A stretch of DNA of 64,000 nt from positions 8,561,001-8,625,000 of the forward strand of contig OY756957.1 of assembly GCA_963580455.1 (NCBI GenBank), written 5' to 3'. This document shows positions 1 through 64,000 of this stretch, piece after piece. The DNA is from Euonymus europaeus. Its lineage: Eukaryota > Streptophyta > Magnoliopsida > Celastrales > Celastraceae. The notes under the pieces are model-generated. The model did not search any database and had not been told where the DNA came from. It saw only the letters and a program-made list of their open reading frames with translations. Both the position numbers and the translations under genes were made by a program. Position 1 is the stretch's first letter. Each line of letters starts with the position of its first letter.

Positions 1-1251
1 GGCCAGTGGTGGGTTGGGCAAGATACTGAGCCAAGCAATTGACAGCGTAGCTTATATCTGGCCGAGTAAGAGACAAATATTGAAGGCCACCAACTAACTG
101 ACGGTACAAGGTGACTTCATCAGAGAGCGATGTGCCTGTATGTTGAGACAAATGAAAAGAGGACGGAAGAGGAGTGTCCACCGATTTGGAGCCGAGATAT
201 TGGAGCGCTCAAGAAGTTCCTGTATGTACTTGTGTTGGCAAAGAAATAATTGGTTGGAAGTGCGGACAACTTCTATACCCAGAAAATAAGAAAGATCACC
301 AAGTTCTTTAAGCGAGAACTTGGAAGCTAAGGCACCTGTAATATGATGAATAAAATCAAGATTAGAACCAATCAAAATGAGATCGTCAACATAGACGAAA
401 ATATAAGCAATAATGGACTTAGGTGATAAATAAATAGAGAGGGGTCAGCTTTGGAATTTTGAAACCCAAGATGCAGCAAAGCGGTGTGAAGTGCATGGAA
501 CCAAGCTCTAGGAGCTTGTTTGAGACCGTATATGGATTTCTGTAAAAGGCAGAGATTCTTGGGATGTTGAGCAGTAAAGAAATCCAGACGGTTGTTTCAT
601 GAACACCGTTTCATTTAAGGTCCCATGAAGAAATGCATTACTGACGTCTAATTGTTTTAAGGGCCAATTCTTCATGACAGCCAATGAGAGCACCAGGAAA
701 ATGCTAGTAGATTTAACAATGGGGCTGAAAGTTTGACTATAATCGATCCCAGGTTGTTGAAGAAACCCTTGAGCGACAAGCCTTGCTTTGTATCGTTGCA
801 CTGTGCCATCAAGATTTCGCTTAATGCGAAAGACCCATTTGGAGCCAATAGGTTTCACTAAGCAATCCAGTGGAACCAACTTCCATTTGCCATGATTACG
901 AAGAGTGACAAGTTTTGCCTCCATAGCTTGCCTCCAGTGAGCAGATTGAAGAGTCTGATAAACATTGTGTGGTTCTGAAGTTACGACAACATGATGTAGA
1001 GTACTAGTGTTAAGATGTTTGGGTTTATAAATCTGATTTTTAGAACGAGTGACCATAGGATGAGTATTAGATAGAGGAGGAGGAGGAAGAAGATAGTGGG
1101 AAGATTCTATAGGAGAGGAGGAAGAGTGAATTACCGGGGGTGGGATAGGGCTAGGAGATGAAGGAAGTGAGGAGGTTGGGGATCCAGATATTGCATTGGA
1201 TGGAGAGACTAAATGAGATGAGGGAATAGTAGGAGGTGATATGGTGGTCAC
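1..1251 (-). pseudogene. Copia reverse transcriptase, interrupted and cut by window edge
   Basis: A proline/serine-rich linker is followed by copia RT motifs: HWRQAMEAKL, PIGSKWVFRIKRN, YKARLVAQGF and PLKQLDVSNAFLHG. After a break near 500, the catalytic YVDD box is encoded at 394-383, then FSLKELGDLSYFLGIEV and, running to base 1, VGGLQYLSLTRPDISYAVN. There is a stop near 450 and at least one frame change between 500 and 360. RNase H would follow outside the window. Confidence 0.9.
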
Positions 1252-1359
1252 TGAAATTGGGGGCGGGGTAGGTAGTGGTCCCTGGGAAGAAGTGGAAGGG
1301 ATGGCTGAAAGACCAGAAGAGCTAGAAAAGGGAAAACCAGGGTAGATATTTTCACGAAA

Positions 1360-2226
1360 CTAAACATGGCGAGAGAGATAAAATTTTCCAGTGGTAGGAT
1401 CATAACATTTGAATGAACTTTGTGAGGTGGAATATCCCAAGAAAATACACGGAGATGATTTGGGTTCAAGTTTGTTGGCAATATAAGTTTGCAACCATGG
1501 ATAGCAGAGACACCCAAAAAGATGCAGCTTGAAGTAGTTTGGAGGTGTGTGAAACAAGAGTTCATAGGGTGAGTAAGGTTTAGTAGTGGTAAGAGGTAAT
1601 CAGTTTGCAAGATAGACTGCAACTTCAAAGGCAAAAGACCAGAATTGAGGTGGTAGTTTGGCATGAGTCAGCAAGGTTTTGCCGATTTCAACTACATGCC
1701 GGTGTTTTCGTTCTGCCAATCCAACATGCTGAGAAGTGTATAGTGGTGACTGAATCCAAGATACGCCCAGTTGATTCAATGTGGATTGCAGCTTGATATA
1801 CTCTCCCCAATTATCAATATATAGAGTCTTAATCTGAGCATTGAATTGTCTTTCAACAAGTCTTTGAAATTGTAGAAAGACAGACAGTACATTCAACTTA
1901 CGAAATAAAGGAAATAACCAAGCATATCGTGTAAAGTGATCCACAAATAATACATAATATTTATGGCCTAACAAAGAAGCCATGGGGGTTGGTCCCCACA
2001 CATCAAAGTATAGAACTTGTAAGGGAGCAGTACTATGGACAGTAGAGGATTTAAACAGAAACTTGTGAATTTTATTGATATCACATGAATTGCAAATCAG
2101 AGAAGAGGAAGATGGAACTACAGAACACAAATTAGCAGTTTTTAACAAATAAGACAGTAACATAGAGTTCGGATGGCCCAAACGTTGGTGCCAAATATCT
2201 AAACTAGAGTGTTGAGCAAGCAACAC
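1360..2226 (-). pseudogene. Copia integrase (GAG-pre-integrase plus rve core), frameshifted
   Basis: The first frame (2226-1600) holds the HHCC-type zinc region (WHQRLGHPNS ... CNSC) and the DDE core: YFDVWGP, LYIDNWGEY and GLAERKHRH supply the two Asp and the Glu. The second frame (1557-1360) continues the C-terminal part with LFGCLCYPW and KLEPKSSPCIFLGYS. The change of frame lies between about 1600 and 1557. Integrase inserts the cDNA into host DNA; this copy cannot make a continuous product. Confidence 0.88.
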
Positions 2227-2343
2227 TGTTTTGAATGAGCGATGACCAAATTGATAGATGCCGTCAACGCAAGGACCCTACCTAAGCCAGCGAAGCTCCC
2301 GACTGAAAATCCTTAACAAGAAAATAATCAGGGTGAAATTCAA

Positions 2344-2742
2344 TCAAAACATTGTTAGTTTTAGTAAATTGATGCACTGAGAGAAGATTGTGTCTAAGAT
2401 TAGGAACACAGAGTGTAAGTGCAAGTGTGAATGTGTTAGTGGGAGAGTGTGTATTTGACTAGTGCCAGTATGTGTCACACGAAAACCTGAGCCATCTCCG
2501 ATTTTTACTTCATCGGTACCATCATACTCAGAGTGGATGGAAAGATTGCCCAAATCGGCCGTCATATGGTGAGACGCTCCGGAGTTGACAAGCCAAGGTT
2601 GGTGCGTGGAGTTGGTGAAGTCATGTGAACTGGAAGCATAATTTGCGGAAGGCAAGGAATCGGAGACAAAAGCCTTGAGTTTTCTACACGTCCGAGCGGA
2701 ATGACCGGGCTTCTCACAGATCTGACAAAAATTCTTCCTCAT
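2344..2742 (-). pseudogene. Copia zinc knuckle and aspartic protease, active site altered
   Basis: A CX2CX4HX4C nucleic-acid-binding knuckle (CQICEKPGHSARTC) opens the segment. It is followed by the copia protease signature, which here reads WLVNSGASHHMT. The family has Asp-Ser-Gly at this site; Asn in place of the catalytic Asp should abolish self-processing. The frame is lost near 2344, before the GAG-pre-integrase region. Confidence 0.85.
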
Positions 2743-3647
2743 TGTCGATTTCCACCATTATTTGAGTACCCAGATCCACTGTGATTCTGAAAATTTGATT
2801 GTTGTTGATTGTTCTTGTAATTCCTTTGCGATTTCTGATTGTAGCCCTTATTAGGCTGATGGTTTCCATATCTAGGCTGCTGAGAATTTTGTTTATGAGC
2901 CAAGTTAGCAGAGGCTAGAAGTTGGGCCTGATTTTGATCCATACGAAGTTGATAAGCCTCTTGGCTTAGAAGCAAGCTTCGTAGGGCTTCATAGGATATA
3001 GGATGTTCTCTTCCATTTACCGACTCAACAGTTCCTTTGTATTATGCACCCAAACCATTCAAGATGAAGATAACGAGGTCTTCTTCTTCAACGGGATGCC
3101 TTGTCAGGGCTAGTTCATCTGCAACTTGTTTGATTTCACCAAGATACTCTTCGATTTTCTTATCTCCTCTTAGTGTGTTGACTAATTTCTTCTTGAGATG
3201 CACAATTCTGGATCTAGATTTATTAGCAAAGAGATTGTGAAGTTTGGTCCAAGCTTCTTTGCTGGTTGACACATCACCAAGCAAAGGAATGGTGGTTTCA
3301 TGAAGTGAAGCCACAATTGCATTCAACAGTAGACTATCTTGACAGATCCGGTGTTCTTGATCTGCTGATGATGAATCTGGTGGGCAGGTAGAACTTTCGT
3401 CCACGTATGCCATTAACCGATAGCCTCTTAGCAAGGTTAGAAATTGCAATTGCCAAGCAGTAAAATTGGTCGTCTTGAGTTTCAATGCAAGCTGAGAACT
3501 CGCATTAATTGCTATGAGAGTTTTCCCATTGGTAGTTTGAGCAGAGAGAATTTCTTCTCCAGATTGACTAGTGCTAGTAGTAGACATGGAGCTAAAAGGC
3601 GAGGAAGCAGAAGTTGGGTTGGAGTTGTCGACCTGCTTCGATACCAT
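2739..3647 (-). pseudogene. Copia gag (UBN2-type) with in-frame stop
   Basis: The gag polyprotein forms the virus-like particle. The open frame from 3647 shows features typical of copia gag: TTNFTAWQLQFLTLLRGYRL near the N terminus, then LKKKLVNTLRGDKKIEEYLG and VADELA, and a Gln/Asn-rich tail (QQPRYGNHQPNKGYNQ). A TAA stop interrupts the frame at 3042; the same frame continues on the other side, so this looks like one nonsense mutation. Near 2740 a small frame change separates the gag tail from the zinc knuckle. Confidence 0.85.
3635..3646 (-). other. Primer binding site, initiator-Met tRNA type
   Basis: TGGTATCGAAGC on the minus strand matches the usual plant TGGTATCAGAGC primer site, which pairs with the 3' end of initiator tRNA-Met, with small differences. 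It directly follows the LTR and overlaps the first codons of gag (ATG at 3647-3645). Confidence 0.75.
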
Positions 3648-3890
3648 AAAAGAATTAGACAGCAAGTGTTTGAACTGAGAATATTCATATGATATGAACA
3701 GAGTCACACGCAGTCAATATATATACAGGGCTAGAATTATGATCGTTAAACTAACGGTCATATTGTCATAAATACAAATGAAATATTGACATAAATACAA
3801 ATAAAAAGAGCCGTTTAGAATCAGGTAGGATCTGGAGAGCAATTAAGAGAATCACTTTGACAGGTGGTCTCTTTATAATGTAATGTAACA
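3648..3890 (-). repeat. 5' LTR of the copia element (approximate)
   Basis: On the minus strand the segment starts TGTTACATTA at 3890 and runs to the base before the primer site, about 243 bp. It holds a TATA-like run (TATATATAT near 3716-3724) in promoter position. The inner end reads CTTTTA rather than a clean CA, so that boundary is set only by the adjacent primer site. The partner LTR is outside the window, so no LTR comparison is possible. Confidence 0.65.
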
Positions 3891-5028
3891 CTATGCTCTG
3901 CAACGCTTGAGGAACAACTTTACCTCAAAAATAAAGGTTTTTTTGAAATTTTTGGAATGCTAACTCTTAAAAATGACACGAGAGTTCTAAAAAAAAGCAA
4001 CCTAACATGCCCTTAAAATATTTGGGAAAAAAAATCTTAAAAATACCAAGTCATTGCCTTGGCCATGGAAACAAATTATAAATTCCATCGCTCAATGATG
4101 TCTTAAATTATCAAGAGGGAAAAATTCATAACCTTCGACCACACATTTTTATATTGAAAAAAGAGAGTCAAAAGAGTTGGTTTAATTTAAACCCAACCAA
4201 TTCTAAATGAGAAAATCTCAAATCTACACCACCACCTTTTTCCGGGCCCCTTTTTGGTGCCTAATTTCAGCTTTGTCAACCATCTGCTCTAATTGGGATC
4301 CAGAAGGGTTTTTTTTTTTTTGGGTTCTACAGTGAGAGATGAGTATGGAGGCGCTTTTTTTTTTTTTTTTTTTTTTGATAGTTTCTCTAGTATGCGTTTG
4401 TTGTCAGACCCCTTCTCCCCCCGACATCCTTAATCTATCAAAAGCATTCTCATCTAGTAACATTCTTTTCTTAATTTTTCACTTTGAGCTGCAAATTTGG
4501 TATAACATTTTTGCGTGAAGTGACCCTCTGTGTTATGTTCTTCTATTAGTAATTGGATGGTCATTGTAATTGGGGAAATTACAATTACCTTGAGAGAGAA
4601 TGTTTCCAATTCCTTTAGCATTATCTAAAGCAATAGCTATTAATTTCTTCAAGGGAATCAACCTATGCCCAAGCTTTTGTCGGTATGATCTCAAGGAACG
4701 CGTGCGCATCAACTAAATTTTCAACTGTAAAGTCTCAGCTGAATTGAGATTAATAAGAAACTATAAATATGATTAGCAGTATGGTTAATGGGCCATGCTT
4801 CTGACCACATCATCGAACCCAAGAGCCAAACCCTTGACCTCTCTCGACTCAAAATCCCTGATTGCTCCTCCCTTGACCTCTCTCAAGATGGTACCTTTAC
4901 TGCTGAATAATCCAATCAGTAGACAAGTTCTAATACTTCCATCACCTGCTATTTGCTTACAAATTGGATTTCATCTTTCAAAGATACTTGAGTCGAAGCT
5001 TCTTTTCTTTGGGATTTGATAGTTGTGA
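3891..5028. other. Intergenic stretch without a recognisable gene
   Basis: I see no convincing gene here. There are two long T runs, about 4309-4321 and 4354-4377. A short plus-strand open frame at 4795-5019 (74 codons, Ser/Pro/Leu-rich) resembles no family I know and is probably chance. Confidence 0.5.
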
Positions 5029-7900
5029 TCAGCTAGTTTGGAAGGAAGTTACTGAAGTTTGAAACTCTTCCATGTAAGGTAAAGCATTTTTGCCAAGAAC
5101 GCCAAAGTTCTGCTCATGAATTAGCAAGATTGAAGATTCAAGACGGTCAATCATTGCTTGGAACAAGGGTGTGACAGAGTCACACGCAACCCCATAAATT
5201 GAACCCAGCAAGGGTGAGTGGGTGACAACACATCTGCAGCAAAACTGGGAGGCTCAGTAATCATATTCATAGATGATATGCGTGTGTGGATCTCTTGCAT
5301 ATGCTGACACAATATGAAGTTCTTGACTTGGGCTGGGGTAGCGGGAGCTGTTATTTGGCATGCTTCCGGGCCTGTAGAAATCTGTCATCAAAATCTAGTT
5401 AGTAACAAATCGCATAACATCAACAGAATAAGAAAATAATTGAAAAAATATGACAAGAAGGATGACATAATCAACTGGATCCATATATAGTTATGCTTTA
5501 CCTGTACACTTATGGCAAGATTTTTTTTTTATTTAGAAAAAAGGACAGACAAAACAATAGCAAGAGTAACTGATAGTCTTCACTAGGCAATATATGAGAA
5601 AAGGGAAGAAGCATGTAGGTGAGACAAGTGGAGGGTCTGGATGAGTCCAGGTGTCATCATTTTGTATTACTTGTTTGTCTGTTTGTGAGTCTGTTATAGC
5701 AGGGTAGTGGCAGTGGTATTGGGGTATCTTTTGGGTGGAGAGTATTCTGTGGAGGTTCCTAGTTCCTCAAAAACTAGGGTTGCTTGTTCATTTCCACTGC
5801 TCGTTTTTCCTTGATAAATAATACAGACAAACCTGTTCCTCTATTTCTGCTGTGTTGTTACTTATCAGTACCAAGATGACAAGCTTACAGAGCACATCAA
5901 ATCAGTTACGGCAAAAAAAACCCAAAAAGGAAAGATTCATCAAGGAATGAATCAATGCATTACACGATATCCTTTAGTTTCACGCATCACATAAGAGATG
6001 ACTACTTAGATACAAACTAGCAGCATCCTACTCCTTAAGAAAGTGATAGAGTTTCCCTCGAATCAATTCAATGAATTAATGAGAACATAAAACATTGTTC
6101 ATGTGCCATATAGTAACTGACTCCTCGAATAAAGATGAGGAATTACAAGAAGGATGAAGATGAATCACAAGAAGGCAGCAGCAATGCATTTTTTATTTTA
6201 TTTTTTGCAAGTAAAAGGAAACTTACCTGGTACTCAGCTCGTTGTGAAAGCAAAAGGAAAATCTTGCCAATTTCACGCAGCACAAGAACAGTCAAATGCA
6301 CATCCAACTGAACTGCTTCAATCTCTTCCTGAATGCGTGATATAATTTTGGATATTTGTTCTTTGGAAGGCACACTTCCGCGACTTGACATTGGAAAGAT
6401 AGAATTCACAAGATCTGACAAACGACTTAAACATAGAGCCAAGAAAGCCATCTGGAATATGTCAATAGCTGCAACCATCTGACTCTTTCCTTCTGAACTA
6501 ATAGCAGGTAAAACCCCTTTCACATCTGTGTCAAGTGAAATTCTTTCAAGCAGATTTTCTATCATCGAAAAGAGCTTTGGATACCCCGTGGTAAATATTT
6601 CTTTGACAAAACTTGATGCTGTGAAAGCGGACTTCATTTGGCCAGCAAAAGCTTTTACAATCGCTTCCCAGACTCTATCCGTTAACATGAAATCGCCCTC
6701 TTAACCAAGTAATAGTTAACTTAGCGGAACAGAGAACAATGTAGGAAAATGACAAGAAAACGAAATTAGGAATATGGATCCTAATGTAGTACTCCCATGA
6801 TTATACACTGGAAAGGACATTTTCATGGCCGATTTTAGCCAATAAAAACAGAATTGCAACTAAAGCATGAAGAAGCTATTATGTTTATGAAAAATAACTA
6901 CTCATCCTGCTGCCACTCAATTTCTAGCTATTTATTCAAATACATTCATTACTCAACTCTCAAACACAAGGTGTTACTCTTACCTGCAATCAATGAAATC
7001 TCATTCTTGTTTTTGAATATTTTTATATTTCCAATGCCAACATTTTTCTATGCAGATTCAATTGCATTCTCTCTCTATTACATCCTTTCATTTGATAAAT
7101 TTATGATTGGCAACTGTTGTACAGGATTGTTCTTTCGTTCTTTCTTTTTTCCTTCTCCAACTGCAGAAGGTATCAACATTTCACCCTAAAAAGACCAAAG
7201 GATTCATCCACGTTAACCCATAGCTTTGCCCGTGTTAGAACATTATGTTTACTTAAACATCACTGAAAACAGTGCAATGCATCGCAGATAAAGAAATTCT
7301 GTTCATAAGAAAAAGGATGATCATTACACTCCATAGAATATTCATCATGGTTGAAATACCAAGACCCATAAAAATATATTAGGCTAAATTCTTCAAAGCT
7401 TCTAGTTTCCTGAATTCCCATGTCAAAATTTTAATTTCCTAGATTTTTTTCCCTATGAAGTCTCAGCAACCAAAACATGTAAAAGCAAGCAATAGAGGGA
7501 GTAAGATATCACAAACCAAGTAACTTGTACCTTAATAGCCTCGTCAAGCAGCAACAACATGCGTAAATGGGTCCCTCTTCTTGGACAAGACTCTCTGCAA
7601 GTGCCACACAGCGACAACAATTGAATGTAGCCGGTCCGTACAACTTCCCATCCTCTGCCACAGTGCCTCCCTGGCCTTCACCCCACCACCAATCTGCGGC
7701 GTCCCACTGCCTCTCACACCTCCTGGCCCATATCCGCTGCCTCCGCCCGTAATTGCCTTCATATCCAATGCAGCCCCATACTCTTTGCAGCCATTTCCTT
7801 GTACTTTTTCACCAATATCTCCACAGTGCCTTTCAACTCTCCGATATTGTATAACACCTGCAACCCAGACCCCACCTCCGCCTAATTCAACCCCTCCATA
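5029..7900 (-). pseudogene. COG5: COG5 (conserved oligomeric Golgi complex subunit 5) pseudogene, 3' truncated
   Basis: COG5 is part of the lobe B half of the COG tether, which acts in retrograde vesicle traffic at the Golgi. Three exon-like blocks resemble plant COG5 in order on the minus strand. Exon A (~7900-7531) has QVLYNIGELKGTVEILVKKY, GTPQIGGG.KAREALWQRM and VVAVWHLQRVLSKKRDPFTH and ends at a GT donor. Exon B (~6698-6227) has MLTDRVWEAIVKAFAGQMKS, SSFVKEIF and MIENLLERISLDTDVKGVLP, with a GTAAG donor. Exon C (5381-5029) has ISTGPEACQITAPAT and GSIYGVACDSVTPLFQAM. Frame breaks occur in exon A (~7775 and ~7563) and exon C (~5215), and a stop follows SFQTS with no downstream exons. The breaks and missing ends indicate a decayed partial copy; a working copy presumably lies elsewhere. 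Confidence 0.87.
5571..5867 (+). mobile_element. Solo LTR (297 bp) in the COG5 pseudogene intron
   Basis: The segment starts TGATAGTCTT and ends GTTACTTATCA, so it has TG...CA ends with inverted TGATA/TATCA termini. It is flanked by GTAAC (5566-5570) and GTACC (5868-5872), a 5-bp target-site duplication with one mismatch. Near its 3' end is TTGATAAATAATAC, a polyadenylation-like context, which supports plus orientation. Its length and termini resemble the 298-bp LTRs of the chromovirus at 52965-59598, although the sequences are otherwise different. Confidence 0.72.
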
Positions 7901-8039
7901 CCTATGTGGCTATCTGCCCTTGGGATTCATCAAATAAAATTATTTACAAAAAAATCAATGAATGACTCTTATCCATAAAATTCTTCTGTTTACTTAAAGA
8001 AAACAATAAGCAAATTAAGTGAATTTGATACAAATTGAC

Positions 8040-10299
8040 TTTTCCCAAATCATATTAGCCTCCAATTGCAGGCAATTACAATTACAATCACCCAAACGTA
8101 CATAACTAACCTCTCGATGATTATGCCACATATCTTAGTTATAAATAAAAAGAAAATAACATTCAAGTTCAGTAGTCTTTTTTCTATAGATGATGCTTCA
8201 ACTAGTGGATCTTCTTTCTTTGATTCTTTCTTTCATAGAAACAATAAGAGAGCACCTGTCTGTCTATGTCACAAAAACCAGCAATCATCGTGCCAGTCAA
8301 GCTAGGCAAATGCATGGCACAAATGTCTGGCACGAGAAACCTTCATTGACTTAAAATGCTTTGTAACCTATCTTTTAGGAGTGACATTTTTAGAAAGAGA
8401 CAAATGTCTTGCGGAGAAATAAACTATAATTGAGGGAGAAGACTTGGACTTTATCCCTTCGAAGTCTCAAATTGATTTTTCCCAAATCATATTAGCCTCA
8501 AATTGCAGGCAATTACGATTACAACCACGCAAACGTACATAACTAACCTTTGGATGATTATGCAACATATCTTAATTATCAGGAAAAATAAAAGGAAAAT
8601 AACATGCAAGTTCAGTAGCCTTCTTTCTATATATGATGCTTCAACTAGTGGATCTTCTTTCTTTATTTCTTTCTTTTACAGACACAAAAAGAGAGCATGT
8701 GTCTATCTATGTCACAAAAACCATTGTGCCCGTCAAGCAAGATAAATGCACGACACAAATGTTTGGCACGAGAAACTTTCATTGACTTAAAATGCTTTGT
8801 AACCTCTCTTTCAGGAGTGACATTTTTAGAAAGACAAATGTCTTGCGGAGAAATAAACTATAATTGAGGGATCGAGAAGACTTAGACTTTATCCCTACAA
8901 AGTCTCAAATTGATTTTTCCCTAATCATATTAGCCTCAAATTGCGGGCAATTACGATTACAACCACGCAAACGTACATAACTAACCTCTGGATGATTATG
9001 CCACATATCTTAATTATCAAGAAAAATAAAAGGAAAATAGCATGCAAGTTTAGTAGTCTTCTTTCTATATATGATGCTTCAACTAGTGGATCTTCTTTCT
9101 TTGTTTCTTTCTTTCATAGAAACAAAAAGAGAGCACCTGTCTGTTATGTCACAAAAACCAGCAATCATCGTGCCCATCAAGCTAGGCAAATGCATATCAC
9201 AAATGTCCGGCACGAGAAATCTTCATTGACTTCAAATGCTTTGTAACCTCTCTTTCATGTGTGACATTTTTAAAAAGAGACAAATGTCTTTTGGAGAAAT
9301 AAACTATAATTGAGGGAGAAAACTTGGACTTTATCCCTTCAAATTCTCAAATTGATTTTTCCCAAATCATATAAGCCTCAAATTGGAGGTAATTACGATT
9401 ACAACCTCGCAAAGGTACATAATTAACCTCTGGATGATTATGCCACATATCTTCATTATCAGGAAAAATAAAAAGAAAATAACTGCAAGTTCAGTAGTCT
9501 TCTTTCTATATATGATGTTTCAACTAGTTGATCTTCTTTCTTTGTTTCTTTCTTTCATAGAAACAAAAGGAGAGCATCTGTCTATCTATGTCACAAAAAC
9601 CAGCAATCATCGTGCCCGTCAAGCTAGGCAAATGCATGACACAAATGTCCGACACGAGAAACCTTCATTGACTTAAAATGCTTTGTAACCTATCTTTTAG
9701 GAGTGACATTTTTAGAAAGAGACAAATGTCTTGCAGAGCAATAAACTATAATTGAGGGAGAAGACTTGGACTTTATCCCTTCGAAGTCTCAAATTGATTT
9801 TTCCCAAATCATATTAGCCTCAAATTGCAGGCAATTACGATTACAACCACACAAACGTACATAACTAACCTCTGGATGATTGTGCAACATATCTTAATTA
9901 TTAGAAAAAATAAAAGGAAAATAACATGCAAGTTGAGTAGCCTTCTTTCTATATATGATGCTTCAACTAGTGGATCTTCTTTCTTTATTTCTTTCTTTTA
10001 CAGACACAAAAAGAGAGCATGTGTCTATCTATGTCACAAAAACAAGCAATCATCGTGCCCGTCAAGCAAGATAAATGCATGACACAAATGTTCGGCACGA
10101 GAAACTTTCATTGACTTAAAATGCTTTGTAACCTCTCTTTCAGGAGTGACATTTTTAGAAAGAGACAAATGTCTTGCAGAGAAATAAACTATAATTGAGG
10201 GAGAAGACTTAGACTTTATCCCTTCAAAGTCTCAAATTGATTTTTCCCTAATCATATTAGCCTCAAATTGCGGGCAATTACGATTACAACCACGCAAAC
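8040..10299 (+). repeat. Tandem array of ~440-bp units, left block (units 1-5 and start of 6)
   Basis: A ~440-bp unit repeats head to tail. The phase marker TTG in AAATTGCAGGCAATTAC falls at 8066, 8503, 8941, 9383, 9825 and 10268, giving spacings of 437-443 bp. Each unit contains the CTTTCTATATATGATG region, the CTTCAACTAGTGGATC region and the GACATTTTTAGAAAGA tail. Diagnostic variants recur every third unit: units 2 and 5 share ACAGACACAAAAAGAGAG and CAAGCAAGATAAATGC, while units 4 and 7 share TTGGAGGTAATTACG and AGTTGATC. This indicates a later duplication of a three-unit block. Confidence 0.93.
8346..8351 (+). promoter_or_regulatory. W-box-type TTGACT repeated once per tandem unit
   Basis: TTGACT, the core recognised by WRKY transcription factors, sits in the conserved CTTTCATTGACTT / CTTCATTGACTT context of all eight units: 8346, 8782, 9226, 9668, 10111, 12662, 13105 and 13548 (6 bp each). 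Conservation of the site may simply reflect shared ancestry of the units; a role in receptor expression is inference. Confidence 0.4.
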
Positions 10300-12403
10300 T
10301 GTAACATCCCGAATCTTCAAATAGCGTACAAAATAGAGTACGAGTGACATATGACAATTATAGGTGTTAAATAGGATCATAATAATTCAGAGTGTTTTAA
10401 GATGTTTGGAATTAAATAGAATCAAACTATTTTTTTATTAAATTCTATACGATAAATAAAAATTATGTGCATAAAGATCGTCGGGGACGGAGTTAGGATG
10501 AAATTGATGTGAATTTTAGGAGTTAAGAGATAGAGAAGTTAATGGCAAAATTATAAATTAAATAGGACTATTTGGTAAATAACGTGGAAGGGTAGGGACA
10601 CAATAGTAAAAGGCTAATAATATAATTTTTATATATAAATATATGGATACCAGCACAGAAATCGAGAAAACCTAAATAAATAAATAAAAAGAAAAAAAAA
10701 TTACGAAAGAGAAGGAGGAGGCGGCGGACGAAAATCGAAATCCCTGCTCCGACGATGAATCGGGAAACGGGTAGCATGAGAAGGACGGGAATGACGAGAC
10801 GAAACCATTGATATCAATTTTGGAAAGAACGGAGCCGGTTTGAGCTCTCAACGACGACGTGGAAGATCTCGGGGCCGACGACTTTGAAGCGCACGTCCGG
10901 CAACCTCTCAGGTAAACAAAACCAGCACTAAACTCACCGTTCCTCCCTCTGTAGATTAAGGCAGTTCGTGACCTCCACCGCACCACCATAGGCGACGACC
11001 CGTTAACAAAACCCGGAGGGTCTGTCAGATTCCCTCGTGCGAAGAAGAAGAAGAGCGACCGGGTCTGCCTGACCCGGTTGTGATTATTTAGATTGATTAA
11101 TTTTAATTGTATTAATTAATGTTAATGGTATAGATAAAATGAATTGATTAAAAATAAGAATACTAATAAGTGATTATGGATATTATATGGGTATTAGGAA
11201 CCTATCACTTAAGTTTTTTTAAATTAATTAACGAGAAATAATAAGAATAAACGTTAATGACTTTAGGTATTATTATGGATTTCAGGGACAAATTTCGATA
11301 GTCAAAAATATCAGGAACTTACGGGAACACGTTAAAGTAAGTAATACTCACCTGTGTCACGGAATTACATGCTGAATGATTGTTAATTTTACAATTTCTG
11401 TATTTGTATGTGTATTATATTTATAAGGTATGTATATATATATATATATGTTAGTATGATTAATTTGTGGTAATGAGATTGATATTGTTATAATAATAAT
11501 TGTATCGACTCTGTTGATTATAGACATCAACTTAATTGCGGTGATTTTGGTACTGGTTGATTGTGAACTGTCATGTGATGAAATGTATATATATATTAAT
11601 ATGAGGCTGAACTGACGATGATGAGTTATTTGTGAATGGTGAACTGTTATGTGATGTTATTTAGATATGACAATTAATGGTTGTATTGCATGAAACATAA
11701 CATATCATGGCATACATGACACATGCATTTAAGAAAAATGAAAGGAAATTGGTACCGGAAATGAAAATGGAAATGTATTATGACTGAAAAGTGTTCTTTG
11801 GTAGAATACTTAATATAAGGAAAATCCCGACCGGTTGCTCTGTAGCAGTGTATCTAGGTTAAGGGCCCGAGTACTGAAAAAAATAATTTAAATGGCTGAT
11901 TGTCTTCTAATGATGATGTTCATGTGCATTCATGCATAAGTATTACTTGCTGAGCCTCGGCTCACTATGTTCCGTGATGCAGGTATTGAATTCTTAGATG
12001 ATTATGCTGAGCTAGGAGTTGATGGTGTCGCCGTAGATCCATGAAGAAGATGCTCATGTGACAGGAGTTAATTTTCACAGAAGATTAATCAATTAAGTTT
12101 TTCATTTATTTATGCACTTATAATTAACAGCTTTGATGTGTAGTAATAAATGTAGACGCGGAAAAACCCGGATGAGAAGTATAGGATTTACGGTAGTATT
12201 CTTAGAGGATATTAATTGAAGGTTACTGCTTATTTAAAATATATAAGATGACGCATTAAATTCAGGTTATGTCAGTATTAACTTGGTGGAATTATTTCTT
12301 ACAGTGGATCTGTTTAAATATAATGGTGAGTTTATACTGAAAAATAAGTAGCGTTCTGGACTACAAGCCCGGTAATTAGGGTTTCGTGGGACGGGGCGTT
12401 ACA
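10300..12403 (+). mobile_element. Solo LTR (2104 bp) of a large gypsy element, Tekay-like, inside tandem unit 6
   Basis: The insertion begins TGTAACATCCCG and ends CGGGGCGTTACA, giving TG...CA ends with an imperfect inverted repeat. It is flanked by a perfect 5-bp target-site duplication, CAAAC (10295-10299 and 12404-12408). Removing it restores a normal 440-bp unit. It has no coding domains. The internal TTGCTGAGCCTCGGCTCACT stretch followed by a GCAGGT site near the 3' end is of a kind I know from long LTRs of Tekay/Del chromoviruses, so a solo LTR left by LTR-LTR recombination is the best reading. Confidence 0.85.
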
Positions 12404-13670
12404 CAAACGTACATAACTAACCTCTGGATGATTATGCCACATATCTTAATCATCAAGAACAATAAATGGTAAATAACATGCAAGTTTAGTAGTCTTCTTT
12501 CTATATATGATGCTTCAACTAGTGGATCTTCTTTCTTTGTTTCTTTCTTTCATAGAAACAAAAAGAGAGCACCTGTCTGTTATGTCACAAAAACCAACAA
12601 TCATCGTGCCCATCAAGCTAGGCAAATGCATATCACAAATGTCCGGCACGAGAAATCTTCATTGACTTCAAATGCTTTGTAACCTCTCTTTCATGAGTGA
12701 CATTTTTAAAAAGAGACAAATGTCTTGTGGAGAAATAAACTATAATTAAGGGAGAAGACTTGGACTTTATCCCTTCAAATTCTCAAATTGATTTTTCCCA
12801 AATCATATTAGCCTCAAATTGGAGGTAATTACGATTACAACCTCACAAACGTACATAACTAACCTCTGGATGATTATGCCACATATCTTCATTATCAGGA
12901 AAAATAAAAAGAAAATAACATGCAAGTTCAGTAGTCTTCTTTCTATATATGATGTTTCAACTAGTTGATCTTCTTTCTTTGTTTCTTTCTTTCATAGAAA
13001 CAAAAGGAGAGCATCTGTTTGTCTATGTCACAAAAACCAGCAATCATCGTGCCCGTCAAGCTAGGCAAATGCATGGCACAAATGTCCGCCATGAGAAACC
13101 TTCATTGACTTAAAATGCTTTGTAACCTATCTTTTAGGAGTGACATTTTTAGAAAGAGACAAATTTCTTGCTGAGAAATATACTATAATTGAGGGAGAAG
13201 ACTTGGACTTTATCCCTTCGAAGTCTCAAATTGATTTTTCCCAAATCATATTAGCCTCAAATTGCAAGCAATTACGATTGCAACCACGCAAACGTACATA
13301 ACTAACTTCTGGATGATTATGCCACATATCTTAATTATTAAAACAAATAAAAGGAAAATAATATGCAAGTTCAGTAGTCTTCTTTCTATATATGATGCTT
13401 CAACTAGTGGATCTTTTTTCTTTGTTTCTTTCGTTTACAAAAATAAAAAGAGAGAACTTGTCTGTCTATGTCATAAAAACCAACCGTCATCGTGCCCGTC
13501 AAGCTAGGCAAATGCATGGCATAAATGTCGGGCATGAGAAACCTTCATTGACTTGAAAATTGCAACCTCTGAATGACATTTTTAGAAATAGACAAATATC
13601 TTGTGGAGAAATAAACTATAATTGAGGGAGAAGACTTGGACTTTATCACTTCAAAGTCTTCATTTCACCA
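12404..13670 (+). repeat. Tandem array of ~440-bp units, right block (rest of unit 6, units 7 and 8)
   Basis: This is the same family as the left block. Unit 6 resumes exactly after the inserted LTR, unit 7 has its phase marker at 12819 and unit 8 at 13262. Unit 6 matches unit 3 (GTCTGTTATGTCAC, GCATATCACAAATG) and unit 7 matches unit 4, which completes the three-unit period. Unit 8 is more divergent and decays near 13670, about 60 bp upstream of the TATA box of the receptor gene, so the array is in direct promoter contact with that gene. Confidence 0.92.
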
Positions 13671-13730
13671 AAGACTTGCACTTTATCACGGTTACATGCT
13701 TAAGACGATACATAATTTGTTTAATGTGTT

Positions 13731-13738
13731 TATAAAAG
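13731..13738 (+). promoter_or_regulatory. TATA box of the receptor-like protein gene
   Basis: TATAAAAG lies 41-48 bases upstream of the ATG at 13779, in a good position for a short-leader plant gene. Nothing else TATA-like of this quality is nearer the start. The AACC immediately before ATGGCT gives a favourable plant initiation context. Confidence 0.7.
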
Positions 13739-13778
13739 GCTACTCAAATCACTTTTCTTCTTCAACTCATAAAAAACC

Positions 13779-16700
13779 ATGGCTAATTCAATACTGAATG
13801 CCTTCGGATTTCTGGGTTTGCTCTTCTTACCGTCTTTCTTTAATCAAATAGAGTTATCCACTTCCTTGTCCCCTCTATGTCACGGTGAGGAGAGATCTGC
13901 CTTGCTGCAATTCAAGCAAAGCTTTGTCCTAAACAAGTCAGCTTCTAGTGATCCTTCTGCTTATCCGAAGGTGACATCATGGAATCAACGAGGAGAGACC
14001 ATGGATTGCTGCTTATGGGATGGAGTTGAGTGTGATGAGCGCACTGGCCGAGTGATTGGCCTCGACCTCAGTAGTAGCTGCCTCTATGGTTCCATCGACT
14101 CCAGCAGCAGCCTCTTCCAACTTGTTCAGCTTCAAACGCTTAACCTTGCAGATAACGACTTCAACTACTCTCAAATCCCATCTGGGTTTCGCCATCTTTC
14201 GATGCTAACACACCTCAACCTCGCCTTCTCTGGATTCTATGGCCAAATCCCATTGGAAATTTCAGAGCTAACCAGATTGACTTTTCTTGATCTAACTGGA
14301 GGTGTAGATTTGTCGTTTGGAAAATATTTGCAGCTCAAAAGTCCTGGTCTCAGAAGGTTAGTTGCAAACTTAACTAGCATCCAGGAGCTTAGCCTTGCTA
14401 ATGTAGACATATCTTCTGAAGTCCCCGACTCCATCGCAAATCTGTCTTCATTGAGATCTCTCTATCTCGGAAACTGTGGAATGTTTGGTCTATTTCCAAT
14501 GCAAATTTTCAATCTACCAAACCTCGAGCAGCTCAGTGTGCCGGTAAATGAAAATCTTACAGGTTATTTACCTGAATTTCAATGGGGCTCACCCCTTGAG
14601 ATACTATGGCTTCAGAGCACCAATTTCTCGGGTCCAGTACCTAATTCAATTGGCAACCTTCATTCACTGGCCAAGTTGGATATTAGAGACTCCAATTTCT
14701 ATGGCCCACTCCCATCTTCGCTCGGAAACCTTACCAACCTCAGAATTCTAATTTTGCAGTATAACAACTTTCAAGGCCAAATCCCTTCTTCATTGGCAAA
14801 CCTTACGCAGCTTACTCAATTGTCACTTTCTAAAAATAATCTCAGTGGGGGATCCATGTCTTGGGTTGGTAACCAAAACAAGCTCACTCTTTTGAGTCTT
14901 GCTTATTGTGGTTTAACCGGTGAAATATCCCCATCTCTTGGAAACCTTACCCAACTTAGAAGTTTAATCCTTCTTTCGAACCATTTAACCGGTCGAATTC
15001 CACATTGGCTGGCTAATCTCACCGAACTAACTCTCGTGGAGCTTGGCGATAATGAATTGCATGGCCCCATTCCAGATTCAATTTCTAAGCTACTGAACCT
15101 TGAACAACTTATCTTGTACCTCAATCACTTAAGCGGTATTTTGAATCTGGACATGTTTTTCAACCTTAAGAATCTCACATGGCTTGGATTATCAGGTAAC
15201 AGCTTTTCATCAGTGATCGAAACTAGTCTGAACGCTACTCTTCCAAAGTGGAAGCTGTTGGAACTCGATTCATGCAACTTGACGGAATTCCCGAACTTCC
15301 TCAGATACCAAGACAAGTTGGAGAAATTGAATCTCGGTGGAAACAACATCCATGGCCCAATTCCAAATTGGTTGTGGAACACAGGTAGAGAAACTATGTG
15401 GTATCTTGGACTTTATTTCAATTCTTTGACTGGCTTTGAGCAACCTTCGTTAGTCTCGAGCATGTCTAAACTACAATTTTTAGAATTGCAATCCAACAAG
15501 CTGCAAGGATCAGTCCCTATACCACCAACTTCCGTTGTTGCGTATTCTGTCTCAAACAACAGTTTAACTGGGGAAATTCCACTGATGTTATGCAATCTAC
15601 ACCTTTATTTCCTCGATTTATCTCACAACAACTTGAGTGGCATGCTTCCGCAATGCTTGTTCAACATGGAAAATTCATTATTACTATTGAATCTGGGATA
15701 CAACTCTCTCCATGGAACCATTCCTGAAACATTCAAAAACGGAAGTAAGCTGAAGATGATTGATTTAAGTCATAATAAGTTGCAGGGGAAGATACCCAAG
15801 TCATTGGCAAATCAAATCACATTGGAGATTCTTAAACTCGGAGAAAACAAAATTGCCGATAAATTCCCCTCTTGGTTGGGAACTTTGCCAAATCTGAAGG
15901 TCCTCATCTTGAGATCCAACAAACTTTCTGGAGCAATTGGCAGGCCGACAACAGGTTTCGATTTTTCCATGTTGCGAGTTATCGATCTCTCCTACAATGG
16001 TTTTACAGGTGCCCTGCCATCCGACTACTTTCAGAACTGGAATAGCATGAGAACTGTTGATAAATCTCAGTTTTCATATATGGAGGATAAAAGTACAACT
16101 GTGTGGTCTCATGGTTACAAGATTACTTACGTGTCTCCAATCTGTTACTACTACCAGTTGAGTATGATTAACAAAGGGGTGGACACAGATTATACGAAGA
16201 TCCCAAATATCTTGGCAGCTATTGATTTTTCAGTCAACAAATTTGAAGGAGATATACCAGAATCCATCGTTACTTTGAAGATGCTCCATTCACTAAACCT
16301 TTCCAGCAATCATCTGTCGGGGCAAATCCCATCACGAATAGCAAACTTGAAGGAGCTTGAATCATTAGATCTTTCGAGCAACATGCTCACTGGAGTAATT
16401 CCGCAGCAAATGGTGCAGCTTACGTTTCTTTCATTCTTCAATGTCTCACACAACCAGCTAGTGGGTCCTATACCACAAGGAAAACAGTTTGGAACATATG
16501 AGAACAGTTCATACAAGGACAACCTGGGATTATGTGGGAAGCCATTGTCAAATGTGTGTGGAAATGCTCCGCCTCCGCCAACTGCTGAAGATGATCAAGG
16601 ATCAGATTCCTTAGAATATATTTTTTGGATGGTTGTTCTGATAGGATATGGAAGTGGGCTAATTGTTGGAGTAGTCATCGGGCTCCGGTTCACCACATTG

Positions 16701-16781
16701 AGATATGACTGGATTATGAAAACATTTGGGAGAAGACAACCAAAAAGGAGAAGCCAAAAAAAGAGGGGAGGAAGAGTTTGA
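13779..16781 (+). CDS. Leucine-rich-repeat receptor-like protein (Cf/Ve-type RLP)
   Basis: An intact, intronless 1000-codon gene for a plasma-membrane immune receptor of the receptor-like protein class. Order: signal peptide (about residues 1-28, LGLLFLPSFF core); LRR N-terminal cap with CHGEERSALLQFKQSF and the paired-Cys DCCLWDGVECDERTGRV; roughly 30 extracellular LRRs (LxxLxLxxNxLxGxIP); a non-LRR island at about residues 750-810 ending in MINKGVDTDYTKI; four last LRRs; a C-terminal cap with NLGLCGKPLSNVC; an acidic spacer; one membrane helix (about 947-971, IFWMVVLIGYGSGLIVGVVI) with GxxxG spacing; and a 29-residue basic tail without kinase. Family knowledge: such RLPs signal through SOBIR1 and BAK1 kinases. 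Many NxS/T sites fit a glycosylated ectodomain. The ligand is unknown. ATG choice: the first Met before the signal peptide, 41-48 bp after a TATA box. Confidence 0.95.
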   Translation: MANSILNAFGFLGLLFLPSFFNQIELSTSLSPLCHGEERSALLQFKQSFVLNKSASSDPSAYPKVTSWNQRGETMDCCLWDGVECDERTGRVIGLDLSSSCLYGSIDSSSSLFQLVQLQTLNLADNDFNYSQIPSGFRHLSMLTHLNLAFSGFYGQIPLEISELTRLTFLDLTGGVDLSFGKYLQLKSPGLRRLVANLTSIQELSLANVDISSEVPDSIANLSSLRSLYLGNCGMFGLFPMQIFNLPNLEQLSVPVNENLTGYLPEFQWGSPLEILWLQSTNFSGPVPNSIGNLHSLAKLDIRDSNFYGPLPSSLGNLTNLRILILQYNNFQGQIPSSLANLTQLTQLSLSKNNLSGGSMSWVGNQNKLTLLSLAYCGLTGEISPSLGNLTQLRSLILLSNHLTGRIPHWLANLTELTLVELGDNELHGPIPDSISKLLNLEQLILYLNHLSGILNLDMFFNLKNLTWLGLSGNSFSSVIETSLNATLPKWKLLELDSCNLTEFPNFLRYQDKLEKLNLGGNNIHGPIPNWLWNTGRETMWYLGLYFNSLTGFEQPSLVSSMSKLQFLELQSNKLQGSVPIPPTSVVAYSVSNNSLTGEIPLMLCNLHLYFLDLSHNNLSGMLPQCLFNMENSLLLLNLGYNSLHGTIPETFKNGSKLKMIDLSHNKLQGKIPKSLANQITLEILKLGENKIADKFPSWLGTLPNLKVLILRSNKLSGAIGRPTTGFDFSMLRVIDLSYNGFTGALPSDYFQNWNSMRTVDKSQFSYMEDKSTTVWSHGYKITYVSPICYYYQLSMINKGVDTDYTKIPNILAAIDFSVNKFEGDIPESIVTLKMLHSLNLSSNHLSGQIPSRIANLKELESLDLSSNMLTGVIPQQMVQLTFLSFFNVSHNQLVGPIPQGKQFGTYENSSYKDNLGLCGKPLSNVCGNAPPPPTAEDDQGSDSLEYIFWMVVLIGYGSGLIVGVVIGLRFTTLRYDWIMKTFGRRQPKRRSQKKRGGRV

Positions 16782-17059
16782 AATTATGGGGCATTCAGGT
16801 ATCCTTGCCATGGTTTAAATTTTTGCATAATGCCATAAACTATATATATACACTAGGTTATAATTTGTTCTCGTACAATTTTATTATTCACAGTGACAAA
16901 TCTTTTGCTACCGATTAGTTATCCAAGAATTCATGGATCCTGAATTCGAGACGCTGCATTCTCCATCTATCTATCAGCATAGCGGTACTAACACTACCAT
17001 GAAAAAACAAACAGGAGATCACATTACCCCTCCACAGGAAGATTAACGAACATCTAACT

Positions 17060-17451
17060 TTATTTTGGGTGTATGGGGCGAGCAACTTCATTGTAACTTG
17101 ATCCGTTTTCCTGATCACTGATCTCCTCTTCACAACTGTCATCGGCAGATTTCGAGTTCATGATGTTCTCCTTTTTCTCATATCGCTAACAGGTCCCAGT
17201 TAAACGAAAAACAGAAAAAATTAACATTCCTTGCCGAAGACATAGCTCTGACTCAAAAACACTTCCTCGCATTATCGGCTAATAAAAGAGATTTGTAGAG
17301 GGGAAAAAATTCACTCAAGATGAGAGCAGAATGGTAGAGGGAAAAAAAAATTGTACCTTCCTACTTTTTGATCAAACTGTTGTCTCTTCTTCATAATCAA
17401 TGAAGCTGCATCACCATTGAGTGGATCTAAAGGATTTGGGTAGAGTAAAAG
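17060..17451 (-). pseudogene. Ubiquitin-conjugating enzyme E2 fragment (UBC4/5/6, UBE2H class), last two exons
   Basis: Exon 17451-17365 encodes LLLYPNPLDPLNGDAASL then IMKKRQQFDQK, preceded by an AG acceptor (TTTCCTCAG) and followed by a GT donor. Exon 17185-17060 continues in phase with RYEKKENIMNSKSADDSC, then EEEISDQENGSS, and a TAA stop. This matches the C-terminal end of the class whose members carry an acidic Ser-rich tail after the E2 fold. The E2 core with its catalytic Cys would lie in upstream exons, which are replaced by a LINE remnant from 17.5 kb, so this is a gene fragment. Confidence 0.72.
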
Positions 17452-17593
17452 CTGAGGAAAAATTGATTAAAAGATTTGCATACACAAGACAATTTCTTTA
17501 ATATAAGACCAATCCTAGAAAATCCTACATAGAAGAACATGAATGGCACTCTTGAAAGTAATGAGGAAAAACGAACTGCATTGGTCTCCATGA

Positions 17594-18030
17594 TTGATGA
17601 TTAATAACGTCCAACAAATTGGGGCAATTTGGGTTGGATTACAAGTTACGTTGGATTGTGGATTTACGAATATCATGGCGAAATCCGATTCTTTTATTGT
17701 GATCAACCATGTGCTCTCAAGGATACTAAATTTCTTACCCTATGGTGTGATTGTTACTGCAATTCAATCTAAGCTACAATGGTTTTCACATGCAGAAATT
17801 AGTCATATCCGGAGAAGTGCCAACTTGATAGCTCATGGACTGACGTGTTTAGCTTTAAGGTAAGAGTATGATTGTTTTCTTATTGAGGAATGTCCTCATG
17901 AAATTTCTCATATTGTAATTCAAGATATTAAATTGTTTTCTTATTGAGGAATATCCTCATTTTGTAATCCAGGATGTTAATCTTTCAATATGATGAGCTA
18001 GTTTGGAGATCAAAAAAAAAAAAAAAAAAA
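17594..18030 (+). mobile_element. 5'-truncated LINE remnant: RNase H tail, 3' UTR and poly(A)
   Basis: The open frame 17594-17863 matches the plant L1-type RNase H domain (RVT_3): LQVTLDCGFTNIMAKSDSF holds the Asp of the active-site block, and HIRRSANLIAHGLTCLAL is the typical C-terminal motif. A stop at 17861-17863 is followed by a 3' UTR with a repeated TTCTTATTGAGGAAT motif and a run of 18 A at about 18012-18030. The 5' end is severely truncated, as is usual for LINE insertions. Confidence 0.8.
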
Positions 18031-19102
18031 TTTGGGGCAAATCTGCAAATATAAATTCAAAAAATTACGAAGTTATCTCGCCACAAAAGTATGATGCATT
18101 CAAGTCCCTAGTAATCATAAACGAAAATAGACAGTGTTATCCATACTGCCATCTGAATTTCAAACCCAGCAGAGGCAAGTTACAAAGAAAGTTTACCGAC
18201 TCTCTGTCTCCTCTCACTTCTCTAAAATAGTAAAATACATTCCAAACACAAATCAAAGAGCATTAACAAAAGGAATCAAAGAAAATGGCATAATTTTTTT
18301 TTCTTCACAAAATACCCTTCATATTACCCAATACCAGGCATAATGGATGCAGAAGCAAGATTACCCCGTAGACACCAAGTAATGAACGTTCTCCTCCATA
18401 TAACTCGTTTAAGTTCCCAATCTCTTAAGATCCAAAGTACAACACACCAAAAATACCTATGAAATCATCACCGAGATGCCCATAAAAAACCTTCCATAAA
18501 ATCCCACCTTTTTGCCTCCCTCGCTCACAATCGCTAAGAATGCACACAAGAATGCACACAATAGCCAAAAAACAGTTCCCAGAAAAAAGGACAAAAAAAT
18601 GCCACAAAGAAACTCCAAATTTTTTCCAAAAAATACAAACAACAGAATTAATGCGAGAATAAACTCTTAATAGAAAAATATTTCAATCATATATTTCCCA
18701 GGCACTGTTCATATAAAATAATGAATCGCAAGGTTGAGAGATGAGAAAAGGAGACAACACACAATTTCCATAAATTGTCTTTGTGGCTCATGCTGTTCCC
18801 TTTTTCTGTGGAATATGAATCTTACATTGACATAAATTACAGATCATGCATATAAACAAACTCTCTTTGTCTCATGGATGCAAATTACATTCATGAATAA
18901 CAAAAATATACAAACTCAAAAGAACAGAGAGCCATAAGGTTGATAAAAATGGTGAATATGAACCTTCCATTGGCAGCCCGGCCTGAAAATTCAACACAAC
19001 TACATCATCAGTCGCCAATCTCAATATTAAAGAATTAAAGTAAGACTCTTGCATACTTTATGTCCACACAACTTTAGCTGAATGTATAAAAGGGTTACAT
19101 TT
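18031..19102. other. Probable 3' region of an unrecognised minus-strand gene; no clear exon
   Basis: This is AT-rich and has no convincing open frame. The part 18937-19166 is one copy of a local duplication whose partner is 19973-20246. Repeated AATGCACACAAG at about 18539-18560 is the only other structure noticed. Confidence 0.35.
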
Positions 19103-19257
19103 AACACAATAAAAAAAAAGTCTTAGCCATTGATGAAATTGAGAGGTCTTTAAGAGCAGTAATGGCCGTCCCTTGTCCTTTTCCAGCCAGAACATTCTTA
19201 GAATAATTCTCCAGAGATCCGACCTCACCCCGTTCTTGCTGGAAAACAAACTCAATT
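19103..19257 (-). other. Putative exon of an unrecognised minus-strand gene
   Basis: After an acceptor (TTCGTATGGCAG) the minus strand reads openly: VIEFVFQQERGEVGSLENYS, then KNVLAGKGQGTAITALKDLS. Its composition is protein-like and unlike the AT-rich surroundings. I do not recognise the family. The 3' part of this exon (from ALKDLS on) is duplicated in degraded form near 20210-20240. Confidence 0.4.
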
Positions 19258-19468
19258 ACCTGCCATACGAATGATTGAGCAAATTGTAAGAAACACAGCA
19301 AAAAGAAAAAAGAGAAATAACAAACAAAAATCGAAAAGGAAGAAAAGAAGAAAGAGCTCAATGCCTATATGCAGGTCTGATTTGGAAAATCTATTTAAGC
19401 AAAGTTATACTCCAATGCTTATCAGGGAACTTCTCTATTAACATGGGTAAAACTCCTTCCGGAGGGGT

Positions 19469-19492
19469 GGTGAGACTTGAACCACTCAGCCA
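19469..19492 (-). repeat. tRNA-like A/B-box motif, possible SINE remnant
   Basis: On the minus strand TGGCTGAGTGGTT resembles a Ser/Leu-tRNA A box and runs straight into GGTTCAAGTCTCACC, which resembles a B box. Both are pol III promoter motifs of the kind plant SINEs carry, but here they overlap instead of being about 30 bp apart, so the copy is internally deleted or the match is coincidental. No poly-T or TSD boundaries were found. Confidence 0.3.
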
Positions 19493-19798
19493 CTAAACCA
19501 TTAGTGGGACTTCAGGGAACTTGTAGCAACACCAGATACCATTATTTAAATAAAAAGGAAGTCAGCCCCTCATCAAATTCGAAATTTATTGTTTAGCCAC
19601 TTTAGAAACACACAATGTTAAATGTGGATTAATGTACATATTCAATTGCTCAAAGTAATTTTCCATTTCTCGCCTATAAGGAACTGAGAGATGATTATTC
19701 CAATTTAACAATAAAACTCATTTCTGAAAGTTTGGAAACATGATTTATCACAAAACCAAAAAAAAACAAAAACAGAATAATACGTGAATATGTTCCAG

Positions 19799-19938
19799 TA
19801 TAGACTGTCCTAGATTCCTCAAACTACCCAGCACATTCTGGTCCATGACATCTCCTTTTAAGATTTCAGTGAAGCTACCGGCACAAATCCGCTTGCAATA
19901 GAGACCTCCAGTACAAGGTGTTCCCTCCCATAGCTCAG
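19799..19938 (-). other. Putative exon of the unrecognised minus-strand gene
   Basis: After an acceptor (TACCTGTTTAG) the minus strand encodes AELWEGTPCTGGLYCKRICA, GSFTEILKGDVMDQNVLG and SLRNLGQSILEHIHV without a stop. The dense coding-like run with acceptor context supports a real or recently real exon. No family is recognised. Confidence 0.42.
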
Positions 19939-20246
19939 CCTAAACAGGTACAAAAGCACAGAGAGTGTACAAGGTAGATAAAAATGGTGAATATACCTCA
20001 GTATCCTGGAAAGAGTCTCCAATCATTGGCAGCCATGGCCTGAAAGAAACACAATGGCCTGAAAATTCAACACAACTACATCACAAGTCGCCAATCTCAA
20101 TATCAAAGAATTAAAGTAGGACTCTTGCATACTTTATGTCCACACAACTTTAGCTGAACGTATAAAAGGGTTACATTTAACACAATAAAATAAAAAGAAG
20201 TCTTAGCCATTGATGAAATTGAGAGCTCTTTAAGAGCTATAAGGGA

Positions 20247-21478
20247 AAATTAAGAACTATTGAGAGTTTTGTCATTGCCCCGGGCATAAGAAATTGATGG
20301 TTCATGTAATACGCTCTTCATTTAGTGTCATAATTACACAGCACAATAACAACTAAATACATCTATAGTTATCAGTTTAATCATTTTGTTAACACAGACT
20401 TTCAATATAAAAATTAAACAGAGGTGAAAATTTTGATGTTTTAAAATTACATATAAAAACAGGAGATAAAAGTTGGTATAACAAAAGCAGTACAGTAGAG
20501 GTAGGCAGCAAAAGAAAATCATTGCAGCTCACTCCAGTATTTCAGACCAATATTTCTAGTGGCTCCGTAAGCAAATCTGTAGGCAACTTTTCAAGAGAGA
20601 TTGGCATAGAAAAAAACATAAAGACTTCCTTTGATCCTTCAAACACTTACTTGGAGTTAGGACTCAAAGTAAGCATAAACAAAAATTCTTACAACAACAA
20701 TTGGAAGACTGTTTTTACTTTTTAGTACTAATTTCCAATAAGATTCTACAAGGTGTTCTAATAAAACCATAAAACCATCACAATAAGAAATGCACATGTT
20801 GGCCTGAAACCTCAGAAGAAAATAAAAAAATGGGAGCGTTGACTCAAGCATCAATTAGAAAAATGTTCGATATCCAACAAACTTACTTGTGACCGAAACC
20901 GAATAAAATAAGCCTGAAGATGTAATGACATTTAAGAAATCAAAACAATTATAAGGACAAAAGATGATAGTATAGAGAGATATAGCTAATGTAAATGTTA
21001 AGAGCACAATTATGAAGATTAGGAATGCTAAAAGTAAACAGTTAAACACAGAAGATGTGACCTGGTTGTATGACCTCTATAAATACAACCTTGTTTCTCT
21101 TTGAAGCAGGGCATACTGCGTTTAATCATCCTTAGAGGCTAAACTGATTATAATCCACAAAGAGACTTATGAGTAGAATAAAATGGGACAGTTTGTAGTC
21201 TTAGGAGAGTCTTAATCTAGAATTCCTTCAGGGATAACAACGTGCGTGCAGATTGTACAAGTGAACAACACTTACCAATTGGGAAACCTGCAGAGCTCAT
21301 TGTAATTAAACATGAAATACGCATTGAATCTATGATCAAGGATATTTTGCATGCAAGTGAATAATCTACGAAAAATCCACATCATACAGATGAAGTTTTG
21401 AGTAAAAGATTGTCAAACAGATACCACTAAGAAAAAAATTAAAGAGAATGAAATGATTTAAAATAAAAAGTATTTTAC
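20247..21478. other. AT-rich, intron-like stretch
   Basis: I see no supported gene. Short open frames on both strands here are AT-rich and low in complexity. A possible very short exon with an AG acceptor and GTAAG donor lies around 21279-21290 on the minus strand, but cannot be supported by itself. Confidence 0.35.
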
Positions 21479-21553
21479 CTTACAACATCAGGAAACTCCA
21501 AGAACAGCCATTCGAGTAGTTGATTGGCCCATAGTAATTCGTATACTCGATTT
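21479..21553 (-). other. Putative exon of the unrecognised minus-strand gene
   Basis: The minus strand encodes NRVYELLWANQLLEWLFLEF followed by PDVV and then a GTAA-type donor. The upstream AG acceptor is consistent with GAAAAG|GAAATCG. The Leu/Trp-rich helix-like content is clearly protein-like, but I cannot assign it to a family. Confidence 0.42.
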
Positions 21554-21562
21554 CCTTTTCAC

Positions 21563-22727
21563 CAAATGCCTATGAATTCCAAAAAAGGTTTATTGTAATG
21601 CCCAATTTAGAAGTGGGAATTTTTAAAATTCTTAAACAGAACACGTTAAAAAAAAAACTTAAAATCAGCAAGTGAATTAACATCATTTATGTTCTGAGGT
21701 ACGTAGAATCTGGAAAGGATCAACAAAGGGATTGTTATATAATAACCTTTTCTATTTTCCCCCCTAAATGATACACATGCTTTTTGCATTTTTAGGACCC
21801 CCAATAAGAGGGCATTTCCCCAAGAGGCCATGAACATTCAACACTCTCATAAAGAAGCTGTTAAACAGTGTAATTCTTTGTCTTTGAGGCAACTCACTTG
21901 AGAGAGATATATCTACATACAATGATGACTTATTACATGATTTCTTTTTAAAAGCAGGCATATAATGATGGAACCAGTAGAAAATCTCTACGGCAGAAGA
22001 GAGTTTGAAGTAAATTACAAAATTGGAATTAAAAAGCAAGAAGGTGAAACACCCAAGCATTCTCAGAACTTAAATCAAGAGAAGAACTCCAAATATAGGA
22101 GCCAACCATTAAAGGACACCATCTAGCAGGAGGAAAGGGGGAGAATAATGAACCAACGAACACCCCAATCCAAATAAGACAGTTGAAGTAAATCGTGGTG
22201 ATCCAACATCGAAATATAAGACGGATTGCAGATACTTTGAAAACTCTAATCCAAATAATATTTAGCATATCTCCCTAATCTCACAACTTTAGATAATGAT
22301 TTTGATGGGAGCACTTGCAGAAACTAAACTATCATGTACAACTACATACACTTAACAACAGTGGACGTCAAAGCATATTGAGAATAAAAACAATTATAAT
22401 GACTGTCTATCAAATAGAAGTTATCATAGAAAAGATGAATAAATTTCTTACCAAGTTGAAGTTGTTGCTCGCATGGACAAAATAGACTAACAAATTAATT
22501 TATTGAGTATTTGCGCCGCTAGAATCAGAGAAGAGATTGATTTCGACAATACTTAGTATAAATTCTTATCTAATATAAGTCATGCCATGAGATTAAACGG
22601 ATGGATTTAAGAGGTGAAATTCCTTGAGGAGCTGTGCACAGCATATACCTAACAGAGGAAAATAAAGAGTAAGAACTATAATCGGTGAAAAACTGCCATG
22701 GTTCAATCACGAACATAGACCTAACCT
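21563..22727. other. Intron-like stretch with one possible short exon
   Basis: Mostly AT-rich. On the minus strand a segment ending ACTTCAACTTG|GTAAG near 22450 could be an exon end with a possible ATG about 25 bases before it. No longer coding run is supported. Confidence 0.3.
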
Positions 22728-23250
22728 GGTTCAATTCGGAATCGATGATATCCTGTAAGCAAAACGATGATATCCGATAAGCTTCGATAGAGGCTCATAC
22801 CTGGTGATTGGACGAATTCGAATTAGGTCAGACGAAAGCAGAGCGGCTGAATAAAAGCTACCACGATCTGCAACTGGGACGCTCTTAATACCGAATTCGC
22901 CTCCGTAGAATTAACCGGTTTTGTTGTCAATTGGCAAACAGCAGTGTCAGTTGCTATTTATCCGTGATATCAAAGGAATTGACAGAGCCTGGTGCTTTTG
23001 TAACAACCCAAGATCTTCGAAGCAGCTGGAGACGCAGTAAACAAAAAGAGAAAGAAGGATTTTGTTCCGTAGCCACTACAGATAAGGGACATGGCGTGTT
23101 TGCAGCCAGAAGGTGGGCCACCAACGAAGAAAGACCGGGGAAGCAACCTTCCTCGCGTGAGAGAAGCGGGTCTGCTCGCAAGTACGGCGTCGTTTTGGGT
23201 GCAGTCGTTCTTCGAAAACAATAAGAGCCAGAGGAGAGCAATGGAGTACA
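22728..23250 (-). promoter_or_regulatory. Promoter and first exons of the unrecognised minus-strand gene (copy 1)
   Basis: An AAAACGACGCCGTAC motif (minus strand, 23196-23182) is a common element immediately upstream of plant gene starts. Downstream, a GC-richer leader ends in ATCACCAG|GTATGAG near 22801, and a next exon reads DIIDSELNQ before a GT donor (about 22755-22728). A similar leader and donor recur at 49.69 kb, which indicates a paralogous gene start. The plus-strand open frame over this region (22931-23224) is probably chance. Confidence 0.45.
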
Positions 23251-23343
23251 GTAGCTATCAGTTTCGCGGGAGCATGTGAATAGTCCGGAACTCTCCAGGA
23301 TATGTCCCCAAATCCACCAACTTTATAAGATAGGCTAGACTAG

Positions 23344-24259
23344 AGATGATTCTCGTATGAGGGATCCCGCACAGCTTAAGTTGTGCGGGATCCATGTCCA
23401 GGCCGTCGGATTAATCCGACGGTCTGGCAACCTTATTTTTTAAAAAAAAAAAAATGTATCTCCATATACATCTCAACCTTCCTCTCTGATTTGGGCGAAT
23501 TTTCGAGCTCCCCCAATCCCAATCCCGTCTTAAGCCTTCTCCTTTGATTATCATCTCCCGATCTCGTATTCTTCTCGTCTTTAAGTCTTGACTCCGGATC
23601 TCGTATTGTTATTGTCTTTGTGAATGGTTTGGAGAGCATGTTTTATTGCCTAGGTTTTTTTGGGGTTTATGTACAATATAATATCTTCAGGAAATCTACG
23701 TACACATTTTGATTACCTTTTCTGTGAATAATTATTATTATTATATAAAAGAACGAAGAAAAGCTGTGATCTTTCCTTTGAAATTTGTGGTTTTTGCTTG
23801 ATGGGTTATTTGATTAATTCACAAAAGGAGGGTGGTGGTTCTCCTTGATGTGCTAGTTTGAGGAGCTTGGTGAGGAGGAAGCAGGTGGATTATGTTCATG
23901 CTAGGGGTGGGGTTGGTCACCAGTTGGCCAAGGAGTCGAAAATGGCTGAACCTTAATCATGATTTGATAGGTGAAGATATGAGCAGAGGTGCACAAAGAA
24001 GGATAAGATCTGGGTGAGCCACTAGAAGAGCAAGGAGAAGGCTTAGACGAGAATCGCAAAGAAGAAGGAGAGCGCTGAGCGGGACCTGCGCGAAGAAGAG
24101 TACAAGAAAGGAGATAGGGGTGGACTTGTGTGAGGAAGAAAGAGGGGCTAACAGGGTTTTTTTTCTTAAAAAGAAAGTGACCGTCGGATTTATCCGACGG
24201 TCAAATGAGGGATCCCGCCAAATATATAGGTGCGGGATCCCTCAGGTGAGAATTGCTGG
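23344..24259. mobile_element. Non-autonomous Mutator-like element carrying a captured gene fragment (Pack-MULE)
   Basis: The ends are inverted: ATTCTC..TGAGGGATCCCGCAC near 23350 pairs with the reverse complement of GTGCGGGATCCCTCAGGTGAGAAT near 24233-24253. Flanks carry a 9-bp duplication CTAGACTAG (23335-23343 and 24260-24268), the length expected for Mutator-like elements; the site is itself a short repeat, so this has some ambiguity. Just inside each end lies a second palindrome, CCGTCGGAT..ATCCGACGG. There is no transposase. Between the ends sits a cationic amino acid transporter 5' fragment, read on the plus strand. Confidence 0.8.
23801..23942 (+). pseudogene. Captured first-exon fragment of a cationic amino acid transporter (CAT family)
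   Basis: From ATG at 23801 the plus strand reads MGYLINSQKEGGGGSP, a stop, then SLRSLVRRKQVDYVHARGG and GHQLAKE before further stops. LRSLVRRKQVD and HQLAKE are the cytosolic N-terminal signature of plant CAT2/3/4-type transporters (APC superfamily), which continue into a membrane helix that is absent here. About 350 bp upstream looks like a matching 5' leader with a possible intron. It sits inside terminal inverted repeats, so it was picked up by the element. Stops show it is not functional as a transporter. Confidence 0.7.
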
Positions 24260-24269
24260 CTAGACTAGA

Positions 24270-26448
24270 CTAGATGGGTACCCCGCATTGCGGAGAATTT
24301 TGATACATAGTCAATGCTTACATAAATTTGAAGCTCAAAACACCTTATTTAAACACATGATACATATGTCCAACAGGAAATAATTGATTATCACGAATTT
24401 TTCTAAGTAGAAAATTTGGGATTTGAGATGCTTATCATCAATTGGTTGAGAATTATACTGATAATAAAAATTGTATGGTAGAGATGCACTATGGGTCCTC
24501 GTTCAGCAGTGGAAGCCAAAGCAGAAGGAAAAAAAACGCAACCAATAAATAATTACATAGGAATTTATAGGAAACCCAACAAAGATTACAGTGTTTAGAG
24601 AAACTAATCTTTGAATTGATAAGCATCAATTGGACATAAAAAATAAGGGAGACTCACCTTATTAGAGAACCATAAAATCTTGTTTCTCTAGCAACCTGCT
24701 ACTGCTTAGAGTATTTACCAAGATGCTGTGAAGCTATGAAATGAAGTAAGAAAATTAAAGATAGAAACGGGCAGTTGCCCACCCATAACTTCAATATGTA
24801 AGATAAGCTAATGTCCAACAAATTCCATATTAACTTGAGGGGAAATAAGGTCATCATTCATCAATGCTAAGCACTAACCCAAAGGAAAAGGAAGAAATAA
24901 AATGAACAATGAACGAATCCTGTGATGTTGATTCTTTTCCTCCTGTTTCCTCTTCCTCTTCAGTCTCAACGACCATATTAGTTTGACTAATAAAACAAAA
25001 CGAAGCATACTGCTATGCCTTTCTTATTACATTTATTAGTTTCCAACTTGAAACTGATATATCTCCACTACATTGACTATGAAAGTTAAATGCCTTCTCA
25101 TGTTCTCAAAAAGTTCATACATACATACGGTTCAAAGCTCTTAACTGGTGTTGGTATGGGTGCCTATATTGTTCTACAGAGGTAGTTATACCCATCAATT
25201 TTCCGTGCCATAAGCACTTGCAAGAAGTGATTGGTTTGTACTTTGCCTTCATCGTAAAGTACATAGAACACTCCTTGATGCATAAAATTCTTAAGAGAAA
25301 CTCAAGATCATAAATTGATGGGCAATAACGCAAGCATTACAGATAGAAGTTCATTGTAAAAGAAATGCAGAGGTAACCAAATGAAATATTTATGTTACAA
25401 ATACATAAATAGAAGAACTCACCGGCTTGTACTGCTAACAATAAGAGTTGTCCTATTTGGCTTTAAGAAAACATCAGCACCCACTTGGGTGGTAAATAAA
25501 GTTCCATCTAAAAGATGGTTGTCCAATCCAATGGTTTTTGCTGGGTGAAAGAGGTCGGGAGAACAATCATGAACATGAGGTAACAATTTATACCCACAGA
25601 TGAGATCTGTGGATAAAACGAATAACACGATAACTTGCCTGACAACTCCTTTAAAACCTGAGCATCCACAACAACCCATGATTTTTTTTTTAAAAAAAAG
25701 AAAAAAATGACAACAACAACTACAGTGGGACGAAAGAACCAGGAAAGTAAACTCACCGACCCGATAAAAGTGGAACCGAGTCCAGCGAATAAAACCCAGA
25801 AGCAAACATAATGAAATTATCACACCGGTATTTATGAACTTCTTGCCCAATTCATGTAGGTTAATATTTCCCACATATGTTATAAACGCAAACCACATTA
25901 AGCATGAACTCTATAGTAGATCAATATAAATTCAGGTGCCTATGAGACGGCATAACATACATCCTGGAGCTTGGCAAATGAATTGTACATTAGAGGAAAA
26001 TTGTTCGTCTTGATAAAAAAAAAGAAATTTATAACCATTATTAAATTCATAAAAGCGTATGGGAATGTAGAAAAACATAAGAGACAACGAAAAACATAGC
26101 ATAAATTAGAGCAAGGATCGGAGAATGTGAAAGACATAAAAATAAATTACAAACCTGAACGCCAGAAAACATAGAGGCAAATGTAGTTCAGCTGTAATGA
26201 AAATGAAAAATAAGGAAATGTGGCATTTACAGCTCTTAATATATTCACCATTGCTCATCCACTAAGTATGCAAGGCAGAGATGCATATTAAACAGTGCAT
26301 GCAACAAAATTTCTTAGAAACCATAAGCCACCAATCAAAATTAAAACACATAACAGAATAACCAACAAAGCTCACCACGTAAATATGGTACAATACACAT
26401 GATATATTATATGAAATGCTTGGACAACAAATATTTTAGTCAAGCATA
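24270..26448 (-). other. Exon remnants of an unrecognised minus-strand gene (probable copy 2)
   Basis: One segment around 25610-25419 reads openly: LICGYKLLPHVHDCSPDLFH, PAKTIGLDNHLLDGTLFTTQ, then VGADVFLKPNRTTLIVSS, and is followed by a GTGAG-type donor. In another frame 25680-25600 reads WVVVDAQVLKELSGKLS, so a frame break lies between. A further piece near 25999-25940 reads NNFPLMYNSFAKLQDV after an acceptor (TATCAAG). I do not recognise the family. It lies downstream of the paralogous gene start at about 49.7 kb, separated by transposons. Confidence 0.35.
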
Positions 26449-27191
26449 TGTTGGGCCAATTTTTCCAACAATCAATGTCAACGGTCGACCGTGTTGCAAG
26501 ATGACGTCGAGATCCTGTTTAGAAAGAAAAATGGTCGCATGAACTAGTTCAACTGGGGACACCGGTACGGTGCCTGCCAAAGAAACTCGGGCGTGAGAAT
26601 TAGTATGGAGTTTGTAGAAAAAATTGTAAGATAATTGACATGTGGACGATATATGTGATGATGTAAGAGAGTAGTTTTTAGAGAGTGAAGTAGGTGGAAC
26701 AGAAAAAAGGATCCCCTTAATGTGCATTTTTGGGGTATTTATAGACAATTGCAAGTTATGTGAAAATACTAAATTACCCTAACTTAAGCCGCCTTATATT
26801 AAAAGTCGTACCGTCATATTCGTCGTACAGGAATAAAAGAATTGATTAACTAAACCAATTATTACATTGATAAATTACGGTCGTATCGATTTATTTGTAC
26901 CACTTACCACGGTATCAATAAAATGATTTATAATGTTAATTGTTAACTGTTGCACTATTAAAGTTGGTGACAGTCGTACCAATTATTACAGCATGAATGT
27001 ATGCTAAAGTTAAACTAAAATAAATTTACTTGGACCACTCGTTAATGTTGAGCCGATTATGTCGTACCGATACCTTGTAGCCTGCGCCTGTAAACTACTA
27101 CATAATTTGTTAAAAACATCTAATGGGCCATGGCCCAATAGATGACGTAAACATAACTCGAAAGGTAACATCACAATTTTTAACCATAACA
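26449..27191 (-). repeat. 3' LTR of the Tat-like element
   Basis: 743 bp, running on the minus strand from TGTTATGGTT to CCCAACA. It is the direct repeat of 32032-32773 with about 3 percent differences. An open frame in it on the minus strand (26754-26440) is shared with the other LTR and is not evidence of a gene. Confidence 0.92.
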
Positions 27192-27912
27192 AAAGCCCCA
27201 ACTCTGTAAGTCGAGCGAAGCTGGTCTTACAGAGTAGTATAAATAATGAAAGAAAAAATTCTAAATGTTACCTGAAGACTTCATGCTTTAAGTCGTTGTA
27301 AGACTGAAGATTCATGCTTTTGAACTAATGTCAAGTGAACTTTCGTGTTGTACTGATACGTAAATAGAAATTGATTTATTTCCTAGCTGACTCGACTTAC
27401 GAGCTGACTCGGCTCGCGAGTGGACTCACAGCTCGAGCGGACTCGAATTTACAGCGGTACCGTGCTTCCGGTGGTACACCGGGTGGGGCGATCATTCAGT
27501 TTTTGACTAAGCATCTACTACGGAGCGGATTCGCAGAAGGACGATTATAATCCATTGAGTCGCATGAAGTGCCGAAATGTGTCGTACGAATCAGAAGGGA
27601 TCAATTTTGTTGAATAAATTTATTTTTGAATACATGGCAAGTGTAAATTAATTAAGTAATTTAGTTAGGTTTCCAATTTTAGTTCAATTAGGTATCCATA
27701 CGAACTATTTTAGTGGTTCCAATTTTTGGTTGTGGCACCAGTCTAACTATAACAAAAAAGAGTTCACATAAACTTAAGGTAGTCTTTTCAGTTTCCTACT
27801 ATAGTTTTATTAAGAATTCGTACGAATTATTTTTATGGTTCCAAATTTTGTTAGTACCGTTATTTCCATTACAATAAAAGAGGGTTAGCACGCAAACTTA
27901 AGGTAGAATTTT

Positions 27913-28889
27913 GGGACAAGTAACGAAATGGTCCCTGTACTTTCAAGAAAATGTCAGTTGGCCCCCTCTACTTTATTTCGGGTCAAAGAGACCCTCTTAC
28001 TTTCAATTTTGAATCACGTTTGCCCCTATAACAATTTTCCGTTAAAAATCGATGACGTGGCTATTAAATGCTGACATGGATTTTTTGAAAAGAATATATA
28101 TATTTATTAAGTGTGACATGGAAATAATAGAATCAAAATCCCTAAAAAGTTAAAACCAAAAATCAAAACAAAAACAAGTAACATTTTATTCAAGACGCCG
28201 ATGTCGTAAAGGCCACGTCAATTGATTTCTCCAGTGGAGAAGACAAGACGCCAATGATGTCTAGTGACCTAAGGACCTCACGGATCGTCGACAAAAGTAG
28301 AAGCGGGAACGTGTTGCTTCTCTCTTTATGGCAGTGCGGCTGCGACTATTGTTTTTCCATTTCAGTCCCTCCCTTTTGAAGTCCAGTCTATGGTGGCTGT
28401 TATAGGCAGTGAATGGGTGGGAGAGGTAGATATTAGGCTGGAGAACATATATGTGGTGGTTTCGTGTGGCGGAGTCGCCTAAAGTCGCCGAATCGGAGGT
28501 CACTTAAAATCAATTTCGAGGTGTGATTCGAGACAGATTTGAGCAACATGAATGGGTTTTTGTGACGATTAATGATCTAAAATTACTTGTGGAGGTTGTG
28601 AGCGTTAATTTGATAGGTCATTGACTCGAAATGGATGTCGGACGATGGATGCAAGTGTCACCGGAGAAGATGGAGTTTACTTTTTTATTATGTTATAATT
28701 TTTTTCCCTTATCAAAAAAATGACATGTAATTTGTTAACTGCCACGTCATCGATTCTGGATGGAAAATTGGCATAAGGACTAACTTGACCCATTATTCAA
28801 AGTAGAAGGGCCTATTTGGTTCGAAATAAAGTAAAGGGGCTCAACTGGCCTTTTCTTAAAAGTACAAGGGTCATTTCGTTACTTGTCCC
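27913..28889. mobile_element. Non-autonomous Mutator-like element (977 bp) nested in the Tat-like element
   Basis: The ends are long inverted repeats starting GGGACAAGTAACGAAATG; about 68 bp match closely and weaker pairing extends to about 120 bp. A perfect 9-bp duplication TAGAATTTT flanks it (27904-27912 and 28890-28898). There is no transposase. A minus-strand open frame (28503-28261) has no recognisable domain. Confidence 0.88.
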
Positions 28890-28898
28890 TAGAATTTT

Positions 28899-29589
28899 AA
28901 GTTTCCTATCTTTGTTCAATTAAGAATTCATACCAATTTCTTTTGTGAATTCAACAATATCTTGTGCCGTACGAAAGTAGTAGAACCAATTTCTACTATT
29001 TCAGTTTGGAATGTTTAAACTTATATCATGGAGGCGTTTGATTTTTTTTAAAATGGAATCAATTACGTGGCCCTCATTTTGTGTTAACATAGGTCAATCA
29101 AATCTGCATTAAAAGGAAAGAAAACCAAAATATTCATTGGCACAAAAGTGTAGGCAAATTAGCTTCTTTCCAATTATAAGATATTTTGGCCACCAGACGA
29201 CAAGCAAGGATGACATAAATCACTAAAATATTGGCAAACAATGAGGCTGGTTGGTATATTGTTGATTCTCTTTAGGTCTCTGATCCACAACGGAATCAAT
29301 TCAAACATTAATAGGAATGGCAAGTAAATTGGTCGTACGAATTGTTTAATTTATGTGAGATCAGCAAATAGGTCGAACCAATTTCTTTACTAGCAAAAAC
29401 GGCACTAAGAGATCAGCAGAGAAAATACAAAAACTAGAAAATCCGTTCGGCTATTCCCTAAAGCTTTAGTAACAAAAGTGATCGTTTAGCGTGATTCTCC
29501 TTATTGGGTTATTTAGTTTTCGACGACTAAAATGATGCCACGTGTTCAATAGGGTTTGGAGAACGAAAGGTCATGTCGTTTCAAATACC
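28899..29589. other. Non-coding internal region of the Tat-like element
   Basis: Nothing recognisable. Together with 27192-27903 it lies between the antisense ORF and the 3' LTR. Such elements usually carry non-coding sequence here. Confidence 0.5.
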
Positions 29590-29960
29590 AGTCGTTCCTA
29601 TATATTATTATACATTGAAGGCATAGCTTACACCTTTGGCTTTTGCTTTAACCTAATTTTTCTTTGAATTCTTTGTGTTCTCTCTCTTGCGTTCTTGGCT
29701 TCGTTCGAATCCTCAGTGTGCTAAAGGTATGTTTTTGTTGGATCTATATTTTGTTTTTACAGCTTCTGGGATTTTTGTGATTACTTTGGATGTTTTGAAC
29801 TACGATTTTTTGTTTGTTCTTCGTATGTTCATACATGTTCTTGTTTAAATAGATTTTTGATCTTGATTTTCATTATACCTTTTGTTACTTTTTGTTTGTC
29901 AAAAAATAGACTTTGATCTTATAATTATTCTAGATTTGTGTTCGATTCTGTTTGGGGAAG
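29590..29960 (+). promoter_or_regulatory. Putative promoter and 5'-UTR intron of the antisense ORF
   Basis: CCTATATATTATTAT near 29597-29611 is TATA-like. It is followed by a pyrimidine-rich leader (TGTTCTCTCTCTTGCG), then CTAAAG|GTATGTTTTT, a good plant donor near 29727, and a T-rich stretch with an acceptor (TTATTCTAG, about 29932) shortly before the ATG. This arrangement suggests the antisense ORF is transcribed and spliced on its own; it is inference without expression data. Confidence 0.5.
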
Positions 29961-30635
29961 ATGGATGAGCATTCATCTAGGCTTAGTCGTACGGATTCTC
30001 AAAGTAAAGAAGGGGTGGTTGTTTGGCAAGAAAAGGATGAGATGGAAATTAGTAGCCATGTAGATCTTGAGTCGAACGACAATTTTGAGAAAGTTGATTC
30101 TACTAATTCAGAAAACACCGAGGATTTTGCATATTCTGTAGCTCGACCTATTCGGTTTATCAGAGAGGAAACTAGTCTACCTTCGTCTAACGATCGGCTG
30201 CCCAAGGGTGAACGAACCGATTTTATCATGTCCCATAACCCTAGGAGTGTTATAGGTGTTGAGCACTTAAACCTTATTAGGCAGGTATACCAAATTCCTA
30301 ATGAAGTTGACATGGAAGTTCCGAGAGATGATCACACTGCTGATATGGTCGTACCGGGTTGGGTGTCATTTTACGAGTTGCCTCTATCATTTGGTTTGAG
30401 ATTTCCTCTACCAAAATTTATATGTAGTGTTTTTGAGTGGTTTGGCATATCGCCTAGCCAATTAATGCCGAACAGTTGGAGATTGCTTCTTAGGACAGTT
30501 GAGTTGATACGAAAGCATAACTTAGAATTTCATTTGGCGGATCTTCTTTATTCGTACTACTTAAAGCTAGTGGTCGGAGATTCTTTGAGGTACGTGTTGC
30601 AGTTGCGTCCGAGAAGGGAGGTATGGATGGAATAA
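29961..30635 (+). CDS. Antisense ORF of the Tat-like element ('transposase (putative), gypsy type' domain)
   Basis: A 224-codon open frame runs opposite to gag from ATG at 29961. The N-terminal third is acidic and Ser-rich; the C-terminal part reads VPGWVSFYELPLSFGLRFPL, FEWFGISPSQLMPNSWRLLL and DLLYSYYLKLV, matching the domain Pfam calls putative gypsy-type transposase (PF04195), a plant retroelement accessory protein of unknown role, not a proven transposase. It has a plausible promoter and 5'-UTR intron. The last ~150 bp overlap the gag frame, and the C-terminus is probably truncated by the gag junction. I chose ATG 29961 over the TTG at 29952. Confidence 0.72.
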   Translation: MDEHSSRLSRTDSQSKEGVVVWQEKDEMEISSHVDLESNDNFEKVDSTNSENTEDFAYSVARPIRFIREETSLPSSNDRLPKGERTDFIMSHNPRSVIGVEHLNLIRQVYQIPNEVDMEVPRDDHTADMVVPGWVSFYELPLSFGLRFPLPKFICSVFEWFGISPSQLMPNSWRLLLRTVELIRKHNLEFHLADLLYSYYLKLVVGDSLRYVLQLRPRREVWME

Positions 30636-32029
30636 CACTACGTTCTCTATTCACTCTCTGGTCTACGATAGTTCTTCCTTTTTCGGTTAAGAGATCCTTT
30701 AAATGACCTTTCTTAAGTAGTTCGAGAACTTCTTTGCGGAGACCTCGACAATCTTTTGTGTCGTGCCCATGATTACTATGGAAGTCGCACCACTTTGTGA
30801 GATTGCATTGGTCCATGTCGTTCTTCACTCATTCGGGCCATCGAACCTTCTTACCCATTCTCTTTAAAATTGCAACTACTTCTTCTGGTTCCATATCTAT
30901 GGAGTCTTGGACTGTAGCAATTTCTGTTGGTTGATTTCTATTATGTAAATTATTGCGATTCGGTGCTCTTCCTACTGGTCGAATGGAATGATCATTACTA
31001 CGTCTGTCATTATCTCGTATTGGCATGACAAAGAGAATCTTCAAAAGTTTTGCAATCCATCTCTAAGAGTCGTTCGTATAAAGCGCTATCAACTAATAAT
31101 CCACTTCAAAAAGCTCTTAGCACTACTTCATCGCTGCAGTTTGGAATTTCTGCCTTTTCTTCTGTAAAGCGGTGTACGTATGACCGTAATTGTTTTGTGC
31201 GTCCTTGGATGATCGCATACAATTCTTCAGAATTTCTAGGTAATTTGCGGCTGCTCACGTGTTGACTTATGAATAAGTCTGTTAGCTTCACAAACAAGTC
31301 TATCTTTCCGTCCGGTAACCCAATATACCATTTTAGTGGTGCCCCTGCCAAGGTAGCTCCAAAACTTTGGCACATGCAAGATTCCAAGAAACTAGGGGGT
31401 ACAGAAGACCCAGCCACCCGTTGCCTAAATTGGTTGACATGGTCTTCCGGATCACCCTTTCCAGAATATGGTGCTATGGATGGTACGGTGTATTTCCTTG
31501 GTATCTCAACTGTAGAAATACGGTCAGTAAATGGCGATTTTAAGTAGCTGTCCAATGGGGTTTTCGTGATTGGAGGAGGCACCCCTGGTACCGTAGTCAT
31601 CCATGCTTTTATAGCTTCTAATTCCTTCCATAGAGGCGGACCTGAGTTTATGTTCAATGTGCTGTTATGAGATGTATGGTTTGAGTCGTGAGGTCGTACG
31701 GATGCATTCCAAAGATTGCGTTGTTGACTTGATTCTCCAAGTCCATTGTTGGAAGGATATCTTACTGGTTCGACATTCCCAAGGGGATTCGAAGGTGTTT
31801 GATTCATGAAATGGTCGGCTTGGGATTTTAACCTTATGTTTTCCATCTCAATCGTCTTAAATTGATCGTCCCGTCTTCGACTTTGTTCTAGGTAGTATTC
31901 ATCACATTCTTTTAGTTGCTGCTGAAGTTGAGACAACTGAATTACAAGGTGAGAATCATGTGATTCGGACTCCATCGATACCGATTTAGTATTGGCTAGT
32001 TTCGTTGCGTTTCCCACAGACGGTGCCAA
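30490..32029 (-). pseudogene. Gag of the Tat-like element, broken and fused to the antisense region
   Basis: The minus-strand open frame 32029-31106 has a coiled-coil-like N-terminal region (SQLQQQLKECDEYYLEQSRR) and the retrotransposon gag core: YSGKGDPEDHVNQFRQR, GAPLKWYIGLPDGKIDLF and LTDLFISQHVSSRK. It breaks near 31106 and continues in 31044-30829 and 30828-30490, where a CCHC-like motif reads CDFHSNHGHDTKDC. After SIPPF (about 30620) the reading frame enters the reverse complement of the antisense ORF, marking the deletion junction. Gag would form the particle; this copy is broken. Confidence 0.85.
32011..32028 (-). other. Primer binding site of the Tat-like element
   Basis: TGGCACCGTCTGTGGGAA on the minus strand, three bases inside the 5' LTR. 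TTTGGCGCCGTCTGTGGG-type sites are usual for Tat-lineage gypsy elements, so this is a near-standard site and supports the lineage call. Confidence 0.7.
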
Positions 32030-32031
32030 AT

Positions 32032-32773
32032 TGTTGGGGCAATTTTTCCAACAATCAATATCAACGGTTGACCGTGTTGCAAGATGATGTCGAGATCCTG
32101 TTTAGAAAGAAAAATGGTCGCATGAACTAGTTCAACTGGGGACACCAGTATGATGTCTGCCAAAGAAACTCGGGCGTGAGAATTAGTATGGAGTTTGTAG
32201 AAAAAATTGTAAGATAAATGACATGTGGACGATATATGTGATGATGTAAGAGAGTAGTTTTTAGAGAGTGAAGTAGGTGGAACAGAAAAAAGGATCCCCT
32301 TAATGTGCATTTTTGGGGTATTTATAAACAATTGCAAGTTATGTGAAAATACTAAAGTACCCTAACTTAGGCCGCCTTATATTAAAAGTCGTACCGTCAT
32401 ATTCGTCGTACGGGAAGAAAAGAATTGATTAACTAAACCAATTATTACATTGATAAATTACGGTCGTATCGATTTATTTGTACCACTTACCACGGTATCA
32501 ATAAAATGATTTAAAATGTTAATTGTTAACTGTTGCACTATTAAAGTTGGTGAAAGTCGTACCAATTATTACAGCATGAATGTATGCTAATGTTAAACCA
32601 AAATAAATTTACTTGGACCACTCGTTAATGTTGAGCCGATTATGTCGTACCGATACCTTGTAGCCTGGGCCTGTAAACTACTACATAATTTGTTAAAAAC
32701 ATCTAATAGGCCATGACCCAATAGATGACATAAACATACTCGAAAGGTAACATCACAATTTTTAACCATAACA
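32032..32773 (-). repeat. 5' LTR of the Tat-like element
   Basis: 742 bp, minus-strand TGTTATGGTT ... CCCCAACA, the partner of 26449-27191. The primer site lies directly inside it. Confidence 0.92.
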
Positions 32774-33282
32774 GCATATAGGCCACGCAGTGCCTTCTAA
32801 AAATCACTGACCTTGAACGGAAGACAATAGTTAAGATTCAATGACAGAGTAGCTCCCAAGAAATGAGATAATAACTCGGCTTTTATGAACCTGCAATTGG
32901 CAGCGAAAGGGAAATGAACCATAATTTATGATTTAAAGGGCACCGTTAAAGTATAAAAAGACAACCAACATAACAAAAATCTATATTAGCCGACCAATGC
33001 AAAGGAAACTAAAGATAAGCAACATAAGTAAAAACTACATACAAAACCAAATTTTGTTGGGACCCAAGACACCCACAACAAAATAGTGAAAACCAAAGTT
33101 TGACAATTAGACTAAACATCAGTAACAATCAGTTTTCAATTATATGAGATTAACAAATCAAGCAGTAGTTCAGTTGTAATGAAAGTGAAAAATAAAGAGA
33201 CCTTCAAGTGGTTTGTGGAACAAAAAAGCAAAAAAATAAATAATTACACACACACATGTGGCAGCCAATCATTTCTAAAATT
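32774..33282. other. Host sequence between the Tat-like element and the LINE
   Basis: AT-rich and intron-like. The motif GTTCAGTTGTAATGAAAGTGAAAAAT at 33169-33194 is nearly repeated near 26187-26212, on the other side of the gypsy insertion. No exon can be supported. Confidence 0.35.
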
Positions 33283-33297
33283 GACTTGAGACTTGCT

Positions 33298-34650
33298 TGA
33301 TGGAAGGCAAAACATCTCTATATAGGAGGTCGGATCACTCTCATTAAATCAGTTCTTGCGAGCATGGCAGTTTATTTTCTCTCGTTGTTCAAGATCCCTA
33401 AAGAAGTTGCAAGATGTATTGAAAAGATTGAGCGCAACTTTTTTTGGGGTAGTGTTGATGGCATCAGAAAAATCCATTGTGTGAAGTGGGAGCAAGTGAT
33501 CAAGAGGAAAGATAAGGGGGGCATTGGTATTGGCTCAATTATGGATAAAAACAAAGCTCTTTTATTTAAATGGATTTGGCGATTCAATTGTTCTAATCAT
33601 TCTTCTAAGACCCTATGAAAAAGCATTCTTCATGAGAAATATGATCTCCCCAACTTGAGCTTCAGCCGGTGGAATCCTCTCGTCTGTCTCAGCTTTGGAA
33701 GCATGTTCATAACCTTTTAGATCCCTCGAAAGGTTCGGTTGAAAAAGCTATTGGGGAGGACTTATCTTTTAGTGTCGGAAATGGTCGATCTATTAGATTT
33801 TGGGAAGACTGGTGGCTTGGAGAAAAAGACTCCTTTCAGAGGCCGTATAGCATCTCCAGTCTTCAATTTCATCCTATTGAAAATTCTGGCTTTTGGGATG
33901 GGATGATATGAAGTTGGATTCTTCCGTGGAGAAGACATTTATTCAGTTGGGAAGAAGCTTCAGAAGTGGATCTTATCCAAATTTTGAGTCACGTAGCTTT
34001 ATGCAACTCAAGAAAAGACAAGCTAATTTGGAGACGCTCTGTGGATGGATCCTACTCAGTGAAATCTCTAATTCATGCTGTGCAAGACAAGGAAACCTTG
34101 GTTATGGATGTAGCCTCTACCAAAGTTTGGAAAGGTTGGGCTCCTCCTAATGTTGAGTTTTTTGTTTGGCTCTCTTTGTGTGGAAAGATAAACACTAGGT
34201 CAAGGCTGAATAATATGGAAATCTTGAGGGATGGAATTATAAATTGTCCTTTCTGTGATGAAGTCCCTAAAACAATTGATCATCTTTTTCTCCTTTGTCA
34301 TGGAGCTTGCAAGATTTGGTATCGCCTCATCCTTTGGTGGGGAGTTCAATGGTGTATTCCAAACAGCTTTAAAAATATATTTGAACAATGGTCAATGTTT
34401 GCGGCTGGAAAGATGCAGCAAAGGGTGTGGTATATGATGGTGTTGTATATGATCTTGTATGTTACAACCTGGACGATTTGGTTTGAGAGAAACAAGTTGA
34501 TCTTTAAAAAGTGGGAAGCAGACTGGAATAACATCTTCCACCTTATCTTTTTAAGATTCGGCCTTTGGTTAAAGGCTATCAATATCAATTTGCCTTACAG
34601 TGGGCTTGAGCTTATGAGTTCTTCCGACGGGGTTAAATTTCGTAATTCAA
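33298..34650 (+). pseudogene. LINE reverse transcriptase C-terminus and zf-RVT domain
   Basis: In 33364-33618: MAVYFLSLFKIPKEVARCIE and IERNFFWG, the conserved block after the RT fingers/palm. In 33966-34763: DKLIWRRSVDGSYSVKSLI, VWKGWAPPNVEFFVWLSLCG and the zf-RVT signature INCPFCDEVPKTIDHLFLLC with its Cys/His set. The frame changes between the pieces. RT copies the LINE RNA at the target nick; this fragment lacks the catalytic palm. Confidence 0.85.
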
Positions 34651-34672
34651 TGAAGATCAATCCAAGGCCTCT

Positions 34673-35118
34673 TTGCCTTTGGAACCTCCTCTGCAAGGCC
34701 AATTCAAATGGAACACTGATGGTTCTTTTCAAAGGAACAAAGCCGGAATGGGTGGTGTTTTGAGAGATAGTAGTGGGATTTTTCTTTGTGTTTTCTTCGG
34801 GCCATGTTCTAGCCCTGACTCAAACTCTGCTGAAATTAAGGCAGTCCGAAAAGCTCTTGAGATTTCTTGGAACTCAAACCTGCCTCTTAAAGGTGCTCTT
34901 ACTTTGGAGACTGATTCTATAAACGCGGTAAATTGGTTTCTCTAAAAGGAAAATATTTCATGGGCGTTGGATCAAGACTATAATGTTATTTTCACCATTT
35001 GTGAGTTTCTTGCTCCGGTTAATTTCAATCACATATGGTGGGAGGGGAATGAGGTGGTTCACTACTTTGCTAAAAAGGGGGTTGACTTGTCAAACACTTC
35101 TATTGCATGGTTGATCTA
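34673..35118 (+). pseudogene. LINE RNase H domain (RVT_3), one in-frame stop
   Basis: GQFKWNTDGSF carries the first Asp, NSAEIKAVRKAL the Glu and LETDSINAVNWFL the second Asp. After a stop at 34943-34945 the same frame continues to WWEGNEVVHYFAKKGVDLS. RNase H removes RNA from the hybrid during LINE insertion. Residues are intact up to the stop, so decay is modest. Confidence 0.85.
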
Positions 35119-35278
35119 ATTTGTAGCTGCCCTTTTGGTTCTCTGACTGGTTCGGTTTTATTGTGTTCTTTGGCCTTATGTGGCCTTGTAATCCTCTGTG
35201 GTGATCTCTTGGTGCTTACAAAGCTAGTTTGATATAATTTTTGCTGCTCAAATGGGTTGTCTCTAGTTGCTCTTGTGG

Positions 35279-35720
35279 GTGGGAAACACGAGTGTTGCGA
35301 GGTTGCTGTGAGAGAGAGTTTTGCTCGAGTAAGGGAGAAGGCTTCGCTAACCTCACCACCACCACCACCACCCCCATGGTTTTTCTGTTTTGCAGGATTG
35401 TTGAAGTTGGAACTCTTGGTCTATATACGGGGTGAATTTAGAGAGACAATAAGGTCTTTCAATCTGGGAAACATGAGTGAAAAGTAGGGGAAAGTGGGAG
35501 TGTGAAAGTCTGTGAAGTCGCTTTTGGGGAGGCGATATATGAGTAAGAGAGAATTTTTGCTAACCTCTTCCCAAACCCCTCCCCTCATCTGTTTTATGTT
35601 TTGTAGGATTTGTTCAAGATGGAGCTAATGGTCTATGTGGTGTGTGAATTCGAGAGTTGGTGAGATCCCTCAAATGTGGGAAACACGAGTGAAAAGTAGA
35701 GGAAATTGGATTGTGAGTCT
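35279..35720 (+). repeat. Imperfect ~200-bp direct repeats in the LINE 3' region
   Basis: GGGAAACACGAGTG recurs at about 35281, 35467 (as GGGAAACATGAGTGAAAAGT) and 35680 (GGGAAACACGAGTGAAAAGT). The second and third copies share downstream AGGGGAAAGTGGGAGTGTGA-like sequence, and two copies share CACC/CCCC-rich and TTTTGCAGGATT / TTTTGTAGGATT segments. They may be LINE 3'-UTR repeats or a separate insertion. Confidence 0.6.
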
Positions 35721-36640
35721 TTTGGTTGGAATCATAAGTTATAGGGTTATGATGATGATTATTTTGGTTTTGGTGCTTTCTCTTCCATACTGATATTCTT
35801 GGCTGTTTATGGAGATTCGGTCTTCCAATTTTGCTACTCCTGCGATCAATTTAGTGACAGAAGAAGCGACATTTTTCTGGTTCCATTGTTGCTGTGCCAA
35901 TCTTAATTCCTCTTCAACTACTGCTGGCATTGATACATGGACTGATGTTTGTAGATATTATGGAGATGACCTGCCCAACACGCTAGCCAACTCCTTATAC
36001 TTGTATTGCATGCATCTCTGGTTGGATTGGGGCAAGCATCATTCTTTTGGGGATATGCACTGAGTTAGTTGCTTGGGGGTTCACTAGCCAAGATATATGG
36101 TGGGAGCTGCTGACTTTTTTCTCGTCGGTTCAGCAAAGTTCTTGAAATTGGGGTATTGATTTGGTCTATTGCTACTGCACTTCTTCCTTCTCTTGCTGGA
36201 TTTTTGCTTGGTCTAGTCTAGACAAGGATTTTGGTTGGATTTGGTGAAGGCTTATCCCCATCAACTACTACTGGCCTTTTGCCAATCCTTTGGCAGAGCA
36301 ATTAAGGGCTGTAGCATTTGTTTTTGGTGCGCTGAGTGATTGGATCTGTTGCTGGTTGAGGGCAGTGTCTTGGGTGAGAGCTGAGTTGCTTCTTTAGTCC
36401 TATTTTGTATGTAGTTCCCTAATGTCTATTTTTTTTTGTATTTGGTTGGTTAATTTCTATTGTCTGCTTAGTTGTTTAGGTTCAGTTGATGTAAGATTGT
36501 ATTGTTGTTTAGTTAAGGTGTTTGTAAGGTCTTATTGGCGTTTTCTTAGTCCGGGTCTGTTACCACGGTTTTCCTCCGCCATAAGTGAGGGCAATTAATA
36601 AAATTTTGAAGGTACCGTCCTCCTTTGTAAAAAAAAAAAG

Positions 36641-37751
36641 AGAGTTTAGACTCAAATGCAGTACAATTGTAGAAAAAATAGTTGTGGTACAAACCCAAGA
36701 TTATTAAGGAAATGTGACATTTAGAATATGAAGAAAGATGGACAGTTAAGCTGTGTGCAAAATAAAGCCAATTGCAAAATAGATTCTACACGGCATGTGC
36801 AAGGAACCCTAGAAAATAGAGACAATAAGCAAAATAATCAATTGCAAAGGATTTCTTGACTTTAGATAAGACTTTAATGCCACAAGTATGACCTTGGATG
36901 GCTTGCTCTCTATGAAGCACAAAGACTATTGAGGAAATTTGGCATTTAGAAATTAGATTAAATATATTCTATACTTCAAGTTAATCACAGAGTGCTCCAA
37001 GGCCCAAGATTCATGTCAACCAATCAGATCATCAGAAGTTAGGTGCGGAATGAAAATATAATACACAAATTGTTGAACAACATTAATATAACACCAACTC
37101 TGAGTGGCATGAACCGAGAGGATTTCAAGGGATCTGTAATAAAATGTCTCAGTTCAAGAATGTTCCAAATGTTACTTTTAACCCCTAAAAAACCATTGAC
37201 ATGCCAAAATATTAACGATATACATGGGGATTTGAAAATTTTCAAAGAATGCTAGAGATAATGCTTCAAATACTTGGCAATTTTATATTTGATGATAATC
37301 CAGATAGTATGTCACTGAGGCACCATAAAAAGGGATTCATTTTTATTACGTTGGAAACTCTACATGTAGAGTTTTGGCATATGTTAACCATAGAGTAAAC
37401 ATATATGAAAAAGATTCACCTTTGAATCACAGTTAGGAGTATTCATTTTCGCATATGTCAACCAAAGGAACTAATTAACAGCAAACCCCTAATCCTTAAC
37501 ACCAGCATTTAGACACCTAAACCTATGTATACCAGTTGAAGTAAAAACAAACCTTCAACTTGTGAGAGTTGAGCTAGTAAGAAGTGCAAGCAGTCGAAGG
37601 TATAAAGTTTCCATCCATGACACAATATGCAAAATAATCAATTGCAAACGATTTCTTCACTTTAGATAAGACTTTAATACTTGTCGTATGACTTTGGAAG
37701 GCTTGCTCTTTATGAAACAAAAAGATTATTAAGGATATGTGGCATTCAAAA
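36641..37751. other. Host sequence with a local repeat family, no gene
   Basis: Intron-like. A ~125-bp sequence beginning GCAAAATAATCAATTGCAAA occurs at 36831-36952 and 37630-37755, with a third copy at 44058-44155 beyond the chromovirus. 36722-36800 also matches 43949-44010. No exon is supported. Confidence 0.5.
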
Positions 37752-38083
37752 TGATGCAGGTGCATAGTTGCTGAACGGAAAATTGCTTTTAGTCTAGCTA
37801 GTTCATGTTATGAGTTATCTTTTAATTTGAATGTTTGCTTGTTGTTGTGGGCTTTACCCTGTTGGGACATTTTGTTATTAGGCATGTGGCCTTTTTCTGT
37901 TCTGTTTGTCTTTTAGGAGCTATGTGCTAGGGTTGAAGAAAGACTGGAAAAACAAAAAGACTTGGAGTTGTACTCTGGTGCTTACACACTCTCGTTTGGA
38001 GACAGTGTTGAATTTTCTCACTATTTTGATGATTTCTATCGTAATCTTTTACTGTCTTGACTCAGCCCTTTAATTTGCTATCA
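37752..38083 (+). repeat. 5' LTR of the plus-strand chromovirus
   Basis: 332 bp, TGATGCAGGTGC ... TTTGCTATCA, the direct repeat of 43617-43948. Confidence 0.92.
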
Positions 38084-38085
38084 AG

Positions 38086-38098
38086 TGGTATCGAAGCC
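38086..38098 (+). other. Primer binding site, Met-tRNA type
   Basis: TGGTATCGAAGCC two bases after the 5' LTR, close to the standard TGGTATCAGAGCC complementary to initiator tRNA-Met. Confidence 0.8.
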
Positions 38099-38142
38099 AA
38101 CAGATGGTTCGCAGCACTTGAGAGTGGGGTGGTCGCGGCGAG

Positions 38143-39260
38143 TTGTCGCAACAGTCAGAGATTGGCGAGTTACGCCAAATGGCAGAGGATTTATCCAAAG
38201 TGTGTTCTCTTTGCAGCACCATGACTTCCCTGAAACTCGATCTGAAGGAGTTTGTAATCCTTGGGCTGTTCCGGAAGGAAGCCTTGCGGCTACTAGTGTT
38301 TCTGATGAGGATCTTCTTTCTCCTGTTCCACACGAATGAAATCCACCACACCGTGATGGTCTTCGTGATCGTTTAGTTCGTGCTCTTGATATGAATGGGG
38401 GAGGCATCCGGGTGGAAGTTGTTGATTTTGCGGGATTGTCCCATCCTAATGCTTACTTGGATTGGGAAACTAGCTTGGAAACCTATATGAAATGGAAGCC
38501 TATGACTACCAATCGGCAAGTGTTATTTTTCAAGTTAAAATTGAAAGGTGCGGCCTTGCAATGGTGGAAGCGTGTGGAAGAGCAGCGTACTCATCAGGGT
38601 AAAGAGAAAATTGCCTCTTAGTCTCACATGAAGACTAAGTTAAGAAAACAATTTTTACCACCTGATTATGCCATGGATTTGTATGAGCGGTACAACTTTC
38701 TCGGTCAGTGGGCTCAATCTGTTGAAGACTATACAACTGAGTTTGTTAACCTCACTACTCGGGTATCTTTAACAGAGACGAAAGAAAAGTTGACTTCTCC
38801 ATATTTATCTGGGCTGAATCATTCAATTCGAGATGAAATTGGCATTATTAGATTATTTACCGTTGCTGATGCGCGCCAGTATGCTTTAAAGGCGCAATAA
38901 TGTGTTCAACGTTATGGTGCTCGAAAATCGTTGATGGCAGTGTGCGTAACTCCAGTTTTTTGGAGAAGGGGGCCCCATTTACTAGTTCATCATCCAAATT
39001 TGGCACTCTGCATGCCAAAGGTAAAGCACCGTTAGCTTCTTCTTCTAGTGTTCCTGCTGCTGAGCGCACTAGATGGGAGAATTCAAATCCATTGCGCTGT
39101 TTTTCTTGTGGTGAACATGGGCATACTTCCTATAAGTGCCCACAGAAGCAGATTGCACTGGTTGACCAAGAGGAAGAGGTATCACTTGACTCCCTACCAG
39201 TGTATGATGAATATGATGATGATGAACCCGAGCATATTTTTCAAGCAGAAGGGGAAGCTT
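38143..39260 (+). pseudogene. Chromovirus gag with zinc knuckle, several stops
   Basis: Pieces of one gag frame: GELRQMAEDLSKVCSLC in the N-terminal part; SHPNAYLDWETSLETYMKWK and KLKLKGAALQWWKR (gag core, 38391-38621); a stop at 38619; MKTKLRKQFLPPDYAMDLYE and SVEDYTTEFVNLTTRVSLTE (38628-38900); a stop at 38898; and a CX2CX4HX4C knuckle CFSCGEHGHTSYKC near 39100-39140. The stop at 38619 replaces what is normally a Trp codon. Confidence 0.88.
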
Positions 39261-39339
39261 TGGTGGTGAGACGTGTAATGGTGGCTCCTCGTTGTGAGGA
39301 TGAAGAAGAATGGCGCAGGCATGAGTTATTTAAGACACG

Positions 39340-39625
39340 AGTTGCATGTAATAATCCTGTTTGTAGTGCCATTTTAGATAATGGAAGTTGTGAGAATATT
39401 ATTTCCAAAGAGGTAGCGCGAAAATTATATCTTACAATTGAAAAACACCCTAGGCCTTATAAGGTAAGATGGTTGCAAAAAAGGAATGAAGTTACTGTCA
39501 ATTCATGTTGCTTAGTGCAGTTTGCTTTTAGTAATGGCCTTAAGAGTTCTGCTCGGTGTGATGTAGTCCCGATGGATGCTTGTCATATTTGTTGTGTCGC
39601 CCCTGGCAATTTGATAATGATATGA
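39340..39625 (+). pseudogene. Chromovirus aspartic protease region
   Basis: SAILDNGSCENIISKEVARK matches the retropepsin active-site block, which in this clade usually reads L-I-D-x-G-S. It continues with GWLQK-like VRWLQKRNEVTVNSCCLVQF. The frame is lost near 39610, just before the RT linker. Confidence 0.75.
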
Positions 39626-40440
39626 TTCACCATATGCGGGCGAACACTTATTCCTTCAATAAAAATGGCAGAGTGATGGTGCTTCAGCCTTTGCGGCATG
39701 CTAGTAAAATACCTGCTCCTTTGGATAGAATTATTGGTCTGGTTACAACTCAACAATTTGAGAAAGAATGCAAGGAGTTGGGTTGCTATTTTGTGTTTCT
39801 GGGCCGCGAGTGCTCTCCTGTTGAACAGGGTGTCATACCACCAAAATTACAGCAACTTTTACAGCTATTTCAGCAGCTCTTTGATGAAGAAATACAGTCA
39901 AGCTTGCCTCCTTTACGGGATGTTCAACATGCTATTGATTTGGTTCCTAGAGTTCCTTTACCAAATCTGCCTGCTTACAGAATGCCTCCGTTTCAGCGTA
40001 AAGAAATGTAGCGACAAGTTGAAGAGCTGATTAATAAGGGCTTAATCTGAGTGAGCAAGAGTCCTTGTGCCGTGCCCGCTCTCTTAACCCCAAAGAATGA
40101 TGGATCATGGCGAATGTGCTTTGATAGTCAAGCTATCAATAAAATTATAGTCAAGTATCGGTTTCCTATTCCTCGGTTGGAAGAAATGCGTGATTTATTA
40201 GCGGGGTCTCGGATTTTCAGTAAAATTGATTTAAGGAGCGGTTATCATCAGATTTGGATGCACGAGGGTGATGAGTGGAAAACAACTTTTAAAACACCGG
40301 ATGGGTTATTTGAATGGCTTGTTATGCCTTTCGGATTGTCTAATGCTCCTAGCACATTCATGAGGGTTATGTTTGAGGTTTTGTGACCTTTTATTGGGGT
40401 GTTTGTGGTGGTGTATTTCGATGACATACTATCTATAGCA
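39626..40440 (+). pseudogene. Chromovirus reverse transcriptase, stops in frame
   Basis: The linker (LPPLRDVQHAIDLVPRVPLP) leads into RT. Motifs: [62 protein letters not shown]. After a stop at 40383-40385 there is VVYFDDILS, the catalytic YxDD box, with a frameshift right after it. Stops also occur at 40009 and 40048. Both 40009 (TAG) and 40048 (TGA) lie where the family has CAG and CGA. Confidence 0.88.
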
Positions 40441-40533
40441 AGTCTGAAGCTGACCACCTTTCCCATTTGAAGAAAGTGTTGATGAGTTTGAGCAAGGAAC
40501 AATTATTTATTAACAAGAAAAAATGTTCTTTTT

Positions 40534-41200
40534 ATGTGTAGGCAGATTGTGTTTCTTGGCTATGTGGTTTCAGCTAGTGGGTTGGCTTCTAATCCTGAGA
40601 AGGTAGCAGCGGTTCAAAATTGGCCAGTGCCTAAGTCTATGGGGGAAGTCCAAAGTTTTCATGGTTTGGTTTCGTTTTATCGAAGATTCATTCAAAATTT
40701 TAGCGCTATCATGGGTCCTATTACGGAATGCCTGAAGAGGTCTCAATTTGGATGGACTAAATCTGCCCAGGTAGCATTTATTTTGATCAAAGAGCTGCTG
40801 ATCCAAGCCCTAGTGCTTGCTTTGCCTGACTTTGAGAAGTTATTTGTTATTGAATGTGATGCATCGCATTTAGGGATTGGAGCTGTTTTAAGCTAAGAGG
40901 ATCGTCCAATTGATTTTTTTAGTGAAAAATTAAGAAAGGCCAAGCGCAAGTACCCCATTTATGATCTTGAATTTTATGCCTTAGTTCGGGCTGTTCAACA
41001 CTGGGAACACTATTTGGCTTATAGAGAGTTTGTTATATATTATGATCACCAATCGTTGCGTTACTTGAATTCACAAAGTAAATTGAATCTGCAGCATGCC
41101 AAGTGGAGTGCTTATCTCCAAGAGATTACTTTTGCAATTCGGTATAAATCAAGCGATTTGAATAATGTGGCTGACACACTAAGCCGTAGGACTTTGTTGC
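40534..41200 (+). pseudogene. Chromovirus RNase H
   Basis: 40534-40896 carries the RT connection ([40 protein letters not shown]) and the start of RNase H ([17 protein letters not shown]). A stop at 40894 is followed in frame by the Glu block (KYPIYDLEFYALVRAVQHWE) and 41014-41190 YYDHQSLRYLNSQSKLN ... NVADTLSRR. Catalytic Asp, Glu and Asp are visible. Confidence 0.88.
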
Positions 41201-41329
41201 TTACTTGTGTGCGTACACAGGTGGTAGGATTTGATGCCCTTCATACTCAATATCCAACTGATAATTACTTTGGCCCAATTTTTCAGAAGTTTTTGTGTTC
41301 TCATGTGGCTGATCAGTTACCATTTCGAG

Positions 41330-42281
41330 TCCCTGAAGGATTCTTATTTCATGGGAATCAGCTGTGTATACCAGAGGGGTCACTGAGGGAGCAAATTATC
41401 AAGGAATTGCACACTGGAGGTTTGGGGGGGCATTTTGGCAAGGATAAAACCTTGGCATTGGTGACAGATAGATATTACTGGCCTCGTATGTCTAAAAATG
41501 TCGACAGGTTTGTGAAACGCTGTCGTAGCTGCCAGTTGGGCAAAGGTATCATCAATAATATTGGGTCATATACCCCTCTTCCTCAAGCTAAAAAGCCGTG
41601 GACTCACTTAAGTATGATCTTAGTTTAGGGCTTCCTAAAACTTCCAAGGGGCTTGATCCGATCTTTGTTGTAGTGGATCGATTTTCAAAAATGGCGCACT
41701 TCATTCCTTGTTCCAAAATTGCCGATGCTTCTTATATGGCTGAGTTATTTTTTAGAGAAGTGTTTCGGCTACATGGCCTTCCATTATCCATTGTTTCAGA
41801 TAGAGATGTCAAGTTTATGTGTCATTTTTGGAGAACTTTATGGAAGCGGTTGGGTACTGAATTAACCTACTCAAGCACTTGTCATCCTCAAACGGATGGG
41901 CAAACAAAAGTGGTTAATGGAAGTTTGGGTAATTTGTTGCGCTATTTAGTTGGACAGTATATCAAGAACTGGGATTCAGTCCTTCCTCAAGCCGAGTTTG
42001 CTTTTAATAGTTCCATTAATCGCACCATTAAAATGTCTCCATTTGAGGCTGCTTATGGATTAAAACCTCTCCATACTGTTGACTTAGCTCTAATACCTCC
42101 AAATGCTTGAATTAGTGCAGAGGGAGAAGCTTTTGCTGAGCATGTTCGTAGCACTCATGAAGCAGTCAAGAGGGCCATGGTTGAGAATAATATTAAATAT
42201 GCCGGAGCAGCTAACAAACACAGACGTGCAAGGGAATTCTCTGAAGGAGATTTGGTGTTAGTCCACTTACGAAAAGAATGG
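41330..42281 (+). pseudogene. Chromovirus integrase
   Basis: The HHCC zinc module reads HTGGLGGHFGKDKTLALV ... CRSCQLGKG. In the DDE core VSDRDVKFMCHFWRTLWKRL supplies the second Asp and HPQTDGQTKVVNGSLGNLLR has Lys where the catalytic Glu (TEVVN) is usual. Stops fall at 41626 and 42108. The frame runs to EGDLVLVHLRKEW, where a solo LTR is inserted; FLRGTYHKLKARQFGPC resumes after it at 43185. Confidence 0.87.
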
Positions 42282-43179
42282 TGAGAGTTGGTGTTTCTCA
42301 CCAAGATCGTTAGTCAACAAATACAGAAACTAAAATTGCGGAAAAATAAACGAAAATCAAACACCAAGAATTTTACGAGGAAAACCCACCCTGGGAAAAA
42401 CCTAGAGTCTATGAGCGACTAACCTTGAGGAACAATCCACTAAAACGAATCAGGAGTTACAACCCTATCTTTGAACTAAAGACATCGCTCATCCCTCTCA
42501 TTCAGTGTATTGCTTCAACCTCACTCAACCTAAACAAGGTAGAGTCCACTCTTGAATCCCTCAAGAATCTTCACACACAAGAAACTCACAAAGAATAATT
42601 TTCAATACAAGAATCCTCACTACAAATCACTCATTAAACACTCAAATTCACACATGAAATAAACAAGTGATTTGCTCAAAAATCCATGCACGAAACTCTC
42701 CCACCAATAGTTTCGGTCATCTTTAAACTAACGTGCATGGTAGATATATATATAAGACCAGCTTGTCTTGACTATGAAGACTTCTTCTCCCACCAGCACT
42801 CTTAGCATTCTATCACCTGAAGAGATATCACACATCCAATACTGGAATTGATAATATAAGAATAATCAAAGATAATCCACGGTAGTTACATGTTTAACTT
42901 CCAATATAACTCTTATGTGGCTATCCATATCTGAATAGACTTCCTATCCCACTTATATAAAGCAGTCCATTAACAACAAACACTTATATAAAGCCCACCT
43001 TGTAGTAAAAATTAAAATCCCATAAGTTAAAACTCTTAAAACCCGTGCAGCTGAAGTAACTTACTCCACATACCGTAGTAACTTACTTCACTGCTCAGCA
43101 ACACCCAATTATCACAAAATTCAATTGGTTAAATATATCTCACAATTGTCAATTATATTTTATAAATTAAAAACCAACA
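42282..43179 (+). mobile_element. Solo LTR (898 bp) inside the chromovirus pol
   Basis: The insertion starts TGAGAGTTGG and ends AAACCAACA, with a perfect 5-bp duplication AATGG (42277-42281 and 43180-43184). Removing it joins the integrase reading frame. The block with ACCAAGAATTTTACGAGG and ACCCACCCTGGGAAAAACC is a type I know from plant LTRs. It has no coding capacity. Orientation is uncertain. Confidence 0.78.
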
Positions 43180-43184
43180 AATGG

Positions 43185-43619
43185 TTTCTTAGAGGTACTT
43201 ATCATAAGCTGAAAGCTAGACAGTTTGGCCCATGCTTGATCAAAAAGAAGATAGCACCTAACGCATATATTCTGGATCTACCTCCAGAATTGCAAATCAG
43301 TCCAATTTTTAATATTGCTGATTTGTGTCCTTATGAGGGTTCAAATGAAGATGTGGGAGACGTGATTGAGCGGTTTCAATAGTTGAAAACAGCCCAAGCT
43401 GACGCGGTTGAAGATATTTTGGATATCAGGGACATGAATACCAGGAGAGGAAAGTCTAGTAGGAGATTCTTGGTAAAATGGTTGGGAAAACCTGCTAGCG
43501 AATGTGCATGGATTGCGGAGGAAGAGTTAATGTTGATTGATCCAGATATCTTTGTTGAGTATGAACATGTGTTTTTTCCAGATGTGGAATCTCCTTCTCC
43601 TCCCACCCGGAGGGGTTGA
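43185..43619 (+). pseudogene. Integrase C-terminus and chromodomain of the chromovirus
   Basis: LKARQFGPCLIKKKIAPNAY then YILDLPPELQISPIFNIADL is the GPY/F-type C-terminal integrase module. After a stop at 43381 comes the chromodomain: VEDILDIRDMNT, SRRFLVKWLGKP and CAWIAEEELMLIDPDI. Chromodomains guide chromoviruses to chromatin, and their presence defines the group. Confidence 0.88.
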
Positions 43620-43948
43620 TGTAAGTGCATAGTTGCTAAACGGGAAATTGCTTTTTGTCCAGCTAGTTCATGTTATGGGTTATTTTTTAATTTGAATGTT
43701 TGCTTGTTGTTGTGGGCTTTACCCTGTTGGGAGGTTTTGTTATTGGGCCTGTGGCCTTTTTGTGTTCTGTTTGTCTTTTAGGAGCTGTGTGCTAGGGTTG
43801 AAGAAAGACTGGAAAAACAAAAAGACTTGGAGTTGTACTCTGGTGCTTACACACTCTTGTTTGGAGATAGTGTTGTATTTTCTCACTATTTTGGTGATTT
43901 CTATCATAATCTGCTACTGTTTTGACTCACTCTTTTAATTTGCTACCA
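43617..43948 (+). repeat. 3' LTR of the plus-strand chromovirus
   Basis: 332 bp, TGATGTAAGTGC ... TTTGCTACCA. It is preceded by the polypurine tract CCCGGAGGGGT (43607-43616) and overlaps the last codon of the chromodomain frame. Confidence 0.92.
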
Positions 43949-44426
43949 TAGAATATGAAGAAAGATGAATAGTTAAGCTAAAGTCCTACGTGACATGTGC
44001 AATCAATCCTACAAAATAAAGAAATTACAGTAATGGAGCATTTAGAGCACGATGAAGCAAAATAATCAATTGCAAAGGATTTCTTGGCTTTAGATAAAAC
44101 TTTAATGCCTGAAGCATGACTTTTGAAGGTTTTCTCTTTATGAAACACAAAGAGAATAAAATGGGAACCTTTAATGGAGTTAAAACAGAGGAAAAAACTA
44201 AACCAACCGAAGCAATGGGAAAAAAAGTAAGTTCAAAAACAAATTCAGCTAACATTACCAAATATTTATCGAATCTGCAATGAAAATTTTTGATGGAGTT
44301 CAAAAAAAGGCCAAACAACCCCAATTATCACCCGCTAAGCATAACCCTATAGAAGACGCAAAAAACGGAACAACCAGCTAAGAACACCAAGACACATGCA
44401 TGGCAAAGAAGGCCCAGCAACCTCAA
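43949..44426. other. Host sequence between two chromoviruses
   Basis: Continues the repeat family seen at 36.7-37.7 kb (GAATATGAAGAAAGATG, then GCAAAATAATCAATTGCAAA). It is intron-like, with no exon supported. Confidence 0.45.
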
Positions 44427-44635
44427 ATCCAACAAGATAGACTTAGGGACCCTACGTAACATACATAATAATATCTCATAAATCATGCTAGCAACTCAGC
44501 TGGTTATTCATAGTAAATCCTAGAACAAAGTCGTTCCAAAGTAAAGTTTAGTCTCCACCATATATGCACACAACTGTCCAGTCCTCACCATAGCTGCTCA
44601 CAACTGTCTCCACCTGCATACTAGGGTTGGACACA
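44427..44635 (-). repeat. Truncated 3' LTR of the minus-strand chromovirus
   Basis: 209 bp match the right LTR, from TGTGTCC (minus-strand start at 44635) to CTATCTTGTTGG; the following ~120 bp (U5 side) present at 48952-49075 are absent. Two copies of a ~30-bp CACAACTGTCCAGTCC / CACAACTGTCTCC minisatellite-like unit are present. Confidence 0.85.
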
Positions 44636-44659
44636 TCAATCCTTCCCCCTTTAAGAGTC

Positions 44660-45993
44660 CTTGTCTTCAAGGACAAACGAGGGATACTGTCATGAAAGAT
44701 GCCATACATTTTCCCATATAGCATCTTCAGGAAGGGCGCCTACCCATTTGACAAGAATTTCTTTACGTGGTCAATACCTTCCCTTCTAGACAATCCGAGT
44801 AGCCAAGATTGATTTCGGTTGCGAAAGGAAAGAATTACTATCTTAAACATGTGTGAACCCAGTAGGTAGTTATGGACTAACCGAATTAGAGAGACTATCG
44901 AGATCAATAGGTAACAGAGAACTAACTAGAGTGAAAGGACCGACATACTTTTTCAAAAGGCTGATATGTAATACATTATGAATGCAAGCCTCCACTGGTA
45001 ATTCTAATCAATAAGCAACAGAGCCCACACGACCCAATATCCGGTACGATCCAAAGAATTGTGGAGACAACTTCTGAGAACTACGAGTTGCCACTGAGTT
45101 ATGCTTATAAGGTTGGAGCGGAAGAAATACATAATCATTGACATCAAAGATGACATCGCGATGTTTCGTATCAGCCAAAAGTTTCATCCGATTTTAAGCA
45201 CTGTGCAAATTTTGCTTTAAGTTCTTCAGTATGAACGCACGAGAAGATAAAAATTCATCAACGGCTACCAACCTTATGGTGCCCGGGAAAAGGGGAAACC
45301 TTAGTCGCAGAATGCACCAATGTATTATAGCTAAATTTGGCCCAAGAAAGCCAGTCAGTCCACTGTCGAGGTTGAGCACTAGTAAAGCAGAGAATGTATT
45401 GTTCCAAAATACGATTAAGAACTTCGGTTTGTCCGTCAGTTTGAGGGTGATAGGTAGAACTCAATTTCCATTGGGTCCTTTGGAGTTTAAATAGGGATGC
45501 TAAAAAATTACTCATGAACACCTTATCTTGATCGCTCAAAATGGAAAAGGGCATACCATGGAGACGCACCACCTGCCCCATAAAAGTCTTTGCCACCATT
45601 AATGCAGTAAAAGGATGCTTACGAGGAATAAAGTGTGCATATTTTGATAAATAGACGACAATGAACATGATCATAGTGTACCCAACAGAGGGCGGAAGTC
45701 CTTCAATAAAGTCCATGGAAATGACACTTCAGATGTGATTTGGGATTGGAAGTGCTTGAAGAAGGTCGGCGGGGCATAGAGTGGTATTTGCAACGCTGAC
45801 AGATGTCACAACTTCGAATCATCTCTTCTACCATGCGGCGCAACCCAAGCCAAGAAAAGTTGGAACAGATACAGATGATTGTTTTATGGAAACCAAAGTG
45901 ACCCCCTGTAGGAGTTGAATGGTAGTCGTACAAGATAGCAGAAATTATAGTCGATGTGGGACTGAGCAAGAATTTCCCTTGTTTGAGCCACAC
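44660..45993 (-). pseudogene. Integrase and chromodomain of the minus-strand chromovirus
   Basis: 45993-45703: zinc module HSTPTGGHFGFHKTIICICS ... CDICQRCK. 45716-45258: MDFIEGLPPS, ILSDQDKVFMSNF and QTDGQTEVLNRILEQYI supply Asp, Asp and Glu of the core. Below 45250 the C-terminal part is out of frame, and near 44770-44690 the chromodomain relic reads EILVKWVGALPEDAIWENVW. The order is that of a chromovirus. Confidence 0.86.
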
Positions 45994-46149
45994 TCCATTT
46001 TGTTGGCTATAACGTGTGGATGATGGCTAAGAAATTTGATGATAAAAAGGATCTTGGGCACATTCTGATCTAAGCTTGTCCTGCCAATTTTCCTTGGCCA
46101 AGGAGATGGCTTGAAATTCAAGTTCGGCTACCCGAGACAGGGCATCCAC

Positions 46150-46760
46150 TCCTTATTCTTAACTCCTTGCTTTTATTGTATTATGTAATCATATCCCAGG
46201 ATTTTTGGAAGCCATTGGAGTTGTGTTGGTGTAGAAATCCATTGTTCCATCAAATACTTGAGGCTCCGTTGATCCGTTCGAACAATGAAGAGCTTTCGGA
46301 GGAGGTATGGACGCCAACGACGAATGGCCTTCACAATTGCAGACATTTCTTTATCGTAGGTAGACAAATGTAAGGCAGTACCTTTAAAGGCCTTACTAAA
46401 GAAAGTAATTGGGTGTTCATCTTGTGAGAGGATAGCTCCCAATCCAGTTCCACAAGCGTCACATTCAACGATAAAGGGGCGACTAAAGTTTGGAAGTCGG
46501 AGGACAAGTGAGGAAGTCAATGGTTTTTTAAGATCCTGAAATGTCATTTCTGCAATAGCAGACCATTGAAATCACTCTTTTGATAATAAACAGTTGAGAG
46601 GTGTAGCAATTCCTCCAAATCTGCTAAAATTTTACGGTAGTATCTTGCGAGTCCCAATAAACCACGGAGGGAGTGAGTGGAGCTCGGTGTTGGCCGCTGT
46701 AATACTGCCTGGATTTTTGCCCGATCCACAGCGACACTGATAAGGAGATGACATGTCCCA
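46150..46760 (-). pseudogene. RNase H of the minus-strand chromovirus
   Basis: RPTPSSTHSLRGLLGLARYY is the RT connection. FIVECDACGTGLGAILSQDE, HLSTYDKEMSAIVKAIRRWR and VRTDQRSLKYLMEQWI carry the catalytic Asp, Glu and Asp. A frame change lies near 46550. Confidence 0.87.
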
Positions 46761-46851
46761 AATATTCAACTTGAGCAACCCGGAAAGGACATTTGGACTT
46801 TTTGGCTACCATTTGGTTGGTTTGGAGGATTTCCAAAGTAATGTTCAGGTG

Positions 46852-47458
46852 CTACAGATGTTTACTCCAGGTCCTGCTATACACCAAAATATCATCAAAG
46901 AAAACAAGAATAAATTTACGTAGATAAGGTCGGAATAAGTCATTCATTAATCCTTGAAATGTGGAGGGAGCATTGGTGAGGCCGAAGGGCATCATAGTGT
47001 CCTTCATGGGTACGAAAAGTAGTTTTATGAATATCATCCTTATGAACACGAATTTGGAGGTAACCATATCGAAGATCCAACTTAGAGAAATGATTCGCAC
47101 CATGGAGTTCATCTATAACACAAAAATGCCAAGTGCCGTCAGACTTCTTGACCAGTGGTACGGGTGAGGAAAAATGACTGGAGCTCGGATGAATGATACC
47201 TGATGTCAAGAATTCCTTCACCAATTTTTCAATTTTGGATTTTTGATCTTGTGGGTAGCGGTAAGGTCGAACATTTATTGGTTTCTGGTCAGAAAATAAG
47301 GGAATACGATGGTCTTGTGGCCGTGGAGGTGGAAGAGCAACATGGGTTTTGAAAACATCTTCATATTTGGTGAGCAGGGCTGCTAATTCTATCAAAAATG
47401 GACCTTGAAGCACGGGTATAATTTGTAAAAAGTACCTGATACCCGTGACGTGCAACAA
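46852..47458 (-). pseudogene. Reverse transcriptase of the minus-strand chromovirus
   Basis: [57 protein letters not shown] (47458-46940), then [20 protein letters not shown] and [14 protein letters not shown] (47112-46852), where FFDD is the catalytic box. The pieces are in different frames, and part of the finger region (after FCVIDEL) is deleted. Confidence 0.87.
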
Positions 47459-47462
47459 TTCT

Positions 47463-47839
47463 TTAGCATGAAGGCTCTACGCTAGTGGTGTCTATGCCAT
47501 GGAAAATATGTTGTTGACCCAGTTGGTTAAATTTCATAGTTAGCTTGGTGTAATCCATCTCTATGGGTCCAAGAGTTGCCAGCCATTGAACCCCTAATAC
47601 CACTGGACAAGCAGCAACGAGTAGCACATAGAAATTCGTTTGGATTTGATGATCTCCAATGACTAGAGAGAGATAGGCAACGCCACAAACACTCAATGGT
47701 ATCTTGGTTGCCGACCTTGACTTGGAATAAACGATCACGCACTATGGGTAGACCCAAACTGACAGTCAAAGATTGATCAATGAAGTTATGGGTACTGCCT
47801 CCATCAATTAAGATTGTAATTGGCTTGTTTTTTTATGGT
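47463..47839 (-). pseudogene. Protease region of the minus-strand chromovirus
   Basis: The minus strand around 47825-47790 encodes LIDGGSTHNFIDQSL, a retropepsin active site (D-G-G-S; usual D-S/G-G). It continues with TVSLGLPIVRDRLFQVKVGN and, in another frame, VVLGVQWLATLGPIEMDYTK, the conserved C-terminal block. A frame change lies near 47700. Confidence 0.8.
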
Positions 47840-48962
47840 GCCTTTGACTCGCAAGGTACGGGAATGCTCGGCTCCAGCTATGGCATGAAACGAGATTTCT
47901 GGCATGTCTATAGGTTCTTGAGTGGGTGGAGTTATCTCCTCTGGTGTGTCCATTCCATCCTCGAGAATTGAGGATTCAGAGATCATAAAAAATTATGGGC
48001 GTAAGCAACAATGTCTGGGTATGTATTTCTCGTCGTAATAAAAACAAATGCCTTTTTCCTATCGGTCTCTCGCCTCTTGACTTGTGATGCGTCAGAGGGA
48101 AGTTGGGTGCTTCCCCGATTTAGGGGGAGGCCCTAAAACTCTGGCTATTTTGTGGTGAAGATGATTTGTTTGAAGCTGCGGTAGGTGGGCCACAGTTCAT
48201 ACTGCTCTACTTCCGTTGCAAACAATTTCGCTCCTCCACCATTCGTGCGAGACCAATTATCAGCCAAGGTTTTTGGTTGTGTCATTTTGACATCCAATTG
48301 AATATCATCAAAGGGGCCTCCTATGAAGCAACTAATTAAGAAAGGCTCAGGTAAACCATCAACCCGAAGGGACAGTCTTTAAAACTCTTTTTGATACGCG
48401 GCTACATTGGCGATTTGCTTGAGCCTAGAAATTTCTTCGGAAGGATCTTCGTAATATTTTGGTCCAAAATGAAGCAATATAGCCTTCATAAATTCTCTCT
48501 ATGTGAGAGGTCCTTTAAATTTTCCCATCCATCTATGCCATGGCAGGGTAATTCCTTCTAAGTGGAAGGAGGTGAGTTGCACTTGTTGATCGGGCATATT
48601 TTCTTTGACTATGAAGTATTGTTCTGCCTTGTACAGCCAGCCAGTAGGATCGTCCCCACCAAATTTTGGGAAAGATAGCTTGTGGTTTGGATATGGTGGT
48701 TCTTGCCGAGGTGTTCCTGTTCTCGTCTGGTGAGATGACGTCTCGCCGATGGCAAATGGGTTGATGTCGACTGTTGTTTTGGTGGAGTGAGGGGAACCTT
48801 CATAGCTTGGATCTCGGTTAATATGGTCTGCAAGGTCGAATGGACTTGATCGAAGCTGGACTTGTGGCGAGCAAGAATTTCGTGAACTTCATTGCGGAAT
48901 TCAGAGTTACTTTTCCCATGGGTGTCTATGGTGAACGACTCCGATACTAAATGGTGAGACAT
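47840..48962 (-). pseudogene. Gag of the minus-strand chromovirus, fragmented
   Basis: The first open stretch (48962-48609) begins MSHHLVSESFTIDTHGK and has a coiled-coil-like FRNEVHEILARHKSSFDQVH segment. Beyond 48609 only short pieces remain, for example sequence corresponding to the gag core and a zinc-knuckle relic near 48030-48060. Identification rests mainly on position. Confidence 0.65.
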
Positions 48963-49311
48963 GAGGCCACAGAAGAAGAAAAATAATTGAAGAAGGAGAG
49001 AATCAAGAGGAAGATACTATATTTCATTCATATTCTTTCTTATTCAATACATACACTTATAAAGGAACCAATGTCCAACAAGATAGACTTAGGGACCCCA
49101 CATAACATACATAATAATATCTCATAAATCATGCCAGCAACTCAGTTGGTTATTCATAGTAAATGCTACAAGAAAGTCATTCCAAAGTAAAGTCCAGTCC
49201 CCACCATATACGAACACAACTGTCCAGTCCCCACCATATATGCACACAACTGTCCAGTCCCCACCATAGCTGCTCACAGCTGTCTCCACCTGCATACTAG
49301 GGCCGGACACA
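48952..49311 (-). repeat. 5' LTR of the minus-strand chromovirus
   Basis: About 360 bp on the minus strand, TGTGTCCGGCC ... TCTCACCA. It has three copies of the ~30-bp ACTGTCCAGTCCCCACCATA-type unit where the other LTR has two. TTTATAAGTGTATG (about 49061-49048) could be its TATA region. Confidence 0.82.
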
Positions 49312-50202
49312 TAAGAGGATACCTAGAATTCCTTATGAACTAAAAAGAAAAAGAAGGATGATCCTTTATGCACTTGAACAACGTAAGATAATAGAACATC
49401 AGTAACATGTAGATAGGAACGGATAAATATCCAATGAATAAAAGATGATACATAGAAGCCCTAAAAATTGGAAAGACAGTGAAAAGGAAACATTCAATTT
49501 TCATGGGGCCCAAATAAGTAACAAAGAGCAACTAAAATGGAGGGGTAGAATGATGACCATGAGAATCTAAGTTAGATCGAAAGAACAAAGCCAACACACA
49601 CACATAAAACGAGCAACTGGATAACAAATTACTTGCAAAATGGGGAAAAATGTCGTTTATCAGTGATTTCAGAGGAGTCGAAGGAGGATCATACTTGGTG
49701 ATTTTGTGATTTTGAAAGGTTAGACGGAAGTGGAGTTGCTGCTAAGTTTGGTGATTTCGAAAGCTCAAACGGAAGCGGAGTTGCAAGTGAATCAAATTCT
49801 CCAAGTTATGCAGAGAATATCTCTGACACCTATGAGGGAGACTTTGGTGAAAGGCAGTTGCACGAACAAATGAAATCCTCTATGAGGGAGACTTTGGAGG
49901 ACATCACTCCAGGGCAAGCACATGTGCGCGTTGTATTGATGCCAAGGTAATTGAACTGCGTGGTTGAGTGGAAGCAGTTGAATCTTACCACCACTAGACA
50001 ACCAGTCATACCAAAGAGCATCGACGTGGATGGAAGAGCAGTCACAAGAACAGGAGACGACGTTGTTTTGTGTGACTGGTTTGGGTCTAGGAACACGTCT
50101 TAAGGACGAAACCGAATGGAGCACAGTCATACGTCTACGTCGTCAAAGGGCGGACTCGCTAGGAGGAAGCTCTAAATCCTTCGACTTTAAATATATGTCT
50201 CG
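49312..50202 (-). promoter_or_regulatory. Paralogous 5' end of the unrecognised minus-strand gene (copy 2)
   Basis: The minus strand near 49720-49670 reads CTTCCGTCTAACC ... AATCACCAAGTATGATCC, which aligns with CTTTCGTCTGACC ... AATCACCAGGTATGAGCC near 22845-22795. Upstream, CAAAACAACGTCGTCTC (about 50070-50054) is related to the AAAACGACGCCGTA motif of copy 1. It is a probable leader exon ending at the GTATGA donor. The open frame 50130-49792 over it (with a short internal duplication, FTKVSLI / DVLQSLPH) is of uncertain meaning. Confidence 0.45.
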
Positions 50203-50240
50203 ATATATATATATATATAATAGATAGATAGATAGATATA
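50203..50240. repeat. AT / GATA microsatellite
   Basis: An (AT)n run followed by (GATA)n, about 38 bp. Confidence 0.9.
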
Positions 50241-51051
50241 CAATGGTTTTCATTAAAATAGAAAAAATTGGCTTAAATTGTTTTTGATTCCTTCTTTAAG
50301 TTAATTAATTAAATGATTTGATGACTAAAAATAGGTTGTAGTGTGATATCTACATTATTATAATTTTACATCCAAAAGAGATGCACTGATATATTCCATT
50401 TATTCATGTTATGTTATGCTTGCAATTCCTGCTGAATTATTGCTAAAAAAGATATGTGTGAGTTTTAAATTTAATAAACGTTATTCTTTTAGGATGGATG
50501 GTAGGGAAGTGGGTAGAATTAATAGATACATGCGAAAGCAAAAAATGTGGCAACAAAGGAACTCATTACATCACCAAGCTGTTGTAATCGGTTTTCCATT
50601 TGATTCAACATCTGGTACAGCTCTTCATCCCCGTACCAAGAGATAGCGTTGTCAAAGTGGTTTCATGGCCAAGGATCATACTGCATCCTCTTCATATCAT
50701 TTGGTCTCTAATTCTGTTGCTTCAATATTTGAACATTTTTACAGAATTATTACTTCGTATGCTCACAACTTCTTCATCCGTGGTCTAAAATTAGCGTACT
50801 TGCTATCCACGTGAGGCTTGAGATGTCTAGTTTGCAATGATGCTAGAATCACTAAGATCGAAGTTTTGCAGAAACCAAAATGCTAGTCGAATGTTGTCAT
50901 ATCAAATATGAAGTTGTGAGCACAAATCCATCTTGTATTCAAAACTCCTACAAAAAAATATATAAAGTAATTGGGTGATAAAAATAGACACAAAATGATA
51001 TAAAATCAAAGAATATTACACCAAAAGTATGAACAAAATATGGACTCATTA
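50241..51051 (-). repeat. 3' LTR of the Athila-like element (left end uncertain)
   Basis: It follows the polypurine tract directly and reads TAATGAGTCCATATTTTG (TGATGAGTCC is usual for this family) and, further in, TTTTTGTAGGAGTTTTGAA, which I know from plant Athila-type LTRs. No partner LTR or target duplication was found, so the length is a guess. Confidence 0.5.
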
Positions 51052-51064
51052 AATTTCCCCACAC
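51052..51064 (-). other. Polypurine tract of the Athila-like element
   Basis: GTGTGGGGAAATT on the minus strand, preceded by GACTAGCAAAGTCCAA, a common context just before Athila-type 3' LTRs. It primes plus-strand DNA synthesis. Confidence 0.65.
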
Positions 51065-52964
51065 TTGGACTTTGCTAGTCCCGACCAGAGGTAGAATAAA
51101 CCATAATGAACAACAATTAAAAATTAACATCTAATTCACTTTTGCATGAATTGCGGTTATATTCAGCTTATGCAACAAGCCTTTAAACTATAAGGTGTTT
51201 CTAGTGGATGAGTTTTGTCTTGCGAGGGTTTACTAGAACGATACCCACAAACATTCAAAATATTGCATCATCATTCCATATCACAACAAGAATAATATGA
51301 ATTCACTCAAACTGTATGCATGTACACTAACAAATTCAATCACACGAACTCCACAACCACCAAAATAGCAAGTCTAATCAAGTCTCATGTCATTTCTCCA
51401 TTAATTAGTTTATCAAGTAGTGTAGTGCTTAACGAAAACAAATGAATATTTTACTTTCAAATGATCATGACACAAATATGACAATAACCCTAGAATTCTA
51501 AGAATTAACAAATAAAAAATATCCTTGTAGTTTATTCTGATGTTATGAATGTAAAATGACTCAAATGTTCTACCCTTTTTAACTTTTGTTGTGATCCATG
51601 TAGCGAGTTTTCAAGTCGACAATCCTAAGTCAGTTAACCCAAGGTTTCGGGCATAGAGACAGCCAAAAGGATCTACTTACTGGAATTGTAAAGGCTCAAA
51701 ACTGAAACACCATAGATACATGTTAGGGAAATAATAATAATATGCAAAAGTCATCCGAAGATTAGTGCTCAAAGCCTTGAACATTGGTAAAGTAACGTGT
51801 TCTAGCCACCCCCACACTTTAAATATAGTAGTGTCCTGTATGTGCAAACAAGAGGAAATAAACAAAATAGTAGACGAAAGGAGCAACATAAGCTGGGTAC
51901 ATGAAATCATGCATCGATTATGCGAAGAGCCAGACGAGCTATCTCCTCATGGGACTCTCGTAGCCCAGTCTCGAAAAGAACATGTAATTTGGTCTGAAGA
52001 TGGTTTATATGCTCTTGAAGCTATTGTTTTCTCTCCACCAACTATTGTACACGAGTAAGTAGTGCACTCCTATGATTGAAGGGTCTAGAAGAAGTGGAAA
52101 CTTCATTGTTGGAAACCATAAGAGATGCGCTTAAATTCCATGAAGTGAAATTGAATAGTTGTAGTGGATAATCAGGATCTGCAAGAGGGAGCGTGATCTT
52201 CTTAGACAAAAGAAAACTTGTGATAAGGCGAGGAAATAAAATTCATCCAAATGTTGACTTCTTCCGCTTGAAGGTTTTGACAATTGCAATCTAGTCTCTA
52301 AGCATATAAGAGAGGAAGATCTCACCCACGTCAAACCAATTACCAGAGAAATAAAATATAGCACTTCTCAGAAGAGTCCTCTTCGCTTCTGCTTGTGGGC
52401 TGGAGGATAGTGATTTAGTTGGATTGGAGAATCGTTTATCCACATACACTTTGGAAGTTGTGATTGACGAACAACAGGTTCACTATCCTCCCTATATATA
52501 TTCATGAAATCTATCATCTATATGGCTCTTTTCTTGACATATTTTACAAAATCATTGTTTGTGGTGTAGGAGGAAAGAAACCCCACCCAACTACAAATAT
52601 TAGAGGATGTGAATTCCACAACAACGTTGGATACACAAATTTGAAAAATTGCATGACTCTTATCATTTTTATCTTTCAGAATCTTCTTCATTGTGTGATA
52701 GAATTGATGAACAACACTAGGATAGACTTCAAACTCAATGTGAGGATCTAGATCTACCAAGAAGATAAGAGAGTGATCACTAAATATGTTCTTACCAAGT
52801 TGTTGTCAAGAAGCAGTCAAATCTCCTCTTGGATAGTATTCTCGAGAATGATCTCATTGATGTCAAAACTCAAAAGATTCACTTGGCATAGCGGTAGTAC
52901 AAGTGATGAAACAGCAGCGGAACGGGCACTTTTAGGTGGCATGTTTCTTGGGCGCGAGTGATAT
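51065..52964 (-). other. 3' untranslated region of the Athila-like element, distal part
   Basis: Between integrase and the 3' LTR, Athila-like elements carry a long region that in some members encodes an env-like protein. I see no continuous env-like frame here. Short open frames at 52364-52131 and 52760-52518 are unassigned. The proximal part is 59599-60010, beyond the nested chromovirus. Confidence 0.45.
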
Positions 52965-53262
52965 TGATAAACTCAGATTTCAACAAGATCAAGAATCAAG
53001 AAGATCAAGAAGTAGAGAGAGAAGAAGTTACAGAAAGGAAGATAGAAAGAGAATTAGAATTGTATTTCATTCCAAAAAAGATATCAGCATCGTAGCATTC
53101 AGTCATTATATGCAGGAGAGTATGAGACCATTTGTAACTACTAACCTATAACCAATAAGATGAGGCCACGTTATTAGTTAGTTACAACTTTTAATGCTAC
53201 TAATGATTATTAATGAAACGGTGCGTTTAGAAACAAACACCAACTTAGCCCAACTCTTATCA
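52965..53262 (-). repeat. 3' LTR of the young chromovirus
   Basis: 298 bp, TGATAAACTC ... CTCTTATCA in plus-strand orientation. It differs from the 5' LTR at two positions (T/G in CAACTTTTAATG near 53189 and C/A in ACACCAACT near 53240). The purine-rich AATGAGGAAGTGT (minus strand, 53275-53263) adjoins it as polypurine tract. Confidence 0.95.
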
Positions 53263-53309
53263 ACACTTCCTCATTGGAAATTAACCTTGTCCTCAAGGTC
53301 TTGATTTCC

Positions 53310-55652
53310 TTAAAACTTGAAGCTTGGATACTTAGCTACGAATTCATCATAATCTTCCCATGTAGCTTCATCTCTACTGTGGTCATTCCACTGTATAAGC
53401 AACTGGGTACCTGCAACATTATTCTTCTTATAAATTCTTCTCTGCAACACTTCCTGAGGATCTATATGAAACATTCCTGATTCTGTGACAGTAGGAAGTG
53501 ATACAGCAGGTATAATGGCAGGACCTAAATGCTTCTTCAAATAACTAACATGGAACACAGGGTGTACTTTACTTTCAACAGGCAGCTTCAACTTATAAGC
53601 TACTTTTCCAACTCTGTCAATCACCTCATAAGGTCCAAAATATTTTGGATGCAATTTGTGATGTGCATGGATTGCCAGAGATGGCAGTTGATATGGCATA
53701 AGTTTGAGATAAACTAAATTCCCCACCTCAAACTCTCTCTCAGTTCTATGCTGATTAGCAGCTTTGATCATCCTCTCCTGAGCCAGTTGGAGGTTTTGTT
53801 TAAGTAATGACAATATCTGATCTCTGGCCAACAACTCCTGCTCCAAGATATCCAACTTACAAGTTCCACTTTCATAGGCTAAAATGTGTGGAGGTGGATA
53901 TCCATATACTATCTCAAAAGGTGTCATTTTAGCTGAAGTATGATAGGCTGTATTATAACACCATTCAGCCCAAGCTAACCATTTCACCCACTGTTTTGGT
54001 TGGAGCCCAGTGAAACATCTCAAGTAGGTCTCCAAACATCTGTTTACAACTTCCGTTTGGCCATCACTCTGAGGGTGATAACCAGAACTCATGCACAACT
54101 TTGATCCCTGCATATTGAAAAACTCTTTCCAAAACTGACTGAGAAACACAGAGTCACGATCACTCACAATGGTTGAGGGCATGCCATGTAATTTGAAGAC
54201 ATTATCCACAAATAGTTGTGCAACTATTTGAGCTGTATAAGGATGAGCCAAAGCTATAAAATGTGCATATTTCGACAATCTGTCCACTACTACCATAACC
54301 ACAGTTTTTCCCTTACAAGGTGGCAGCCCAACTATAAAATCCATACTAATATCATGCCAAACCTGTGTAGGTATAGGAAGTGGTTGAATCAATCCTGGAG
54401 CAGCCAATGTTTCATATTTATTCTGCTGGCAAATTTGGCACTCAGCTACCCACTTTCTGATGTCCTTCTTCATTCCTGTCCAAAAGAAATTTTTCTTCAA
54501 TCTTTGATAAGTTTCCAAAACTCCTTGGTGTCCTGAAGTTGGAGTGCCATGGTATTCATGAAAGAGTTTCTCCCTCCAAATAGAAGTAGGACTCAAAGCA
54601 ATTCTAGTCTTGTACTTCAAGAATCCATTATCAATATGATACTTGGAACCTGCTGCTACAGTAACATCTGTTGGATCAGATTGATGTCTTTGTAAAGCTT
54701 GTAAAATTTCTGCAATGTGTTCCAGTATCCACTTATCTTTTTCATTATATCTTCTTAATTCATCTAACCACCCAAAATAAGGGTAGGTAATGGCCAACAT
54801 TTCTGATTGAAATCCAGTGGACTGTTCTGGTAATTGGTCTGCACTTGGCAACCTTGACAAAGCATCTGCAGCCAAATTATAAGATCCCTGCTTGTACTGA
54901 ATCTCATAATCATAACCCAAAAGTTTTGCAGCCCATTTCTGTTGAAAAGGTGTATTTGCTCTTTGGTTTAGGAAATATTTGAGACTATGATGATCAGTCT
55001 TGATTATAAAGTGTCTACCATGCAAATAATTCTGCCATTTTTTGATAGCATGAACAATAGCAATGAGTTCCCTCTCATAAGTAGATAAAGCTTGATTTCT
55101 AGGACCTAAGGCCTGACTTGAAAATGCAATAGGCTTACCTTCCTGTTGTAGTACTGCCCCTATACCACACCCTGATGCATCACACTCAATTTCAAATACT
55201 TTGTTAAAGTTAGGCAAGGCCAGTACCTGTGGAGATGTCATAACATCTTTGAGAGCCTGGAAAGCTTCAGTAGAAGCTTGAGTCCAACAAAAACTATCCT
55301 TCTTAGTCAGTTGGTACAAGGGTTGGCAAATTTTTTCATAATTCCCCACAAATTTCCTATAATACCCTGTGAGTCCCAAGAAACCCCTTAACTCCTTGAC
55401 ATTGACTGGAATTGGCCATTCCAGTATAGCTTTCAGTTTAGTTGGATCAGCAGCTACACCTGTCCTGGATACTATATGACCTAGGTACTCAACCTGATCT
55501 TGGCCAAAAGCACATTTCTGTTGCTTCACTAACAACTGATTTTTCTGTAGTAATTCAAATGCCAATTGAAGATGATGTAAATGCAATTCCCAGGTGGTAC
55601 TGTAGATGAGGATATCATCAAAGAAAACCAGGATGAACTTTCTGAGATAAGG
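53310..55652 (-). CDS. Pol C-terminal part of the young chromovirus: RT end, RNase H, integrase, chromodomain
   Basis: One uninterrupted frame of about 780 codons. RT palm: [12 protein letters not shown] with the catalytic FFDD at 55626-55615. RT connection: QVEYLGHIVSRTGVAADPTK, LRGFLGLTGYYRKFV. RNase H: FEIECDASGCGIGAVLQQEG, LSTYERELIAIVHAIKKW, IIKTDHHSLKYFLNQ (catalytic Asp, Glu, Asp). Integrase: HEYHGTPTSGHQG ... CQICQQNK zinc module, MDFIVGLP, IVSDRDSVFLSQFW and QTDGQTEVVNRCLE-type DDE (written here QSDGQTEVVNRCLE). C-terminal GPYEVIDRVGKVAYKLKLP module, then chromodomain (EVLQRRIYKKN, TQLLIQWNDHSRDEATWEDY). All catalytic residues are present; only the upstream solo LTR and stop block a full polyprotein. 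Confidence 0.93.
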   Translation of the reverse strand, partial: PYLRKFILVFFDDILIYSTTWELHLHHLQLAFELLQKNQLLVKQQKCAFGQDQVEYLGHIVSRTGVAADPTKLKAILEWPIPVNVKELRGFLGLTGYYRKFVGNYEKICQPLYQLTKKDSFCWTQASTEAFQALKDVMTSPQVLALPNFNKVFEIECDASGCGIGAVLQQEGKPIAFSSQALGPRNQALSTYERELIAIVHAIKKWQNYLHGRHFIIKTDHHSLKYFLNQRANTPFQQKWAAKLLGYDYEIQYKQGSYNLAADALSRLPSADQLPEQSTGFQSEMLAITYPYFGWLDELRRYNEKDKWILEHIAEILQALQRHQSDPTDVTVAAGSKYHIDNGFLKYKTRIALSPTSIWREKLFHEYHGTPTSGHQGVLETYQRLKKNFFWTGMKKDIRKWVAECQICQQNKYETLAAPGLIQPLPIPTQVWHDISMDFIVGLPPCKGKTVVMVVVDRLSKYAHFIALAHPYTAQIVAQLFVDNVFKLHGMPSTIVSDRDSVFLSQFWKEFFNMQGSKLCMSSGYHPQSDGQTEVVNRCLETYLRCFTGLQPKQWVKWLAWAEWCYNTAYHTSAKMTPFEIVYGYPPPHILAYESGTCKLDILEQELLARDQILSLLKQNLQLAQERMIKAANQHRTEREFEVGNLVYLKLMPYQLPSLAIHAHHKLHPKYFGPYEVIDRVGKVAYKLKLPVESKVHPVFHVSYLKKHLGPAIIPAVSLPTVTESGMFHIDPQEVLQRRIYKKNNVAGTQLLIQWNDHSRDEATWEDYDEFVAKYPSFKF

Positions 55653-56991
55653 TGATAAGTGCCAGAATATACATTCTAAAATTGATTACATATAGGCATT
55701 TATAAATGATTAAGGTTTAAAGTGATGTATTTGTGCATTAAACTCCAAATATTATTTTGGGCATCACTTTATTATTTTAAATAAAATTTTGCTTCCTTGT
55801 CAATTAACCTAAGCAATTGTGAAATTCTTGATCTATAAGTAAAAATATGTCATTCATGATATCATCATCATTTTTCCAAAATAAATATCATGATATTTAT
55901 ATGTGTGATATTTATTTGTATAATATTTATATGTGTGATATTTTTTATTTTATTATTTTTGTATTTAAAATATCATGATATTTACATAATATTTTGTCTA
56001 TAAAAGGAAATGAGGTCTTTGATGATGGAGGATTGCAAGATTTCAAGATTCCAAAATTCCAAGATTTGAAGAATTGAAGAAACAAAGCAAGAAGAAGAAA
56101 TCTTTTGGAGGAAGAACAAAGAAGGAGAAAAAGGGTTGTATTCCTTAGCTTGTATTTCTTATGTTTTATATTTTGCTTGATTATGTATAATTAAACTTTT
56201 GTAGTTAGGGCTTAACTTTGAAGCCCTAAACATGATTTCAATTATATAAGTTGTGTGGTGTGGATTGCAAATTTTCTTACAAGAATGATGATTTTGATTT
56301 TTCCATGTTATTTGAATTCTAATATTTTTGTTTCTTTGATTAGCTAACTTTGAAACATGTATTAGAGTTAATTGTTGTAGAGCAAGATCAATTACCTTGT
56401 TGAATATGTTCTTATTTGCAACATATAATTCGGTTAAACGAATTATGAAAAATCAATTCCTGAATATCTAAGTACAAACACCATGTATTAGGATTCTTGT
56501 AACATTCATATTCTCTTTACTCCTATTGGGTTTTTAATTGTTAATTGATGCAAACATCATGCTAGATTTCAATTAAGAATACACGTACTGAGGTAAACAC
56601 CATGCACTGTACATGCACCTAAGAGAGAATCATACAACTTGAGTTTGACCATGACCTTGTTGTGAATGTTGTCATCATATACTTGTTGAAAATTTCAATC
56701 TACCATTTCTTATAAATTGTTTGATTGTTTTGTGGTGGATAGTGAGTCCTCGCAAGGATTTTTAGAAATTGAAACTCTTCACTTAATATTCTTATTTTTA
56801 ATACTAATGTGTTTGTTTTATTCTATGTTATAAGATTTAAACCCCCCCTTTACTATTATGTGTAAATTATATTCAAGTGTTAGGTTGTATATTTATTAGT
56901 ATCACTCCTTGTGGGATCGACTTTTACTTGTCAATAATATATTATTTGTACAGTTATAAGATTATATTAAATTGTTGCTAACGACATAACA
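55653..56991 (+). mobile_element. Solo LTR (1339 bp) inside the RT of the young chromovirus
   Basis: Starts TGATAAGTGCCAG and ends GACATAACA (TG...CA). Flanks TAAGG (55648-55652) and TGAGG (56992-56996) form a 5-bp duplication with one transition. Removing it rejoins the RT sequence between FRP and LRKF. Near its end, CCTTGTGGGATCGACTTTTACTTG resembles the context just before the primer site in Athila/Tat-type LTRs, supporting plus orientation. There is no coding content. Confidence 0.82.
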
Positions 56992-56996
56992 TGAGG

Positions 56997-57734
56997 CCTA
57001 AAAATGTCATTCATTAAGTTTTGAAATGTAGCTGGTGCATTTGTTAGGCCAAATGGCATTACAAGGAACTCATAGTGTCCATCATGAGTCCTAAATGCTG
57101 TTTTTTCAATGTCTTTTGTAGCCATTCTGATTTGATGATAACCAGATCTCAAATCTAACTTAGAAAAATACTGTGCACCATGCAACTCATCCAGCAAATC
57201 ATCTATCAAAGGGATCGGGTACTTATCCTTAATAGTTAATTGATTTAGTTCTCTGTAATCCATGCACATACGCCAAGTCCCTTCTTTTTTCTTGACTAAT
57301 AATATTGGAGAAGAAAAAGGGTTGTGGCTGGGTCTAATAAATCCTGACTGAAGCAGTTCATGAACAGCCTTTTCAATTTCAGTTTTCTGAACAGGTCCAT
57401 AATGGTATGGCCTAATGCTAGGTGGCTTTGCTCCTTCAACCAAAGGAATGGTATGGTCTTGTGACCTCTGGGGTGGCAAAGTCACTGGCAGTTTGAAGAT
57501 TGCCTCAAATTGAGACAATAACCCTTCTATGTCCTCCTTCTGAGAAACAGTAAGCTTGTTACTATTATATTGACTTTCAATTAATTCTGTTGCACACAAG
57601 AAACACCCCCAATTTGCTGTAGGTAGGTTCCTTATGATCTGCTGTACAAAAGCTGATTGAATCAAAGGAATTCCCATCATATTTCCTACTAACTTTACTT
57701 GCACAGAATTAGCTACAAATTCCATTGTTAAAGT
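56997..57734 (-). pseudogene. Reverse transcriptase N-terminal part of the young chromovirus
   Basis: Continues the gag-protease frame after the single stop. [97 protein letters not shown] and [20 protein letters not shown] are all intact RT motifs. It is interrupted at NDIFRP by the solo LTR at 56991. Confidence 0.92.
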
Positions 57735-59267
57735 CTAAAAATTCCATAGGATTGGACTTACAGATGATAGCCACTGCACCCCTAGAACTATATCACATCC
57801 TCCCAAAGGTAAGGTGAAGAAATCTGCATTACCAGTGTAATTGCCCATGCTTAACTGACAATTCTTGAAAATACCCTTACTCTTTACTCTTCCTCCATCA
57901 GCAATCATCACCTCAAATTCACTAGTAGGTTGGATCTGCCATGCATGTTTTTTTATCAACTTTAAATCAATAAAGTTGTGAGTACTCCCAGAATCCATAA
58001 GAACTGTGACTGGACAATCCTGAATGAAGCCATTAACCTTCATAGTTTTAACTATCCTTTTGGCTACAGTACCATAATAGGCACATGTACTCAACTCCAT
58101 ATGTTTCAATTCACCTTCTTGCAGCTGAGATTCTAAAGTTGTGGAATCCTCAGCAATCCCAGTCTCCTCTAATAAACTCAATTCTTCATCAGTCATATCA
58201 ACATCTAAAAGAAGCAACTGCTTCTTAGCACATTGATGGTCTCTGGTATATCTCTCATCACAATAAAAACAAAGGCCTTTAAGTTTCTTTTGTTGCACTT
58301 CTTCAGGAGTAATTCTCTTAAATGGCACTTCTTGAGACCTATCCCTTCCCACAACCTTGTTTCTTGAATTCTGGAACCTATTGGAATTTTGTGATACAAA
58401 ATTCACATCTCGTGACTTGCTAAAATTAGGATTTGGTGATGGAATTCCGTAAGGAATCTTTAGTCCAGATGTTGGATTCCTGGTTTCAGTCATCTTTGAA
58501 TCAATTTGTTGTGCCAAAGCTATTGCATCATGTACTGTATCCGGTTTCAGAATCTTAACATCAAAACGCAGTTCCTTCTTCAGTCCACCAATAAAACAAC
58601 TCCTTAAAAGAGTTGGTGCTATTTCAGTTCTAATAGCTAATTTCCTAAAAGTAGCAACGTAATCTCTCAAGGTACCTGTTTGACAAAGTTTGAACAGGGA
58701 CTCTGCTGTGTCATCAAATTCAGTAGGTCCAAATTCCCTACAAAAAGCTCTTGTAAACTGCTCCCATCTTGGTGTTGTGACCAAGCAATTCATCCATCTA
58801 AACCATTGGAGGGCATCTGAATCCAGATTGAATGAAACCATCTTTACTTTCTGGTGTTCAGGAGTGCTATGATACTGAAAATATTGTTCAGTTTTGTAGA
58901 TCCATGCAAGAGGATCATCACCTTCTCTAAATTGAGGAAATTCTACCTTCTGCCAGGGTCGATTACCACCTATTCCTTCATTTCTTCGGAAACCCGAATT
59001 TTCCCCCAAGTCATACCTATCCCCCACTTCAGTCAAAGCAGGTTCTTTGTTAATAGCACTCTTCGTTGTATTTTCCATCGAGGTGATTTTCTCCATAATA
59101 GCAGCAAATTTCAAGTCTAACTTGGAATCCAATTTTTCCTCCAGTCTATCTTCCCAAGTTTCAGCGAAAGAAGCCAGAGACTCCACAGTTAAAGCTAGCT
59201 TTCCCACAGAAGATTCCAACAGAGTGGTGCGATTCTCCATTGTTGATCGAGTACAGATTCTTGGCAT
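57735..59267 (-). CDS. Gag and protease of the young chromovirus
   Basis: An open frame of 510 codons. N-terminal coiled coil (about residues 15-65, LASFAETWEDRLEEKLDSKL); gag core (about 105-260: PWQKVEFPQFREGDDPLAWI, DALQWFRWM, CREFGP, LFKLCQTGTLRDYVATFRKL); zinc knuckle relic CFYCDERYTRDHQC (about 338-351, CX2CX6HX2C spacing rather than the common CX2CX4HX4C); retropepsin active site VLMDSGSTHNFID (about 425-437); protease C-terminal block CDIVLGVQWLSSVSPI. A TAG stop follows WNF where related elements have a Gln codon, so gag-protease is separated from RT in this copy. Function: particle formation and polyprotein cleavage. Confidence 0.93.
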   Translation of the reverse strand: MPRICTRSTMENRTTLLESSVGKLALTVESLASFAETWEDRLEEKLDSKLDLKFAAIMEKITSMENTTKSAINKEPALTEVGDRYDLGENSGFRRNEGIGGNRPWQKVEFPQFREGDDPLAWIYKTEQYFQYHSTPEHQKVKMVSFNLDSDALQWFRWMNCLVTTPRWEQFTRAFCREFGPTEFDDTAESLFKLCQTGTLRDYVATFRKLAIRTEIAPTLLRSCFIGGLKKELRFDVKILKPDTVHDAIALAQQIDSKMTETRNPTSGLKIPYGIPSPNPNFSKSRDVNFVSQNSNRFQNSRNKVVGRDRSQEVPFKRITPEEVQQKKLKGLCFYCDERYTRDHQCAKKQLLLLDVDMTDEELSLLEETGIAEDSTTLESQLQEGELKHMELSTCAYYGTVAKRIVKTMKVNGFIQDCPVTVLMDSGSTHNFIDLKLIKKHAWQIQPTSEFEVMIADGGRVKSKGIFKNCQLSMGNYTGNADFFTLPLGGCDIVLGVQWLSSVSPILWNF

Positions 59268-59287
59268 TCACAGGAAGAAATGTACTG

Positions 59288-59300
59288 GCTTCGATACCAT
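59288..59300 (-). other. Primer binding site of the young chromovirus, Met-tRNA type
   Basis: TGGTATCGAAGCC on the minus strand, immediately inside the 5' LTR. It is the same 13-base site as in the plus-strand chromovirus at 38086. Confidence 0.85.
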
Positions 59301-59598
59301 TGATAAACTCAGATTTCAACAAGATCAAGAATCAAGAAGATCAAGAAGTAGAGAGAGAAGAAGTTACAGAAAGGAAGATAGAAAGAGAATTAGAATTGTA
59401 TTTCATTCCAAAAAAGATATCAGCATCGTAGCATTCAGTCATTATATGCAGGAGAGTATGAGACCATTTGTAACTACTAACCTATAACCAATAAGATGAG
59501 GCCACGTTATTAGTTAGTTACAACTGTTAATGCTACTAATGATTATTAATGAAACGGTGCGTTTAGAAACAAACACAAACTTAGCCCAACTCTTATCA
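59301..59598 (-). repeat. 5' LTR of the young chromovirus
   Basis: 298 bp, near-identical partner of 52965-53262. Confidence 0.95.
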
Positions 59599-60010
59599 GA
59601 TATGAGATGTGACGAACAAGTTGGGATGATTATGATTAAAGAATTGTGTCGGCCATATACTTGTTCGTTCTTGTTAGATGTAGGGCCAATGAAGAAGCAA
59701 GAGTGACTTATTGGTAACAAGGGAGAAAGAATGAAGGGACTAGGTAATATATATATATATATTAAAGGTGTGAGTGCGTGAGATAGTAATTTTTCTAATT
59801 TACCTGTATAGGATGCTAGAACACCCTATTGTACACCTTCACGATACACATATTTTTGCTAGAGCGGTGCATTGTGCACGTTCTCACTACATAGTTGAGT
59901 TCTTAACCTGCACACCACTTCCCAATTCCTGGCCAAGGTGAAAGCTTCATTGTGAAATGGAATTTTGTTGAGCATGAAAGAATGAGAATAAAGTAGATAT
60001 TCTAAAGAGT
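59599..60010 (-). other. Athila-like 3' untranslated region, proximal part
   Basis: No coding signal. The stretch TTAGCGCTTATTGGGAGGTAAC (minus strand, about 60042-60021) just beyond it is a typical motif after the integrase stop in Athila-type elements. A short AT microsatellite sits near 59748-59762. Confidence 0.5.
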
Positions 60011-60720
60011 ATTCAATTGGGTTACCTCCCAATAAGCGCTAAGTTTAACATCTTTAACTAGGCCAAGTTATTGCTCATTGTGAAGTAGGATCTTGAAGAT
60101 AAAACTTTTGCTTATTAATGTCAAATGAGTTTTGAAGATATAATTTTAAACGATGACCATTCACCTTCATTTCAAATCACGTATTTGGTCCTTGATTTGT
60201 ACTACACTATGTGTAAAAACTTTCAACACTTCATATTGACCATACAATCTAGAGTGAAACTTTTTCATAAAGAGGCGAAGACGGGAGTTAAAGAGTATTA
60301 CCTTTTGATGTGGCGCAAAAGTCTTCCTTGAGATATGCTTGTCATGAAATTTCGCATTAGAGAAATTGGGCCAAAAGAATCCGCATTAGAGAAATGTCGC
60401 TGCTACATGCATGGGCATGACAAAAATGTAAAATACTCTCAATCTCATATTCCGGCACGCATCAACAAATAATATGATTAGGGTAAGACTTGGAAAAGAT
60501 ATGATTCATCCCAAAAATAATATTTCATATTAGATAAAAATTTATCTTAATTTGGCTTGTTTTGGCATACATGATGGTAGTTGATTTGTAGCCAAGTAAT
60601 TGACAATTTCTGCGTACCATGGAACTTGCTCAACCAAAAAGAGCTGTTCATCTAGAAAATTGTCATTAAAACTCATATCCTTAAGGTCACCCTCTTTAAT
60701 AGCTAACCTCGATAAATGAT
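60011..60720 (-). pseudogene. Integrase of the Athila-like element with core deleted
   Basis: From 60720 the minus strand reads DHLSRLAIKEGDLKDMSFND, VEQVPWYAEIVNYLATN and a relic of the zinc module (FCHAHAC-like, about 60420). The DDE core is absent: within a short stretch the sequence reaches the C-terminal part, VILFNSRLRLFMKKFHSRWYG-type residues (about 60290-60230). About 300 codons are therefore missing. Multiple stops. Confidence 0.72.
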
Positions 60721-61900
60721 CGGCAACTAAATTTTCACAACCCTTCTTGTCTCAATTTTCAAATCAAATTCTTGCAAAAGAAGCACCCCTCGGATCAACC
60801 TAGGTTTTGAATATTTCTTGGAAATTAGATACCTCAAGGCTGCATGGTCTGAATATACAATAACATTGGAACAAGTTAGATAAGATTGAAATGTATTCAG
60901 ACCAAAGCAATGCCCAATAATTGTTTCAATTGTGGAGTAATTCACTTGAGTTGCGTTAAGAGTTTGACTGACATAGTAGATGATATGCAACTTTCTATTA
61001 ACTCGTTGACCAAGTGCTAATCCAATAGCAAAATCTGATGTATCACACATAATTTCGAAAGGCAAAAAAATTCAAAGGATTCATAATAAGAGTGGATGTG
61101 AGTTTCTCCTTCAAAGTATTAAATGCCTTTGCACAATTGTCATCAAAATTGAAAACTGCATCTTTAGGCAGCAAAGCACATAGGGGTCTTAAATTTTTTG
61201 AGAAATCTTGAAGAAAGCTCTTATAAAATCTAGCATGCCCAAGGAAAGAACAAAGACCTTTCACAATAGTTGGGTGTGGAAATTTGGAGATGAGATCAAT
61301 CTTTGCTTTATTGACTTCAATTCCATCCTTAAAAATAATATGGCCCAACACATGACCTCTTTGAATCATAAAGTGGTATTTCTCCCAATTGAGCACAAGA
61401 TTAGTCTCTTTACATTGTTGTAATACTAAAGAAAGATTTTGAAGATAATGATCAAAGTCAAAGTCAAAAATGGAGAAAACGTACATGAACATTTTAATAA
61501 ACCTCTCATCCATATCAGAGATGATACTCATCATATAATGTTAGAATGTAGCTGGTGCATTAAACAATCTAAACGGCATTCGTCGATAAGAAAACCTCCC
61601 AAATGGACATGTAAATATATTCTTCTCTTGGTCCTCTAGTATAATTGCTATTTGAATGTACCATGAATAATTGTCCAAGAAACAGTAATAATTATGACCC
61701 ACCAATCTCTCTAGCATTTGATCGACAAAGGTAATAGAGAGTGAAATTTTCTTGTAGATGTGTTTAGCTTTCTATAATCAATGCAAACTCTCCATCTCGT
61801 CACCTTTCTTTTAGAAATAACCTCATTATTGTCATTTTTTCACAATAGTGATTCCCGACTTTTTTGGAACTACTTGGACAGGGCTCCCCGACTTGGAATC
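60721..61900 (-). pseudogene. RT and RNase H of the Athila-like element
   Basis: Around 61900-61830: SGSPVQVVPKKSGITIV. 61600-61540: FTCPFGRFSYRRMPFRLFNA, RT motif with RMPF. 61534-61043: HYLQNLSLVLQQCKETNLVL, HVLGHIIFKDGIEVNKAKID, PTIVKGLCSFLGHARFYKSF. 61065-60727: [20 protein letters not shown] (RNase H first Asp) and [20 protein letters not shown] (second Asp). These blocks are characteristic of the Athila lineage. The catalytic RT box region reads MYVFSIFDF, so the Asp pair is lost. Confidence 0.87.
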
Positions 61901-62730
61901 TGAGATTGGATAAATATTCCCAACATCAAGGAGTTTCAGAATTTATGCACATACTACCTCTTTCATATTGGGGTTCAATCATCTTTGACCCTCTCAACTA
62001 GGTTTTAATAAAGAGAGTTTTAAAATTACTCAAGAAGGCGTATTGCAGGTGAAGAGGTACTAGCTTTGACTCTAGCACCAACTTCTTTGATCTTGGTAAA
62101 TTGGACAAACTTTCATGAGTGGATCACCATTTAAAAGAAACATATGGTGCAAACTCAAGCATCTTGGTGACTTCAAAGTTTACACTTTTCGATTCATCTT
62201 CCTTGTCACCAATTTTGCAAGCTTCTAACGGATTGGATTGTAGAATTTTCTTGACTTATGTCATCGCTAAATAATCAATCACATCAGTCCAAAAAAGTTC
62301 TCTTACATAATTTGGATTCTTCATGGCATTGAAAATTTTGGGGTGGTGTATCTAGGGGTCGACATAAGCTTGCTTAGGTTGCATGGGATCAAATTGTAAT
62401 TCAAAGGACGAAGGTGTCTTTTGTTCCTTTAACGAAACACTCTTGGCAAAGCAAGGATGGAGGCTCTTGAAGAATCCAAATTCTTTGATAGGGAGGGTTC
62501 TTAAATTGAAATATTTCCCAAATTCATTTTTTTTAATGCTCCTAATTGATCTTTAGCTTCATTCGCTTGGAAGAATATTTTTTTCAACAAGGCCTCTTTT
62601 ACTTTTGAGTTTGATGTGACACATTTGAGATGGTCTATCTCAAACGATTTGGAAAGATAATCGGTTAGGGTGTTTATTACCGTGGTCTTGAAGGTTTTTT
62701 GCAATATGGTTTCAATAAAGAGGATCATGT
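61901..62730 (-). pseudogene. Linker upstream of RT in the Athila-like element
   Basis: Minus-strand pieces: FELQFDPMQPKQAYVDP, LFWTDVIDYLAMT, EACKIGDKEDES, ESKLVPLHLQYAFLSNF and LNPNMKEVV. They resemble the protease-RT linker of Athila elements and are interrupted by stops. An open frame at 62728-62501 may belong to the same element. Confidence 0.55.
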
Positions 62731-62779
62731 ATGGGCATTAGTTGATGTCAACTCTAGATGGTGGAATCAAGGCCTTATT

Positions 62780-63715
62780 TCAATTTTTTTAGCGGAGATT
62801 ATTGGAAAATACTATGTATTCCCATTCACCTGAGGACTGAAGTGGATCAGTTTTGCTGAGATGGCACTAATTCAGGAGATCTACTCAATAAAAAATAGTT
62901 TCACTGGGCTCGAGTCCTTTCAAATTCTCTCGTGGCTTCTTATTCTTCTTCAAGTGGGCATATGGGTAGAGTTTGGAAATCCTTATGGTCGTTGCCAACC
63001 CATGCATTTACTATGTCTTTCATGTGACGAGTTCTATAGGATCCACTACTAGCTTATCATGTCTTAACTAATGCAATATGTCCTATTTGTTCAAAAGAGA
63101 TAGGGTCAAGCATAGACATTCAATGGAAGTGTTGGGCAATAACATTCCATCCATCCAAAAACTGAGTTTGAGGTATCAGTATTGTCTTCAATTGTGGTGG
63201 TTGGGGCTGAACACATTGTTGCCCAAGGATTTGACTATTTTAGCTACAACTCTTCGATTGATATGGCAATGGAGAAATACATTTATCCATCAAAATGTGT
63301 TTATGCCTTCAAATTTGCTGGCTCTATTCGCAATAACCTATTCAAATCAAGATGCAATAGAATGTGCATTGGTTAAGCTATTGGGTGTGTCTTGGAAACC
63401 TCTCAAGTTGGGGTTGTAAAGGTAAATTGCGATGGGGTATCAATGAAATATTGATGGTTATTTAGAAACTATTGAAATTTAAGGACTCATTGTTAGTTTG
63501 GAGTGCCCTATAAAGGAGACTAAATGACTTCTGCAGGAACTTGAGTGTTGGACTATCTCCCATGTTTGTAGGCATAAAAATGGTGCAGCTCATTGTATCG
63601 CACAATTGGATTTGTAGAAAATGACTTTGAGTTGCTGGATTTCAAATGCCTCAATGGTTCTAATGGATATAATTAATAGAAAAAGTTCCAGTTCTCCTAG
63701 TACATTGTGATGTCT
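62780..63715 (+). mobile_element. LINE remnant: zf-RVT and RNase H relics
   Basis: On the plus strand, in shifting frames: VWKSLWSLPTHAFTMSF and ICPICSKEIGSSIDIQWKCW (zf-RVT, about 62960-63140), TLRLIWQWRNTFIHQNVF and WKPLKLG (63240-63410), VVKVNCDGVS (RNase H start, about 63413-63445) and SHVCRHKNGAAHCIAQLDL (RNase H end, about 63560-63620). It has many stops and frame changes, typical of an old L1-type insertion. Confidence 0.75.
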
Positions 63716-64000
63716 TGTTTTCTTAAACTATTGCTTCGACATTGTTGGGTTTTATTTTGATTGGCTTTGCTCGTGAGAATTTCCTTCTTCTAAGAAAGAG
63801 CCCTTCGTATTGTGTGGTGGTCAAGACCATCATAATGAGTGTAGATGCCCAAATCCACAATCGCTAAGTCCAAAACTTGAGCTCTGATGGACACTGATAA
63901 TATTCAAGAAAGATGGTTTAGTCTTGATCCTACACAAATCTCGAAAGATACAATCGTTAGAAACCCAAAGATCATTTTTGGGAGGTATCGATCCTTGGGG
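63716..64000. other. Unassigned sequence to the window end
   Basis: Nothing recognisable. Confidence 0.4.

Follow-up and report, generated by a model that had tools for sequence, protein, structure and literature searches.

Probable in-place amplification, from one unit to eight, of the upstream flank of a receptor-like protein gene in Euonymus europaeus

Amplification of promoter-side flanking sequence is a known general kind of change, and by analogy with the mlo-11 and b1 arrays such amplification can alter a gene. The R6 repeat of apple MYB10 is reportedly a short minisatellite in a pigment regulator, associated with autoregulation, and in this it is unlike the array described here. Both are promoter repeats beside a gene (PMC11321683, in excerpt). 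In barley mlo-11, the repeats include promoter and 5'UTR sequence of Mlo as well as exon sequence, the number of copies is 2 to 11-12, an aberrant read-through transcript is produced, and methylation and expression are altered (PMC4941727, in excerpt). In maize, the b1 tandem repeats are tied to paramutation, siRNAs and enhancer activity, and the penta-repeat of pl1 is situated about 14 kb downstream (PMC3798267 and PMC11166354, both in excerpt). Among the titles listed from the open-licence literature, none refers to a non-coding tandem array ahead of a gene for an LRR receptor-like protein (RLP).

We observed such an array in a 64,000-bp stretch of the E. europaeus assembly (hereafter the window), to which all coordinates refer unless a locus name (L022, L043, L045) is given. 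Eight head-to-tail units in one phase on the plus strand occupy 8031-13659, leaving 119 bp to the ATG of an intact RLP gene and 71 bp to its TATA-like box. The preliminary description had correctly reported eight units directly ahead of an intact RLP; its span (8040-13670), its unit lengths (437-443 bp, against 433-443 bp by our delimitation) and its distance to the TATA box (about 60 bp) are replaced by the values given here, and a 2,104-bp element inserted within the span had gone unmentioned. The locus, on C1, consists of the following features:

4692-7903, minus strand: COG5 remnant with in-frame stops
7901-8038, unstranded: sequence separating COG5 from the array, collinear with its C6 counterpart (80.6%)
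8031-8467, plus strand: U1, first unit, agreeing at its left edge with the single-copy C6 locus
8468-8905, plus strand: U2, partner of U5 (97.5%)
8906-9347, plus strand: U3, partner of U6 (97.7%)
9348-9789, plus strand: U4, partner of U7 (97.1%)
9790-10232, plus strand: U5, partner of U2
10233-10299, plus strand: U6, first part, terminating in target-site copy CAAAC (10295-10299)
10300-12403, unstranded: solo-LTR-like insertion of 2104 bp with TG...CA ends and a 5-bp target duplication (CAAAC), splitting U6
12409-12783, plus strand: U6, remainder, preceded by the second target-site copy CAAAC (12404-12408)
12784-13226, plus strand: U7, partner of U4
13227-13659, plus strand: U8, adjoining the promoter, the most diverged unit
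13660-13778, plus strand: proximal promoter and 5' leader, with TATAAAA at 13731-13737; its first part is also found on C6
13779-16781, plus strand: LRR receptor-like protein (RLP), intact open frame of 1000 aa with no stops

As in mlo-11, an intact immunity-related gene is directly preceded by tandem copies of its own 5' region, and the repeated sequence is natively upstream, a single copy standing in the same place on C6. Unlike the transcribed and exon-containing repeats of mlo-11, the unit is non-coding, stops before the TATA-like box and includes no transcribed or coding part of the RLP (PMC4941727, in excerpt). As in b1 and pl1, non-coding tandem repeats whose units measure several hundred bp or more lie near a gene, whereas b1 is linked to paramutation and pl1 is downstream, and the array here is promoter-adjacent (PMC3798267 and PMC11166354, in excerpt).

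The RLP has Pfam matches to LRRNT_2 and LRR, with no kinase domain among the Pfam matches, and a membrane stretch recognised by eye; it fits the LRR-RLPs in its LRR ectodomain, N-terminal LRR cap, membrane anchor and absence of a kinase, and the gene likely encodes a disease-sensing receptor. Among the best 120 of 6863 proteins, the closest belong to Tripterygium wilfordii, the first with 86% identity across 77% of the query and the next with 64% and 62%. Within the genome, no close second copy was found among the 46 of 650 candidates scored, the next full-length relatives being on C7 (61 and 60%) and C5 (45 and 45%). Additionally, the unit and the proximal promoter were not found (E up to 0.01) in the 1.5 kb ahead of 29 other RLP-like loci, and the unit was therefore rejected as a general RLP-promoter element; the searched 1.5 kb is surely upstream sequence for about four near-full-length paralogs (L042-L045), and none of these four has the unit upstream. 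Two of them carry smaller upstream repeats unrelated in sequence to the unit, a direct repeat of ~243 bp present twice at L043 177-656 and direct repeats of ~70 bp at L045 423-700, so that small-scale duplications just upstream of RLPs may be frequent in this genome.

Upon comparing the eight units, we find a marked higher-order structure. Gap-free identity reaches 97.7% for 3/6, 97.5% for 2/5 and 97.1% for 4/7, compared with 88.4-93.6% for the remaining 25 of the 28 pairs, and in a maximum-likelihood tree each of the three pairs obtains a bootstrap of 100 (200 replicates). The period-three tree was again recovered when the single C6 copy, the only outgroup used, was added. Furthermore, this matching is the best among all 40320 label permutations, the 96 that reach it being its own symmetries only, and mean identity between units is 95.0% at lag three versus 89.9-91.8% at other lags. 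Because the three pairs are far closer than any other, they indicate that a three-unit block was duplicated; the preliminary description had proposed these pairs and a block of about 1.32 kb, and had expected a period-three tree, all of which the data bear out, except that the block probably begins and ends within a unit instead of at unit borders. This last point comes from the resemblance of the second half of U1 to those of U4 and U7: U1 and U4 differ at 22 positions in columns before 223 and at 8 after (Fisher p 0.008, with the cut point picked post hoc), and any two of the second halves of U1, U4 and U7 show 8-9 differences. Such near-equality is unexplained by one simple block duplication and calls for an extra step, so that one further exchange, or a conversion, is likely in the history of the array.

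The element that splits U6 belongs to a dispersed family with at least 75 genome matches (40 of 1387 candidates scored). Its members have a common 3' end, after which different sequence follows at five distinct places. We call the element solo-LTR-like because neither an internal region nor, in the four family loci checked, a primer-binding-site motif was found, and because its start was not recovered in nine family loci checked. U3, the partner of U6, is free of the LTR, which places the insertion after the block duplication. As a consequence of its position, about 2.9 units stand uninterrupted beside the promoter and five units are shifted more than 2 kb further away. The element has a CpG observed/expected ratio of 1.23, far above the rest of the window. 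Two other elements were observed in the window: a gypsy-type element with a chromodomain at 52963-59598, whose 300-bp flanking repeats are 99.3% identical and which is thus probably a recent insertion, and a pair of direct repeats at 26449-27191 and 32032-32773, which share 96.9% identity, enclose a gag-like frame and are probably LTRs.

Since satellites typically show tandem organisation and higher-order pairing, we considered whether the array might be an ordinary satellite or belong to a transposon. When the 443-Mb assembly (30 contigs) was searched with a 441-bp unit query, 13 stretches were obtained, ten of which lie in the array and three on C6, where together they make up one diverged unit copy; one query of this kind is no proof of rarity, yet abundance over many loci, which the preliminary description had allowed for and which a satellite would display, was not seen. 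The array edges have neither target duplication nor termini and instead match the C6 locus, and Rfam yielded nothing for the unit at E up to 0.1. Owing to the single array, the one C6 copy and the matching edges, a satellite or transposon origin was rejected as exceedingly unlikely. A structured RNA was likewise rejected on the absence of an Rfam match at this threshold, and a coding origin because blastx against the fetched RLP proteins yielded nothing better than E 0.47 among the matches listed. As to a viral origin, also set aside, an 18-base exact pattern of the unit occurred in 13 viral-contig stretches with one match each, which is not informative. The array is known from one assembly, in which additional, nearly identical blocks could have been collapsed; because the units differ by 2-12% and one holds a unique LTR insertion, false repetition is unlikely, and we regard an assembly artefact or a wrong copy number as very improbable.

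The C6 locus (L022) provides the single-copy state and contains COG5, the unit and RLP remnants, all arranged and oriented as they are on C1. Its COG5 gene (L022 198-4548, minus strand) has both COG5 Pfam domains and keeps the N-terminal exon, the first 239 codons of which were not found in the 104 kb of C1 examined. The RLP on C6 is decayed, its remnants reaching 79-82% amino-acid identity where they match best, and TRF detected no such tandem array at the C6 locus; a single-copy unit ahead of a paralogous RLP, as the preliminary description had suggested looking for, is thus present. At the left junction, the flank is common to C1 and C6 through GAATTTGATACAAATTGA, after which the unit follows on both, once a C6 element is set aside. 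This element (L022 about 4719-5687) is ~970 bp long, has inverted repeats of 349 bp (77.7%), splits the unit at its first bases and is flanked on both sides by AAATTGATT, a 9-bp target duplication read by eye; from the inverted repeats and the target duplication we take it to be MULE-like. At the right junction, C6 retains a recognisable beginning of the post-unit promoter, ahead of the RLP deletion. Since both array edges match C6, they correspond to the ancestral borders of one unit, and amplification took place in situ; together with the single C6 unit between COG5 and the RLP, this gives an ancestral order of COG5, one unit and RLP. Comparing the two regions (104 kb by 50 kb), we find only one other match, between RLPs, beyond the COG5/unit/RLP stretch, and with collinearity limited to one stretch we speak of a segmental duplication and not of a whole-genome duplication. 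On the gene content of the two loci, this is reciprocal loss after duplication, C1 having kept the RLP and lost COG5, and C6 having kept COG5 and lost the RLP.

Overall, we consider it highly probable that the upstream flank of the RLP was amplified in place after a segment duplication, followed by block duplication and LTR insertion. The ancestor would have carried the unit once, in the intergenic space between divergently placed COG5 and RLP genes, and duplication of the segment would have produced the present C1 and C6 copies. The C1 unit would then have grown in place by single-unit duplications through unequal exchange to about five units, a later duplication of one three-unit block (~1.32 kb) would have brought these to eight, and the LTR element would have inserted into unit 6 as the last step. 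The depths of divergence fit this order, being 14.5% between C6 and the array consensus, about 6-12% between units and 2.6% within block pairs; the order of the amplification events is thereby supported, and the pattern of the units suggests unequal exchange as the mechanism. Substitution rates of 4e-9 to 1.3e-8 per site per year are assumed for dating. Under these rates, rough ages would be ~1-3 Myr for the block duplication and 3.5-11.5 Myr for the single-unit spread.

Next, we considered whether the array acts on the RLP, with binding sites in each unit and unit number setting the strength or inducibility of the gene, in the manner of promoter repeats known to increase expression; we judge this unlikely. 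The array lies immediately upstream of the intact RLP, every unit contains a W-box-type TTGACY motif (one in seven units, three in U1) as well as a TATA-like motif, and the C6 unit agrees with the array consensus throughout its first 58 aligned bases, which is above expectation (22 of 10000 permutations). However, the consensus has one W-box against a shuffle mean of 0.59, with 455 of 1000 shuffles as high, and TGACG (254/1000 shuffles) and TATA-type motifs (133/1000) are also at chance. The longest invariant run in the eight units is 11 columns, whereas the permutation mean is 16.6 and nearly all permutations are longer; the lack of a long invariant run speaks against a constrained core. The LTR, moreover, adds over 2 kb to the distance between the promoter and five of the units. 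Between U8 and the proximal promoter there is a match of 18 of 19 bases (BLAST E 3e-4), with 23 of 300 shuffles as high in a gapped test, and a sequence link between unit and proximal promoter is only suggestive. We infer that any effect of the array on RLP expression is to be expected as small or conditional. That unit number varies between plants by unequal exchange and thereby changes RLP expression or epigenetic silencing appears decidedly unlikely.

Alternatively, the repeats could be targets of RNA-directed DNA methylation and thereby dampen the RLP, as has been reported for mlo-11, although we hold this to be improbable. CpG transitions within the block pairs are raised (7 of 48 CpG versus 13 of 411 other C/G positions, p 0.002; p 0.0014 when the denominator is taken from one partner only), and an LTR is located within the array. 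Against this, CpG observed/expected in the array (0.50-0.55) is close to the window mean (0.54) and to the RLP coding sequence (0.49), compared with 0.13 in the gypsy interior; an LTR pair of a retroelement, used as comparator, displays a CpG excess of comparable size (6 of about 50); and transitions to transversions are only 20:14. The raised CpG transitions are a weak hint, compatible with germ-line CG methylation of the array.

In-place amplification of the RLP's own upstream flank from one copy to eight thus remains a well-supported reading of the locus, with a history that can be read from the units. Immune receptors evolve fast and attention has been mostly on coding copies, whereas the amplification here concerns the non-coding flank only, its steps fall into a datable order, and a single-copy relative serves as control. 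If unit number does not vary between plants, the locus would be a well-documented instance of local, neutral amplification; if it does, it would offer a natural dosage series for relating promoter-side copy number to receptor expression.
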